A stretch of 64,000 bases of DNA from Nibricoccus aquaticus (GTDB lineage Bacteria; Verrucomicrobiota; Verrucomicrobiia; Opitutales; Opitutaceae). The notes below the pieces were generated by a model that was not told the origin of the DNA, did not search any database, and was given only the letters and a program-made list of their open reading frames with translations. The stretch covers positions 2,869,501-2,933,500 of the forward strand of contig NZ_CP023344.1 in the NCBI RefSeq assembly GCF_002310495.1, written 5' to 3'. Shown here one piece after another: positions 1-64,000 of the stretch; the first letter of the stretch is position 1, and every line of letters begins with the position of its first letter. The translations under genes and the position numbers were made by a program.

Positions 1-2627
1 AAATCGTCGCGGCCAATGCGGCGAAGGCGGTGCCCTACATCCCGGTGCAGATTCCGGGTCTCGCGGGCGTGATGCCCTACGTGTGCCTGCGCGTGCCCAC
101 GGGCGGCGGCAAGACGCTGCTCGCGGCCCACGCCATCGGCTCGGCGGTGAAGGATTATCAGCGGGCCGAGCGCGCGGTCGTGCTGTGGTTCGTGCCGAGC
201 AATCCCATCCTGGAGCAGACGCTCGCGGCGCTGAAAAATCCGCGGCACCCGTATCGCCACGCGTTGGAGCGCGGCGACGGTGCTGCGAGCCCGGGCGTGG
301 GTGCAGTGGAGGTGTTGACCATCGAGGAAGCGCTGCGCGTGACCCCCGGCACGCTTGACGGCGCGACCGTCGTGATTGTGGCGACGATCCAAGGCTTTCG
401 CGTGGACGACACGACGGGCCGCAAGGTTTACGACCCGATCAATGGAGCGCTCGACGACCATTTCCGCGCGGTGCCGCCAGACCGGGTGGGCGATCTCGAA
501 AAAGGTCCCGACGGAAAGCCGGCGCGTTCGCTGGAAAACGTGCTCCGCCTGCGTCGGCCCATCGTGATTGTGGATGAAGCGCACAACGTGCGCACGCCGC
601 TCTCGTTCGCCACGCTCGGCAAGCTCCAGCCCTCGTGCATCCTCGAATTCACGGCGACGCCCGACCGCGAGAAAGCGCCGTCGAATGTGCTGCACCGCGT
701 GTCGGCGGCGGAGTTGAAGGCGGCAGCGATGATCAAACTGCCCATCCGTGTGGTGACGCGCCCGGCGGGCGAGTGGGCGCGGCTGCTCACGGACGCACTC
801 ACGTTGCGCCAATCGCTCGAAGGCATCGCCGCCCGCGAGGCGCAGACTTCGCGCGAGTATCTGCGACCCATCGCGCTCATTCAAGGACGCGACGTCGAGC
901 ACACGCAGGAGCTGAAGAAGCACCTCGTGGACGAACACGGCATCGCCGACGCCGAGATCAAAATTTGCACCGGCAAGATCGACGAACTGAAGGACGTGAA
1001 GGATCTCGCGGCGGTAGATTGCCCCGTGCGCTACATCCTCACCGTGCAGAAGCTGCGCGAGGGCTGGGACTGCCCGTTTGCGTATGTGTTGTGCAGCCTG
1101 CAAGAGACGCGCTCGGCGACGGCGATCGAGCAGATCGTCGGCCGCGTGCTGCGTTTGCCCAAGGCGAGCTTCAAGACCGAGCCGGCGCTGAACGAGGCGT
1201 ATGTGTTCTCGGTATCGCCGACGCTGGCCGAGGTGCTCGGCGAGCTTAAGGGCGCGCTGGAGCTGCACGGCTTCACGGGCGCTGAGGCGGAGCGGATCAT
1301 CCTCTCGGGCGCCGACGGCGGGGTCTTGCCGCTGGCGGTGGCGCCAGTCGTCGTGGCGGTTCATCCGGATGATTTCGACAAGACGCTGGTCGCGACGCAC
1401 GCGCCGGCATTGATCGGCAAAGTTTCCTTCGATGTTAAGGCCGGCACGTTGACCGTGAGTGCGCCGCTCAACGATACCGAACGGGCGTGGGCGCTCTCGT
1501 GCGTGAAAGCGCCGGCGATGCAGGCGCAGGTCACGGCGGCGCTGGACGAAGTCGGCGAAGCCGCGGCAGCGTGGGGCGCGGGCGGGAGCCTCGCGGCGCA
1601 CGCGACTGGGCCGCTGCAGGTGCGATTGCCCTTCGTGGTACCGCTGCTGGCGATCCGGCAAGGCGAACTGTTGGAACCGTTCGAGGCGACGCATCTGCTG
1701 GAGCGTCCGTGGAAATTGAGCGAACGAGACGCGACGCTCTCGGAGGCGCTCTACCCTGCGAAGCGCGCGGTTGGCGAACTCGGTCTGGTCGACGTGGAAA
1801 AGGAGAGCGGTCGCGTGCGCACGGAGAGGACTGAAGGGGTTGAAGAAGACAGCGTGGAGACGGACTTCGTGAGCCGGCTCCATCAGCAGGTGCTGGCGCT
1901 GAACGGCGGTAGCGAATGGAGCTTCGAGCAACTCGTCGTGTGGCTCGACCGAAACCTCTTCCGCGACCCGGAGGAGCGGCGGGAGATCATCGGCGTCGAG
2001 TCGGCGTTGTTTCTCCGCAAGGCGCTCAACGGCCTTGTGACCGCACGGGGTCTGACGGACATCGGTCCGTTGGTACTCGACCGCCATCGCCTGGCCGAGG
2101 CGCTTGCACAGCGTATCCGCCAGCATCGCGAGGCGGAGCGGCTGGCGGCGTTTCAGGCGCTGCTGTTGCCGGAATCGGAGCTGACGGTAAGCGTGGAAGT
2201 CTCACTGGACTTCGCGGCGACGCGCTACGAGCCGAGTTGGAGCTACGATGGCGGGCATAAATTCAAGAAGCACTATTACGCGCCCGCGCCCGGCGAGCTC
2301 CACAACACGGGCGAGGAGTTTGAGTGCGCCGTTTATCTCGATGGCTTGCCCGAGGTGAAGACGTGGGTGCGAAACTTAAGTCGTAAAGGCCCGTTCTGGT
2401 TGAGGCGTTCGACGGCGAATTTTTATCCGGACTTTGTCTGCCTGCTCACCGACGGACGTGTACTGGCGGTGGAATACAAAGGCGCGCATCTGGCGACAGC
2501 CGACGAGGCGAAGGAGAAGGCATCAGTCGGTGCGATCTGGGAATCACGGAGCGATGGCCGCTGTTTGTTCGTGATGCCGACGAGCGGCGGGCTGGCTGAA
2601 ATCAGACGGAAGGTCGGAATGAGCTGA
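1..2627 (+). CDS. Type III restriction-like helicase/endonuclease (Res-type), 5'-partial
   Basis: ATP-dependent DNA translocase/nuclease of the type III restriction Res kind. The reading frame is open from nt 3 at the window edge, so the true start lies upstream; the GTG at 30 is only an internal candidate. Helicase motifs appear in order: Walker A GGGKT (about nt 105-120), DEAH (nt 573-584), a TAT motif III (about nt 650) and motif VI QIVGRVLR (about nt 1131-1154). The C-terminus carries a PD-ExK-like nuclease site, PD at nt 2427-2432 followed by EYK at nt 2472-2480. In family terms such a subunit cleaves DNA together with a Mod methyltransferase. No Mod is visible here; it could lie upstream of the window, or the protein could act alone. 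The toxin-antitoxin pair directly downstream suggests a defence or mobile locus. Confidence 0.85.
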   Translation, partial: IVAANAAKAVPYIPVQIPGLAGVMPYVCLRVPTGGGKTLLAAHAIGSAVKDYQRAERAVVLWFVPSNPILEQTLAALKNPRHPYRHALERGDGAASPGVGAVEVLTIEEALRVTPGTLDGATVVIVATIQGFRVDDTTGRKVYDPINGALDDHFRAVPPDRVGDLEKGPDGKPARSLENVLRLRRPIVIVDEAHNVRTPLSFATLGKLQPSCILEFTATPDREKAPSNVLHRVSAAELKAAAMIKLPIRVVTRPAGEWARLLTDALTLRQSLEGIAAREAQTSREYLRPIALIQGRDVEHTQELKKHLVDEHGIADAEIKICTGKIDELKDVKDLAAVDCPVRYILTVQKLREGWDCPFAYVLCSLQETRSATAIEQIVGRVLRLPKASFKTEPALNEAYVFSVSPTLAEVLGELKGALELHGFTGAEAERIILSGADGGVLPLAVAPVVVAVHPDDFDKTLVATHAPALIGKVSFDVKAGTLTVSAPLNDTERAWALSCVKAPAMQAQVTAALDEVGEAAAAWGAGGSLAAHATGPLQVRLPFVVPLLAIRQGELLEPFEATHLLERPWKLSERDATLSEALYPAKRAVGELGLVDVEKESGRVRTERTEGVEEDSVETDFVSRLHQQVLALNGGSEWSFEQLVVWLDRNLFRDPEERREIIGVESALFLRKALNGLVTARGLTDIGPLVLDRHRLAEALAQRIRQHREAERLAAFQALLLPESELTVSVEVSLDFAATRYEPSWSYDGGHKFKKHYYAPAPGELHNTGEEFECAVYLDGLPEVKTWVRNLSRKGPFWLRRSTANFYPDFVCLLTDGRVLAVEYKGAHLATADEAKEKASVGAIWESRSDGRCLFVMPTSGGLAEIRRKVGMS

Positions 2628-2677
2628 GCTGTCAGAGGCGGGCTTGCGTAGGGATTGGGCGGGGATAGGTTTTGGCC

Positions 2678-2893
2678 ATGAGTTTTAACGATGTGCTGGC
2701 TGAGTTGCCGGCTTTGACGCTGGAGCAGAGGCAGCTGCTTATCCGGATGGCGGTGGAGTTGGACGATGCGCCTCTTTCGGTAGAGGAGTCGGCACTGGTC
2801 GAGCGGCGTCTCACCGGGCATCGGAACGATCCGGCGTCTTCAGTCGCACTGGACGCGATGAAGGAAAAATTACGCGGGCGCTTTGCGCCATGA
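2678..2893 (+). CDS. Putative antitoxin of a RelE/ParE-type module
   Basis: A 71-residue acidic protein resembling the 'putative addiction module component' antitoxins. It has a helical N-terminus (FNDVLAELPALTLEQRQLL) and an E-rich middle. ATG at 2678 is preferred over an in-frame TTG two codons earlier. Its last bases overlap the start of the next gene (ATGA at 2890-2893), so the two are translationally coupled in the antitoxin-first order usual for such modules. The product should bind and neutralise the downstream toxin and may repress the operon. Identification rests mainly on size, composition and the neighbour. Confidence 0.7.
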   Translation: MSFNDVLAELPALTLEQRQLLIRMAVELDDAPLSVEESALVERRLTGHRNDPASSVALDAMKEKLRGRFAP

Positions 2894-3198
2894 GCTGGCG
2901 GGTGGTGTTGCGTCCGGAGGTCGAGGGCGATGTGGCGGAGGCGGCGGGGTGGTATGAGGAGCGGCACAAGGGATTGGGCGCGATGTTTGTCGAGGAGGTG
3001 ATCACGGTGTGGGATGAACTCGCGGAAAACCCACTGCTGAACAGCAGGCGCGATCAGGCGAAGAATGTCAGATGGCGTTACCCGAAGAGATTTCCGTATC
3101 GTATCGTTTATGAGGTTTTCGACGAGGAGCGCGTGGTCGTTGTGGCGGCCGTGTTACACGCGACACGGGCGGACCGGCATTGGCGGGCACGGGTGTGA
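2890..3198 (+). CDS. RelE/ParE-family toxin
   Basis: A 102-residue basic protein with the RelE/ParE fold signature. The N-terminal segment WRVVLRPEVEGDVAEAAGWYEE is typical of the plasmid-stabilisation family, followed by a central GLGAMFVEEV helix and C-terminal strands containing FPYRIVYEV and VVVVAAVLHATR. Family members either cleave ribosome-bound mRNA (RelE) or poison gyrase (ParE). The sequence alone does not decide between them, though the AxxYR and H-(4)-R C-terminal style is closer to ParE. It overlaps the antitoxin by 4 nt. Codon use (G-ending) matches the other plus-strand genes, so it is not an obvious recent import. Confidence 0.8.
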   Translation: MSWRVVLRPEVEGDVAEAAGWYEERHKGLGAMFVEEVITVWDELAENPLLNSRRDQAKNVRWRYPKRFPYRIVYEVFDEERVVVVAAVLHATRADRHWRARV

Positions 3199-3236
3199 GC
3201 CCGGTGGGGATGAGGAGTATTTGGTGAGGCGGGTTA

Positions 3237-3276
3237 GCGATGTCGTTCAGCGCGCTCGGGAGTGCGCGTTCCACCT
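3237..3276 (-). repeat. 3'-end palindrome, family A copy 1
   Basis: An imperfect palindrome (arms around GCGCGC) ending in GCGCGTTCCACCT on the + strand. Nearly the same 39-40 nt recur at 14566-14604, and the terminal block recurs at 56193-56220. It lies 3' of the minus-strand MORN gene (stop at 3344) and also 3' of the toxin gene. A transcript-end hairpin is a possible role. Confidence 0.7.
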
Positions 3277-3296
3277 CGGGGGTTTCTGAAGCCAGC

Positions 3297-3315
3297 CAGC
3301 GGCCGGCGCTCCCGG
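3297..3315. repeat. 19-nt intergenic repeat, copy 1
   Basis: The sequence CAGCGGCCGGCGCTCCCGG is identical at 5838-5856. Both copies are intergenic and bracket the minus-strand gene at 3344-5713. Function unknown. Confidence 0.7.
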
Positions 3316-3343
3316 CTAGGAGGTGGGCCGACGGGGGCGGAGG

Positions 3344-5713
3344 TCAGTAGTGGAGGGTGCGGAGTTCGGTGGTTTTGCCGGAGCCGTTGCATTTGGTGCA
3401 GCGGACGTGGGCGTAGGAGCGGACGGTGGTCGTCGTGGTCTCGGTGCCGGTTTCGCGCCAGGTGGTGCCGAGCGTGGACGTGTAGGTGCGCGTGTAGGGG
3501 CTGGAGGATTTGACGACTTGCGTGGTGGGCGTGCCGACGAAGGCACGGCCTGCGCATTCGGGGCAGTTGAAACGGAAGTGTTCGGGTTTCACGGTGGCGC
3601 TGCAGACTTTGAGCGAGCCGTGGAGGACCGCTCCGTTGGAGAGGATGACGCCGTCGTAGGTAGGGTCGGACTCGATACGGACGATCATGCCGTCGTAGGC
3701 GACGAAATCGCCCCGGCGGTAGTACTGGAGTTGCTGGCGGCTGTTGAGATTCACGCGGGCGCCGTTGGTGGCGCGGCCGGAGCTTTTGCGGTCGTAGGCG
3801 TCTATTTTTTCCTGGAAGGCGGCGGCTTCTTTGGCGCGCTGGAGGGCTTCCTCAGCGGCGCGTTCGCTGGCGAGGCGGGCTTCCTCGGCGAGGCGGGCCT
3901 GCTCGGCTTCGCGTTCGCGGCGCTGGCGTTCGAAGACGGCGTTGCTGAGAGCGGTTTCCTGTGCGGTTTTTTCGAGGAGTGGGGCGAGGCGGGCTTCGAG
4001 GTCGGCGATCACATCGACGTAGGTCGTGGCGGCGAGGGTGGCCTCGATGTTGGCGGGTGGCGCGGAGTTGGCGCGGCGGGCGAAAGGTTTGGTGACGTCG
4101 CCGGGCTGGAACTGGCCGTAGGGTTGTATCCAGGGGCTGAATTCTTTGGCGGAGGCCGGGACGCGGCCGATGCCGGTGGCGCGGTTGCCCTGGAAGAAGC
4201 CGAGGTAAACGGGGAGCAGCTGGGTCTTGGAGTCGGCGAGGATCTTGTGCTGGAGGGCGAGGCCGAAGCGGAGTTCGCCGGCTTCGAACCAGCCTTCGAC
4301 GGTGCCGAAGAAGCCGTTGTTGATGACGAGTTTGGTTTGGGGATCGACGAGGAGGACGCGGGCGGTGCCGCGGCCGTGGGGGCGGAGCTGGGCGTCGAGC
4401 GGGCCGGTGTATTCGAAGCGGAGGTTGGGCGCGGGCGAGTAGGTCTTGGCAACGAGGATGGCCTGGCCTTTGGCCCAGGCGCCGGTGACGAGGGCGTCGC
4501 CTTTTTTCCAGGTGCCTTCGCCGTGCATCTGGTCGGAGGACCAGTCGCCGCGGTAGGAGGAGCCGTCGGGCCAGGTGCAGAGGCCGTAGCCGTGGCGTTT
4601 GCCGTCGAGGGTTTCGCCGAGGTAGGTGGCGTCGCCGAAGGTGTGCTCGGCGGCGGTGGGGAGGAAGAATTCGCTGCGGACTTCCTTCGCGACGAGGTCG
4701 AAGACGTGGAAGCGGGCGAGGCGGTAATCGGCGGGAGGTTCTTTGTCGCTGACGAGGATGAGGCCGCCGCCGGGCATGAAGTGGACGTCGAAGCGCTGCG
4801 GGAGTTTCGCGGTGAAGATGTGTTCCTCGGCGGGCTTTTTGCCGGCGGGATCGAGGACGGTGACGCGGACCTGGTCGGCGGGTTCTTTATTGAAAGTGAT
4901 AAGGCGGTTGCGGAAGCCGTCGTAGCGGACTTCGAAGTGGTCGAGCGCGCCCATCTGTGTGCTGTGGGGCGGGTAGAGGGCGGTGAGGTCGCGTGCTTCG
5001 CCGAGGATGTTGCGGAAGATTTTCTGGTGCGGGAGCGGGGCGGGCTGGGAGAAGCGGGCGAGCCAGCCGCGGCCGGTGGGGTCGATGAAGTCGATGCGGA
5101 CGAGGCGGGCGGCGTCGGCGGTCGTGAGTTTTTGGAGACGGGTGGATTTGCGGGTGGCGAGGTCGAGGTGGAGGAGTTCGCCGTTCCAGAGATGGATGAG
5201 GACGGAGAAGTCGGGGGAGAACCAGGCTTTGGCGGGATCGAAGGCTTTGAGGAGGCGGGTGGATTTTTGTGCGGGGTCGTCGAGATCGAGTTCGACGAGG
5301 GCGGAGGCGTTTTTCTCGGTGACGCTCTTGTAGAGGTAGCGGCCGGAGCGGATGGCGCGGAGCCAGGTTTCGGGGTCGGCGAGTTTAACGGTATGGGTGC
5401 GGCTGGTGAGGGTGTCGGTCAGCGTGAGGGTGCGGGCGTAGCCTTCGTTGCCGGTCTGGGCGGAGTACCAGAGGCGGTCGCCGCGTTCGAGGGGGATGGC
5501 CTTGGGCTGTTCGCCGAGGGGAAAGAGGGTGGCGGTTTCGAAGTCGCGGGCCCAGAGGCGGCCGTTTTCGTCCGGGACATCCGAATACGCGTGGGGGCGG
5601 TCGGGGGCGAAGCGGTAGGCGGCGTGGGCGGATGGCGGGAAAAGGGCGAGGGCGAGGAGAGAGGTTAAGAGGCTGGCGGCGACGTGGATGGGGCGGGGCA
5701 CGAGGGGGAGCAT
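3344..5713 (-). CDS. Secreted MORN-repeat protein with C-terminal DnaJ-like zinc finger
   Basis: A 789-residue protein beginning with a clear signal peptide (MLPLVPRPIHVAASLLTSLL, cleavage near SAHA-AY). Residues about 355-410 hold MORN-type repeats (YLGETLDGKRHGYGL, SYRGDWSSDQMHGEG). Residues about 585-645 form a charged coiled coil rich in E, A and R. The C-terminus has two CxxC pairs, CPEC at about 718 and CTKCNGSGKT at about 772. The latter is the CxxCxGxG half-motif of DnaJ-type zinc fingers, and the two pairs are separated by a T/S-rich loop. MORN repeats often bind lipids or mediate assembly, and the zinc pairs could stabilise a small domain. The combination is not one I can name, so no specific function is assigned. 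The ATG at 5713 fits the signal peptide. Confidence 0.8.
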   Translation of the reverse strand: MLPLVPRPIHVAASLLTSLLALALFPPSAHAAYRFAPDRPHAYSDVPDENGRLWARDFETATLFPLGEQPKAIPLERGDRLWYSAQTGNEGYARTLTLTDTLTSRTHTVKLADPETWLRAIRSGRYLYKSVTEKNASALVELDLDDPAQKSTRLLKAFDPAKAWFSPDFSVLIHLWNGELLHLDLATRKSTRLQKLTTADAARLVRIDFIDPTGRGWLARFSQPAPLPHQKIFRNILGEARDLTALYPPHSTQMGALDHFEVRYDGFRNRLITFNKEPADQVRVTVLDPAGKKPAEEHIFTAKLPQRFDVHFMPGGGLILVSDKEPPADYRLARFHVFDLVAKEVRSEFFLPTAAEHTFGDATYLGETLDGKRHGYGLCTWPDGSSYRGDWSSDQMHGEGTWKKGDALVTGAWAKGQAILVAKTYSPAPNLRFEYTGPLDAQLRPHGRGTARVLLVDPQTKLVINNGFFGTVEGWFEAGELRFGLALQHKILADSKTQLLPVYLGFFQGNRATGIGRVPASAKEFSPWIQPYGQFQPGDVTKPFARRANSAPPANIEATLAATTYVDVIADLEARLAPLLEKTAQETALSNAVFERQRREREAEQARLAEEARLASERAAEEALQRAKEAAAFQEKIDAYDRKSSGRATNGARVNLNSRQQLQYYRRGDFVAYDGMIVRIESDPTYDGVILSNGAVLHGSLKVCSATVKPEHFRFNCPECAGRAFVGTPTTQVVKSSSPYTRTYTSTLGTTWRETGTETTTTTVRSYAHVRCTKCNGSGKTTELRTLHY

Positions 5714-5783
5714 GTTGTCCCAAAATCATCGGACGCGTTGGCGGCGGGCCAAGGGATTTTTGTGCGGAGCGTCCTTTGGGGAA

Positions 5784-5815
5784 GTAGCGAGTAGTGAGTA
5801 GCGGGTAGCGAGTAG
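5784..5815. repeat. Heptanucleotide tandem repeat (GTAGYGR)n
   Basis: Four and a half contiguous heptamers (GTAGCGA, GTAGTGA, GTAGCGG, GTAGCGA, GTAG), about 70 nt upstream of the minus-strand MORN gene. Two more copies of the same heptamer (GTAGCGA, GTAGGGA) are at 9259-9272. Confidence 0.85.
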
Positions 5816-5837
5816 TCTGATGGAGGCGGAAGCCGGT

Positions 5838-5856
5838 CAGCGGCCGGCGCTCCCGG
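5838..5856. repeat. 19-nt intergenic repeat, copy 2
   Basis: Identical to 3297-3315. It is followed at 5870-5918 by a GC-rich inverted repeat (outer arms GTAGGG and CCCTAC) that abuts the stop codon of the GH3 gene and could form a hairpin at its mRNA end. Confidence 0.7.
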
Positions 5857-5914
5857 AGCGGCGCGCGAGGGTAGGGGCGCGTTTCACGTCGGAGGCGTCG
5901 CGCGAGCGCGAGCC

Positions 5915-7954
5915 CTACAGGGAAACGGAGGACTCGAGGGCGATTTGGGCGGAGGAGCCGCCGATGAGGATTTTGTAAGGGCCGGGTTCGGCTTTCCAGG
6001 TGTGCGTCGTGACATCCCAGAAGGAGAAATCTTTTGGGACGAGGCGGATGCGGGCGATGCGGGATTCGCCGGGTTGCAAGGTGAGGCGGGTGAAGCCGCG
6101 GAGTTCTTTGGATGCGCGCGGGACGGACGGGGAAAGGGCGCTGAGGTAGAGCTGGGCGACTTCAGTGGCGGCGACGGGGCCGGTGTTGGTGACGGTGAAC
6201 TCGATGCTGATGCGGCCGTCTGGGAGGCGGAGTTTGTCGGGCGTGATAGAGAGCTGGCTGTATTCGAAGGTCGTGTACGTGAGGCCGTGGCCGAAAGGGA
6301 AGAGGGGGGCGATTTTTTTCGCTTCGTACCAGCGGTAGCCGACGAGGATGCCTTCGGTGTAGGGGATACGGTTGATCGGGCGGGACATGTCGTTGTCGGG
6401 GTCCCAGCCGGTGTAGAGTTGTTCGCCGGGCGGGAGGTAGTTGGCGCCGGGGGAGTCGGTGAACTCGCGTTCGATCGTGAAGGGGAGTTTGCCGGAGGGA
6501 GCAGTGTCGCCGCAGAGGATTTCGGCGAGGGCGCGGTTGCCGTTCTGGCCGGGGTACCAGGCGTAGACTATCGCTGCGGCGCGGTCGGCCCAGGCGGTCA
6601 TGCGGATGCCGGAGCCGGTGTTAACGAGGACGATGGTGCGCGGGTTGAGCGAGACGGCGCGGAGGATACGTTGCTCTTCGGCGTCGGGCAGGGCGAAGGG
6701 GCGGTCCCAGCCTTCGCTGTCGTGCGTGCCGGTGCTGAGGAAGACGGCGTCGGCGGAGCGGAGGTCGGCGTCGGTCGGGTTTTCGAGGACGGTGAGGGCG
6801 TCGCCGTAAACGGCGGTGAGGGCGTCGCGGAGCTGGACGTGGTTGTAGCCTTCGACTTCGGCGGAGCCGCCGCCGCGGGCGAGGGTGTCGGTGAAGAGGC
6901 CGGTGAGCAGGATTTTTTTCGCGGAGCCGCGGCGGAGCGGGAGGATGGCGTCGCGGTTGGTGAGGAGGACGATGCTTTCGCGGGCGGTCTGGAGGGCGAC
7001 TTGTTCGTGTTCGGGGAAACGCTCGGCGTAGTAGGGTTCGTGGACGGGGCGATCGTGGAGGCCCATGGCGATCTGCGTGCGGAGGATGCTGCGGACCAAG
7101 CGGTCGATCTGGGCTTCGGTGACGCGGCCGGTTTTTAGGAGGCGCGGGGTGTCGGCCTGGAGGAATTTTTCGCCGGGCATTTCCAGGTCCTGGCCGGAGG
7201 CGATGATTTTTTCGGCGTCGAAGACGGACCACCAGTCGGTCATGACGAGCCATTGGTAACCGAGGGTTTCGCGTAGCAGTTTTTCAATGACGGCGCGGCT
7301 CTGGCCGGCCCACTCGCCGTTGACCTGGTTGTAGGCGGTCATGACGGCCATGGCGCCGGCGTCGATGCCGGCTTTGAAGGCGGGCAGGTAGATCTCGTGC
7401 ATGGTGCGCTCGTCGAGGGCGGAGTCGGACGTGCGGCGGTGGTGGTCGGTGTTGTTGGCGAGAAAGTGTTTTAGCGTCGGAATGGTGCCGGTCTCGAGGA
7501 CGCCGAGGACGTAGCGCTCGGTGATTTGCGCGGCGAGGAACGGGTCTTCGCCGAAGTATTCGAAGTTACGGCCGCACTGGCTGTGGCGGTAGATGTTCAC
7601 GCCGGGGCCGAGAAGGATGGCGACGTTGGCGGCGCGGCATTCTTCGCCGATGGCGCGCGCGTAGCGGGCGGCGAGCGCGGGATTCCAGGTGGCGGCGAGG
7701 GCGATGGGCGCGGGGAAGGCGACGGAGCGGTCGAGCGGGAGGCCGAGGTTGCGGCGGAGGTTCACGCCGCCGGAGGCGTCGGACATGAGGAGCTCGGGGA
7801 TGCCGTGGTGGGGAAAGCCCTTGGTGAAGAAGCCGCGGTGACCGGAGATGAGCTGGTGTTTTTCGTCGAGGGAAAGTTTCGCGAGCAGGGCGTCGGCGCG
7901 GGTGGTGGCGTCTTCGAAGGAAACGGGCGGGCGGAAGGAGGGCTCGGTGGGCAT
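5915..7954 (-). CDS. Glycoside hydrolase family 3 beta-glucosidase-like enzyme
   Basis: Family GH3 exo-glycosidase, probably beta-glucosidase or a related specificity; it removes terminal sugars from oligosaccharides. The N-terminal barrel contains LLMSDASGG, a conserved KHFLANN segment and the nucleophile Asp in VMTDWW (about residue 240). A central domain follows, and a C-terminal fibronectin III-like domain contains VTNTGPVAATEVAQLY. I chose the ATG at 7954 (MPTEPSF) over one 28 codons upstream, because the extra leader is encoded by heptamer repeats (7966-7993 and beyond) and does not resemble GH3 protein. No signal peptide is visible from this start, so the enzyme may be cytoplasmic. The stop codon abuts a palindrome. 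Confidence 0.9.
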   Translation of the reverse strand: MPTEPSFRPPVSFEDATTRADALLAKLSLDEKHQLISGHRGFFTKGFPHHGIPELLMSDASGGVNLRRNLGLPLDRSVAFPAPIALAATWNPALAARYARAIGEECRAANVAILLGPGVNIYRHSQCGRNFEYFGEDPFLAAQITERYVLGVLETGTIPTLKHFLANNTDHHRRTSDSALDERTMHEIYLPAFKAGIDAGAMAVMTAYNQVNGEWAGQSRAVIEKLLRETLGYQWLVMTDWWSVFDAEKIIASGQDLEMPGEKFLQADTPRLLKTGRVTEAQIDRLVRSILRTQIAMGLHDRPVHEPYYAERFPEHEQVALQTARESIVLLTNRDAILPLRRGSAKKILLTGLFTDTLARGGGSAEVEGYNHVQLRDALTAVYGDALTVLENPTDADLRSADAVFLSTGTHDSEGWDRPFALPDAEEQRILRAVSLNPRTIVLVNTGSGIRMTAWADRAAAIVYAWYPGQNGNRALAEILCGDTAPSGKLPFTIEREFTDSPGANYLPPGEQLYTGWDPDNDMSRPINRIPYTEGILVGYRWYEAKKIAPLFPFGHGLTYTTFEYSQLSITPDKLRLPDGRISIEFTVTNTGPVAATEVAQLYLSALSPSVPRASKELRGFTRLTLQPGESRIARIRLVPKDFSFWDVTTHTWKAEPGPYKILIGGSSAQIALESSVSL

Positions 7955-7965
7955 GGCGGAGAAGA

Positions 7966-8089
7966 GTGAGGGGTGAAAAGTGAAGAGTGAAAGCGGAGAG
8001 GCAGGGGCAGGGGCAAATGACCAGTGACCAATGAACAATGACCAGTGGCGGAGGGGCGGAGGTAGTTGGTCGTTTGTAGTTGGTAGTTG
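7966..8089. repeat. Three successive heptanucleotide repeat blocks
   Basis: Four heptamers of GTGARRR (7966-7993), four of RTGACCA (8017-8044) and four of GTAGTTG-type, one degenerate (8062-8089). They lie immediately upstream of the GH3 start codon on the minus strand. The seven-base period is kept in each block although the unit sequence changes. Confidence 0.85.
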
Positions 8090-8220
8090 GGGCGGACGCA
8101 GGCGGAGGCAATGCGGGGGTGGCTCTTTCGGTTGAGGAGGTGTCTTGCGAAGGGAGCGGCGGAGGCTTCGCGGGAGGCGATTCCTGCAAGGACGGCGATG
8201 AGTAGGGGCCGGAAAATACT

Positions 8221-8254
8221 AAGGCGTACACGGGGATGAAGCCGGGTACGCCTT
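8221..8254 (-). terminator. Intrinsic terminator downstream of cytochrome c gene
   Basis: Perfect 9-nt arms, AAGGCGTAC (8221-8229) and GTACGCCTT (8246-8254), with further C-G pairs inside. On the minus strand the hairpin is followed by AGTATTTTCC. It sits about 90 nt after the stop codon of the gene at 8343-9248. Confidence 0.65.
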
Positions 8255-8342
8255 GGTTGCGATCGTGTGACCGCGTGTGGGCTCGGGAAGAAGCCCGTGA
8301 ATGAAGATTAAATGGAGATGCGCGATGGGTTGTTACGCGCTT

Positions 8343-9248
8343 TTATCGGGCGGCGGTTTCGGCGGCGGGGAGGCTGCGGAGGTAGGCCCAGAGGGCTTTG
8401 AGCTCGGTGTCGGTCATTTGGCCGATGGCGGCGGGCATGATCGGGTGGAGGGTGGTGCCGTCGGGGCGTTTGAGGGTGCGGAGTGTGGCGATGAATTGTT
8501 CCTCGGACCAACCGCTCAGGCGACTGGAGGCGTGCGGGGTGAGATTGGAGGTGGCGGGCCAGTCGGGCGGAGTGCCGGGGATGCGGCCGCCGGAGAGATT
8601 GGGCCCGTGGCAGCCGGTGCAGGAGGTGGCGAGGTATTTACCGTATTCGGCGGTTGGCGACTCGGTGACGCTGACGGGGCGGTGGGCGGCGTGGTCGATT
8701 TCTTCGGCGGCGAGCTGGACCTGGCCGGCGACCATGAGGGCGCGGATGACGGGGCCGGGGGAAAGCGGGCCGCGCTCGCGGTCGACGGCGGGGAGGGTTT
8801 TCAAGTAGGCGATGGCGGCGCCGAGATCCTCGTCGCTGAGCTCGGCGTACTCGAGCGAGGGCATGAGGATGAGGGCGCGGCCGTCTTGCGCGAGGCCGTG
8901 GCGGATGGCGCGGACGTAGTCTTGATCGGAGTAACTGGCAGGGAGGCCGCCGCGACCGCGGGTGATGTTGGGGCCGTAGAGTTTGCCGGCGGCGGGATCG
9001 TCCACGACTTTGGCGCCGCCGAAGTCAGCACCGTGGCAGTCGGCGCAGGAGCGGGTGGTGACGATGTGTTTGCCGCGGGCGATGGTGGGGGCGTCGGTCG
9101 GAATGGCGACGGGGCGGACCTCGACGGTGTGAAGCCGGCGGAGGCGGTAGTTGGTCGTCGCGTACACGGCGCCGGCGGCGAGGGCGAGGAAGCCGATGAG
9201 GACGGCGAGGACGATGAGCGGGATTTTGACGAACTTGCGGCGGAACAT
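8343..9248 (-). CDS. Membrane-anchored diheme c-type cytochrome
   Basis: A 301-residue electron-transfer protein with an N-terminal membrane anchor or signal (residues about 8-35, IPLIVLAVLIGFLALAAGAV) and two CxxCH haem sites, CADCH (about residue 68) and CTGCH (about 209). Each site is followed by G-rich text typical of cytochrome c class I domains, with distal Met candidates such as LMPSLEY and IMPAAIG. The two homologous halves suggest an internal duplication. Family members carry electrons to periplasmic dehydrogenases or oxidases; no partner is encoded nearby apart from a tiny membrane protein upstream on the same strand. The start at 9248 is an ATG matching the signal. Confidence 0.85.
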   Translation of the reverse strand: MFRRKFVKIPLIVLAVLIGFLALAAGAVYATTNYRLRRLHTVEVRPVAIPTDAPTIARGKHIVTTRSCADCHGADFGGAKVVDDPAAGKLYGPNITRGRGGLPASYSDQDYVRAIRHGLAQDGRALILMPSLEYAELSDEDLGAAIAYLKTLPAVDRERGPLSPGPVIRALMVAGQVQLAAEEIDHAAHRPVSVTESPTAEYGKYLATSCTGCHGPNLSGGRIPGTPPDWPATSNLTPHASSRLSGWSEEQFIATLRTLKRPDGTTLHPIMPAAIGQMTDTELKALWAYLRSLPAAETAAR

Positions 9249-9302
9249 GGCTGGAAAAGTAGCGAGTAGGGAGGACGCAGGCGTGGGTGGGCGGTGCTGA
9301 TC

Positions 9303-9325
9303 GGCACTTGGATAAGTGCCGGTCC
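9303..9325 (-). repeat. 3'-end palindrome, family B copy 1
   Basis: GGCACTT and AAGTGCC arms (9303-9309 and 9314-9320) followed by GGTCCG. The same element with one arm change (AAGTACC) is at 50219-50240. Both copies lie about 20-40 nt after the stop of a minus-strand gene, here the 50-residue membrane protein. Confidence 0.7.
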
Positions 9326-9341
9326 GTGGCGGGCGGTGATC

Positions 9342-9494
9342 TCAGGCGAGGCTGACGATCAGGGCGGCGACGATGGCGGAGAGCAGGAAGGCGCAGGTGA
9401 TGACTCCGAAAATCTGGGTGGCGTTGAGGTCGGAGGGGCGTTCAGGGAAGGCGCGGGTGAAGTGGTGCGTGAGGGCGGAGGCGGGCGGGATCAT
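9342..9494 (-). CDS. 50-residue single-span membrane protein
   Basis: A small ORF starting with ATG at 9494. The first half is polar (MIPPASALTHHFTRAF) and the second half is a hydrophobic helix (residues about 27-48, TQIFGVITCAFLLSAIVAAL). Three things support a real gene: it is co-oriented with the downstream cytochrome gene 94 nt away, a 3'-end palindrome of a dispersed family follows its stop, and 70 nt upstream lies a 28-nt element shared with another gene start. I recognise no family. It could be a small partner of the cytochrome, but that is a guess from position. Confidence 0.5.
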   Translation of the reverse strand: MIPPASALTHHFTRAFPERPSDLNATQIFGVITCAFLLSAIVAALIVSLA

Positions 9495-9563
9495 GAGCGG
9501 ATTAGTTTGAGCGTTGGAGGAATCCCGGGTGCGGGTTTCTTACGGATGAATATACGGTGATCT

Positions 9564-9591
9564 TAGCAGGTGTTTCAGGCGGGGGTATTAG
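9564..9591 (-). promoter_or_regulatory. 28-nt shared upstream element, copy 1
   Basis: The blocks TAGCAG, TGTTTC and GGGTATTAG, spaced by 1 and 6 nt, recur with identical spacing at 15775-15802 (23 of 28 positions equal). This copy is 70 nt upstream of the 50-residue membrane protein gene. It could be a regulator binding site or a promoter of an alternative sigma factor. Confidence 0.55.
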
Positions 9592-9628
9592 CCGGATGGC
9601 TAAGGGCGGCACGCGCGGCGCGTGCCGT

Positions 9629-9675
9629 CAGTGACCAGTGACCAGTGACCAGTGACCAGTGACCAGTGACCAGTG
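9629..9675. repeat. Heptanucleotide tandem repeat (CAGTGAC)6.7
   Basis: Six perfect and one partial copy of CAGTGAC in a row. The same unit, as RTGACCA, is found four times at 8017-8044 and twice at 23412-23425. Confidence 0.95.
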
Positions 9676-9825
9676 CGCTGGCGCGAGTAGCAGGAAAGCG
9701 GGCGGGGTCCAACCGGCGGGTTAGGGCTAACCCGCCCTGCCTCGGAGCGGGGCGGCGCTCACGGGTGCGTTTCATTTCGCAAATGTTGCCTCGGGGAATG
9801 AAGGGCGCGCAGGGTGGTGGCTCGC

Positions 9826-11907
9826 ATGGCAAACGGACCTGATGCTTCTCACTCACCTTTTTCCAGCAATGCGCCGATGTCGGCGGCCGAGCGCGAGGAG
9901 CGGCGGCGGGCGGATCGGGAGTTGCGGGAATCGGAGCTACGGTTTCGCGGGTTGTTCGAGCAGACCCCGGTGAGCATGCAGCGGTTCAGACCAGATGGGG
10001 TGTCGATCAAGGTGAACCGGGCGTACGAAAAACTTTTTCACCTGACGGATGAGCAGCTGGCGGCGGCGAAGTTCAATCTGCTGGAGGACCGGCAGATCGC
10101 GGAGACGGGGCTGCTGCCGATTTTCAAGCGGGCGTTTGCGGGGGAGCCGGTGCTGACGCCGCCGACTCCGTTTGATCCGAATGTGGCAGTGCCGGGCGGT
10201 CGGGCGGGGTTGCGGTATATCCGCGGGCATTTTTTCCCGATTCGCGACAGTCTGGGGGAGATCCGTGAGATCATCGCGATGCATGAGGATGTGACGGATC
10301 TCGTGAAGGCAGAGCTGGCGCTCAAGGAGCTGAATCAAGAGCTGGAGGCGAAGATCGCGGAGCGCACGCGGGCGCTCAGCGAGAGCGAGCAGCGGCTGCG
10401 GGCGATCGTGGAGACGCAGACAGAGCTGGTGGGGCGTTACCGGCCGGATGGCGTGACGACGTATGTGAATCCTGCGTACGAGCGTTTATATGGGAAGCGG
10501 GCGGCGGAGTTTGTGGGGAAGAATTGGATCGAGGCGGCGGCACCCGAGCTGGGCGAGACGGTGCGCGGGAAAATCGCAGGGCTCAGCCGGGAGCGGCCGA
10601 GTTTCGAGTTTCTTCACCACAAGACGCTGCCGGAGAGCGGGCGGGCGTTGCATGAGCACTGGGTGAATCGCGGGATTTTCGACGAGTCGGGGAGGCTGGT
10701 GGAGATTCAGGCCTCCGGGCGGGATGTGACGGAGCTGGTGGAGGTGGAGCGGCGTTTCCAGGAATCGGAGGCGCGGTTCAACCGGTTGTTCGTGGATTCG
10801 CCGGCGGGCGTGGTGTTGCTGGATGGGGTGACGATGGTGGCGGTGAATCCAGCGGGGTTGAGGATGATCGGCTTCTCGGAGCTGAAGGAAGCGGTGGGGC
10901 GGACGCTGCTGGAGTTTTCGCCGGAGTTTCAGCCGGATGGAACGCCGTCGTTGCAGGCGGCGGCGCAGCTGGCGAAGCAACGCGAGACTCAGGGAAACTC
11001 ACGCTTCGAGTGGACGTGCCGGACCCTTGGGGGCGCGGAGCTGACGATCGAGGCGTTCAGCTCGACGGTGGAGATCGGGGGGCGGACGCTGGCGCAGGTG
11101 ATCTTGCATGACATCAGCGAGCGGAAGCGGGCGGAGCAGGAGCTGCGCAATTCGCTGGAGAGGGAGCGGGAGCTGAGCCAGTTGAAGTCGAACTTCATCA
11201 GCATGGTGTCGCACGAGTATCGGAATCCGCTGGGGATCATCCTGTCGTCCACGGAGCTGTTGAAACGTTATCACGACCGGCTGACGCCGGCGGAGCGGAT
11301 GGAGTCGATCCTGGACATCGAGGTGGCGACGCGGCGGATGGCGGGGATGATCGACAACCTGCTGCTGATGGGGAAGGCGGACGCGGGGAAGCTGGCGATG
11401 GCGGCGAAGCTGGTGGATCTGGTGGAGCTGTCGCAGGTGATCATCAACGAGGCGCTGTCGGCGGGGGATGAGGGGCGGAAGATCCGCTTCGAGCATAGCG
11501 GTATCGAGTCGTTCGCGACGGGGGATGAGCAGTTGTTGCGGTTGATCCTGGGGAATCTGCTGACGAATGCGTTGAAGTATTCGCCACCGGAGCGCGCGCC
11601 GAGCCTGACGCTGACGCGGGTGGGGCGGCATGCGGTTTTCGCGATTCACGATGACGGCATCGGCATCCCCGAGGAGGACCGGCCGGCGCTTTTTCAGGCG
11701 TTCCGGCGCGCGAGGAACGTGGGGTTGGTGAACGGCACAGGGCTGGGGCTGTACATCGTGAAGCATTGCGTGGATCTGCACGAGGGCACCATCGAGCTTG
11801 AAAGCGCGGTGGGGAAAGGCACCACGGTAACCATCAATTTACCCATGTTTCCCGCGCTCACAGAACTGGCCTCGGCAATCGGATCGAAGAAAGGAGAGGC
11901 GTCGTGA
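9826..11907 (+). CDS. PAS-domain sensor histidine kinase
   Basis: A 693-residue two-component kinase with no clear membrane span, so probably a cytoplasmic sensor. Three PAS domains occupy residues about 30-150, 185-310 and 315-430, with a coiled-coil linker between the first two. HisKA follows with the phospho-acceptor His463 in VSHEYRNPLG. The HATPase domain has an N box near 578 (NLLTNALKYSP), G1 DDGIG near 608 and G2 GTGLGL near 638. ATG at 9826 is preferred over a GTG four codons earlier. The stop overlaps the GTG start of the next gene, so kinase and regulator are co-translated and presumably form a pair. The signal sensed is unknown; no cofactor-binding residue of the PAS domains could be assigned. 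Confidence 0.9.
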   Translation: MANGPDASHSPFSSNAPMSAAEREERRRADRELRESELRFRGLFEQTPVSMQRFRPDGVSIKVNRAYEKLFHLTDEQLAAAKFNLLEDRQIAETGLLPIFKRAFAGEPVLTPPTPFDPNVAVPGGRAGLRYIRGHFFPIRDSLGEIREIIAMHEDVTDLVKAELALKELNQELEAKIAERTRALSESEQRLRAIVETQTELVGRYRPDGVTTYVNPAYERLYGKRAAEFVGKNWIEAAAPELGETVRGKIAGLSRERPSFEFLHHKTLPESGRALHEHWVNRGIFDESGRLVEIQASGRDVTELVEVERRFQESEARFNRLFVDSPAGVVLLDGVTMVAVNPAGLRMIGFSELKEAVGRTLLEFSPEFQPDGTPSLQAAAQLAKQRETQGNSRFEWTCRTLGGAELTIEAFSSTVEIGGRTLAQVILHDISERKRAEQELRNSLERERELSQLKSNFISMVSHEYRNPLGIILSSTELLKRYHDRLTPAERMESILDIEVATRRMAGMIDNLLLMGKADAGKLAMAAKLVDLVELSQVIINEALSAGDEGRKIRFEHSGIESFATGDEQLLRLILGNLLTNALKYSPPERAPSLTLTRVGRHAVFAIHDDGIGIPEEDRPALFQAFRRARNVGLVNGTGLGLYIVKHCVDLHEGTIELESAVGKGTTVTINLPMFPALTELASAIGSKKGEAS

Positions 11908-12518
11908 AGAAAATTCTCGTTGTCGATGATGAGGCGATTATGCGCCGGAATCTGGGGAAGATTTTGCGGCTGGAGAATTTCGACGTACACGAGGCGGGCG
12001 ATGGCAGGGAAGGTGTGGAGCTGGCTCGGACGCAGCTGCCGGATTTGATTCTTTGCGATATCTCGATGCCGCTGATGGACGGGCACGCGGTGCTCAAGGC
12101 GTTGCGCGAGATTCCGCATACGGCGCGGATCCCCTTTATTTTTCTGACGGCGCGGGGCGAGCACAGCGACGTGCGCAGCGGGATGACGCTCGGGGCGGAC
12201 GATTATTTGATCAAGCCGGTGGGTGTGGCGGATTTGCTGGCGGCGATCGGTGCGCGGCTGAGCCGGATCGCGGATCACAACGGCTCGAACATGCCAAAGG
12301 CGGAGCCGAAGCCTGAGATGTTGCAGTCGCTGGGGCTGACGCCGCGCGAGGCGGAGGTGCTGTTTTGGGTGAGCCAGGGGAAGAGTAATCCCGAGGTGTG
12401 CACGATCCTCGAGATGAAGCTCTTCACGGTGAAGAAGCACCTGGAGAATATTTACGTGAAGCTCGGCGTGGAGAATCGGACGGCGGCGAGTGCGATGGCG
12501 TTGGAGAAGTTGGGGTGA
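11904..12518 (+). CDS. NarL/LuxR-type response regulator
   Basis: A 204-residue DNA-binding response regulator, cognate to the kinase just upstream (4-nt GTGA overlap, GTG start). The receiver domain has the acidic pair DDE at residues 8-10, phospho-acceptor Asp52 in LCDISMP, a Thr in FLTARG and Lys104 in LIKPVG. After a linker, a LuxR-type HTH at about 135-195 starts with LTPREAEVLFWVSQGKSNPEV and has the KKHLENIYVKL recognition region. It should activate or repress transcription on phosphorylation; the targets are not evident from the window. Confidence 0.92.
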   Translation: MKKILVVDDEAIMRRNLGKILRLENFDVHEAGDGREGVELARTQLPDLILCDISMPLMDGHAVLKALREIPHTARIPFIFLTARGEHSDVRSGMTLGADDYLIKPVGVADLLAAIGARLSRIADHNGSNMPKAEPKPEMLQSLGLTPREAEVLFWVSQGKSNPEVCTILEMKLFTVKKHLENIYVKLGVENRTAASAMALEKLG

Positions 12519-12532
12519 GGAACTTTCCGTAG

Positions 12533-12976
12533 ATGAAGATGCGACGTCAGATTGCGGGCGTGCTCGGAAATACTTTGAGCGCCTTCGCCAGTCGCTACTC
12601 GGATTACGACGGATATTGGTTGTTCGGCATTTTGATTACGCGAGCCGATCATTTTACCTTCAACATAGTTGGAGAGAACCCCGCAGAGAGAGATGATCCT
12701 GTTGTTGCTGCCGCTTTCTATCGGGGGCGTAATCTGTTTTTTCAACAGCTTGAAAAGGCTCAGCTGCCTGTTGGGTTCATTTCTTCTGCCTCGATCTCCT
12801 TGGAGAAGAGTTCGATCACTAAATTGGGGCCGGTGAACCATCACGCTGTCCTCGGTCATGATGTCACGATGTCTGCACGGGCAGTTTCAGATTTAGGCAA
12901 AGTGTATCGTTCCACTAAGCTCATCTTCGTTGCGCGTCATGATCCGGCAATTGAGCTGAGAAGTGTTCGTGGATGA
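12533..12976 (+). CDS. Hypothetical 147-residue protein of atypical composition
   Basis: An open frame starting at ATG 12533, with a plausible GAGGAA ribosome-binding site about 10 nt upstream, directly after the response regulator. The predicted protein has balanced, globular-looking composition (YWLFGILITRADHFTFNIVG) with no signal peptide or membrane span. I recognise no family. The DNA is clearly poorer in G+C than its neighbours, and its codons are not the G-ending type used by other plus-strand genes. This suggests recent acquisition or weak expression. A function linked to the two-component pair is possible only by proximity. Confidence 0.6.
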   Translation: MKMRRQIAGVLGNTLSAFASRYSDYDGYWLFGILITRADHFTFNIVGENPAERDDPVVAAAFYRGRNLFFQQLEKAQLPVGFISSASISLEKSSITKLGPVNHHAVLGHDVTMSARAVSDLGKVYRSTKLIFVARHDPAIELRSVRG

Positions 12977-12989
12977 TTGGCGGCGGAAT

Positions 12990-14273
12990 CTACGGAGTAA
13001 TTTCGATCGGGCGGCGGGCGAGGACTTTGGCGCCCTGGTTGCTCATGTAGCGGATCTCGGCGGGGCCGGGTTTGGCGGGGGCTTTGATCGTCGCAGGGGT
13101 GCCGCGGTGTGTATCCGAATAGTGGGCATACTCGCCGTCGCGGGTGCCCTTCACGACGATGGTGAGGTAGTCGCCTTGGTTGTTGGGGCCGGCCCAGCGG
13201 ATGGAGACGGGTTCGCCGGCTTTGGCGGTGGCGGGGGCGTCGAGTTCGATCAGGGCGGCGACGACGTTGATGGGGCGGCGGGCGAGGATGGTTTTGCCCT
13301 GACCGGCGGCGTAGCGGATTTCGTAGGTGCCGGGCTCGATGGGGGCGGTGACAGTGAGCGTGGCGCCTTTGGAGGCGTCGCTGTAGTTTTGATACACGCC
13401 GGGTTTGGCGTCGGGCGGGACGATGGTCACGTAGTCGCCTTGGGAGGCGAGGCCGGTCCAGGCGATGGAGACGGGGGTGCCGGCGATGACTTCGGCGGGG
13501 GCGTCGAGCGTGGTTTGAGGTGCGGTGATGTCGATGGCGCGGCGGTAGAGGATTTTGCGGCCCTGGCCGGTGACGTAGCGGATCTCGGCGCGGCCGGTTT
13601 TGGAGGGAGTGACGAGCGTGGCGGGGGAGCCTTTGGCGGTTAAGGTGTATTTGTCGTAGGCGTCGTTGGCGGCGTCGGGCGGGACGATGGTGAGGAAGTC
13701 GTTTTCGTTATTGGGGCCGGTCCAGGTGACGGTGATGGGAGTGTTGAGATGGGCGGAGGCGGGGGCGTTGAGGGTGGCGGCGATGGGCGAGACGTGGAGC
13801 GGGGTGCGGCCGAGGATGGTTTTGGAGCGGTTGGCGAGGTAGCGGACTTCGTAGGCGCCGGGCTCGATGGGGGCGGTGAGTTCGAGGGTGGGGCCGTGTT
13901 TGGTCTCGGCGTAGGTTTCGTAGGCGGAGGCGGGGGCGTCGGGTTTGGCGATGGCGAGGTAGTCGCCTGGGTTGTTGGGGCCGGTCCAGGTGACGGAGAA
14001 GGCGGAGCCGGCCATGGTGTGGGCGCGGAGTTGGATGGTGGCGGGCGTGAGGATTTCGGCGGGCTCGGTGGAGGCGGGAGCCGGAGTGGAGGGAACTGCG
14101 GCGGTGGGCGCGGGAGTGGGCAGGGCGGAAGGCGTGGGTGGCTCGGGTGGGGGCGCGGGTGTTTTTTTGCAGCGGGGGAGGAGTAGCAGGAGGAGCGCGA
14201 TCAGGAGGAGAAGCAGGATGAGGAGGATCGTGCGGGTGCGTTTGTTGGGAGAGGGGGAGGTGGGAGCGGTCAT
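12990..14273 (-). CDS. Membrane-anchored protein with four tandem ~85-residue beta repeats
   Basis: A 427-residue protein starting at ATG 14273. A strong membrane anchor follows a short cytoplasmic tail (residues about 13-32, TILLILLLLLIALLLLLLP), then a Pro-rich linker and four homologous repeats to the C-terminus. Each repeat has the pattern VxWTGPNNxGDYLTIVPPDA, then YxxYxxxxKG, then a strand ending in AEIRYxxxQGxKIL. Similar repeats occur in some von Willebrand A-type bacterial proteins. The repeats look like Ig-like beta sandwiches exposed to the periplasm, probably for binding or display. No enzymatic motif is visible. An in-frame start 74 codons further upstream is less likely because its leader runs through a dispersed intergenic repeat. 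Confidence 0.75.
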   Translation of the reverse strand: MTAPTSPSPNKRTRTILLILLLLLIALLLLLLPRCKKTPAPPPEPPTPSALPTPAPTAAVPSTPAPASTEPAEILTPATIQLRAHTMAGSAFSVTWTGPNNPGDYLAIAKPDAPASAYETYAETKHGPTLELTAPIEPGAYEVRYLANRSKTILGRTPLHVSPIAATLNAPASAHLNTPITVTWTGPNNENDFLTIVPPDAANDAYDKYTLTAKGSPATLVTPSKTGRAEIRYVTGQGRKILYRRAIDITAPQTTLDAPAEVIAGTPVSIAWTGLASQGDYVTIVPPDAKPGVYQNYSDASKGATLTVTAPIEPGTYEIRYAAGQGKTILARRPINVVAALIELDAPATAKAGEPVSIRWAGPNNQGDYLTIVVKGTRDGEYAHYSDTHRGTPATIKAPAKPGPAEIRYMSNQGAKVLARRPIEITP

Positions 14274-14370
14274 GGGCGTGAAGCGGGAGAGGACGGGCGG
14301 ACTTGTGAAGACGGAGGAAGGTCTCGCGAGGGTGGCGAAGGGGGCGAAGGTGGGGAGGCGGACGCAGGAG

Positions 14371-14456
14371 TTTTGGACAGGATTAAGAGGATTAACAGGA
14401 TTGGGGGTACGGCTGGGCGGTAGTTTTTTAACCACGGATTGCACCGATGAGAATGG
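14371..14456. repeat. Dispersed GACAGGATTAAC / AACCACAGA intergenic repeat
   Basis: Short iterated units related to ACAGGATTAA, followed by a TTTTTAACCACGGATT block. Variants occur at 34121-34300, 55451-55475, 56004-56115, 58504-58600 and 63535-63617, always between genes. Confidence 0.8.
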
Positions 14457-14565
14457 ATGGGAACGGGCGCGGTTTATCTCGTAGGCGGCGAGCAAGCTCG
14501 CGCCCGAAGCTGAAAGGGACGTAGCCGTTGTCGGAAGATTAAGGCGCGGTTTTCGGCGTCCGTTT

Positions 14566-14604
14566 GCGATGTCGCTCAGCGCGCTCGGAGTGCGCGCTCC
14601 ACCT
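14566..14604 (-). repeat. 3'-end palindrome, family A copy 2
   Basis: Nearly identical to 3237-3276 and containing the perfect inverted repeat AGCGCGC / GCGCGCT. It begins 6 nt after the stop codon of the minus-strand methyltransferase gene. Confidence 0.75.
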
Positions 14605-14610
14605 GCGGAG

Positions 14611-15729
14611 TTACTTGATGCCGACGACCATGGAGTCGGGGCCAGTCAGGTGCTGGACGTAGGTGAAGCGGAAGCCGGCTTCTTCCATCCAGGCGGTGCA
14701 GTCGGCGCCGGTGTAGTCGAAGCCGCCGGGGGTCTCGATGAGCATGTTGAGGCTCATGAGGAGGCCGAAGGCGTTGTGGCGGCGGTCGTCGTCGATGATA
14801 GCGTCGTAGGCGATGAAGGCGCCGCCTTCGGGGAGGGCGTCGTAGGCGGCGCGGATGAGGTGCTTTTTTTGAGCTAGATCCCAGTCGTGGAGGATGTGGC
14901 CCATGAGGATGACGTCGGCCTTGGGGAGCGGTTGTTGGAAGAAGTCGCCGGGGAGGAAGTGGACGCGGTCGGAGAGGCCGTTGTCGCGGATGTAGTCCTG
15001 GAAGATGGGGCCGGTTTGGGGGAGGTCGAAGCCGGTGCCGGTGAGGTGGGGGTTGGCGAGGGCGATCTGGGCGGCGAGATCGCCTTGGGCGGCGCCGATG
15101 TCGGCGAAGGTGCGGTAGCGGGACCAGGGGAAGTTTTCGGCGATGGCGAGGTTGGCGCCGCGGCTGACGCCGGTCATGGCGGTGAGGAATTGTTTGAGGC
15201 GCTCGGGGTCGGCGTAGAGGGCGTGGAAGAAGTGGGCGCCTCCGGAGGCGGCTTCGTTTTGGGGGAGGCCGGTGCGGAGGCCGGTGGTGAGGCCGTCCCA
15301 GAAGCGGTAGAGGCGGGCGTTGAGCATCTCGAGGATGCCGCCGATGTAGCTGGGTTTGTTTTTATCGAGGAAGAGGTCGGCGTCGGGGGAATTCGAGTAC
15401 AGGCCGTCTTCGCGTTCGAGGAAGCCGAAGGAGACGAGGGCGTCGAAGAAGTCGCGGGCGGAGCGGGAGTGGAGGCCGAGGCGGTGGCGGAGGGTTTCGG
15501 CGTCGGCGGGGCGGCCGGCGAGCTGGGTGAAGACCTGGAGTTCGACGGCGGTGAGGAGGGTTTTCGAGGACCAGAAGCCGGAGCCGACCTGCATGATGTG
15601 GGCGGGGGTGGGCGGCGGGATGGGGGCGACGAAGGCGGTGAGTGGGAAGGTGGCGTCTGAGAATGGGAGGGTGGCTTGAGCGGCCTGATCGGCGGTGGAC
15701 GAGCTGGCGGCAGCGGCGAGTGTGTTCAT
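14611..15729 (-). CDS. SAM-dependent O-methyltransferase (family 2-like)
   Basis: A 372-residue methyltransferase with the two-part layout of the plant-type/acetylserotonin O-methyltransferase family. A helical dimerisation/winged-helix domain (residues about 45-150, with [15 protein letters not shown] and [26 protein letters not shown]) is followed by a Rossmann domain with the SAM motif [12 protein letters not shown] near 212. It then has [16 protein letters not shown] with the catalytic-type His-Asp pair. These enzymes transfer methyl groups to hydroxyls of small, often secondary, metabolites; the substrate here is unknown. The ATG at 15729 is preceded at 46 nt by a 28-nt element also found upstream of the small membrane gene at 9494. 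Confidence 0.85.
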
Positions 15730-15774
15730 GGAAGAAAAGACGGAGTCGGTTGCGACGAGTACTACCCATGAGCG

Positions 15775-15802
15775 TAGCAGTTGTTTCGGCGGCGGGTATT
15801 AG
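15775..15802 (-). promoter_or_regulatory. 28-nt shared upstream element, copy 2
   Basis: The same TAGCAG, TGTTTC and GGGTATTAG blocks with the same spacing as 9564-9591, located 46 nt upstream of the methyltransferase start. Confidence 0.55.
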
Positions 15803-15891
15803 GCGATGGGCGAAGTGCCCGGTGGCTCATGAATGAATTTTGCCGGTCGTTTGACAGCGGTAGTTAGGCACCTAATTTCCGCGCACTATTC

Positions 15892-17118
15892 ATGGCTTAC
15901 ACAGAAGATCGCTCGACTTGGTTTGAAGGGCAGGGGCTTTGGCAGCACGTCCCGGAGTCCGATTGGAAGGATTGGGTGTGGCAGCTCAAGAACCGGATCA
16001 CGACGATCGACCAGCTGGAGAAGTACATGGTGCTCACAACCGAGGAGCGGCGTGGGATCGCGTTCGCGGGGAGCAAGCTGGCGCTGGCGATCACGCCGTA
16101 TTTTTTCAATCTGATCGACCGGAACGATCCGAACTGCCCAATCCGGTTGCAGCTGATCCCGCGCGAGGGTGAGTCGATCACGAGCCAGGAGGAGATGCTG
16201 GATTCGCTGGGCGAGGATGAGCATTCGCCGGTGCCGGGATTGGTGCATCGTTATCCGGACCGGGTGTTGTTTTTGGTGACCGATCGATGCGCTTCCTACT
16301 GTCGGTACTGCACGCGGAGCCGGTTGGTGAGCAATGCGCAGGACTATAATTTTCATCCGGAGTACGAGCAGGGTCTGCGGTATATCGAGTCGCATCCGGA
16401 GATTCGCGACGTGCTGCTGTCGGGTGGCGATCCGCTGTTGTTGTCGGACAAGAAACTGGAGCACCTGATCAGCCGGTTGCGGGCGATCAAGCATGTGGAG
16501 TTTATCCGCATCGGGTCGCGCATCCCGGTTTTTCTGCCGCAGCGGATCACGCCTGCGCTGTGCGAGATTTTTAAGAAATACGGGCCGATCTGGATGAGCA
16601 TTCACGTGAATCATCCGAAGGAGGCGACGGCTGAGCTGAAGGATGCGTGCGAGCGGTTGTCGTTCGCGGGCGTGCCTCTGGGGAATCAGTCGGTGTTGTT
16701 GCGCGGGGTGAACGATGACGCGGAGGTCATGAAGGCGCTCGTGCATCGTCTGCTGCGGATGCGGGTGCGGCCGTATTACCTTTATCAGATGGATCTGATC
16801 ACGGGCGGGTCGCACTTCAAAGTCGATGTGCGCAAGGGCATCGAGATCATCCAGGCGCTGCGCGGGCACACGACGGGTTATGCGGTGCCGCAGTACGTGA
16901 TCGATGCGCCGGGGGGCGGTGGGAAGGTGCCGGTCAACCCGGAGTACGTGGAAAAGATCACGGACGAGGAAATCGTGTTTCACAATTACGAGGGGCGGCA
17001 GTTCCGCTATCCGCTGAAGAGCACGCCGGTGGCGGCCGCGGGTGAGCCGATCCGTGTGAACGCGAAAGCGGGCGCGGCGGTGGCGCATGACGATGTGGCG
17101 GGGGCGTGCGATATCTGA
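15892..17118 (+). CDS. kamA: KamA-family radical SAM aminomutase (lysine 2,3-aminomutase-like)
   Basis: A 408-residue radical SAM enzyme. The iron-sulfur cluster cysteines are in TDRCASYCRYC (Cys133, Cys137, Cys140). The SAM-binding LLSGGDPL follows, and the PLP-binding lysine is in the GGGGKVPV loop (Lys345). The length and the PLP loop match lysine 2,3-aminomutases, which convert L-lysine to L-beta-lysine for fermentation, osmoprotection or antibiotic building blocks. The family also includes EF-P lysine modifiers (EpmB), but those are shorter. No EF-P, ablA-type acetyltransferase or lysine fermentation gene is adjacent, so the pathway is open. The ATG at 15892 is clear. Confidence 0.85.
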   Translation: MAYTEDRSTWFEGQGLWQHVPESDWKDWVWQLKNRITTIDQLEKYMVLTTEERRGIAFAGSKLALAITPYFFNLIDRNDPNCPIRLQLIPREGESITSQEEMLDSLGEDEHSPVPGLVHRYPDRVLFLVTDRCASYCRYCTRSRLVSNAQDYNFHPEYEQGLRYIESHPEIRDVLLSGGDPLLLSDKKLEHLISRLRAIKHVEFIRIGSRIPVFLPQRITPALCEIFKKYGPIWMSIHVNHPKEATAELKDACERLSFAGVPLGNQSVLLRGVNDDAEVMKALVHRLLRMRVRPYYLYQMDLITGGSHFKVDVRKGIEIIQALRGHTTGYAVPQYVIDAPGGGGKVPVNPEYVEKITDEEIVFHNYEGRQFRYPLKSTPVAAAGEPIRVNAKAGAAVAHDDVAGACDI

Positions 17119-17369
17119 GCGCTGAGTGCGTATCGGATTTTATACGGCGGAGACGGGCAGGGTTTTCCCTAGCTGCGCTGGATCACGGAGGGCAGCCCAC
17201 TGCCGGTGTTGTGTGACGAACGGGCGACAGGATTTAGCATAAAATTAGCGCGAGAATTTTTGAGCGAATTTGAAAACACCGCGTCTATCTCCGCGTAGTC
17301 AGTATCGTTCCATTAGGGGATCGATACTTGTTTGTAGTTCTTACGGTTTGCTTGGTGTTAGGTCATGCT

Positions 17370-17402
17370 GGCCGCCCTGGTAAGGGGCGGCCTTCATGTT
17401 TT
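17370..17402 (+). terminator. Possible terminator after kamA
   Basis: GGCCGCCC and GGGCGGCC arms (17370-17377 and 17385-17392) with a 7-nt loop, then an interrupted T run (TTCATGTTTTT). It is 250 nt past the kamA stop, so assignment to kamA is tentative. Confidence 0.4.
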
Positions 17403-17509
17403 TAGCGACCGGAGATGCAGCGCGTGCGAGCACGCTGGCCTACGGGTGGATGGGAGGTGGCGAAAAAGTTTCCCTTGCGTGGGCGGGCTGCGGGCGTTTT
17501 CACCGGAAC

Positions 17510-17612
17510 TTGCCTGTAGGGGTGTCCTCCGTCGGAGGGCTGAGATGATCGCGCGATCGGCGATCGGACCCTTCGAACCTGAACGGATCATTCCGGCGAA
17601 GGAAAACAGCAG
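17510..17612 (+). ncRNA. TPP (thiamine pyrophosphate) riboswitch
   Basis: Shows the conserved THI-box blocks in order and at normal spacing: TAGGGGTG at about 17517, GGCTGAGA at 17538-17545, ACCCTTCGAACCTGA at about 17568-17582 and CCGGCGAAGGAAA at about 17593-17605. It ends about 60 nt before the start codon of the TonB-dependent receptor on the same strand. TPP binding would be expected to lower expression of the receptor, probably at translation since no terminator is visible between aptamer and gene. Confidence 0.92.
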
Positions 17613-17673
17613 GCGGTACCTTGGGGTGCCGCGTCTTTTTCTGGAGACCCGTTTCGGTTGGCACTCAACGCCT

Positions 17674-19830
17674 ATGAAACCAACGAACGTCTCCCTCCTT
17701 ACTTTTGCTGCGATCGCGCTTTCGAGCGGTGTCGCGGCTGCGAACGCACAGCAGGCTCCGGCTGCTGGCGAAATGGCGCCGGCGAGTGCCGCGCCCGATG
17801 TGGTGCTCGCGCCGGTGCGCGTCACGGCAGATCTCTGGGAGTCGCCGCTGGCGAAGATCCCGGCGAGCGTGAGCGTGTATGATGAAGCGACGTTGCGCGC
17901 CGGAGCGGTGGCGCATTTTGGCGATTTGGCGGACCAGATTCCGAATCTGACGTGGACGGGCGGGACGTCGCGGCCGAGGTATTTTCAGATCCGCGGCATC
18001 GGCGAGAATTCGCAGTACGAAGGCGAGACGCCGGACTCGACGGTACGCTTCCTGGTGGACGATCTGGATTTCACGGGGCTCGGTTCGCTCGGAAGTACGT
18101 TTGACGTGAAACAAGTCGAGGTGTTGCGCGGGCCGCAGGCGGGGGCGTTTGGCGCGAATGCGGCGGGCGGGGTGGTGCGGCTGGTCACGAACGAGCCGAC
18201 GCCGTTCTGGACGGGGCAGATCGAAGCGAGCGCGGGCGAGGATGCGCTGCGCTCGGGCGGTTTTGCGGTGGGCGGGCCGTTGATCAAAGGAACGCCGGAG
18301 AAGCTGATGATGCGGCTGGCGGTGCAGCAGACGGAGAGCGACGGGTTTCGCCACAATCGTACCCTGAACGCCGATACGAATGCGCGGGATGAGTTCACGG
18401 CGCGGCTGCGGCTGACGTTTAATCCGACGGCGGCGTGGCGCTGGGAAGGTGCGGCGCTTTATTCGGACGTGAACAACGGCTTCGACGATTTCGCCCTGGA
18501 TAACAACGGGCGCTACACGTACAGCGATCAGCCCGGACGGGATGAGCAGGAATCGGTCGCGGGCAGTCTGCGCGGCACGTACACGGGGCTGGAGGATGTG
18601 CGGCTGACGACGGTGACGGCGGGATCGAGCGTAGAATCTATTTATAGTTACGACGACGACTGGACGAATGGGTCGTACGAAGGCTTCAGCGATTTGCGGC
18701 GCGAGCGCGATGGGTTCAGCCAGGAGCTGCGTTTCGATTCGGCGGCGACGAGCGATGCGCTGGGCTGGGTGGATCGCTGGACGTTGGGCGCGTTTTTCTC
18801 GGCGACGAAGGAAGACAGTCGGTACACGAATGAAGACCCGGGCAATATCCGCGGGCTGACGACGAGCTATGAAGCGAAGAACGTCGCGGTGTTTGGCCAG
18901 GTATCGCACGACTTCACGCAGCGGACGCGCATGATTCTCGGGCTGCGCGCGGAGCAAGTGGATGTTTCGGGCGATGGGTTGAAGACGCGCTATCGGAAGA
19001 CGCCGAACACGTATGATGCGCCGGTGCGGTTGGCGCCGTCGTTCGACGATACGATGGTGGGTGGAAAGCTCACGCTGGAGCATGATCTGACGGCGAACCA
19101 TGTGGCGTTCGCCTCGGTGACACGCGGGTACAAGGCGGGCGGTGTGAATGTGGATGCGCGCATCAATCCGGCGGTCGATCCGCTGACGTACGAGACGGAG
19201 TATCTGTGGACATACGAAGTGGGTCTGCGCGGCAGCTGGTTCGCGCAGCGGCTGACGGGTGAGGTGACGATCTTCGACATCGAGCGTGACGACACGCAGG
19301 TGCGCGACTCGGCGGGGTTTGGCGGCAGCTACCGTTTCTTCACAGACAATGCGGAGAAGGCGTTTGTGCGGGGCGTGGAGGTGTCGAGTCGTTTCTCGAT
19401 CACGTCGGCATGGTCGGTGAATGGATCGCTGGCGCTGATGGACTCGGAGCTGGACACGTTCCGGCTGTCGAGCGGCGATCTGGCGGGCGGGCGCGAACTG
19501 GCGAATACTCCGGAATACGGATACACCCTCGCGACGAGCTACCGGCCGGAGCAGGGCGTGTTTGGAAGTGTGGAGTTGGTGGGGCGCGCGCGTTTCTACG
19601 ACTCGAATAATCAGAACGAAGAGCGGCGGCCGTTTAATGTGTGGAACGCAACGGTTGGTTACGCGTGGCGCGAGTGGACGCTGACGGTCTGGGTGCGCAA
19701 CGCGTTCGACAAGGAGTACGACCGGCGCGTGTTTTTCTTCGGCAACGAAGACCCTAATTACGAACCGACGCGGTATGAGTCGCGGGCTGAGCCGCGGCAG
19801 GTTGGGGCGACGGTGCGGTATGACTTCTGA
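17674..19830 (+). CDS. TonB-dependent outer-membrane receptor, probably for thiamine
   Basis: A 718-residue outer-membrane receptor. A signal peptide (MKPTNVSLLTFAAIALSSGVAAANA) starts at ATG 17674; longer in-frame starts would place coding sequence in the riboswitch and are rejected. The plug domain contains SVYDEATLRAGAVAHFGDLADQ-type text and VEVLRGPQAGAFGANAAGGVV. A beta-barrel of alternating aromatic strands follows and ends in a terminal Phe (TVRYDF). Such receptors import scarce ligands using TonB energy. The TPP riboswitch in its leader makes thiamine or a thiamine precursor the best substrate guess. No inner-membrane thiamine permease is adjacent. Confidence 0.9.
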   Translation: MKPTNVSLLTFAAIALSSGVAAANAQQAPAAGEMAPASAAPDVVLAPVRVTADLWESPLAKIPASVSVYDEATLRAGAVAHFGDLADQIPNLTWTGGTSRPRYFQIRGIGENSQYEGETPDSTVRFLVDDLDFTGLGSLGSTFDVKQVEVLRGPQAGAFGANAAGGVVRLVTNEPTPFWTGQIEASAGEDALRSGGFAVGGPLIKGTPEKLMMRLAVQQTESDGFRHNRTLNADTNARDEFTARLRLTFNPTAAWRWEGAALYSDVNNGFDDFALDNNGRYTYSDQPGRDEQESVAGSLRGTYTGLEDVRLTTVTAGSSVESIYSYDDDWTNGSYEGFSDLRRERDGFSQELRFDSAATSDALGWVDRWTLGAFFSATKEDSRYTNEDPGNIRGLTTSYEAKNVAVFGQVSHDFTQRTRMILGLRAEQVDVSGDGLKTRYRKTPNTYDAPVRLAPSFDDTMVGGKLTLEHDLTANHVAFASVTRGYKAGGVNVDARINPAVDPLTYETEYLWTYEVGLRGSWFAQRLTGEVTIFDIERDDTQVRDSAGFGGSYRFFTDNAEKAFVRGVEVSSRFSITSAWSVNGSLALMDSELDTFRLSSGDLAGGRELANTPEYGYTLATSYRPEQGVFGSVELVGRARFYDSNNQNEERRPFNVWNATVGYAWREWTLTVWVRNAFDKEYDRRVFFFGNEDPNYEPTRYESRAEPRQVGATVRYDF

Positions 19831-19863
19831 GCAAGCCGCTGGAGATAGAAACGTTACATAGCA

Positions 19864-19905
19864 AAAGAGCCGTCCACGATCTCCGTGGACGGCTCTTTGA
19901 TTTTA
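19864..19905. terminator. Bidirectional terminator between receptor and GH28
   Basis: A perfect 15-nt stem, AAAGAGCCGTCCACG (19864-19878) and its complement (19884-19898), with a 5-nt loop. It is followed by GATTTT on + and flanked by A-rich bases on the other side, so it can serve both convergent genes. Confidence 0.9.
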
Positions 19906-19922
19906 GGAAGGGCGCGAAACGT

Positions 19923-21569
19923 TTAGGGGCGAGTGACGGCGGAGGTAGGAACTTCGCTGGCGACGGTGATTGCGGTTGAAGCGGTGCCGGTGCCGCGGAG
20001 ATCGATGGTGGAGGAGCGGCTGCCTTTCACGGTGACGAGTGCGCCGTCGTTATTCTTTAGAGAAACGGAGCGGGTTTCGATTTTAGCAGAATCACGGATG
20101 GCGAGGGCGGGGCCTTTTTCGACGAGGACTTGGACGTCGTTGAAGGAGACGTTGGCGGCGTCGGCGATGAAGATGCCGGAGCGGGCGGAGAGGCGGACGT
20201 TTTCGAGGCGGACATTTTCCACGGGCATTTCGGGAAGGCCGCGGATGAGGGCGGCGCGCTCGGCGTCGAGGGAGACGAGGTCGCGGATGAGGATGTTGCG
20301 GAAGGCGGGCGTTTCCTCGGTGACGGGGTTGGCGGCGAGGAGCGGGCTGTTGACGGAGGCGGGATCGGCTTCGTCGGGGGCTTTGGTGCCGTAAAAGAGA
20401 TCGAAGAGCAGGGCTTCGCCGGGGATGTTGGTCATGCGGACGCGTTCGATCAGGATGTCTTCGACCACGCCGCCGCGGCCGCGGGTACTCTTGAAGCGGA
20501 GGCCGACGTCGGTGCCGATGAAGGTGACATCCGTGACGTGGATACGGCGGACGCCTCCGGACATCTCGCTGCCGACGACGAAACCGCCGTGGCCGTGGTA
20601 GACGATGCAATGGCGGACGATGACGTTTTCCGTGGGACGACCGCGTGCGCGGCCCTCGGCGTCGCGGCCGGATTTGAGGCAGATGGCGTCGTCACCGACA
20701 TCGAAGGAGCTGTTTTCGACGATGACGTTGGAGCAGGATTCGAGGTCGAGGCCGTCGCCGTTTTGCGCGAACCACGGGTTGCGGATGGTGACGTTGCGGA
20801 CGATGAGCTGGTCGCACATGAGCGGGTGGACGCACCAGCCAGGGGAGTTTTGAAAGGTCGGGCCATCGAGGAGTATGTGTTTGCAGTTGGTGAGGCTGAC
20901 TAGGACGGGACGGAGCGAGTCGCGGGTGCGCTGGAGGAACTCGGGCGAGCGTTCGCCGCGGTGTTCGTTGCCGTCGCGGATGTCGGCGGAGGGATACCAG
21001 ATGTCTTTGTTCGCGTTGAGCGCGCCGCCGGAAGCAACGAGTTCGCTCCACTGGCCGGCGGTCATTTTCATTTTCTTCACGGGACGCCAGGCCTGGCCGG
21101 CGCCGTCGAAGACGCCTTTGCCGATGATGGCGATGTGCTCGAGATCGCGGCCGGAGATGGGCGGCTGGCAGCGGAGCTGGGCGCGGCCTTCGAAGCTGGT
21201 CTCGATGAGCGGGTAGTCGGCACGGTTGTCGCTGAATTGAACGAGCGCGCCGTCTTCGACGTGGAGCTCGATGCGGCTTTGAAGGACGATGGGGCCGGTG
21301 CGCCAGAGGCCGGCGGGGATGACGACGCGGCCACCGCCTTTGGCTGCGACGGAGGCGATGGCGCGGTTGATGGCGTCGGTGTTGAGGGAGTGTCCATCGG
21401 AGATGGCGCCGAAGTCGGTGATGCGGACGGTGTGCTGCGGTATGGACGGAGCGGTGACGGCGGGGAGCGTGGCGGGGTCGAACGTATTTGCCGCGAAGGT
21501 GGCCGTGGACGCGGAGAATAAAATGAACGCGGTGGCAAGAAGGCTGGAGAGCGGGCGGAGAGGTTTCAT
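19923..21569 (-). CDS. GH28 polygalacturonase-like enzyme, secreted
   Basis: A 548-residue pectin-degrading enzyme with a signal peptide (LLATAFILFSASTATFAA). The beta-helix begins with ITDFGAISDGHSLNTDAIN, the usual GH28 N-terminal signature. The active-site motifs are NGDGLDLES (about residue 271, NTD-equivalent), GDDAICLKSG (about 293, the two acid Asp residues), GHGGFVVGSE (GHG) and RFKSTRGRGG (RIK-equivalent). GH28 hydrolyses galacturonosyl or related linkages in homogalacturonan or rhamnogalacturonan. It should act in the periplasm or outside the cell. A second GH28 is at 59798-61228. Confidence 0.9.
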   Translation of the reverse strand: MKPLRPLSSLLATAFILFSASTATFAANTFDPATLPAVTAPSIPQHTVRITDFGAISDGHSLNTDAINRAIASVAAKGGGRVVIPAGLWRTGPIVLQSRIELHVEDGALVQFSDNRADYPLIETSFEGRAQLRCQPPISGRDLEHIAIIGKGVFDGAGQAWRPVKKMKMTAGQWSELVASGGALNANKDIWYPSADIRDGNEHRGERSPEFLQRTRDSLRPVLVSLTNCKHILLDGPTFQNSPGWCVHPLMCDQLIVRNVTIRNPWFAQNGDGLDLESCSNVIVENSSFDVGDDAICLKSGRDAEGRARGRPTENVIVRHCIVYHGHGGFVVGSEMSGGVRRIHVTDVTFIGTDVGLRFKSTRGRGGVVEDILIERVRMTNIPGEALLFDLFYGTKAPDEADPASVNSPLLAANPVTEETPAFRNILIRDLVSLDAERAALIRGLPEMPVENVRLENVRLSARSGIFIADAANVSFNDVQVLVEKGPALAIRDSAKIETRSVSLKNNDGALVTVKGSRSSTIDLRGTGTASTAITVASEVPTSAVTRP

Positions 21570-21685
21570 GAAGAGGTGGGCGGGGATTTGGTCGAGGGGT
21601 GTGAGCGAAAGACGCTAGGAGCGGGGAATAGTTTCGGGATGAAAAGGTGGCTTTGGGCGGCATCGTTGATTAGCGCCGTGAACTG

Positions 21686-22663
21686 ATGACGCTAAAACGG
21701 AGTTCTGGACGGTCGGTGCGCGGTGAGAAGCGCGGTGTGGCGAAAGTATTTTTGATCGCGAACCTGATCGTGTGGGGAGTGATTGGTGGCTGGTATTTGT
21801 TTCAGGCGCCGGAGCGGAAAGAGGAAGTGTCGCGGCTGGTGGGCAACTGGGTTGAGGGGCGCAAGAACGTGACGGCGTTCGAAGTGGCGTGGGATCTCTG
21901 GCAGATTTACGGGAGCGATGATTTCGTGGCGGGCGGGCGCGGGACGGTGAGTGGAAATAGGTCGGAGATGCAGACACTCGTGTATGGCGGGGCGTTGCCG
22001 GGGAGTCAGCGCAAGGTGGTGCGGGTTCTGGCGAATGAGGGCTATGTGGTCGGGTATAGCGAGGCGCTGGGGAATCCGTTGTGGGCGGCGTACCGGAGTT
22101 TCGATGTGAAGTCGCTCGATGCGCCGAAGCGGCCGGAGAATTTCCGGGTGGATGAGCGGACGGTAGCGCGGGTGGAGCCGGGGGATTATTCGCGGAGCGG
22201 ATACGACCGGGGGCATCTGGCACCGAACTATGCGATCGCGACGCGTTACGGACGGGTGGCGCAGGAGGAGACGTTTTTGATGTCGAACATCACGCCGCAG
22301 AAGCACGCGCTCAACGCGGGGGCGTGGCGGCGGTTGGAGGAGAGAATCGCGACGAGTTATGCGGCGCGGTTTGGCGAAGTGTGGGTGATGGCGGGGCCGG
22401 TTTTCGGCGCGAAACTGGAGCGGCTGGCGCGGAAGGTGGCGGTGCCGGAGGCGTTTTTTATGATCGTGGTGGACGAGAGCGAAGGACGGGTGAGGGCACA
22501 GGCGTTTTTGTTTCCGCAAGAAGCGGAGGAAGGCGATGAACTAGGAAAGTATCTGGTGAGCATCGACGAGATCGAGGCACGGACGGGGCTGGATTTTTTG
22601 AGTGTGCTGCCGGATGAGGCGGAGGCGGCGTTGGAGGCGAAGCGGGTGACACGGGTGTGGTGA
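21686..22663 (+). CDS. DNA/RNA non-specific endonuclease (NUC family)
   Basis: A 325-residue nuclease with an N-terminal membrane anchor or signal (residues about 18-38, VFLIANLIVWGVIGGWYLF) after a basic tail. The NUC signature DRGHLAPN has its catalytic His at about 177 and is followed by TFLMSNITPQKHALNAGAW with the metal-binding Asn region. Family members cut single- or double-stranded DNA and RNA with a metal ion and are usually exported. Here it would be anchored facing the periplasm, useful for nucleic-acid scavenging or defence. No immunity partner is seen nearby. Confidence 0.88.
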   Translation: MTLKRSSGRSVRGEKRGVAKVFLIANLIVWGVIGGWYLFQAPERKEEVSRLVGNWVEGRKNVTAFEVAWDLWQIYGSDDFVAGGRGTVSGNRSEMQTLVYGGALPGSQRKVVRVLANEGYVVGYSEALGNPLWAAYRSFDVKSLDAPKRPENFRVDERTVARVEPGDYSRSGYDRGHLAPNYAIATRYGRVAQEETFLMSNITPQKHALNAGAWRRLEERIATSYAARFGEVWVMAGPVFGAKLERLARKVAVPEAFFMIVVDESEGRVRAQAFLFPQEAEEGDELGKYLVSIDEIEARTGLDFLSVLPDEAEAALEAKRVTRVW

Positions 22664-22793
22664 GCGGGGCGCGGCGCGCAAAGGCATGGACGACACGGAG
22701 GTCGTCTCTCCATTAAGAGTCGGAGAAGAACTGTTGTGTGGATGTGTGTCGGCTTGCGTGGCGGGCGCAGGCGGGTTTTTTGTCTGAGCCCCC

Positions 22794-23387
22794 ATGATTT
22801 CGCTGCTCGAAGGCAAAGGTACCGGTGCCAAGAAACCGGCGGAGAAAGTTTTTACGCTGCGGTTGACCGTGGCCGGTTGCACGCCGCGGGTGTGGCGGAG
22901 GCTGGTGGTGCGCGAGACGATGTGGCTGAGCAGGCTGCACGACTCGATCCAGGTGGCGTTTGAGTGGTTCGATTATCAGACGCATTTGTTCACGCTGGAT
23001 GAGCAGCGGTTTGGGAATCCTTTTCGCAAGGACGAGGTGGTGATCGAGGATGATCGCGATGTGTCGCTGGCCGATCTCGATCTCGGATCGCGCGACAAGA
23101 TGGCCTACCAGTATCATTTCGGTGAGGGCTGGGAGGTGGAGATACGCGTGGAGAAGGTGGGCACGGTGGAGAAGGGTGTGACTTATCCGGTTTGCACGGG
23201 CGGAGAGCGGGCGGGGCCGCCGGAGGATTGTGGCGGGCTGGATGCGTTTCACGACATGCTGGCGTGCATCAAGGAGCCCAATACGGATCTGGGGCGCGAG
23301 TGGCTGGAGTGGCTGGGACCGGTTTACGATCCGGAGGTTTGCGACGTGGAGAAGATCAACAAGGCGTTTAAGAAGCTTGGAAAGTGA
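22794..23387 (+). CDS. Plasmid pRiA4b ORF-3-like protein
   Basis: A 197-residue protein of the pRiA4b ORF-3 family, which occurs on plasmids, chromosomes and some IS elements. Typical features are FTLRLTVAGCTPRVWRRLVV near the N-terminus, the central YQYHFGEGWEVEIRVE and a Cys/Gly segment YPVCTGGERAGPPEDCGG, followed by DAFHDMLACI. Biochemical function is unknown for the family. There are no transposase genes or inverted repeats around it, so it is not an obvious IS passenger. The start ATG at 22794 is followed by a short charged leader. Confidence 0.8.
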   Translation: MISLLEGKGTGAKKPAEKVFTLRLTVAGCTPRVWRRLVVRETMWLSRLHDSIQVAFEWFDYQTHLFTLDEQRFGNPFRKDEVVIEDDRDVSLADLDLGSRDKMAYQYHFGEGWEVEIRVEKVGTVEKGVTYPVCTGGERAGPPEDCGGLDAFHDMLACIKEPNTDLGREWLEWLGPVYDPEVCDVEKINKAFKKLGK

Positions 23388-23645
23388 GCGGCGAGCGGTG
23401 CGCTCGCCGCAATGACCAATGACCAGAGGCTAAGGCTGGGAGAGCAGCCGAGAGGTGTAAGGTATTGGTTGTGAGGATGCGGATTTTGGAGGGGCGTCAA
23501 AAAGGTGTATGAGGTGCAAACCTCAGGAGGGAAAATTTGACTGGGGCGGACAGGTGGCCGATACAGGGGGCGTTCTTTTGATAGTCGTCCGTGGTTAGCC
23601 AGGAGGGTTTGAGCGGGTAATCCGCGATGAGCCTTCCGTCTAAAC

Positions 23646-23915
23646 ATGAACGACAAGATCAGATACATCCACATTGGGCTTCCTAGTGGGCTGACCGGCA
23701 TGCCGGTTGCCTATTCGTTTGTCGGTGCTGAACGCGCAGAAGGGTCTGCGCGCGAGGTCCACACGCGTGACACTCAGGGCGCTCAAGGTGAAGAAGCGGA
23801 CCGCAGCTTGGCCAATCGTTCGATGGCGTCTTTTTCCAAAGGCGTGCGTCGGGTGGCTGAAATCGTGGTGCGTGGCAGAGTTGTCGAAATTGGTTTCGCG
23901 CAACCGCTCGCTTAA
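23646..23915 (+). CDS. Hypothetical 89-residue protein
   Basis: A small ORF with ATG at 23646. The protein is hydrophilic in the middle (residues about 30-60, rich in E, R and Q) with a hydrophobic N-terminus (YIHIGLPSGLTGMPVAYSFV) that is not a clear signal peptide. It ends in an IVVRGRVVEIGFAQP strand pair. I recognise no family. The main support is a strong intrinsic terminator beginning 21 nt after its stop, on the same strand. A same-length frame on the opposite strand lacks such support. Confidence 0.5.
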   Translation: MNDKIRYIHIGLPSGLTGMPVAYSFVGAERAEGSAREVHTRDTQGAQGEEADRSLANRSMASFSKGVRRVAEIVVRGRVVEIGFAQPLA

Positions 23916-23935
23916 GCAGTAACTCAGTCAACTAC

Positions 23936-23974
23936 ACCGGGGTGATGATGAAAATCGTCACCCCGGTTTTCTTT
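23936..23974 (+). terminator. Intrinsic terminator after the 89-residue gene
   Basis: ACCGGGGTGA (23936-23945) pairs with TCACCCCGGT (23958-23967). The stem can extend inward by wobble pairs and is followed by TTTTCTTTT. Confidence 0.85.
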
Positions 23975-24020
23975 TAGGGGAGAGGAATAGGGCGGATAGG
24001 TCCTATGGGACGAATGGGAC

Positions 24021-28370
<4,350 letters not shown>

Positions 28371-28457
28371 GGATGCCTGAAGCGCGGCTGGGTGAGCCGG
28401 GCATCCTTTATATCGGCTTGCCGGGGGGCGGGCTTGAGCAGGGAAACGGGGGGCGGC

Positions 28458-30698
28458 TCAGGCCTGAAGGGCGGCGATTTTTTCGCGCAAGTGTGTGGAG
28501 CGCAGCTTGGACTCGCTGTTTCGCACCGCCATGGCGTAGGCGGCGGGTTCGCCGACGAGGAAGACCTTCTTTTTGCCGCGGGTGATGGCGGTGTAGAGGA
28601 GGTTTCGCTGGAGCATCATGAAGTGCGCTTTTAGCAGCGGGACGATGACAACGGGGTATTCGGAGCCCTGGGATTTGTGGATGCTGATGGCGTAGGCGAG
28701 GGCGAGGCTGCCCATCTCGCCGCGGTCGAAGGTCTGGACCTCGCCGTCGAAGTCGGCGGTGAGGGTGGCGGCGTTGGCATCGATTTCGGTGATGGAGCCG
28801 ATGTCGCCGTTGAAGAGGTTTTTGTCGTAGTTGTTGCGCAGCTGGATGACTTTGTCGCGCGGGCGGAATTCGCCGGACGGGCCGCGAATGCCTTTGGCGT
28901 GGGCGTTGAGCGCGGCCTGGAGCTGGACGTTGAAATTGCCGACGCCGGCGGTGCCTTTGTGCATCGGAGCGAGGACCTGGACGTCGCGGCGAGTATCGAA
29001 CCAATCGTAGTGGCGCGGGATGAACTCGGTGCAGAGCGCGATGGTTTTCGCGAGGCAGTCCTCGGCGGAATCGGCGATGACGAAGGTGAGATCGCTCCAC
29101 GCCTGGATGGAGGGGATGTCGGGCGTGCTTGGCGGGAGGCTGGGATCGCCGGCGTTGATGGCGTGGGCGGTGGTGACGATCTGGCTCTGGCCTTTTTGAC
29201 GGTAGATGACGTTCAGCCGAGTTACCGGAAGCTGGATAACGGCATCGGGCGACGTGGCCGAGGCGATGAGGTCTTTGAGGACGTTGCCGGCGCCGACGGA
29301 GGGGAGTTGGTCGGTGTCGCCGACGAGGAGGAGGTGCGCGCGGGACGGGATCGCCTGGAAGAGCGAGGCGGCGAGGCGGGTGTCGAGCATCGAGGCTTCG
29401 TCGACGACGAGGAAGTCGGTGGCGAGCGGGGTGGAGTCGTTGGCGCTGAAGCCGCCTTTGGCGGGATCGTATTTGAGGAGGCGGTGAATGGTGGAGGCGA
29501 AGCCGCCGGTGGTTTCGGAGAGGCGTTGGGCGGCGCGGCCGGTGGGTGCGGCGAGGTGGATGCGGACTTTTTTCGCGCGGAGAATATCGACGAGCGCGCG
29601 GAGGATGGTGGTTTTGCCGGTGCCCGGACCGCCGGTGAGGATGGAGACTTTGTGCGTGAGGGCGTGGCGGAGCGCGGCACGTTGCTGATCGGCGAATTCG
29701 AAGCCGGCTTTTTTCTCGGCCCACTCGACGGCGGCGTCGGTTTTGATGGGCGGGAGTCCACTGACGACTTTGGTGAGACGGACGATGGCGGAGGCGATTT
29801 TTTGTTCAGCGCGGTCGTTGTGCGGGAGCTGGATTAACGCGGAGCCGGGGAGGGGATTTTCGATGCCTGCGGGCGCGTGGGAGACGAGGTGTTTCTGTTC
29901 GACGAGGGAGGCAATGCGGGCGGTGATGCGGTCGGTAGAGGTTTCGAGGAGGCCGGTGGCGTGGGCGGTGAGATCGGCTTCGCGGAGGGCGGTGTGGCCT
30001 TCCTCTTGCAGCGTCTCCATCGAGAAGAGGAGGCCGGCGTCGAGGCGCGGGGCGGCGTCGTTGGCGTAGCCGAGGTTGATGGCGATTTTGTCGGCGGTCT
30101 TGAAGCCGATGCCGTCGATCTCGCGGGCGACGCGGTAGGGGTCTTCGAGGAGGATTTTTTTGGCTTCGTGGCCGTAACGCTGAACGAGCTTCACACATTG
30201 CGAAGTCGTGACGCCGTAGGTCTGGAGGAAGATGTGGATCTCGCGGAGGGCCCGCTGGTCGTCCCAGGCTTTTTTGATGGCGGAGGCGCGGACTTTGCCG
30301 ATGCCGGGAACGCCGCGGAGTTTGGCGGATTCTTCGCTGAGGATGCGGAGGGTGTCGGTGCCGAAGGCGTCGACGATCTTGTTGGCGTAAACCTTGCCGA
30401 TGCCGGGGACGAGGCCGGAGCCGAGGTATTTGCGAATCCCGTACACGCTGGACGGGAGCTCGGCTTTGAAGGACTCAACTTTGAACTGGTCGCCGTGCTG
30501 GGCGTGCTTGGTCCAGGTGCCTCGGAGGTGGAGCGTTTCGCCGCATTGGGCGCCGGGGAGGGCGCCGGTGATGGTGATCTTGTCCGAGGCGGCGTCGGCG
30601 CGGAACTCGGCGATGGTGTAGTGGTTCTCCTCGTTGAGAAAGATGATGCGCTCAAGGACGCCGGTGAGCGTGTCGGTCGGTTGGGAGGAAGTGGCCAC
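28458..30698 (-). CDS. recD2: RecD2-like ATP-dependent DNA helicase
   Basis: A 746-residue superfamily 1B helicase of the stand-alone RecD2 kind, which unwinds DNA 5' to 3' in repair and recombination without RecBC. The N-terminal OB-like segment is followed by helix-hairpin-helix text (VPGIGKVYANKIV, VPGIGKVRASAIKKAW). The motor has Walker A GGPGTGKTTILRAL near 358, Walker B VVDEASMLD, and the C-terminal UvrD-like motif AISIHKSQGSEYPVVIV. I chose GTG at 30698 rather than an ATG 38 codons upstream (30812), because the longer frame would contain the terminator hairpin of the neighbouring gene (30769-30798) and encode a Pro-rich leader without family likeness. Confidence 0.88.
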   Translation of the reverse strand: MATSSQPTDTLTGVLERIIFLNEENHYTIAEFRADAASDKITITGALPGAQCGETLHLRGTWTKHAQHGDQFKVESFKAELPSSVYGIRKYLGSGLVPGIGKVYANKIVDAFGTDTLRILSEESAKLRGVPGIGKVRASAIKKAWDDQRALREIHIFLQTYGVTTSQCVKLVQRYGHEAKKILLEDPYRVAREIDGIGFKTADKIAINLGYANDAAPRLDAGLLFSMETLQEEGHTALREADLTAHATGLLETSTDRITARIASLVEQKHLVSHAPAGIENPLPGSALIQLPHNDRAEQKIASAIVRLTKVVSGLPPIKTDAAVEWAEKKAGFEFADQQRAALRHALTHKVSILTGGPGTGKTTILRALVDILRAKKVRIHLAAPTGRAAQRLSETTGGFASTIHRLLKYDPAKGGFSANDSTPLATDFLVVDEASMLDTRLAASLFQAIPSRAHLLLVGDTDQLPSVGAGNVLKDLIASATSPDAVIQLPVTRLNVIYRQKGQSQIVTTAHAINAGDPSLPPSTPDIPSIQAWSDLTFVIADSAEDCLAKTIALCTEFIPRHYDWFDTRRDVQVLAPMHKGTAGVGNFNVQLQAALNAHAKGIRGPSGEFRPRDKVIQLRNNYDKNLFNGDIGSITEIDANAATLTADFDGEVQTFDRGEMGSLALAYAISIHKSQGSEYPVVIVPLLKAHFMMLQRNLLYTAITRGKKKVFLVGEPAAYAMAVRNSESKLRSTHLREKIAALQA

Positions 30699-30768
30699 GC
30701 GGTGAAAGCTGAGGCGTAAGTGAGCGATGCCAAGGGGCAAGCGGGAAGGAATCTCTGGACGTGGGCGC

Positions 30769-30798
30769 AAAAAGTCCGGCCGCGGTAAGGCGGCCGGA
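30769..30798 (-). terminator. Intrinsic terminator after the PL9 gene
   Basis: TCCGGCCGC (30775-30783) and GCGGCCGGA (30790-30798) form a perfect 9-nt stem. On the minus strand it is followed by CTTTTT. It ends the transcript of the gene at 30833-33292 and separates it from the helicase gene. Confidence 0.85.
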
Positions 30799-30832
30799 TT
30801 TGGAGTAAACATGATGATGTTTAAGCGGCGGC

Positions 30833-33292
30833 TCAGAAGCTTTCGACGGCGCCGATGTCGGTGCCGCTCGGGGTGCCGCCGTTGACGAGGTCGGAGCCGG
30901 AGACGAGTTTGGCGAAGTTGCCGAGGTTGATGCTGCCGTCGGAATTTCGCGTGAAGCCGCCGGAGGGCGGGGTGAGCGTCTGGAAGTCGGCGGCGGAGAT
31001 GACCTTGGTGCCGCCGTTGTTGTTACTGACGTTATTTTTCCAGAACAGGTTGGTCGTGCCGGTGAGGGTGCCGTTGGTTGTGTCGGACTGGCCGGAGTTG
31101 TAGGAGGCGTTGTTGGTGAACGTGGCGGTGCTGCCGGTGCGCCAGTTGAAGTTGGTCTCGGTGTTGTTGAACGACGTGTTGTTGAGGACGGTCATGGCGC
31201 CCTGATTGTTGTTGTCGGTGAAGCCGTGCTGGCCGTTGCCGAAGGCGATGCAGCGGCGGATCGTGTGCGCGACATCCACGCCGGAGCCGCCGAGCTTGAA
31301 GCCGTTTTTGTCGCCGCTGCCGGAGGTGCCGCCGTTGGTGAGGACGCCGTTGTTGTAGGCGATGCAGTTCTCGATGAGGACGGTGCCGATGGCGCCGGTG
31401 TCGGTGTTGGCGTAGAGGTCCCAGCCGTCGTCGATGTTGTTGTGCGCGATGCAGCCGCGGAAGACATTGCCCGGGCCGGAGGTGAGTTTGCAGGCGAAGC
31501 CGTCGGCGTTTTCGGCGCCGGGGTCGGCGTTGTCGAAGGCGGTGCAGTTGAGGATGAGGTTATTCGACGGCCAGTCGGCGATGTTGGCGAGGGTGCTGGC
31601 GCGGCGGGAGATCTGGAGGCCGGAGTCGCGGTTGTTTTTGAAGGTGCAGAGCTCGATGGTGTTGTTGTTGCCGCCGATCAACATGCCGTTGTCGCCGGCA
31701 CCCTGGATGGTGACGCCGCGGAAGTGCCAGTAGTTGCCGAAGAGGTGGATGCCGCGGTTGGCGTCGCCGGTCGCCTGTGCCGAGAAGTTCAATACGGGGA
31801 CTTCGGACTGGTAGGCGAAGATGCGCTTCGGGTTGGCGGAGGTGCCGTTGTTGCCGAAGGCGATGGCGACGGTGGCGGAGAGGTTGTACGTGCCTCCGCG
31901 CAGGTAGATCGTGTCGCCGGGGACGGCTTCGGCGATGGCGGCGGTGAGCGTGGTCGGTGCGGAGATCGTGCCGGGGTTGGCGTCGGTGCCAGTCGGAGAG
32001 ACGTAGATGACGCCGGCGGTGGAGCCGGTGTTTACGGTGAGGACGGCGTTGTTGCTCGTGGCGGTGCCGACGGAGTTGGTGACGACGACGGAGTAATTAC
32101 CGGCGGCGGCAGTCTGGGCGTTGCTCAGGCTGTAGGAGGAGCCGGTGGCGCCGGAGATGTTGGAACCGTTGAAGCGCCACTGGTAAGTGAGCGTGGCGGT
32201 GCCGGATGCGGTGACGGAGAATGTGGCGGAGCCGCCGACGTTGATGGTCTGGCTGGCGGGCTGCGTGGTGATCGACGGAGCGGTGGCGGTGGAACTGATG
32301 GTGAGCGTGGCGTTGTTGCTCGTGGCGGAGCCGGCGGAGTTGGAAACGACGACTGAGTAGCTGCCGGCGTTGGCAGATTGGGCGTTGGATAGCGTGTACG
32401 AAGCGCTGGTGGCACCTGAGATGGCGGAGCCGTTGAAGCGCCATTGGTAGGAGAGTGGAGCAGTGCCGCTGGCGGCGACGGAGAGGGTCGCGCTGGCGCC
32501 GGTGGTCACGGTCTGGCTGGAGGGTTGAGTGGTGATCGCGGGGGCGACGACGGTGGTGCCGCCGGAAGAGGGAGTCAGCACGGCGACGGAGAGCGCGAGC
32601 TGGCTGGAGCTGGAGGCGGTCCAGCTTGTGGATACGGTGCCGGTGGCGGGCGAGGCGGTGGAGCCGGCGCCGCCGGAGTTGGACTGACCGAGGCCCCAGC
32701 GTTTTATTTGCGTAGAGCCTGCGGTCAGCGTGGCGTTGCTCGCGCCGCTGTTGGCGACGGAGACGAGCCAGGAGCCGGCGGTGGCGACGGCGATGTTGGC
32801 CGAGATCGTGTTGCCGGAAGTGGTGGAGTTAATGGCAGCGACGGACGGGGCGCTTTGAGTGACGCCGGCGAGCGAGGTGGAGCCGGCGCTGATGCCGTTC
32901 ACCGCGCCGCCCCAGGTGACGGAGATCGTGTTGGTGCCGGAAGCGGGGTTGAGGAGGTAGAAGAGTTGCGTGCGATCGTAGGTGCTGGAGCCGGCGGTGG
33001 CCGTGGAGTTGGCCACCGCAGTGAGCGCGACGCCGCCGTAGGTGATGGCGGAGACGTTGAGGACGGAGGTGCTGGTGTCTTCGGTGGCGAGGCCGACGAT
33101 CAGGATGCGATCGGTGCCGGAGCCGGTGGTGTGAGACCAGGAGGTGTTGGAGCCGTTGGTGGCGGCTTTGCTGGCGACGGCATCGAAGGTGATGGCGGCG
33201 GAGGTGGAAACGGCGAAGGCCGTGCAGACAAACGAGGCGAGGAGAGCGCGAACGCTCTTCGCCATGAAACGAGTGAGTTTCAGGGTGTTCAT
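30833..33292 (-). CDS. Secreted pectate lyase of the PL9 type with Ig-like domains
   Basis: An 819-residue exported protein. A signal peptide (residues about 10-32, ending STSAA) leads into a beta-rich domain (30-245), two Ig-like repeats (about 255-335 and 340-420, each with ITTQPxSQT and YQWRFNGSxISGAT), then a parallel beta-helix from about 428 (YVSPTGTDANPGTISAP). The helix contains the PL9 active-site region ENADGFACKLTSG near 597 and NNIDDGWDLY, which in PL9 supply the catalytic Lys and calcium-binding Asp residues. PL9 enzymes cleave polygalacturonate by beta-elimination. The Ig domains may place the enzyme on the cell surface or substrate. A terminator follows, so the gene is probably monocistronic. 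Confidence 0.82.
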   Translation of the reverse strand: MNTLKLTRFMAKSVRALLASFVCTAFAVSTSAAITFDAVASKAATNGSNTSWSHTTGSGTDRILIVGLATEDTSTSVLNVSAITYGGVALTAVANSTATAGSSTYDRTQLFYLLNPASGTNTISVTWGGAVNGISAGSTSLAGVTQSAPSVAAINSTTSGNTISANIAVATAGSWLVSVANSGASNATLTAGSTQIKRWGLGQSNSGGAGSTASPATGTVSTSWTASSSSQLALSVAVLTPSSGGTTVVAPAITTQPSSQTVTTGASATLSVAASGTAPLSYQWRFNGSAISGATSASYTLSNAQSANAGSYSVVVSNSAGSATSNNATLTISSTATAPSITTQPASQTINVGGSATFSVTASGTATLTYQWRFNGSNISGATGSSYSLSNAQTAAAGNYSVVVTNSVGTATSNNAVLTVNTGSTAGVIYVSPTGTDANPGTISAPTTLTAAIAEAVPGDTIYLRGGTYNLSATVAIAFGNNGTSANPKRIFAYQSEVPVLNFSAQATGDANRGIHLFGNYWHFRGVTIQGAGDNGMLIGGNNNTIELCTFKNNRDSGLQISRRASTLANIADWPSNNLILNCTAFDNADPGAENADGFACKLTSGPGNVFRGCIAHNNIDDGWDLYANTDTGAIGTVLIENCIAYNNGVLTNGGTSGSGDKNGFKLGGSGVDVAHTIRRCIAFGNGQHGFTDNNNQGAMTVLNNTSFNNTETNFNWRTGSTATFTNNASYNSGQSDTTNGTLTGTTNLFWKNNVSNNNGGTKVISAADFQTLTPPSGGFTRNSDGSINLGNFAKLVSGSDLVNGGTPSGTDIGAVESF

Positions 33293-33642
33293 GTTGGGGT
33301 ATTATTTGGGGGTTTATTCAGTCCGGAGATAATTGGGGTATCCGGACGGAAAGCATGCAGACGCGCCGTGGGTGACGGTGCGTGGTGAGAAAGCGAGTAT
33401 CAGGTGAGGGCAGGCCGTCGTCGTGAAACGAAGGGGTAACCGGTCCGCCGTGGGGTAAGGGAGAAAAGGTGAGAATGAAGGCGGAAGGCAAAGTCAGTTT
33501 TTGGAATGACTCGGGGTTTCCGCCGGCCGGGGTGGGCGGGTGCTTGGTACGCGATTCGGGTGATTGGTGCCGTGGTTGTCGGAGAGTTTTTCGGGTGAGC
33601 AACGGGATTGCACCGAAGTGGCGCGCTGATTTTGTCGGCGAC
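33293..33642. other. Divergent intergenic region, PL9 / DUF2721
   Basis: 350 nt between divergent genes. An A+T-rich stretch next to the PL9 start (33295-33320, GGGGTATTATTTG) is the likeliest promoter area. An open frame continues upstream from the DUF2721 gene, but its composition looks non-coding. Nothing else was recognised. Confidence 0.5.
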
Positions 33643-34110
33643 ATGTTCGCCATCCCCGCCGATCTGAACGAAATCCTGCCGCTGATTCAGCTTTCGATTT
33701 CACCCGTGATTTTGATTTCAGGTCTGGGAGCGCTGGTGATCTCGATGACGAACCGCATGGGACGCATTGTGGATCGTTCGCGCGCGCTGGCGGCTCTGGT
33801 GCGGCAGGCGAAAGGGGCGGAGCGCACGCACATCGAGCATCAGCTGGAGATCATGTTCCGGCGGGCGCGGCTTATGCGGCTGTCGATGACGTTGGTGATC
33901 ACGAGCATCTTTACGTCGGGCTCGTTGATCATGCTGTTGTTTGTCGGGCAGGTGCTGGCGGTGAAAGTGGCCAATGCGGTGCTCGGGGTGTTTATTTTGA
34001 GTGTGGTATTAATGCTGGCCGGAATGGCGGCGTTTATCCGGGACGTGTATTTGTCGCTCAATGCGCTGAACATCGAGGTGACGCATGCGTTGGGGCACGA
34101 GGTTGATTGA
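33643..34110 (+). CDS. DUF2721 family membrane protein
   Basis: A 155-residue inner-membrane protein of the DUF2721 type. It has an N-terminal hydrophobic segment (LIQLSISPVILISGLGALVIS), the family-typical NRMGRIVDRSRAL just after it, a basic loop with EIMFRRARLMRLSM, and two further spans (VITSIFTSGSLIMLLFVGQVL and VLGVFILSVVLMLAGMAAF). Function is unknown for the family. I chose ATG 33643 because the earlier in-frame starts add a Cys/Gly-rich leader with no family counterpart and the remaining length matches the usual size. A repeat-rich region follows the stop. Confidence 0.8.
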   Translation: MFAIPADLNEILPLIQLSISPVILISGLGALVISMTNRMGRIVDRSRALAALVRQAKGAERTHIEHQLEIMFRRARLMRLSMTLVITSIFTSGSLIMLLFVGQVLAVKVANAVLGVFILSVVLMLAGMAAFIRDVYLSLNALNIEVTHALGHEVD

Positions 34111-34120
34111 GGACGTCGGA

Positions 34121-34300
34121 GTTTTGGACAGGATTAACAGGAGAGACAGGATTTCGGAGGGCGCGGATTTTTAACCGCAGAGGCGCGGAGAGCGCTGAGA
34201 AGTCGGAAGGCGGAGGACGGAGTTGGGGACAGGATTAAGAGGATGAACAGGATTCCGGCGGGGCCGATTTTTAACCACAGATAGCACAGATGCGGAAGGA
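34121..34300. repeat. Dispersed GACAGGATTAAC / AACCACAGA repeat, double copy
   Basis: Two successive composite units, each with a GACAGGATTAA section and a TTTTTAACC(A/G)CAGA section (34127-34190 and 34226-34295), fill the space between convergent genes. Confidence 0.8.
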
Positions 34301-34325
34301 TGGGGACGGCGGAGGAGGGACGAAC

Positions 34326-35000
34326 TTAAATGCGCGCGATAATTTCCAGGCCGAAGATGGCGCGGGCGAGGGACGTCATGTCGGGGTGGACGGAGTTGGC
34401 GCCGGCGTCGGTGAGTTCTTGCGCGGTGTGGGTGCCGGTGGTGACGCAGTGACAGGGGAAGCCGCCGTTGTGAGCGGCTTTGATGTCATAGGGCGAGTCG
34501 CCGATCATGCAGGTCGTCGCGGAGTCGGCGCCGAGCGTGAGGAGGGCGTGTTCGGTGAACTCGCGGTCGGGTTTGAACCACGGCGTATCCACGGCGCCAA
34601 ACACGGCGTCGAGGAGATGGGTGACGCCGAGGTGGTCCATGAGCGTGCGGGCGGAGGGGCCGTGTTTGTTGGTGAAGACGGCGCAGCGGACGCCGCGGGC
34701 TTTGAGGGCTTCGAGGAGTTCGCGAGAGCCGGGGAGTAGGGCGACGCCGTGGAGCATGTTTTCGTTCCAGTAGGCGCGGTAGATGGGGACGGCTTTTTCG
34801 AGGAGGGCGGCGTTTTTTTCGCCGAGGATGCGACTGATGGCGACTTCGAGGCCACCGCCGACGGCGCGGTGAACCTGTTCCATGGTGGGCTCGGGGAGCC
34901 CGAGGGTGCGCATGGTGTGGACATGCGATTTGTGGATGGCGGCGAAGTGGTCGAGGAGAGTGCCATCGAGGTCGAAGAGGACGGTGTGGAAACGGTTCAC
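34326..35000 (-). CDS. HAD-family phosphatase (phosphoglycolate phosphatase-like)
   Basis: A 224-residue haloacid dehalogenase-type hydrolase. Motif I is LFDLDGTLLDH at residues about 6-16, with both Asp residues. A small helical cap follows, motif II is AVFTNKH, and motif III/IV is at KPDREFTEHAL and CMIGDSPYDIKAAHNGG. The order and cap size match the Gph/PGP subfamily, which dephosphorylates small metabolites such as 2-phosphoglycolate; the true substrate is uncertain. GTG at 35000 is chosen because it starts five residues before motif I, whereas the longer frame crosses the divergent promoter region. The gene is divergent from the lipid-transport operon. Confidence 0.85.
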   Translation of the reverse strand: MNRFHTVLFDLDGTLLDHFAAIHKSHVHTMRTLGLPEPTMEQVHRAVGGGLEVAISRILGEKNAALLEKAVPIYRAYWNENMLHGVALLPGSRELLEALKARGVRCAVFTNKHGPSARTLMDHLGVTHLLDAVFGAVDTPWFKPDREFTEHALLTLGADSATTCMIGDSPYDIKAAHNGGFPCHCVTTGTHTAQELTDAGANSVHPDMTSLARAIFGLEIIARI

Positions 35001-35085
35001 GGGCGGAACAATGGGCGGTGGGGGGCGACTGAAAATGGCAAATTTAGAGGTTTTGCTTTCAGTGTCCGCCACTACAACCGAACCG

Positions 35086-36213
35086 ATGCCGACCACGCTT
35101 GATGTCATTCCCGCCCACGCGAATACGCGTGAGGAAGCGGATGTGCTCGTGGTGGAGCTGGTGGGCAACTGGCGGATCACGGCGCGTCGGCCTGAGTGGC
35201 GCGAGCTCGTGGGGAAGCGTTTGCCGAAGGCGGTGCGGCTTGAAGTCGGAGCGGGGGCGAACTGGGACAGTTCTTTGCTGTTGTTGTGGGGAAGCGCGCA
35301 GCGCTGGTGCGATGAGAAGGGCGTGCGGCTCGATGGGAGCGCGTTGCCGGAGCAGGCGCGGCGGTTGATGGATCAGCTGGCGGTGACGAGCGTGACGGAG
35401 CCGCCGGGGGATTGCGCGCCGGGGTTGTTCATGGCGGTGGGTTTGTGCGTCGGCGAGCTGAAGCAGAAGACCAAGGACATCGCGCACTTCGTGGGTGAAT
35501 GTACGTTGAGCGCGGTGGCGGTGGCGAAGCGGCCGCACAAGTTTCGCTGGGGCGATTGCGTGGCGGAGATGCAGCAATGCGGAGCGCTGGCGCTGCCGAT
35601 TGTGGGGCTGATCAATTTTCTGGTCGGTGTGACGCTGGCGTACATCGGGGCCATCGTGCTGAGGCAGTATGGCGGGGATATTTATGTGGCGGATTTTGTG
35701 GGGCTCTCGATGGTGCGCGAGATGGCTGCGATGATGACGGGGATCGTGATGGCCGGACGGACGGGCGCGGCGTTTGCGGCGACGCTGGGCAACATGAAGG
35801 CGAACGAGGAGATCGATGCGATCGAGACGCTGGGGTTGAAGCCGATCGAGTTTCTGGTGCTGCCGCGGTTGCTGGCGCTGACGGTGATGATGCCGCTGCT
35901 GACGATGTACGCGAGCGCGCTGGGCATTCTGGGCGGTGTGGTGATCGCGAAGACTATCCTGTCGATCTCGCCGGCGGCGTACTGGGTGGAGACGCTGACG
36001 ATCGTGGATATGTCGGACGTGATGACGGGCATTATCAAGGCGACGACCTTCGGGTTGATCGTGGGGCTGGCGGGGTGTTTGCGCGGATTGCAAGCGGAGC
36101 GGAACGCGGCGGGCGTGGGCAAGGCGGCGACCTCGGCGGTGGTGACCTCGATACTGCTGATCATCGTGGCGGACACGTTGTACGCGGCGGTATTCAATAT
36201 TCTGGGATGGTGA
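35086..36213 (+). CDS. mlaE: MlaE-family lipid ABC transporter permease with N-terminal STAS-like domain
   Basis: A 375-residue permease and the first gene of an Mla-type operon. Residues about 1-105 look like a STAS/MlaB-type domain (VLVVELVGNWRITARRPEW, WDSSLLLLWGSAQRWCDEKG). From about 150 the MlaE permease fold follows, with LPIVGLINFLVGVTLAYIGA, GLSMVREMAAMMTGIVMAGRTGAAFAA, the family signature NEEIDAIETLG and four or more membrane spans. In E. coli MlaB is a separate protein; here it is fused. The system moves phospholipids between inner and outer membrane. ATG 35086 begins the STAS part. Confidence 0.9.
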   Translation: MPTTLDVIPAHANTREEADVLVVELVGNWRITARRPEWRELVGKRLPKAVRLEVGAGANWDSSLLLLWGSAQRWCDEKGVRLDGSALPEQARRLMDQLAVTSVTEPPGDCAPGLFMAVGLCVGELKQKTKDIAHFVGECTLSAVAVAKRPHKFRWGDCVAEMQQCGALALPIVGLINFLVGVTLAYIGAIVLRQYGGDIYVADFVGLSMVREMAAMMTGIVMAGRTGAAFAATLGNMKANEEIDAIETLGLKPIEFLVLPRLLALTVMMPLLTMYASALGILGGVVIAKTILSISPAAYWVETLTIVDMSDVMTGIIKATTFGLIVGLAGCLRGLQAERNAAGVGKAATSAVVTSILLIIVADTLYAAVFNILGW

Positions 36214-36220
36214 ACGCGTG

Positions 36221-37006
36221 ATGAAGACTTCAACAAAACCAGCGGACGTGAACGCCATCGAAGTCGAAGGACTGGCGGGCGGCTATGATGGGAGGACGAT
36301 CCTGCAAGACGTGAGCTTCACGGTGAAGCGCGGGGAGATTTTTTTCGTCATCGGCGGGAGCGGTTGCGGGAAGAGCACGCTGCTGCGGCATATGATCGGG
36401 CTGCATCAACCGACGGCGGGAAGCGTGAAGTATTTTGGCGAGGATTTCGGCGCGGCGGATGCGGCGCGGCGGCGGGAGTTGTTGAAGGGGTTCGGCGTAC
36501 TTTATCAGAGCGGAGCGCTGTGGAGTTCGCTGACGTTGCGCGATAACGTGGCGCTGCCGCTGGTGGAGCACACGGATCTGAACCGGCGCGATCGCGAGGA
36601 AATCGTGGCGCTGAAACTGGCGCAGGTGGGGCTCACCGGGTACGAGGATCATTTCCCGTCGGAGATCAGCGGTGGCATGAAGAAGCGGGCAGGGCTGGCG
36701 CGGGCGCTGGCGCTCGATCCGGCGATCGTGTTTTTTGACGAGCCGTCGGCGGGGCTCGATCCGGTGACGTCGCGCAAGCTGGATGAACTGGTTCTCCAGA
36801 TCCGCGAAATGCTGGGGACGACGCTGGTGATCGTGTCGCACGAACTGGATAGCATTTTCGGGATCGCGGATCGCGTGATCATGCTGGAGCGCGAGGCGAA
36901 GGGGATCATCGCGGAAGGGACGCCCAAGGAGCTGGCGGCGAAGAGCGACGATCCGCGGGTGCAGGAATTTTTGCACCGGGTGGCGCGCGCAGGCGCGAAG
37001 GCGTGA
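36221..37006 (+). CDS. mlaF: MlaF-type ABC transporter ATPase
   Basis: A 261-residue ATPase partner of the permease 8 nt upstream. Walker A is GGSGCGKSTLLRH (residues about 43-55). A Q-loop region lies near 85, the ABC signature is ISGGMKKRAGLARAL, Walker B is PAIVFFDEPSAGLDP, and the H-loop His is in VSHELDSI. The SGGMKKR variant is characteristic of the Mla/MCE ATPases. It powers phospholipid transfer. ATG 36221 is directly preceded by an in-frame GTG, so the start could be one codon earlier. Confidence 0.92.
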   Translation: MKTSTKPADVNAIEVEGLAGGYDGRTILQDVSFTVKRGEIFFVIGGSGCGKSTLLRHMIGLHQPTAGSVKYFGEDFGAADAARRRELLKGFGVLYQSGALWSSLTLRDNVALPLVEHTDLNRRDREEIVALKLAQVGLTGYEDHFPSEISGGMKKRAGLARALALDPAIVFFDEPSAGLDPVTSRKLDELVLQIREMLGTTLVIVSHELDSIFGIADRVIMLEREAKGIIAEGTPKELAAKSDDPRVQEFLHRVARAGAKA

Positions 37007-37094
37007 ACGGGAATTATTTTGTCATGCGTTGCGAAGCTTTGAAACCGACTCTCTCATCAACCTGGCGCGCCATTCGCGCCGATCGATTGCTGAC

Positions 37095-38096
37095 ATGAAA
37101 ACGAAAATGAATCCGGCCCTGGTGGGCGTGTTTGTGCTGGGCGCGCTGGCGCTGGGCGTGGCGGCGTTGCTGACGTTTGGCGGAGTGAGTTTTTTCTCCA
37201 AGCCGCAGCGGTTCGTCGTGTCGTTTGACGAGACGATCCACGGGCTGGATCTCGGGTCGCCGGTGAAGGTGCGGGGCGTGAGGGCGGGGCGGGTGGTGGA
37301 TTTGAATGTCCACTACGACGCGAAGACGAATCTGTCGCGTGTGGTGGTCATCTGCGAGCTGACGCGGAAAGTCGTGGTGAACCATGATGGAGTGGAGATG
37401 GACCTTTCGAACCGGGCGCAGCTCGAGGAAATGGTGAAGCGGGGTTTGCGGGCCCAGCTGGGCGTGCAGGGGCTGGCGACGGGGCTTTTGTACGTGGAGC
37501 TGACGTTTGAGGATCCGGAGGTTTACCCGCTGGGCGAACTCGCGGCGGGCGGGCGTTTCCTGGAGGTGCCGAGCATCCCGTCGTCGATGGCCGAGGCGTA
37601 CGCGAGCGCGATGCAGATCCTTTCGAATTTGAAGAAGATCGATTTCCCGGGGCTGGAAAAGGATGTGCGTGCCCTGTTGGTCGATACGCGGGCGAAGGTG
37701 AACACGATCGATCTAGCGGCGGTGACGGCGGAGTGGGCGAAGGCCGGGAAATCGGTGTCGGCGCTGACGGAGTCGCCAGAGATCCTGAAGACTTTTGCGA
37801 ATCTGAATACGGCGATCGATGCGTTGAAGGTGACGATGGCGGGGCTCGACAAGCAGGTGGGGCCGGCGGGCGAGCAGCTGGCGGCGGTGCTGGAGCAGGC
37901 GAAGACGACGCTGAAGACTTTCGATGCGGCGGCGGCGAATGCGCGGAATTTCATCTCGGCGCAGAGCGGGCTGGGTGAGGAGGCGACGCGGACGTTGATG
38001 CAGCTCTCGGAGGCGGCGGGGGCGTTGCAGCGGCTGACGGAATTTTTGGAGCGGAATCCGAGCTCGTTGATTACGGGGCGGAAGGGGCCGCAGTGA
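37095..38096 (+). CDS. mlaD: MlaD-type MCE-domain protein
   Basis: A 333-residue periplasmic lipid-binding component. One membrane anchor (residues about 7-27, ALVGVFVLGALALGVAALLTF) precedes the MCE domain (about 35-115, with FDETIHGLDLGSPVKVRGVRAGRV). A long helical C-terminal part (180-310) has alternating A, L and T residues. MCE proteins form hexameric rings that carry lipids across the periplasm. It is longer than E. coli MlaD because of the helical tail, which resembles PqiB/YebT-like tube extensions. ATG 37095 was chosen since the anchor starts a few residues later; the upstream in-frame extension is not membrane-like. Confidence 0.9.
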   Translation: MKTKMNPALVGVFVLGALALGVAALLTFGGVSFFSKPQRFVVSFDETIHGLDLGSPVKVRGVRAGRVVDLNVHYDAKTNLSRVVVICELTRKVVVNHDGVEMDLSNRAQLEEMVKRGLRAQLGVQGLATGLLYVELTFEDPEVYPLGELAAGGRFLEVPSIPSSMAEAYASAMQILSNLKKIDFPGLEKDVRALLVDTRAKVNTIDLAAVTAEWAKAGKSVSALTESPEILKTFANLNTAIDALKVTMAGLDKQVGPAGEQLAAVLEQAKTTLKTFDAAAANARNFISAQSGLGEEATRTLMQLSEAAGALQRLTEFLERNPSSLITGRKGPQ

Positions 38097-38127
38097 TGGG
38101 CTGCGACGTTTCTGAACTAGCGAGAAA

Positions 38128-38301
38128 ATGAACGACTTCTATTTCTTAGGCATGTGGCTGAGCTTCGGGTTTGGCCTGTTTTTATTGGCAATGGCGGTTT
38201 ATGCGATTGTCCAAGGCGGAATGCCTTATCGCGGCGCTCTCATCCTTTCCCTGAGTTCATTCGCGATTGCATGGTACTCCCGCAAACAGGCCAAAAGTTG
38301 A
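38128..38301 (+). CDS. 57-residue two-span membrane protein in the Mla operon
   Basis: A small ORF with ATG at 38128 and TGA at 38299, lying 31 nt after mlaD and before the lipoprotein gene. It encodes a largely hydrophobic protein with two probable spans (about residues 5-26, FLGMWLSFGFGLFLLAMAVY, and 33-48, RGALILSLSSFAIAWY) and a basic C-terminus SRKQAKS. The DNA is A+T-richer than its neighbours. I recognise no family. Its position suggests a small accessory subunit of the lipid transporter, or an unrelated insert. Confidence 0.5.
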   Translation: MNDFYFLGMWLSFGFGLFLLAMAVYAIVQGGMPYRGALILSLSSFAIAWYSRKQAKS

Positions 38302-38397
38302 AAACAAAGCGCAGTTACGATGACACGGCTAGCCTCTGCGATTCGGAACTCGAGCCGCATTCGTTTCACGAAGAATCCTCTCAAATCTTTTATCCCG

Positions 38398-39075
38398 ATG
38401 AATTCAAAAAATCCGCGTGAGCTTAATGGTGATGGTGCTGGCGTGGCGCGGTTGCGCCGGCGGTTTTTGCCGGCGTGGGCATTGATGGCGGTGGCGGCGA
38501 CGGTGCTGGGCGGCTGCCAGTTGCTGCCGGTGGCGACGGCGGATGCGACGCGGTTCTTCGTGCTGACGGGGCCTACGGCGAGCGGGCTTTCGGTGGCGCA
38601 CACCGGGGGGCGTTTGCAGATTGGACTGAGAGCGGTGGAGATGCCGGCGTATCTGCGCTCGACGAAGAGCATGGTGGTGCGCGATGGGGCGAACGAGATC
38701 CGCTACCAGGATTATGCGCGTTGGGCGGAGCCGCTGGAGGCGGGCGTGCTGCGGATTTTGAAGGAGCAGTTACTGGCGTCGCCTGTGGTCCGGGGAGTGG
38801 ATGCGCATCCGATGCGTGGAGACGTGGCGCGGGATTACGATGTGTCGGTGCGGATCATCCGGTGCGAAGGCGCGGCGGGGAGCGATGATGTGGCGCGGTT
38901 CTCGGCGTCGTACGAGATCGTGGCGGCGGATGGCAGTGGGAAGGTGCTGGCGAGCCGGACGTTCAGCGCGCCGGAGACTGCGTGGAACGGGAAGGATTTT
39001 GGGGCGCTGGCGACGTTGCTGAGTGAGGGCGTGACGGCTCTGGGCGGGCAGATCGCGGGGGATTTGGCCAAGTGA
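38398..39075 (+). CDS. ABC-type transport auxiliary lipoprotein (PqiC/DUF330-like)
   Basis: A 225-residue lipoprotein, probably outer-membrane-attached, that accompanies MCE transporters. The N-terminus is basic and followed by a hydrophobic stretch ending in the lipobox VLGGC (Cys near 40). The mature part begins with VATADATRFFVLTGP, like the 'YYxL' start of the family, and continues with IGLRAVEMPAYLRSTKSMVVRDGANEIRY and WAEPLEAGVLRIL. In E. coli the related PqiC links a lipid transporter to the outer membrane. It completes the operon with mlaE, mlaF, mlaD and the small membrane gene. ATG 38398 gives a normal-length signal. Confidence 0.85.
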   Translation: MNSKNPRELNGDGAGVARLRRRFLPAWALMAVAATVLGGCQLLPVATADATRFFVLTGPTASGLSVAHTGGRLQIGLRAVEMPAYLRSTKSMVVRDGANEIRYQDYARWAEPLEAGVLRILKEQLLASPVVRGVDAHPMRGDVARDYDVSVRIIRCEGAAGSDDVARFSASYEIVAADGSGKVLASRTFSAPETAWNGKDFGALATLLSEGVTALGGQIAGDLAK

Positions 39076-39081
39076 GAGGCG

Positions 39082-39102
39082 CGGCGGGCGCAGGGCCCGC
39101 CG
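39082..39102. terminator. GC hairpin between convergent genes
   Basis: CGGCGGGC (39082-39089) and GCCCGCCG (39095-39102) form a perfect 8-nt stem between the lipoprotein gene and the giant protease gene, both of which end here. No T run follows, so intrinsic termination is uncertain. Confidence 0.5.
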
Positions 39103-39105
39103 GCA

Positions 39106-49881
<10,776 letters not shown>

Positions 49882-50260
49882 GGGGAAAGGTCAGGAGCTG
49901 CGCTCACGAGGGAGCGCGAGGCGAACGGGGTGGGGTGTGAGCAGGAAAGACGGGTGCGGACCAGCGCGGTGGAGGGCGTTGAGCTGTTTGCAGGCTCCGT
50001 CATCAGGCCGGGCTGCGTGTGCGAACGCGCGAGGGCCTGCCGGGAGAGGAAGCTGGAAGTGGCTGGAACCATGCCCGCAGAACAACACGGATGACCGTGG
50101 CTCCTGTTAAAACCAAATCCTTTTTGAGACGGTTTCGCGGTAGTGGAAAAGCTGATGAGGCACGCGCCGGATGGCGCGGTTATTTCAGGGAGGACGGAAC
50201 GGGTGGAGGGATGGGGGCGGCACTTGATAAGTACCGGTCCGGGGCGGAGGGCGCTCTGGC
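49882..50260. other. Intergenic region upstream of the giant protease
   Basis: 379 nt between two minus-strand genes. It contains a family B palindrome near the esterase stop (50219-50240). The rest has no supported gene; the short open frames on both strands look random. The protease promoter is expected at about 49890-50050. Confidence 0.5.
50219..50240 (-). repeat. 3'-end palindrome, family B copy 2
   Basis: GGCACTT and AAGTACC arms (50219-50225 and 50229-50235) followed by GGTCCG, matching 9303-9325. It begins about 20 nt beyond the stop codon of the minus-strand esterase gene. Confidence 0.7.
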
Positions 50261-52906
50261 TTAAGGAGTGGTGGCTTGGGCGCGGAGGAACTGGCGGGGG
50301 GACGTCGTCACGGGCTGGGCGCAGCGGTAGGTGACGGTTTCGGCGAGGCCGTCGGGGTCTAGGATGGCGGGGCCTTGTTGTATGACGTCGGATGTGGCGC
50401 TGCTCCAGGTGGAGAGCGTGGTCGAGGTTTGCGCGATGACGGCGAGGCCGGTGGGGCCGAGGGCGCGGCGGAAGGTGAGGGTGAGGTAGGACTGGCCGGT
50501 GGCGGTGTCGGTCCAGCGGCCGGTGGTCCAGGCGGTGGAGGGCTGGTCGGGACGGGTGGCGAGGGCGTATTCGAGATTATTGGACAGGCCGTCGCGGTCG
50601 GGGTCGGCTTCGGGGCCGGTGATCGTGGGGTCGCTGGTGGAGGACGGGAAGTAGGTGGCGATCCAGCTGGAGAAGGCCGGGGTGGCGGGAGTGACGACGA
50701 GTTCGACGGTGCCGAGGAGGGCGTAGCCGCTGGCGGTGTTTTGGGCACGGACGGCGAGTTCGAGTTTGCCGATGCCGTCGGCGGTGAGGTCGGCGAGGGT
50801 GGCGGTTTGCGTAGTGTTGCCGACGGCGTCGAGGGTGGTGGTGGCGGAGCCGACGGTGAAGGTGCCCACGCGGCTGACGGCGTCGCCGGGGTCGGTGCGC
50901 GAGGCGTAGAGGACGAGGGTGTAGCGGCGGTCGGCGCGGAGGCCGGTGAATTCGAGGCGGCCGGTGGCGGCGGCTTGCGTGTAGAAATAATCGCGGCTGG
51001 CGGTGTCGGGGTAGAGCGGGCTGCCGGTGAGGCCGGAGGAGGCGACGGCATTGAAGGCGGAGCTGACGCGGATGCGGATGCCGGTGCTCGCGCCGGTGGA
51101 GTCGATGGCGTTGGCGACCTCGGTGTTGGCGGCGATGGCGGTGAGGTTGTTCCAGTTGCCGGTGGTCGTGGTCGAGGGATCGCCGAGGTCGAGGCGTATC
51201 CGGGCGGTACCGACGGGGCTGACGATGACGGTGAGGTCGTCGCTCGCGGCGAGGGCGCTGTCGCCGGCGGTGAGGCGGAGGACGTAGGTGCCGGGGGCGC
51301 TGAAGGAGGCGGTGGTCGAGAGGGAGAGTTCGTTGGCGAAGGTGACGGTGCCGGGGCCGCTGACGACGCTCCAGAGCGTGGTGAGTGTGGAGGCGGCGGG
51401 AAGGCCGTCGTCGTAGGCGGAGCCGGTGAGCGAGAGGGTGGCGGGCAAGGTGAGCGAGGTGTCGGCGCCGGCGTTGACGACGGGTGGGAGATTGGGGGAT
51501 GCGCCGGTGTAGGTGACGAGCAGGGTGGTCGTGGCGATGTTTCCTGCGGCGTCGCGGGCGGTGAGGGTGAGCTGGTTGGCGCCGTTCATGAGGGCGAGGG
51601 CGGGCGTGGTCCAGGAGGTGGTGCCGGTGGTGGTGCCGGTGAGGCTGGTGCGGTCGCTGGACCAGGTGACGCTGGTGACGGCGGTGTTGTCGGAGGCGGT
51701 ACCGGTGAGGGTGAGCGGTTGGGTGGCGGTTGAGTAGGTTGAAGAGGTTGTCGGTGTGGAGAGGGCGAGAGACGGGGCGGTGGTGTCGCCGGTGGGAGCG
51801 GTGTGGCTGATGACGAGGGTGTCGCTGAAGGTGGTGACGCCGCCGTTGAGCGAGGAGAAGCTGGTGCCCGTGGCCTGGATACGGAAGGTGTTGGAACCGT
51901 TGCGGAGAGGGAGGGCGGACGCGGACCAATCTGTTGTGCCGGTGACGGTGCCGGGGGTGGCGGAGCTGCCGGTGCCGCTGCCGAGATCGGTGCGGACCCA
52001 GGTGAGCGCGGTGGGAGCGGCGGTGGCGCTGGCCCAGCCGGAGAGGGAGGCGGTGGCACCGTGCTGGGCGGTGGCGATGCGGAGGGCGGGGTTGAGCGCG
52101 GGGGTGGTGCCGCGGCGTTGGGACATGACCCAGGGGACGAGGTGGGGATTTTTATAGGCTTCGGTCCAGGAGGCGTGTGCGCCGGTGGCGTAGCGGGAAT
52201 AGATGGGGTCGCCGCCATTGTTGCGGACGGCGTTGACGGCGTCGTCGGAGCCGGAGACGCCAACGGTGGGGTCGTTGGCGGAGTGGAAGACCCAGAGCGG
52301 GACGTGTTTGAAGGCGGCGTAGTTGCCGCCGCCCCAGCCGCAGATGGGGACGCCTGCGGCGAAGCGGGTGGGGTTTTGCGCGAGTTGATCCCAAGTGCCG
52401 GCGCCGCCCATGGAGATGCCGGTGACGTAGATGCGGTCGGGGTCGATGGAGAATTCGGCGATGAGGCCGTCGATGATCGCGCGGAGGTGGGTGCGGCGGA
52501 CGGCTTCGCTCCAGTCGCCGGTGCTCTGCGGGGCGATCATGAAGCAGGGATACGCGGTCTCGTAGGTAGTGTCGGAGGAGCCGGCGGGGCCTTGGACGAA
52601 GACGAGGGCGCCGTTGGCGTTGTTGTTGAGCTGGGAGGTGTTGTTGGTGCCGCGTTCGCCGGAGCCGTGGAGGAACATGACGAGCGGGTAGCGCGCGGCG
52701 GGGTTGTAATTGCGCGGCGTGAGAATGCGGTAGGGCGTGGAGCCGGAGGAGTCGGTGTAGGTGCGGGAGGCGAAGTCGGCGGCGGTGGCGGCGCGGGCGG
52801 TGGCGCAGGCGGCGAGGGCGAGGAATGCGCCCGCGAGGAAGCGGGTGAAGCGCGCGGCGCGGGTGGGGATCAAGCGGGCGAAGGTGGGGCGGGATGGGGG
52901 CCTCAT
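50261..52906 (-). CDS. Secreted alpha/beta-hydrolase (esterase-like) with Ig/PKD domains
   Basis: An 881-residue exported protein. After a signal peptide (LAGAFLALAACATARAATA) comes an esterase domain (about 45-275) of the feruloyl-esterase/PHB-depolymerase-like type. It has YPLVMFLHGSGERG (oxyanion region), nucleophile Ser in GISMGGAGT (about 170), Asp in SANDPTVG and His in ATGAHASW. Two Ig-like 'Big' domains, a PKD-like domain (NLPPVVNAGADTSLTLP) and a C-terminal beta domain with a DPDRDGLSNNLEYALA calcium-like motif follow. The latter resembles the C-terminus of the giant protease upstream. It could de-esterify plant polysaccharides, which suits the pectin genes here, but the substrate is not shown by the sequence. 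Confidence 0.8.
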   Translation of the reverse strand: MRPPSRPTFARLIPTRAARFTRFLAGAFLALAACATARAATAADFASRTYTDSSGSTPYRILTPRNYNPAARYPLVMFLHGSGERGTNNTSQLNNNANGALVFVQGPAGSSDTTYETAYPCFMIAPQSTGDWSEAVRRTHLRAIIDGLIAEFSIDPDRIYVTGISMGGAGTWDQLAQNPTRFAAGVPICGWGGGNYAAFKHVPLWVFHSANDPTVGVSGSDDAVNAVRNNGGDPIYSRYATGAHASWTEAYKNPHLVPWVMSQRRGTTPALNPALRIATAQHGATASLSGWASATAAPTALTWVRTDLGSGTGSSATPGTVTGTTDWSASALPLRNGSNTFRIQATGTSFSSLNGGVTTFSDTLVISHTAPTGDTTAPSLALSTPTTSSTYSTATQPLTLTGTASDNTAVTSVTWSSDRTSLTGTTTGTTSWTTPALALMNGANQLTLTARDAAGNIATTTLLVTYTGASPNLPPVVNAGADTSLTLPATLSLTGSAYDDGLPAASTLTTLWSVVSGPGTVTFANELSLSTTASFSAPGTYVLRLTAGDSALAASDDLTVIVSPVGTARIRLDLGDPSTTTTGNWNNLTAIAANTEVANAIDSTGASTGIRIRVSSAFNAVASSGLTGSPLYPDTASRDYFYTQAAATGRLEFTGLRADRRYTLVLYASRTDPGDAVSRVGTFTVGSATTTLDAVGNTTQTATLADLTADGIGKLELAVRAQNTASGYALLGTVELVVTPATPAFSSWIATYFPSSTSDPTITGPEADPDRDGLSNNLEYALATRPDQPSTAWTTGRWTDTATGQSYLTLTFRRALGPTGLAVIAQTSTTLSTWSSATSDVIQQGPAILDPDGLAETVTYRCAQPVTTSPRQFLRAQATTP

Positions 52907-53024
52907 GGACGGTGAGCGTGGTCATGAGGACAGGCGGGGGCGATGCGGGTGAGGGCAAAAGGCGCGAAAATCCTGTGAAGATGGCGTGTAGTGGAGGCGT
53001 GGATCGGGGGAGGGCGCGCGCGGA

Positions 53025-53903
53025 CTATTCTGGAGCAGCGGATTCCGACTCGTTCATAGCGCGGGCGGCGTTGCCGGGGTTTTTGAGGTAGGGGCGGAGT
53101 TGGTCGAAGGTGGCGGCGTCCTGGCCGCCGTGGTCGCGGCGGAAGGCCATCGTGGCGGCAGTGAGATCGGTGAGGACTTCGGGTTTGATCGGGCGCTGGC
53201 GGAAGTTGGGCGAACTGACGGAGTGAGTGTACGCGAGGCTCTGTTCCATGAGCTGGTCGGAAGGACCGTCGGTGCTGGAGGGCTTTTCGAGGATCACGCG
53301 GTCGGTTTTGGGATCGAGGCCGGCGGTGGAGCCGGTGCGGGCCATTTCGTAGCGCGCGAGGATGGCAGCTTCGATGGGCGGGTCGAAATAGGGAAGCAGA
53401 GCGGAGGTGGTGGGTGGGAGAATGCCGGCGGAGGCGGCGAGGTATTTTTTCAGCGCGGGCTTGAGGTGTCGGGTCGCGAATTTGCGGCGGGCGGTGTTGC
53501 GGGTGTGGCTGAGGATGCGGGAGTATTCGTCAGGAGAAACGAGCGGGGTGTCGCGGTTGATGACGATGGAGAGCCACTCGTCGTCGGTGAGGAGGCGGAG
53601 CTCGGGGATTTGTTCTTCGGGGAGGAGGGCGAAGAGGCGTTGGAGATTGCGGGTTTGTTCGAGTTTGGCGCGGGCGGTTTGGGCGAGGGTGGAGAGGTCG
53701 TGCGCGGGCGCGGCGACGGGCTCGGTTGAGAGGCGGACTGTTTCGGAGAGTTGTTTTTTGAGGGCGGCGATCTGTGCCTGTGCGGCGGCCTGCTGTTCTT
53801 CGGCGCGGGCGAGGCGGGCGCTGGTTTTTCGGAGGAGCGTGCCTTCGTAGGTGACGAAGGTGAGCGCGAGGAGGAGCAGGATGACGAGCGATGGTTTATT
53901 CAT
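53025..53903 (-). CDS. Single-span membrane protein homologous to the sensor part of the adjacent sigma factor
   Basis: A 292-residue protein with one N-terminal membrane span (residues 5-24, LVILLLLALTFVTYEG), a coiled coil (about 28-60) and a periplasmic domain. The domain matches the C-terminal domain of the sigma factor encoded just upstream. Shared blocks are LPEExIPELRLLTDxxWL, RNxARxxF, PYFDxPI and ILARYEMAxTG in the same order and spacing. Its ATG overlaps the sigma factor stop by the ATGA at 53900-53903, so the two are coupled. It contains no known catalytic motif. By analogy with sigma/anti-sigma pairs it might control the sigma factor, perhaps by dimerising with its paralogous domain, but this is inference. 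Confidence 0.75.
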   Translation of the reverse strand: MNKPSLVILLLLALTFVTYEGTLLRKTSARLARAEEQQAAAQAQIAALKKQLSETVRLSTEPVAAPAHDLSTLAQTARAKLEQTRNLQRLFALLPEEQIPELRLLTDDEWLSIVINRDTPLVSPDEYSRILSHTRNTARRKFATRHLKPALKKYLAASAGILPPTTSALLPYFDPPIEAAILARYEMARTGSTAGLDPKTDRVILEKPSSTDGPSDQLMEQSLAYTHSVSSPNFRQRPIKPEVLTDLTAATMAFRRDHGGQDAATFDQLRPYLKNPGNAARAMNESESAAPE

Positions 53904-55375
53904 CGCGCGGGCGTTTTGGCGGGGCGGAGCGACTCGAGGAGTTCGGGCGTGAGGCGAGTTGAGCGCCAGCGATCCGTTGTGGCGTAGTGAGTGCCCATCA
54001 TCGCGGTCTCGGAGAGTGTATCGAGGCTGTTGTCGGTGGCTGAGCTTTTCTCGCGGATGACGGTCTTTCGCGGACCGGCGTCGGTGGCAGTGCCGGTGAA
54101 CGCCATTTCATAACGAGCGAGTATGGTGTCGTCGATGGGCGCGTCGAAATAGGGACGAAGTGCGAGCGGCGTTTCTGGAAGGACGTCGCCGGAGGCCTGG
54201 ATGAATTTTTGCAGAGCGCTTCGGAGCAGCGGATCGAAGCGGTGGCGGGCTTTGTTGCGGATCTGGCTGAGGGCCCAGTCGGCGTCGGAGGGCGTTTTGA
54301 GCGACTGTTCGGCGGCGACGGCGAGCCAGTCGGTGTCGGTGAGGAGGCGGAGTTCGGGGATGCGCTCTTCCGGGAGGGAGTCGAGCAGGCGCTGGAGGAG
54401 TGCGGCGCGGTCGAGCAAGGCTTCGAGGCTGGTATCGAGGGAGTCGGTCGAGGCGGACGGGGCGTGGGGCGGCGCGACGGACGAGGCGGACGGTTGGGTG
54501 CGCGAGGCGAGTTGGTTTTGGAGGGCGGTGATTTCGTTTCGGAGATGGGAGGTGGAGAGTTCGCTGGCGGTGGTGCGTTGGTTGAGGTGCGCGAGGGCGG
54601 CGGCCTCGAAAACGGCGAGGGCTGCTGTGAGGACGAGTGCGGCGGCGAGGACCGATTTTTTTGAGACGGTCATGAGGAGCGTTTGAATGAAGGTGCTGCC
54701 GAGCGGGACGGCTGAACTGGCCGCGGCGAGGAAGGCGGGTGACGTGAGCGCGGCTGAAAGCGTGGCGGGGGCGGCGGTGGTGGCGTGCAGCGGGAGCTGG
54801 GCGGCGAGGAGCGCGGCGGTGGTGGTGAGACCGCGGCGGGCGAGATGGGCGCGGAGTTTTTCGAGGGAGCGGGTGAGGCGTTTTTGGGCGGTGTCGTCGG
54901 AGATGCCGAAGTGGGCGCCGATCTCGCGGAGGGATTTTTCCTCGAAGAAGCGCAGGAGGATGGCGCGGCGGTCGGGCTCGGGGAGCGAGGTGAGGGCGTC
55001 GTCGATTGCCGGAGAAATTTCGCGCGAGTGGGAGTCGGGCGATGACGATGAAGCGTCTGGAGTGTTCATCGCGGCGAGGGTGGTGGCGGTGTGTTCGCGC
55101 TGGCGGCGGCGGGCTTCGGTGCGGATGGCGTCGATGGCTTTGTGGCGCGTGATGACGCAGAGCCAGGATTTGAGGTGGGTGTCGGGGCGGAGGCGCGGCG
55201 CGTGTTGGGCGAGGTGGAGAAAGACGGACTGGGCGATGTCGTCGGCGAGTACGGGCGAGCGGGTCTGGCGGAGAGCGGAGGCGTAGACGAAATCGAGGTG
55301 ACGCGTGACGAGCTGCGCGAAGGCGGGGTGCGAGCCGGTGGCTGAGTAGTCGCGGAGTAGATCGGCGTCGGTCAT
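53900..55375 (-). CDS. ECF-type sigma factor fused to a membrane span and periplasmic sensor domain
   Basis: A 491-residue protein. Region 2 of an ECF sigma factor lies at about 15-95 (FAQLVTRHLDFVYASALRQTR, DDIAQSVFLHLAQHA, WLCVITRHKAIDAIR) and region 4 at about 125-185 (LTSLPEPDRRAILLRFFEEKSLREIGAHFGISDDTAQKRL). An Ala-rich hydrophobic stretch then leads to a membrane span (about 240-262, VLAAALVLTAALAVFEAAAL), a short coiled coil and a C-terminal domain (about 320-480) shared with the downstream gene. The sigma domain would therefore be held at the inner membrane with its sensor outside. I chose ATG 55375 (MTDADLLRDYS); the longer frame is implausible upstream. Promoters recognised by it are unknown. 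Confidence 0.85.
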   Translation of the reverse strand: MTDADLLRDYSATGSHPAFAQLVTRHLDFVYASALRQTRSPVLADDIAQSVFLHLAQHAPRLRPDTHLKSWLCVITRHKAIDAIRTEARRRQREHTATTLAAMNTPDASSSSPDSHSREISPAIDDALTSLPEPDRRAILLRFFEEKSLREIGAHFGISDDTAQKRLTRSLEKLRAHLARRGLTTTAALLAAQLPLHATTAAPATLSAALTSPAFLAAASSAVPLGSTFIQTLLMTVSKKSVLAAALVLTAALAVFEAAALAHLNQRTTASELSTSHLRNEITALQNQLASRTQPSASSVAPPHAPSASTDSLDTSLEALLDRAALLQRLLDSLPEERIPELRLLTDTDWLAVAAEQSLKTPSDADWALSQIRNKARHRFDPLLRSALQKFIQASGDVLPETPLALRPYFDAPIDDTILARYEMAFTGTATDAGPRKTVIREKSSATDNSLDTLSETAMMGTHYATTDRWRSTRLTPELLESLRPAKTPAR

Positions 55376-55558
55376 CGGGGCGTGGTGGCGTGGCGGGTTG
55401 TTGAGGAAGGATCGTTGCGAAGCGGGGGAATCCGACAGGAGTTTTTGGGGGACAGGATTTAGGGGATGAACAGAGTTGAATGAATCAGGATAGAGAAGAG
55501 TGGGTGAGGTGAGTGGCGGGAGATTGCGTTCGATGCGGGGGGGAGTTCCGTTTTCGGC

Positions 55559-55978
55559 ATGGCTGTTTTTCAAGCGACGCTTTCGGTCCGCACGCGCGGA
55601 CAGGGCACTCAGGAAATCACGGATGCGGTGGCGCGGGAGCTGGCGCGCAGCGGCGTGAAGGCGGGAGTGGTGTCGGTGTTTTGCCAGCACACGAGCTGCT
55701 CGCTCGTGATCATGGAGAATGCCGATCCGACTGCACGGGCGGATCTGGAGGCGTGGTTAAACCGGCTCGTACCGGAGAACGATCCGCATTTTGAGCATAC
55801 GCTCGAAGGGCCGGACGATATGCCGAGTCACATCAAGATGGCACTGACGCGGACGAGTGAAACGGTGCCGGTGGCGGGAGGGAAAATGCTGCTGGGGACG
55901 TGGCAGGGGATTTTTCTGTGGGAGCACCGGCGGCATGCGCACACGCGGACGGTGATTGTGACGGTGGTGGGGGAGTAG
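55559..55978 (+). CDS. yjbQ: YjbQ/UPF0047 family protein
   Basis: A 139-residue protein of the UPF0047 family, single-domain and of the usual length. Conserved parts are VFCQHTSCSLVIMENADP, the histidine-containing DDMPSHIKMALT and the C-terminal GTWQGIFLWEHR, which line a putative metal/active site. Homologues have weak thiamine-phosphate synthase activity when overproduced, and the family is sometimes labelled a secondary thiamine-phosphate synthase; the physiological role is unsettled. It stands alone on the plus strand. A link to the riboswitch-controlled receptor 38 kb away is not implied by position. Confidence 0.88.
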   Translation: MAVFQATLSVRTRGQGTQEITDAVARELARSGVKAGVVSVFCQHTSCSLVIMENADPTARADLEAWLNRLVPENDPHFEHTLEGPDDMPSHIKMALTRTSETVPVAGGKMLLGTWQGIFLWEHRRHAHTRTVIVTVVGE

Positions 55979-56003
55979 GCCGGGGAGCGGGCGGGAAGGG
56001 GCG

Positions 56004-56115
56004 GAATTTTTTTTAGACAGGATTACGAGGATTAACGGGATTGGGGGAGAGGGGAGATCGCGGAAGCGCGGAGACGCGGAATTTTTTAGACAGGATTACA
56101 GGAGGAACAGGATGG
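56004..56115. repeat. Dispersed GACAGGATTA repeat, two copies
   Basis: Two A/T-rich starts (TTTTTTTTAGACAGG at about 56008 and TTTTTTAGACAGG at about 56082), each followed by GATTACAGGA-like units, between yjbQ and the rhamnulose enzyme gene. Confidence 0.8.
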
Positions 56116-56146
56116 GCCGGAGAAAGGGGGAGGCGGAATTGGGGAA

Positions 56147-56176
56147 AGAAAAAGCCACGCCGGTTGGGCGTGGCTT
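56147..56176 (-). terminator. Intrinsic terminator after the aldolase-dehydrogenase gene
   Basis: AAGCCACGCC (56152-56161) and GGCGTGGCTT (56167-56176) with a 5-nt loop. On the minus strand the hairpin runs into TTTCTTTCC. It lies about 46 nt after the stop. Confidence 0.8.
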
Positions 56177-56192
56177 GGGGAGAAGAGTCGGA

Positions 56193-56220
56193 AACGCGCC
56201 GGTACGGCGCGTTCCACCTT
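56193..56220 (-). repeat. 3'-end palindrome, family A-related copy 3
   Basis: AACGCGCC and GGCGCGTT arms (56193-56200 and 56206-56213) followed by CCACCT, the same end as in copies 1 and 2. It starts 2 nt after the stop of the minus-strand gene at 56223. Confidence 0.6.
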
Positions 56221-56222
56221 GA

Positions 56223-58418
56223 TTAGCGGAGGAAGGCTTCGTGGAGGCCGCCGTCGACGGTGATGATCTGGCCCGTCGTCTTGCTCAGGCGCTGCGTGAC
56301 CAGGAGGAAGTAGGCTTCGGCTTGGTCGGCAGGCGTGATCGGAGCTTTGGTCAAGGTGCGGTCGGCGTAGAACTGGGCGAGTTTCTTGACCAAGGACTCG
56401 GTGGCTTCGTCGTTTGTGTAGGGGATGTTGTACTTGGCGAGAGAGCCGATGACGCGGTCGCGGGGGAACATCGCGGAGCCTTGAACGACCGTCGCGGGGG
56501 CGACGCCGTTCACGCGGACGAGCGGGGACAGCTCGATGGCGAGTTCGCGGACGAGGTGGTTGCCGGCGGCTTTCGAGACGTCGTAAGCGACGGAGCCTTT
56601 TTTCGCGACGGCGGCGTTGGCCGAGGTCGTGAGGACGAGGTTGCCGCGGAGGCCCTGGTCTTTCCAGGTCTTGTACGCTTCGTCGCCGACGAGGTACGAG
56701 CCGGTGACGTTAATGGCGAAGGTGAGCGCCCATTTGTCGTCGGGGATGTGGCCGCTCGTGTCCGACGGAACGAAGATACCTGCGGTGACGCAGATGGAGT
56801 CGAAGCCGCCGTAAGCGAGGGCGACCTGGTCGAGCATTTTGCGGATGCTGGCGCGGTCGGTGATGTTGGCGGCGAGGCCGAGGGATGGGCCGCAGTTGGA
56901 GAGGCCTGTGCCCGCGACGCCGATACCGAGGCCGTACTTGTCGGTGATCTCTTTGGCGGTGGCGTTGGCGGCGTCGGCGTTGAGGTCCACGCAGACGATG
57001 TGGGCGCCTTCTTTGACGAGGCGGTGGGCGGTTTCCTTGCCGATGCCGGAACCGGCGCCGATCACGACGATGACCTGGCGGGCGAGTTCTTTCTCGGCGG
57101 GCATGCGCTTGAGTTTCGCTTCTTCAAGGAGCCAGTACTCGATGTCGAAGGCTTCCTGCTGCGGGAGGGCGACGTATTGGTCGATCGCCTCGGCGCCGCG
57201 CATGACTTCGACGGCGCAGTTATAGAATTCGGCGGTGACGCGGGACTCGGATTTATCTTTGCCCCAGGCGATCATGCCGAGGCCGGGAATAAGAACGACG
57301 GTCGGGTTCGGGTCGCGCTGCGCGGGGGAGTTGGCGTGTTTGCACTTCGAGTAGTACGACGCGTAGTCCTTGCGGTAGGCTTCGAGGCCGGCGGCGAGCT
57401 TGGACTTGAGCGTTGCGAGGTCTTCGGCCTGGGGATTCCAGTCGACGTAGAGGGGCTTGATCTTGGTGCGGAGGAAGTGGTCGGGGCAGCTGGTGCCGAG
57501 TTCGGCGAGGCGGGCGGCGTCCTTCGAGTTGACGAAGCGGAGGATCTTTTCGTCGGACTGCACGGTGCCGATGAAGCGCTTTTCCTTGGAGACCTGGCCG
57601 CGGAGCCAGGGGAGGATGGCGGCGAAGAGGGCGTTGCGGGCCTCTTCGGCGAGGGTCTGGTATTTTTCGCCGCCGAAGGCTTTGGCGTCGCCGCCTTTGG
57701 CTGCGTATTTGGATTCGATGTACGCGGAGGCTTTTTCGATGCAGTCGAGGGTCCAGGTGTAGCACTGCTTCTCGTCATCGGCCCAAGAGATGAAGCCGTG
57801 CTGGCCCATCATGATGGCGCGGGTTTTTGGATTTTTCTTCGCGATCTCCTGCATGGCGAGGCCGAGCTCGAAGCCGGGGCGCATCCAACCAACGTATTCC
57901 ATTTCGCCGCCGAAGATTTCCTTGGTGAGTTTCTCGCGGTTGGCGGAGGCGGCGATGGCGATGATCGCGTTGGGGTGCATGTGGTCGACATGCTTGCCGG
58001 GGAGGAAGGAGTGGAGGGTGGTGTCGATCGAGGAGGCGCGCGGGTTCAGGTTAAACGTGGCGTGCGAGAACATGCCGACCATGTCGTCCTCGGCCTGGGA
58101 CTTGAGGCCCTTGTCGGGGCGGGAGGCGTAGAGTTTCTGGAGGTCGAGGAGCTTCTGCTGGTAGAGCGAGGAGAAGTTTTCGCGGGTGCTGGTGCGGAGG
58201 TCGCCGCCGGAGCCTTTGACCCAGAGGACTTCGACCGGCTGGCCGGAGAGGGGATCTTTTTCCTGGATCTTGGAGGAGGTGTTGCCGCCGCCGGTGTTGG
58301 TGATGCGCTGGTCGCTGCCGAGGAGGTTGGAGCGGTAGATCAGGCGACCGACCGGATCGAGGGAGGCAGCTTTGGCGTCGTCCCAGAGATAGTTAACGTA
58401 GGTGTATTTGGTGCTCAT
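56223..58418 (-). CDS. rhaEW: Bifunctional rhamnulose-1-phosphate aldolase / short-chain (lactaldehyde) dehydrogenase
   Basis: A 731-residue fusion enzyme of L-rhamnose catabolism. The N-terminal class II aldolase part (about 20-425) has metal-binding His residues in the VDHMHPNAIIAIA motif (about 146) and in a second MMGQHGFISW motif. The C-terminal SDR part (about 445-731) has the NAD motif GAGSGIGKE (about 453) and the catalytic Tyr-Lys in YDVSKAAG (about 613). In characterised homologues the aldolase splits rhamnulose-1-phosphate to DHAP and L-lactaldehyde, and the second domain oxidises lactaldehyde to lactate. A DeoR regulator lies directly upstream on the same strand. Four heptamers (58446-58473) precede the start. 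Confidence 0.92.
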   Translation of the reverse strand: MSTKYTYVNYLWDDAKAASLDPVGRLIYRSNLLGSDQRITNTGGGNTSSKIQEKDPLSGQPVEVLWVKGSGGDLRTSTRENFSSLYQQKLLDLQKLYASRPDKGLKSQAEDDMVGMFSHATFNLNPRASSIDTTLHSFLPGKHVDHMHPNAIIAIAASANREKLTKEIFGGEMEYVGWMRPGFELGLAMQEIAKKNPKTRAIMMGQHGFISWADDEKQCYTWTLDCIEKASAYIESKYAAKGGDAKAFGGEKYQTLAEEARNALFAAILPWLRGQVSKEKRFIGTVQSDEKILRFVNSKDAARLAELGTSCPDHFLRTKIKPLYVDWNPQAEDLATLKSKLAAGLEAYRKDYASYYSKCKHANSPAQRDPNPTVVLIPGLGMIAWGKDKSESRVTAEFYNCAVEVMRGAEAIDQYVALPQQEAFDIEYWLLEEAKLKRMPAEKELARQVIVVIGAGSGIGKETAHRLVKEGAHIVCVDLNADAANATAKEITDKYGLGIGVAGTGLSNCGPSLGLAANITDRASIRKMLDQVALAYGGFDSICVTAGIFVPSDTSGHIPDDKWALTFAINVTGSYLVGDEAYKTWKDQGLRGNLVLTTSANAAVAKKGSVAYDVSKAAGNHLVRELAIELSPLVRVNGVAPATVVQGSAMFPRDRVIGSLAKYNIPYTNDEATESLVKKLAQFYADRTLTKAPITPADQAEAYFLLVTQRLSKTTGQIITVDGGLHEAFLR

Positions 58419-58445
58419 GTGGTTCGAGGAAAGGGTGAGGAGGAA

Positions 58446-58473
58446 GTTGAGGGTTGAGAGATGAGAGTTGAGA
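58446..58473. repeat. Heptanucleotide tandem repeat (GTTGAGR)4
   Basis: Four contiguous heptamers (GTTGAGG, GTTGAGA, GATGAGA, GTTGAGA) lie 28 nt upstream of the aldolase-dehydrogenase start codon on the minus strand. A CACAGAG-type dispersed repeat follows at 58504-58600. Confidence 0.8.
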
Positions 58474-58677
58474 GACGGAAAGACGGAAGTCGGAATCGGA
58501 GTGGCTCACAGAGGACATGGAGCGCTGACACAGAGAGCACGGAGAAGAGGACAGGAAATTTTTTGAACCACTGATGAGCGCTGAGAGGCACTGATCAGGA
58601 AAGATGTGGAGTGGTGTGTGAAGTCTTTGGAGTGGAAAGAGGCTCTGTGTTCTCGGTGGCGAAAATCGAAATGGTCT

Positions 58678-59454
58678 TTAGGCGGCGAGGAGTTGTTTGG
58701 GTTTCAGGGTGATGCCGGATTGGGAAAGTTCGGTGGGCGTTGCGTCGGTGATGAGGCGGGTGACTTCGGGCCAGGGGGCGACGCGGTGGGGCGTGGACTT
58801 GGAGAGTTTGGAGGCGTCGAGGCAGAAGAAACTTTCGCGGGCGCGAGCGGAGGCGGCGCGCTGGAGGCGGACGACTTCTTCGTGGGAGTTGAAGATGCCG
58901 TCGGTATTCATGGCTTCGCCGCCGAGGAAGGCGGCGTCGAAATCCCAGGCTTTGAGCGCGGTGACGGCGAGGTCGCCAAAGAGCGTGGACTGGCGGTGGA
59001 GAAAAATGCCGCCGAGAAGATGGAGAGTGATTCCGGGAGCGCCGCCGAGGACGGAGGCGACGGGGAGGCTGTTGGTGACGACGGTGAGTTGTTGCGCGCG
59101 GCGGCGGGCGAGGAGGCGGGCGAGCGCGAGAATGGTCGTGCCGGCGTCGAGGAAGAGGGTGCCGCTGGTGGGAACGCGTTCGAAGGCGGCGCGGGCGATG
59201 AGGGCTTTGGCGGAGCGGGCGCGTTTGGCGCGTTCGCCGAGGGAGGCGAAGGCGGTGTTGTAGTCGGCGAGGGCGCCGCCGTAGGTGCGGGTGATGTGGC
59301 CGGATTCCTCGATGGCGGCGAGGTCGCGGCGGGCGGTGGCCTCGGAGATTTTCAGGGCGCGGCAGATGTCGGACACCGGGATGAAGCCGTCTTGCCGGAT
59401 GAGCGTCCGGAGACGTTCGCGGCGGGCTTCGACGATGTGGAGAGGGACACGCAT
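58678..59454 (-). CDS. DeoR/GlpR-family transcriptional regulator
   Basis: A 258-residue regulator. The N-terminal winged HTH (about 6-60) reads RRERLRTLIRQDGFIPVSDICRALKISEATARRDLAAIEESG, the DeoR signature, followed by THxxGG-like TRTYGGAL. The C-terminal sugar-phosphate sensor domain (about 75-235) has LFLDAGTTILALARLL and the usual DAAFLGGEAMNTDGIFN segment. DeoR-type proteins repress sugar genes and are released by phosphorylated intermediates. Its position upstream of the rhamnulose-phosphate enzyme suggests it controls rhamnose or related deoxysugar use, including itself through the palindrome at 59501-59520. Confidence 0.88.
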   Translation of the reverse strand: MRVPLHIVEARRERLRTLIRQDGFIPVSDICRALKISEATARRDLAAIEESGHITRTYGGALADYNTAFASLGERAKRARSAKALIARAAFERVPTSGTLFLDAGTTILALARLLARRRAQQLTVVTNSLPVASVLGGAPGITLHLLGGIFLHRQSTLFGDLAVTALKAWDFDAAFLGGEAMNTDGIFNSHEEVVRLQRAASARARESFFCLDASKLSKSTPHRVAPWPEVTRLITDATPTELSQSGITLKPKQLLAA

Positions 59455-59797
59455 GAAGGTGGCTTAATACGAAGGAAAGAGGGCGGAGCGTTTGATGGCT
59501 TATGATTGGGGTCAATCATATATATGGGCCGGGCATGAGCTGGTGAGTCGAGGTGTTGGCGAACGCGGTTAGTTCTAACGCGGGCAGAGGTCAGCTTAGG
59601 AGGGGCAAACCACTCATGGTTTCAGCCCAAGGCCGAAACTTGGAAGTGTGTCTTCGGCTGATCGCCTACGACTACCGGGCGGAGGAGCGCGCTAATCGCG
59701 CGTCGGGGTGGACGACCAGGTGGGGCCTGAGGGCTTACTGATCTGAAAGCAATGAGGGGCAGACGCCGAGAGGAAGATCGCGAATGTTTGGTAAGCG
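59455..59797. other. Intergenic region between GH28 and the DeoR regulator
   Basis: 343 nt without a supported gene. It contains the operator-like palindrome (59501-59520) next to the regulator and an A+T-rich box just beyond it (59519-59527, TATATATGG) that could be a promoter element. The rest, up to the GH28 stop, shows nothing recognisable. Confidence 0.6.
59501..59520 (-). promoter_or_regulatory. Operator-like palindrome upstream of the DeoR regulator
   Basis: TATGATTG (59501-59508) and CAATCATA (59513-59520) form a perfect inverted repeat with a 4-nt spacer, 46 nt upstream of the regulator start codon. It is a good candidate for autoregulation by the regulator. No second clear copy was found in the window. 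Confidence 0.6.
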
Positions 59798-61228
59798 TCA
59801 GGGGGAACTTCCGATATGTATATTTCGTTCCTGAATGCCTTCGACGTTTTCGTACCGGGAGGGTTTGCCGGTGATTTTGGTGATGGTGACGTTTTCGATC
59901 ACGATATCTTTCACGGGCAGTTGTGGATCGCCGAGGATGCGGAAGGGGGTGTCGGTTTCGTCGACGGTGACGTTGCGGAAGTGGATGCCGCGGATGGGCG
60001 TGAGGCGTTCTTCGTAGGTGGGCACAAGGTTGCGCCATTGGTAGAGGACGTCGGTCTCGATGCCGAAGACGCCGATCTTCGTGCTGCGGGCGGTGATGTT
60101 TTCGACGTGGATGTTTTCCACGAAGCCGCCGCGGCGGCGGTTGGTTTTGATGAAGAGGATGTGCTGGGGTTTGTCGTCGGGTGAATTTTCGAAGCGGCAG
60201 TCGTGGATGTAGACATTGCGGATGCCGCCGGAGAGTTCGCTGCCGATGGCGACAAGTTGGTGGCCGCGTTTCATGACGCAGCGGCGCATGACAATGTTTT
60301 CGGAGGACGTGGCGAGGCGCCAGCCGTCGCGGTTGCTGCCGGACTTGATGGCGATGGCGTCGTCGCCTTGGTCGAACACGCAGTCCTCGACGAGGAGGTT
60401 GCGCGTCATTTCAGGGTCGATGCCGTCGTTGTTGTGGCCGTGAGCGGAGACATCAATGCGGCGGACGATGGCGCCGTCGCAGAGGAGAAGATGGACGACC
60501 CAGAACGGGCTGTTGCGGATTTTGATGTCTTCTATGAGGACGCGGCGGCAGCGGTTGAATTGGATGAACTGAGGACGGAGATTGTTTTCGCCGACAGCCA
60601 TCTGGCGTTCGGCGACGGGGACGTCTTTCGACATCATCTCATAGAGCTGCTTGAGCGCGGCCATGTGCGCGGGCGGGCGTTTGAACCATTCGCGCCAAGT
60701 ATCGAGACGGGCGAGGAGCGTGCCCTTGCCAGTGATGGCGATGTTGTCGCAGTCGAAGGCGTAGATCAGCGGCGAGTAGTTGAAGCACTCCATGCCTTCC
60801 CAGCTAGATTGTACGGCGGGGAGATAGTCTTTTGGATCGGCGCTGAATTCGAGGACGGCGCCGTCGGCGAGGTGGAGGTTGACGTTGCTGCGGAGATGGA
60901 TCGCGCCGGTGAGCCAGCGGCCGGGCGGGACGATGACACGGCCGCCGCCGGCCTCGGCGCAGGCTTGGATGGCGCGGCGGAAGGCGTTGGTGGTGGCGGT
61001 GAGGGCGGACAGCTCGGAGGTTGAGTCGGATTGGCCGGACTCGGGGTTAGCGGGGATTTGTTTTGCGCCGAAATCGGTGATGGGGAAATCGCGGGCGGGG
61101 AAGGTGGCCACGGGTATGGGTGGCATGGGGAAGGGCGCTTGAACGGAGAGCGTTTCGCTGCCGCCGAATGAGCGGGCGACGGTGAGAACGCAAAGCGCGA
61201 AAAAGTGAAAACCTGGATAAAAGCGCAT
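59798..61228 (-). CDS. GH28 polygalacturonase-like enzyme (second copy type)
   Basis: A 476-residue GH28 protein with a signal peptide (MRFYPGFHFFALCVLTVARSFG) from ATG 61228; an ATG 18 codons earlier is less fitting. It has the family start FPITDFGAKQ and active-site motifs HNNDGIDPE (about 266), QGDDAIAIKSG (about 289), RGHQLVAIGSEL (GHG-equivalent, altered) and FIKTNRRRGG. It differs clearly from the GH28 at 19923-21569 in loops and in the third motif, so a different substrate, perhaps rhamnogalacturonan, is likely. Its neighbours on both sides belong to deoxysugar catabolism, which supports that. Confidence 0.88.
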   Translation of the reverse strand: MRFYPGFHFFALCVLTVARSFGGSETLSVQAPFPMPPIPVATFPARDFPITDFGAKQIPANPESGQSDSTSELSALTATTNAFRRAIQACAEAGGGRVIVPPGRWLTGAIHLRSNVNLHLADGAVLEFSADPKDYLPAVQSSWEGMECFNYSPLIYAFDCDNIAITGKGTLLARLDTWREWFKRPPAHMAALKQLYEMMSKDVPVAERQMAVGENNLRPQFIQFNRCRRVLIEDIKIRNSPFWVVHLLLCDGAIVRRIDVSAHGHNNDGIDPEMTRNLLVEDCVFDQGDDAIAIKSGSNRDGWRLATSSENIVMRRCVMKRGHQLVAIGSELSGGIRNVYIHDCRFENSPDDKPQHILFIKTNRRRGGFVENIHVENITARSTKIGVFGIETDVLYQWRNLVPTYEERLTPIRGIHFRNVTVDETDTPFRILGDPQLPVKDIVIENVTITKITGKPSRYENVEGIQERNIHIGSSP

Positions 61229-61423
61229 GAGGATTTCGTGCGTGTTTTCGATAGGGCGAGCGAGACGGCGATTTGTGGACATTGGTTTACCGTTTGAATT
61301 CGCGAGGCCCTGAAGATGCGTTTTTAGCCGGTGCTTCGCTAGGTCATTCGTTGATTCGATCCGTCTGTTTGCATGGAGCGCGGAATCCTATTCTCTGCTG
61401 CCCGTGCCTCTCGCGATCACTGC

Positions 61424-62644
61424 ATGAAGAAGACTTTTTTTATCACGCTCGCCTGTCTTGTAGCGTTTGTTTTTGCAGTGACGATTTGGACGCAGCGCCG
61501 GTCGATCGAGAAAAACTATTACGGCTGGAGGGTCAGCCGGCTCCGGGCGGAAGTGCTTGCTCAGGAGAAGCAGCAGATCCGAAACGTCCCGGCTCATCAG
61601 ATCTACACGGAGCTTGAGTGGGTTTACGGAAAGACGCGCGACTATCCCCGAGTTCGGGAGCGAATCCGTGCGCTAAAAGCCGCGCTCGCCGACCCTCGTA
61701 ATAACGACCAGCTAGATGAGGAGTCACCCGAAGATGGAAGTTGGGGAAAGTGGCACACGGAGTGGATGTTCAAGTTGATCGTCAGCTACGATCATATGGC
61801 CGGACCGGCGCGATTCATTGCCCCTAGCAAATACCCGCCGCGGTTTCTCGATCGTATCAATTCCCCGGAGAAACTCACTGCGCATCTTAACCGTCTGCTT
61901 ACCTCAGAATATGGCGGACGGGACAACCGTTGGGAGCTGAATGAAACGATCGGTCATCTGCTCCGGCTCGTCCTGCGCGAGCCCCCGGCTGGCTACTCCT
62001 ATCATCCCGAACTCAAGGAGACATTGCTGGACTGGATCATGAATACTGCCCGCGATCCGGAGACGGGTTACTGGGGTGAGCATTACGTACGAAAGGGTCG
62101 GGTTACCAAAACCAAGGACATCAGCATCACGTTTCACATTGTCAGCTATCTCAACGGTGAGGTGCCCGACTGGCCGAAAATCATCGATACCACGCTCGCG
62201 ATCAAAGGCGTGAGGTATGGCTGGGAAACGTCGAATCACGATCACACGGATGCGGTGGAGCTCTTTCGTCTCGGTTGGAAGCACGCGAGCCCGGCGCAAC
62301 AGGCGGCGATGCGCACAGAAATCCAGACCATGCTCGATTGGTGCCTGCGCGAGTCGTTGCGACCGGATGGATCGTTTACGGTCGATCAGTCGTCGATCGA
62401 AGCCAGTCAGTATTTCGGCGTCTCGTTTCTTGCCCGCATTGGCTATTTCGATCCGGCCCGACGTTTTTGGACGGATCAGGAGTTTCCCAACGCGGATCGA
62501 GACCGGGAGCGCATCATCGACTTTATCCGATCACACTATGTCTCCGCGGGTGTCGGAGGGAGTATGTATCGCGTTTCGCTGACGCAGCTCGGCGCTCACG
62601 ATCTGCGGCGGGAGCTGGAAGCTGCGGCAAAAGCGGATTTTTGA
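61424..62644 (+). CDS. Uncharacterised membrane-anchored helical protein
   Basis: A 406-residue protein with an N-terminal anchor (residues about 3-20, KTFFITLACLVAFVFAVTIW) from ATG 61424. The rest is largely helical with many aromatic residues and resembles an alpha/alpha-barrel. Recurring segments are DGSWGKWHTEWMFKLIVSYDHM, ETGYWGEHYVRKG, WETSNHDHTDAVELFRLGW and LRPDGSFTVDQSSIEASQYFGVSFL. Such WG and DGSF motifs occur in glycoside-processing barrels of the GH88/105 or terpene-cyclase-like folds. I cannot assign a family. It sits between GH28 and aldolase genes but on the opposite strand. Its codons end more often in C or T than those of other plus-strand genes, suggesting recent inversion or transfer. 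Confidence 0.7.
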   Translation: MKKTFFITLACLVAFVFAVTIWTQRRSIEKNYYGWRVSRLRAEVLAQEKQQIRNVPAHQIYTELEWVYGKTRDYPRVRERIRALKAALADPRNNDQLDEESPEDGSWGKWHTEWMFKLIVSYDHMAGPARFIAPSKYPPRFLDRINSPEKLTAHLNRLLTSEYGGRDNRWELNETIGHLLRLVLREPPAGYSYHPELKETLLDWIMNTARDPETGYWGEHYVRKGRVTKTKDISITFHIVSYLNGEVPDWPKIIDTTLAIKGVRYGWETSNHDHTDAVELFRLGWKHASPAQQAAMRTEIQTMLDWCLRESLRPDGSFTVDQSSIEASQYFGVSFLARIGYFDPARRFWTDQEFPNADRDRERIIDFIRSHYVSAGVGGSMYRVSLTQLGAHDLRRELEAAAKADF

Positions 62645-62680
62645 TCTGGAGGCTGAGGCTGATTGAGCGTGGCCCGGCTG

Positions 62681-63478
62681 TCAGAGCTTCAGCATTTTCC
62701 GGCGGTAGTGTTCGTCGGGGCGGCCGGCGATGCGGGCTACTTGGGCGGGGGTGAGGAATTGCGGGGATTTTCCGCCGCTGGCGGCGGTAGCGCCTAAGAA
62801 GATACGGGCGGCTTTGTCGGCCATGAGGGTGGCGGCGAGGACTCCGTTGGGGCTGGCGCCGAGGGCGATGAGGCCGTGGTTTTCGAGGAGGATGATGCGC
62901 GGGGGCTGGCCGGTGCGTTTGACGAAGGCGAGGGTTTCGCGGCGGATGGTTTGCGCGAGTTTCAGGCCGGGGTCGGTGTAGGGGACGAAGACGGAGGCTT
63001 CGCCGCAGCAGACGATTTCGTCGGGGAAGAGGCGGCGGGTGGCGAAGGTTTTTCCCCACTTCGAGCAGAGGAGGCTGTTGACGGAATTGGGGTGGGTGTG
63101 GCCGACGAAATTCACGCCGGGGAGCGTGAGGAGGAAGGCGTGGAAGATGGCTTCGACGGAGGGTTTTTTGGCGGAGGCGTCTTCGCGGGAGGCGAGGAGG
63201 GCTTCGTCGATCGCGGCATCGGGCAGGGATTTTTTGTCGAGGAGCGGGAGGAGTTTGTCGAAGCGGCAGGCGGTGACGTTTTCGGGTGCGAGGGTGGCGA
63301 GGTTGGAGCCGCTGGCTTTGACGATGAAGGTGGACTCGCTGACGCGGGTGGAGGTGTTGCCTTCGCCGAGGATGGCGAGCGCGCGGTCTTCGCGGCCGAG
63401 GTCGTGGGAGAGGGACAACAACGACGGAAGCGCGGATGGATTAGGAGCGGGAGCGACGGGTTTGTTGGGCGAAGGCAT
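62681..63478 (-). CDS. Class II aldolase/adducin family enzyme
   Basis: A 265-residue class II aldolase, in the same superfamily as L-fuculose- and L-rhamnulose-1-phosphate aldolases. Features are LGEGNTSTRVSESTFIVKASGSNLATL (phosphate and glycine motif), the metal site GHTHPNSVN (about residue 125) and a later His in LLENHGLIALG. It should cleave a phosphorylated deoxyketose or act as a related epimerase. It differs from the aldolase half of the fusion enzyme at 56223-58418, so the locus may handle two sugars or two steps. The gene follows a sugar isomerase gene on the same strand. Confidence 0.85.
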   Translation of the reverse strand: MPSPNKPVAPAPNPSALPSLLSLSHDLGREDRALAILGEGNTSTRVSESTFIVKASGSNLATLAPENVTACRFDKLLPLLDKKSLPDAAIDEALLASREDASAKKPSVEAIFHAFLLTLPGVNFVGHTHPNSVNSLLCSKWGKTFATRRLFPDEIVCCGEASVFVPYTDPGLKLAQTIRRETLAFVKRTGQPPRIILLENHGLIALGASPNGVLAATLMADKAARIFLGATAASGGKSPQFLTPAQVARIAGRPDEHYRRKMLKL

Positions 63479-63542
63479 GGGGCGATTGACGGTTAGGTTA
63501 AGCGCGAAGACGCAACGACGCTAAGTTTTCGGAATAGTTTTT

Positions 63543-63611
63543 AACCACAGAGACACAGAGGGCACAGAGATCTGAAGGGTTGGGCTCCGTGTGCTCTGTG
63601 CCTCTGTGGTT
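63543..63611. repeat. Large imperfect hairpin made of CACAGAG repeats
   Basis: The left arm 63543-63569 (starting AACCACAGAG) and right arm 63585-63611 (ending CTCTGTGGTT) are near-complementary over 27 nt with a 15-nt loop. The element joins two opposite copies of the dispersed AACCACAGA repeat, between the isomerase and aldolase genes. Confidence 0.75.
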
Positions 63612-63647
63612 TCATGGATTGGAAGTCAGCTTTGCGGCTTCGCGTTC

Positions 63648-64000
63648 TTAGAAGGCGGTGCCGTTGGCTTTGGTACCGCAGAGGGAGACTTCGAGGCCGA
63701 GTTCGGCGGCGAGGGCGGCTTTGGCGTAGAGGGCGAGGTCGGCTTCCTTCGCGCTGTTGGCGTAGGCGACTTGGATGTGGTTGGCCTGGTGGCGGGCCAT
63801 CATTTGGTCACGGCTAACTCCGTAGGTGACGGCGTGCATGATCGGCCATTGGACCGTGGTTTCTTTCCAGCGGCGCTCGGTTTCCTCCTTCGGGAGCTCG
63901 ATGACTTTGGCGCGGCCGAGGTCCATCTTGAGTTTGCCGTTGGCGACCCAGACGCGGCTCCAGACGATTTCGCCGGGCCTGGCGACGCCGCGGAGGGTGC
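63648..64000 (-). CDS. L-fucose/arabinose isomerase-like protein, C-terminal part
   Basis: The minus-strand frame is open from its stop at 63648 to the window edge (first full codon at 63998), giving the last 117 residues. The text [21 protein letters not shown], then [29 protein letters not shown] and a final helix [15 protein letters not shown], is like the C-terminal domain of the L-fucose/L-arabinose isomerase family. That family interconverts aldose and ketose forms with a metal ion. Its place upstream of a class II aldolase supports an isomerase step in deoxysugar use. The catalytic domain is outside the window, so substrate and full length are unknown. Confidence 0.65.

Follow-up and report, generated by a model that had tools for sequence, protein, structure and literature searches.

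A membrane-fused ECF sigma factor of Nibricoccus aquaticus and an overlapping gene for a copy of its membrane-anchored half

The window, a stretch of 64,000 nucleotides from the Nibricoccus aquaticus genome (a single 4.73-Mb contig), contains two overlapping genes on the minus strand, one for an ECF sigma factor fused to a membrane span and an outer domain, here called D1, and the other for a smaller membrane protein, here called the partner. The features of the locus are as follows.

55429..55437, minus strand: -35-like element TGTCGGATT of a putative self-regulated promoter
55410..55414, minus strand: -10-like element CGATC (clade consensus CGATA), after a 14-nt spacer
53900..55375, minus strand: sigma gene, 491 aa, encoding ECF sigma, linker, membrane span, coiled coil and D1 outer domain
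54830..55375, minus strand: Sigma-70 regions 2 and 4 (residues 1-182), from Pfam; AlphaFold pLDDT 93-98 over most of the part, except residues 91-120
54659..54829, minus strand: linker (residues 183-239), rich in Ala, nearly free of charges and containing the AP.GL motif of the clade; mostly of low confidence in the model
54584..54652, minus strand: membrane span of the sigma protein (about residues 242-264) with KK just before it, from hydropathy and charge bias
54500..54583, minus strand: coiled-coil-like helix of the sigma protein after the span (about residues 265-292)
53903..54448, minus strand: D1 of the sigma protein (residues 310-491), an outer domain with a shortened C-terminus, from alignment and model
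53900..53903, minus strand: ATGA overlap of stop and start codons (sigma stop 53900-53902, partner ATG 53901-53903)
53025..53903, minus strand: partner gene, 292 aa, encoding membrane anchor, coiled coil and complete D1
53838..53894, minus strand: the partner's membrane anchor (about residues 4-22), from sequence and model
53040..53696, minus strand: outer domain D1 in the partner (residues 70-288), its core mostly at pLDDT 88-98

The sigma protein matches the Pfam families Sigma70_r2 (E=7e-15) and r4_2 (E=9e-13) as well as TIGR02937 (E=1.8e-30), and contains regions 2 and 4 but neither region 1 nor region 3, the arrangement of an ECF sigma factor. Structure comparison showed that the fold of its sigma part resembles those of the ECF sigmas SigW, SigE, AlgU and SigH. 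The AlphaFold model is confident in the sigma and D1 parts and of low confidence in the linker. Hydropathy and charge bias place a span behind region 4, followed by a presumably extracytoplasmic part, and the order of regions 2 and 4, span and C-terminal domain given in a preliminary description of the locus is confirmed. The sequence and the model suggest a single-span protein with the sigma domains inside and the coiled coil and D1 outside. The D1 of the window sigma protein lacks the last ~50 residues that the partner and most relatives have. Pfam searches found no anti-sigma domain, either zinc-binding or FecR-like, in the window sigma protein, whether in its linker or its C-terminus, or in the other clade members scanned.

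The partner gene starts inside the sigma stop codon, as described earlier, and the ATGA overlap suggests translational coupling of the two genes. The partner had been described as a single-span protein repeating the sensor domain of the sigma protein, a claim that was to fall if the C-termini aligned no better than chance. Alignment of the C-termini showed 41% identity over 203 aa (E=1e-37), far above chance, which upholds the claim and excludes that outcome. The homology begins at the membrane span itself, indicating that the second gene duplicates all of the membrane-anchored half of the first. The AlphaFold model of the partner has a pLDDT of 86.8 and a pTM of 0.70. The partner protein has no Pfam match, NCBIfam and PADLOC returned nothing useful, a plasmid collection gave no match, and an initial genome-wide scan with the partner alone as query gave zero relatives. 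The charges flanking the spans of partners gave no clear orientation signal. Further downstream on the minus strand, 118 nt after the partner gene, lies a gene for an 881-aa protein with a putative esterase and PKD/Ig domains (window 50261-52906), which could be co-transcribed with the partner gene, and beyond it a gene for a secreted protein of 3591 aa that combines a subtilase domain and PQQ/BamB-like propellers with numerous cadherin-like and bacterial Ig domains (window 39106-49881).

D1 has no Pfam relative although it is predicted with high confidence; nothing in the PDB resembles its fold (best E 1.6), and the hits of a profile search against the PDB were coiled coils or otherwise at chance level. 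Across 84,980 species, a scan yielded 365 D1 relatives, the best 80 of which are from Verrucomicrobiota wherever the record names the phylum. An adjacent D1-only gene is present for 13 of the 58 complete D1 sigmas in named genomes, and 6 of 12 D1 sigmas in the Opitutaceae sample are paired with a D1 partner. In the D1 tree the partners are scattered and do not form one group, and the well-supported branches require at least seven changes between the fused and the stand-alone state. Several pairs are mutual closest relatives, and the two proteins of the window are sisters with a support of 99. Repeated local duplication is the best account of this tree, and gene conversion within pairs could contribute to the pattern. 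One genome contains arrays of five and two stand-alone D1 proteins (L039 and L040) without a sigma of this clade.

The surroundings of the window sigma were compared across its clade. A sigma profile search of 61 Opitutaceae genomes gave more than 100 strong matches (E<1e-56), every frame being longer than 380 aa, and 105 sigma factors of the clade were gathered with their neighbourhoods; a phylum-wide count, in which five candidates per genome were scored, was excluded from prevalence. Nearly all of the 105 are membrane-fused. The main membrane segment starts a median of 43 residues past region 4, its N-terminal flank is net positive in 95 of 107 proteins and net negative in none, and only 4 of 106 have a further membrane segment. 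The 45-residue linker has a median of one charged residue and usually the AP.GL motif. A codirectional gene lies directly downstream in 56 of the 105, and 46 of these genes encode an N-terminal span. In 21 of the 56 the downstream gene codes for a relative of the outer domain of its own sigma, whereas 20,000 permutations gave a mean of 3.65 and a maximum of 12; after removal of the D1 cluster the count is 14 of 47 against 3.5 expected. The partner frames in homologous pairs are intact, and a possible partner start codon is found within -15 to +35 nt in 26 of 27 pairs. Pairs of a sigma-fused and a stand-alone copy, for which the preliminary description had proposed to search, do recur, with D1 and at least five unrelated outer domains, but they are not obligatory, as the D1 counts above show.

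At least six mutually unrelated outer domains are found on sigmas of the clade. A possible linking of outer-domain clusters by coiled coils alone was examined by re-running the comparison at 80 or more aligned residues and by hhalign between families, in which the D1, D2, 'ATP' type, L164, L120 and L178 families are unrelated (at most 14% probability). The L111-type domain has only about 52 residues in common with D1, and Sel1 with TonB_C is another type. The outer domain changes 36 times on the sigma tree against a minimum of 11, and the outer domains as a whole appear to have been swapped among the clade sigmas, which is not claimed for D1 itself. The D1 sigmas fall into two separate clades of the tree, yet a single clade is not rejected (AU p=0.14), and D1 swapping between sigma clades is therefore not claimed. 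One clade sigma (L150:601-2637) is fused via its span to a complete serpin domain (Pfam E=2.6e-94). L133, L144 and L149 form one outer-domain cluster and their downstream genes also form one cluster; L144, the one scanned, has an NfeD-like C-terminal domain below the Pfam cut-off, and its downstream gene encodes a flotillin (Band_7), the usual partner of NfeD. On one contig (G022, C102; L117 and L118) about ten membrane-fused sigma genes are in tandem within 38 kb, many with a downstream partner.

The N. aquaticus genome has two further D1 sigmas, both without a partner, so that D1 domains do not always occur in such pairs, a point that the preliminary description had proposed to check. Three more sigmas of the same clade carry other outer domains. 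L077 has an unrelated outer domain, to which a membrane protein encoded 4 nt downstream is homologous (E=3e-6). The 733-aa L075 seems by inspection to contain two copies of the L077-type domain in one chain. The sigma of L076 (L076:4523-5854, C1:1394314) has a TonB_C outer domain (E=1e-18), and its overlapping gene encodes a different type of membrane protein, the same set being present in several relatives.

A conserved promoter-like element was found via k-mers upstream of the sigma genes. Most sigma genes of the clade are preceded by TGTCGGATT, a gap of 14 nt (in 44 of 53) and CGATA, with the -10-like CGATA about 15 nt before the start codon, and in other sigma clades TTCGGTTT replaces TGTCGGATT. 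The type of element tracks the sigma clade (8:0 vs 6:38, p=4e-6) and not the outer domain: L130, a sigma of the window's clade with another outer domain, has the window-type element, whereas the other type precedes D1 sigmas that belong to the second clade. Co-variation of this kind would be seen where a sigma recognises the promoter of its own gene, and self-regulated promoters with conserved -35 and -10 elements are common, though not universal, among ECF sigma factors. The position of the element before most sigma genes and its agreement with the sigma clade give the sigmas the look of active, self-regulated factors, and the conservation strongly supports the view that a sigma of this clade would transcribe the operon that encodes it from a putative TGTCGGATT/CGATA promoter. 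Of the 12 genomes searched, 9 contain the exact pair, in one or two copies each, and in most of these it lies just before the D1 sigma. With a 14-nt spacer, the highest-ranking site of the 4.73-Mb genome, with one mismatch, lies upstream of the window sigma; the exact pair, with T for G at one -35 position and 15-nt spacing, precedes another D1 sigma of this genome. A regulon search gave no site clearly above background apart from those of sigma genes.

ECF signalling is normally described as a sigma with a separate anti-sigma. Membrane-fused ECFs are already known (IutY; ECF48, 52 and 53), and the present clade is a variant of these. IutY of Pseudomonas putida (ECF243) likewise has a sigma domain, a span and a periplasmic part in one chain and is activated from outside, being released by Prc and RseP (PMC8999054). 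However, IutY has a fused anti-sigma part and a cell-surface receptor, whereas the clade has exchangeable outer domains, a second gene copying the outer domain and no recognised anti-sigma domain. The ECF48, ECF52 and ECF53 proteins of Actinobacteria, such as SCO4117, similarly have a C-terminal extension with one or two spans, and the carbohydrate-binding outer part of SCO4117 is comparable to the outer domain of the clade; they belong to another phylum and carry a zinc-finger anti-sigma-like domain not found here, and the literature searched reports no co-encoded copy of their outer domain. In ECF41 and ECF42 a regulatory domain is also fused behind region 4, but it is SnoaL-like or TPR and there is no membrane span. 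In the RpoE-RseA-RseB system the sigma is free and the anti-sigma separate, and RseB is not known to duplicate the outer domain of RseA. The system resembles the locus in that the sigma is held at the membrane and a second envelope protein modulates the response (PMC8103513). An exchangeable outer domain on one sigma clade together with a repeatedly evolved co-encoded copy was not found in the literature searched, outside which the main ECF classification lies; the clade may already carry an ECF group number in the 2021 classification.

The reading that we prefer, to which we give an even chance of being right as a whole, is a self-contained, self-regulated envelope-signalling operon in which a tethered sigma with a paired sensor is released on a signal. 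The sigma would be made as a single-span membrane protein with its sigma domains inside and the coiled coil and D1 sensor outside, and the partner gene, as a tandem duplicate of only the membrane-anchored half, would supply a second D1 subunit. Most likely the partner binds the chain with the sigma domains by way of the coiled coil and D1 that both possess, and in the resting state this pair would hold the sigma at the membrane. An envelope signal would alter the pair and allow the sigma to use RNA polymerase, most likely after site-2 protease cleavage in or near the span, as in IutY; Peptidase_M50 genes are present. The freed sigma would transcribe its own operon from TGTCGGATT/CGATA and probably a few weaker targets. 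Several findings speak against this reading: Pfam recognises no anti-sigma domain in the linker that would keep the sigma off, the -10-like element of the window sigma gene is CGATC instead of CGATA, the charges beside the partners' spans give no clear orientation, and 45 of 58 D1 sigmas lack a neighbouring D1 partner, so that the partner is not needed for the basic function.

The same sigma-only versions would be expected if a homodimer were the basic active form and the partner a decoy or brake, binding the signal or the outer domain of the sigma chain and blocking the active sigma homodimer. No proteolysis would then occur and the sigma would act in the membrane like ToxR or CadC. Its sigma domains could reach DNA by means of the linker, which is long and of low confidence in the model, and the coiled coil and domain are kept in both chains. 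However, in the literature searched no ECF sigma has been shown to act from the membrane, and ECF48, ECF52, ECF53 and IutY are released or thought to be, and we regard this alternative as unlikely, though worth serious consideration. It is decidedly improbable that the outer domain is no sensor and anchors the sigma to an envelope machine to which the partner belongs; some relatives do carry a TonB_C domain or an NfeD-like one, the latter beside a flotillin gene, but D1 has no such known context and its operon seems to hold only two genes. The tandem arrangement of many clade sigma genes and the unpaired D1 sigmas of the same genome would also fit a partner that is a neutral or decaying leftover of a tandem sigma-gene duplication, without a signalling role. 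However, the dN/dS of 0.21-0.37 in orthologous partners, similar to that of fused copies, indicates purifying selection, and the intact frames, the near-touching starts in 26 of 27 pairs and the same arrangement with six unrelated domains all count against a leftover, which we consider very improbable.

Beyond the operon, and as a tentative proposal that we rate somewhat short of even, the preferred reading could be extended to phylum-wide one-piece transmembrane sigma receptors, in which the sigma domain, the promoter and the outer sensor would make up one exchangeable cassette, and a sensor-only subunit would have evolved repeatedly to give a hetero-oligomeric receptor with an RNA polymerase subunit as one arm. 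In a phylum that is abundant in soil and water, receptor and sigma appear to be combined in one protein that takes plug-in outer domains, including D1, TonB_C, serpin, NfeD-like and several unnamed ones. The co-made second sensor copy appeared many times independently, a recurrence that suggests a type of paired receptor not yet described. These proteins open tests in which outer domains are swapped to reprogram the input, the short promoter of fixed spacing is used as a readout and sigma function is followed while the protein is anchored, and the clade provides a ready set of candidate membrane sensors.
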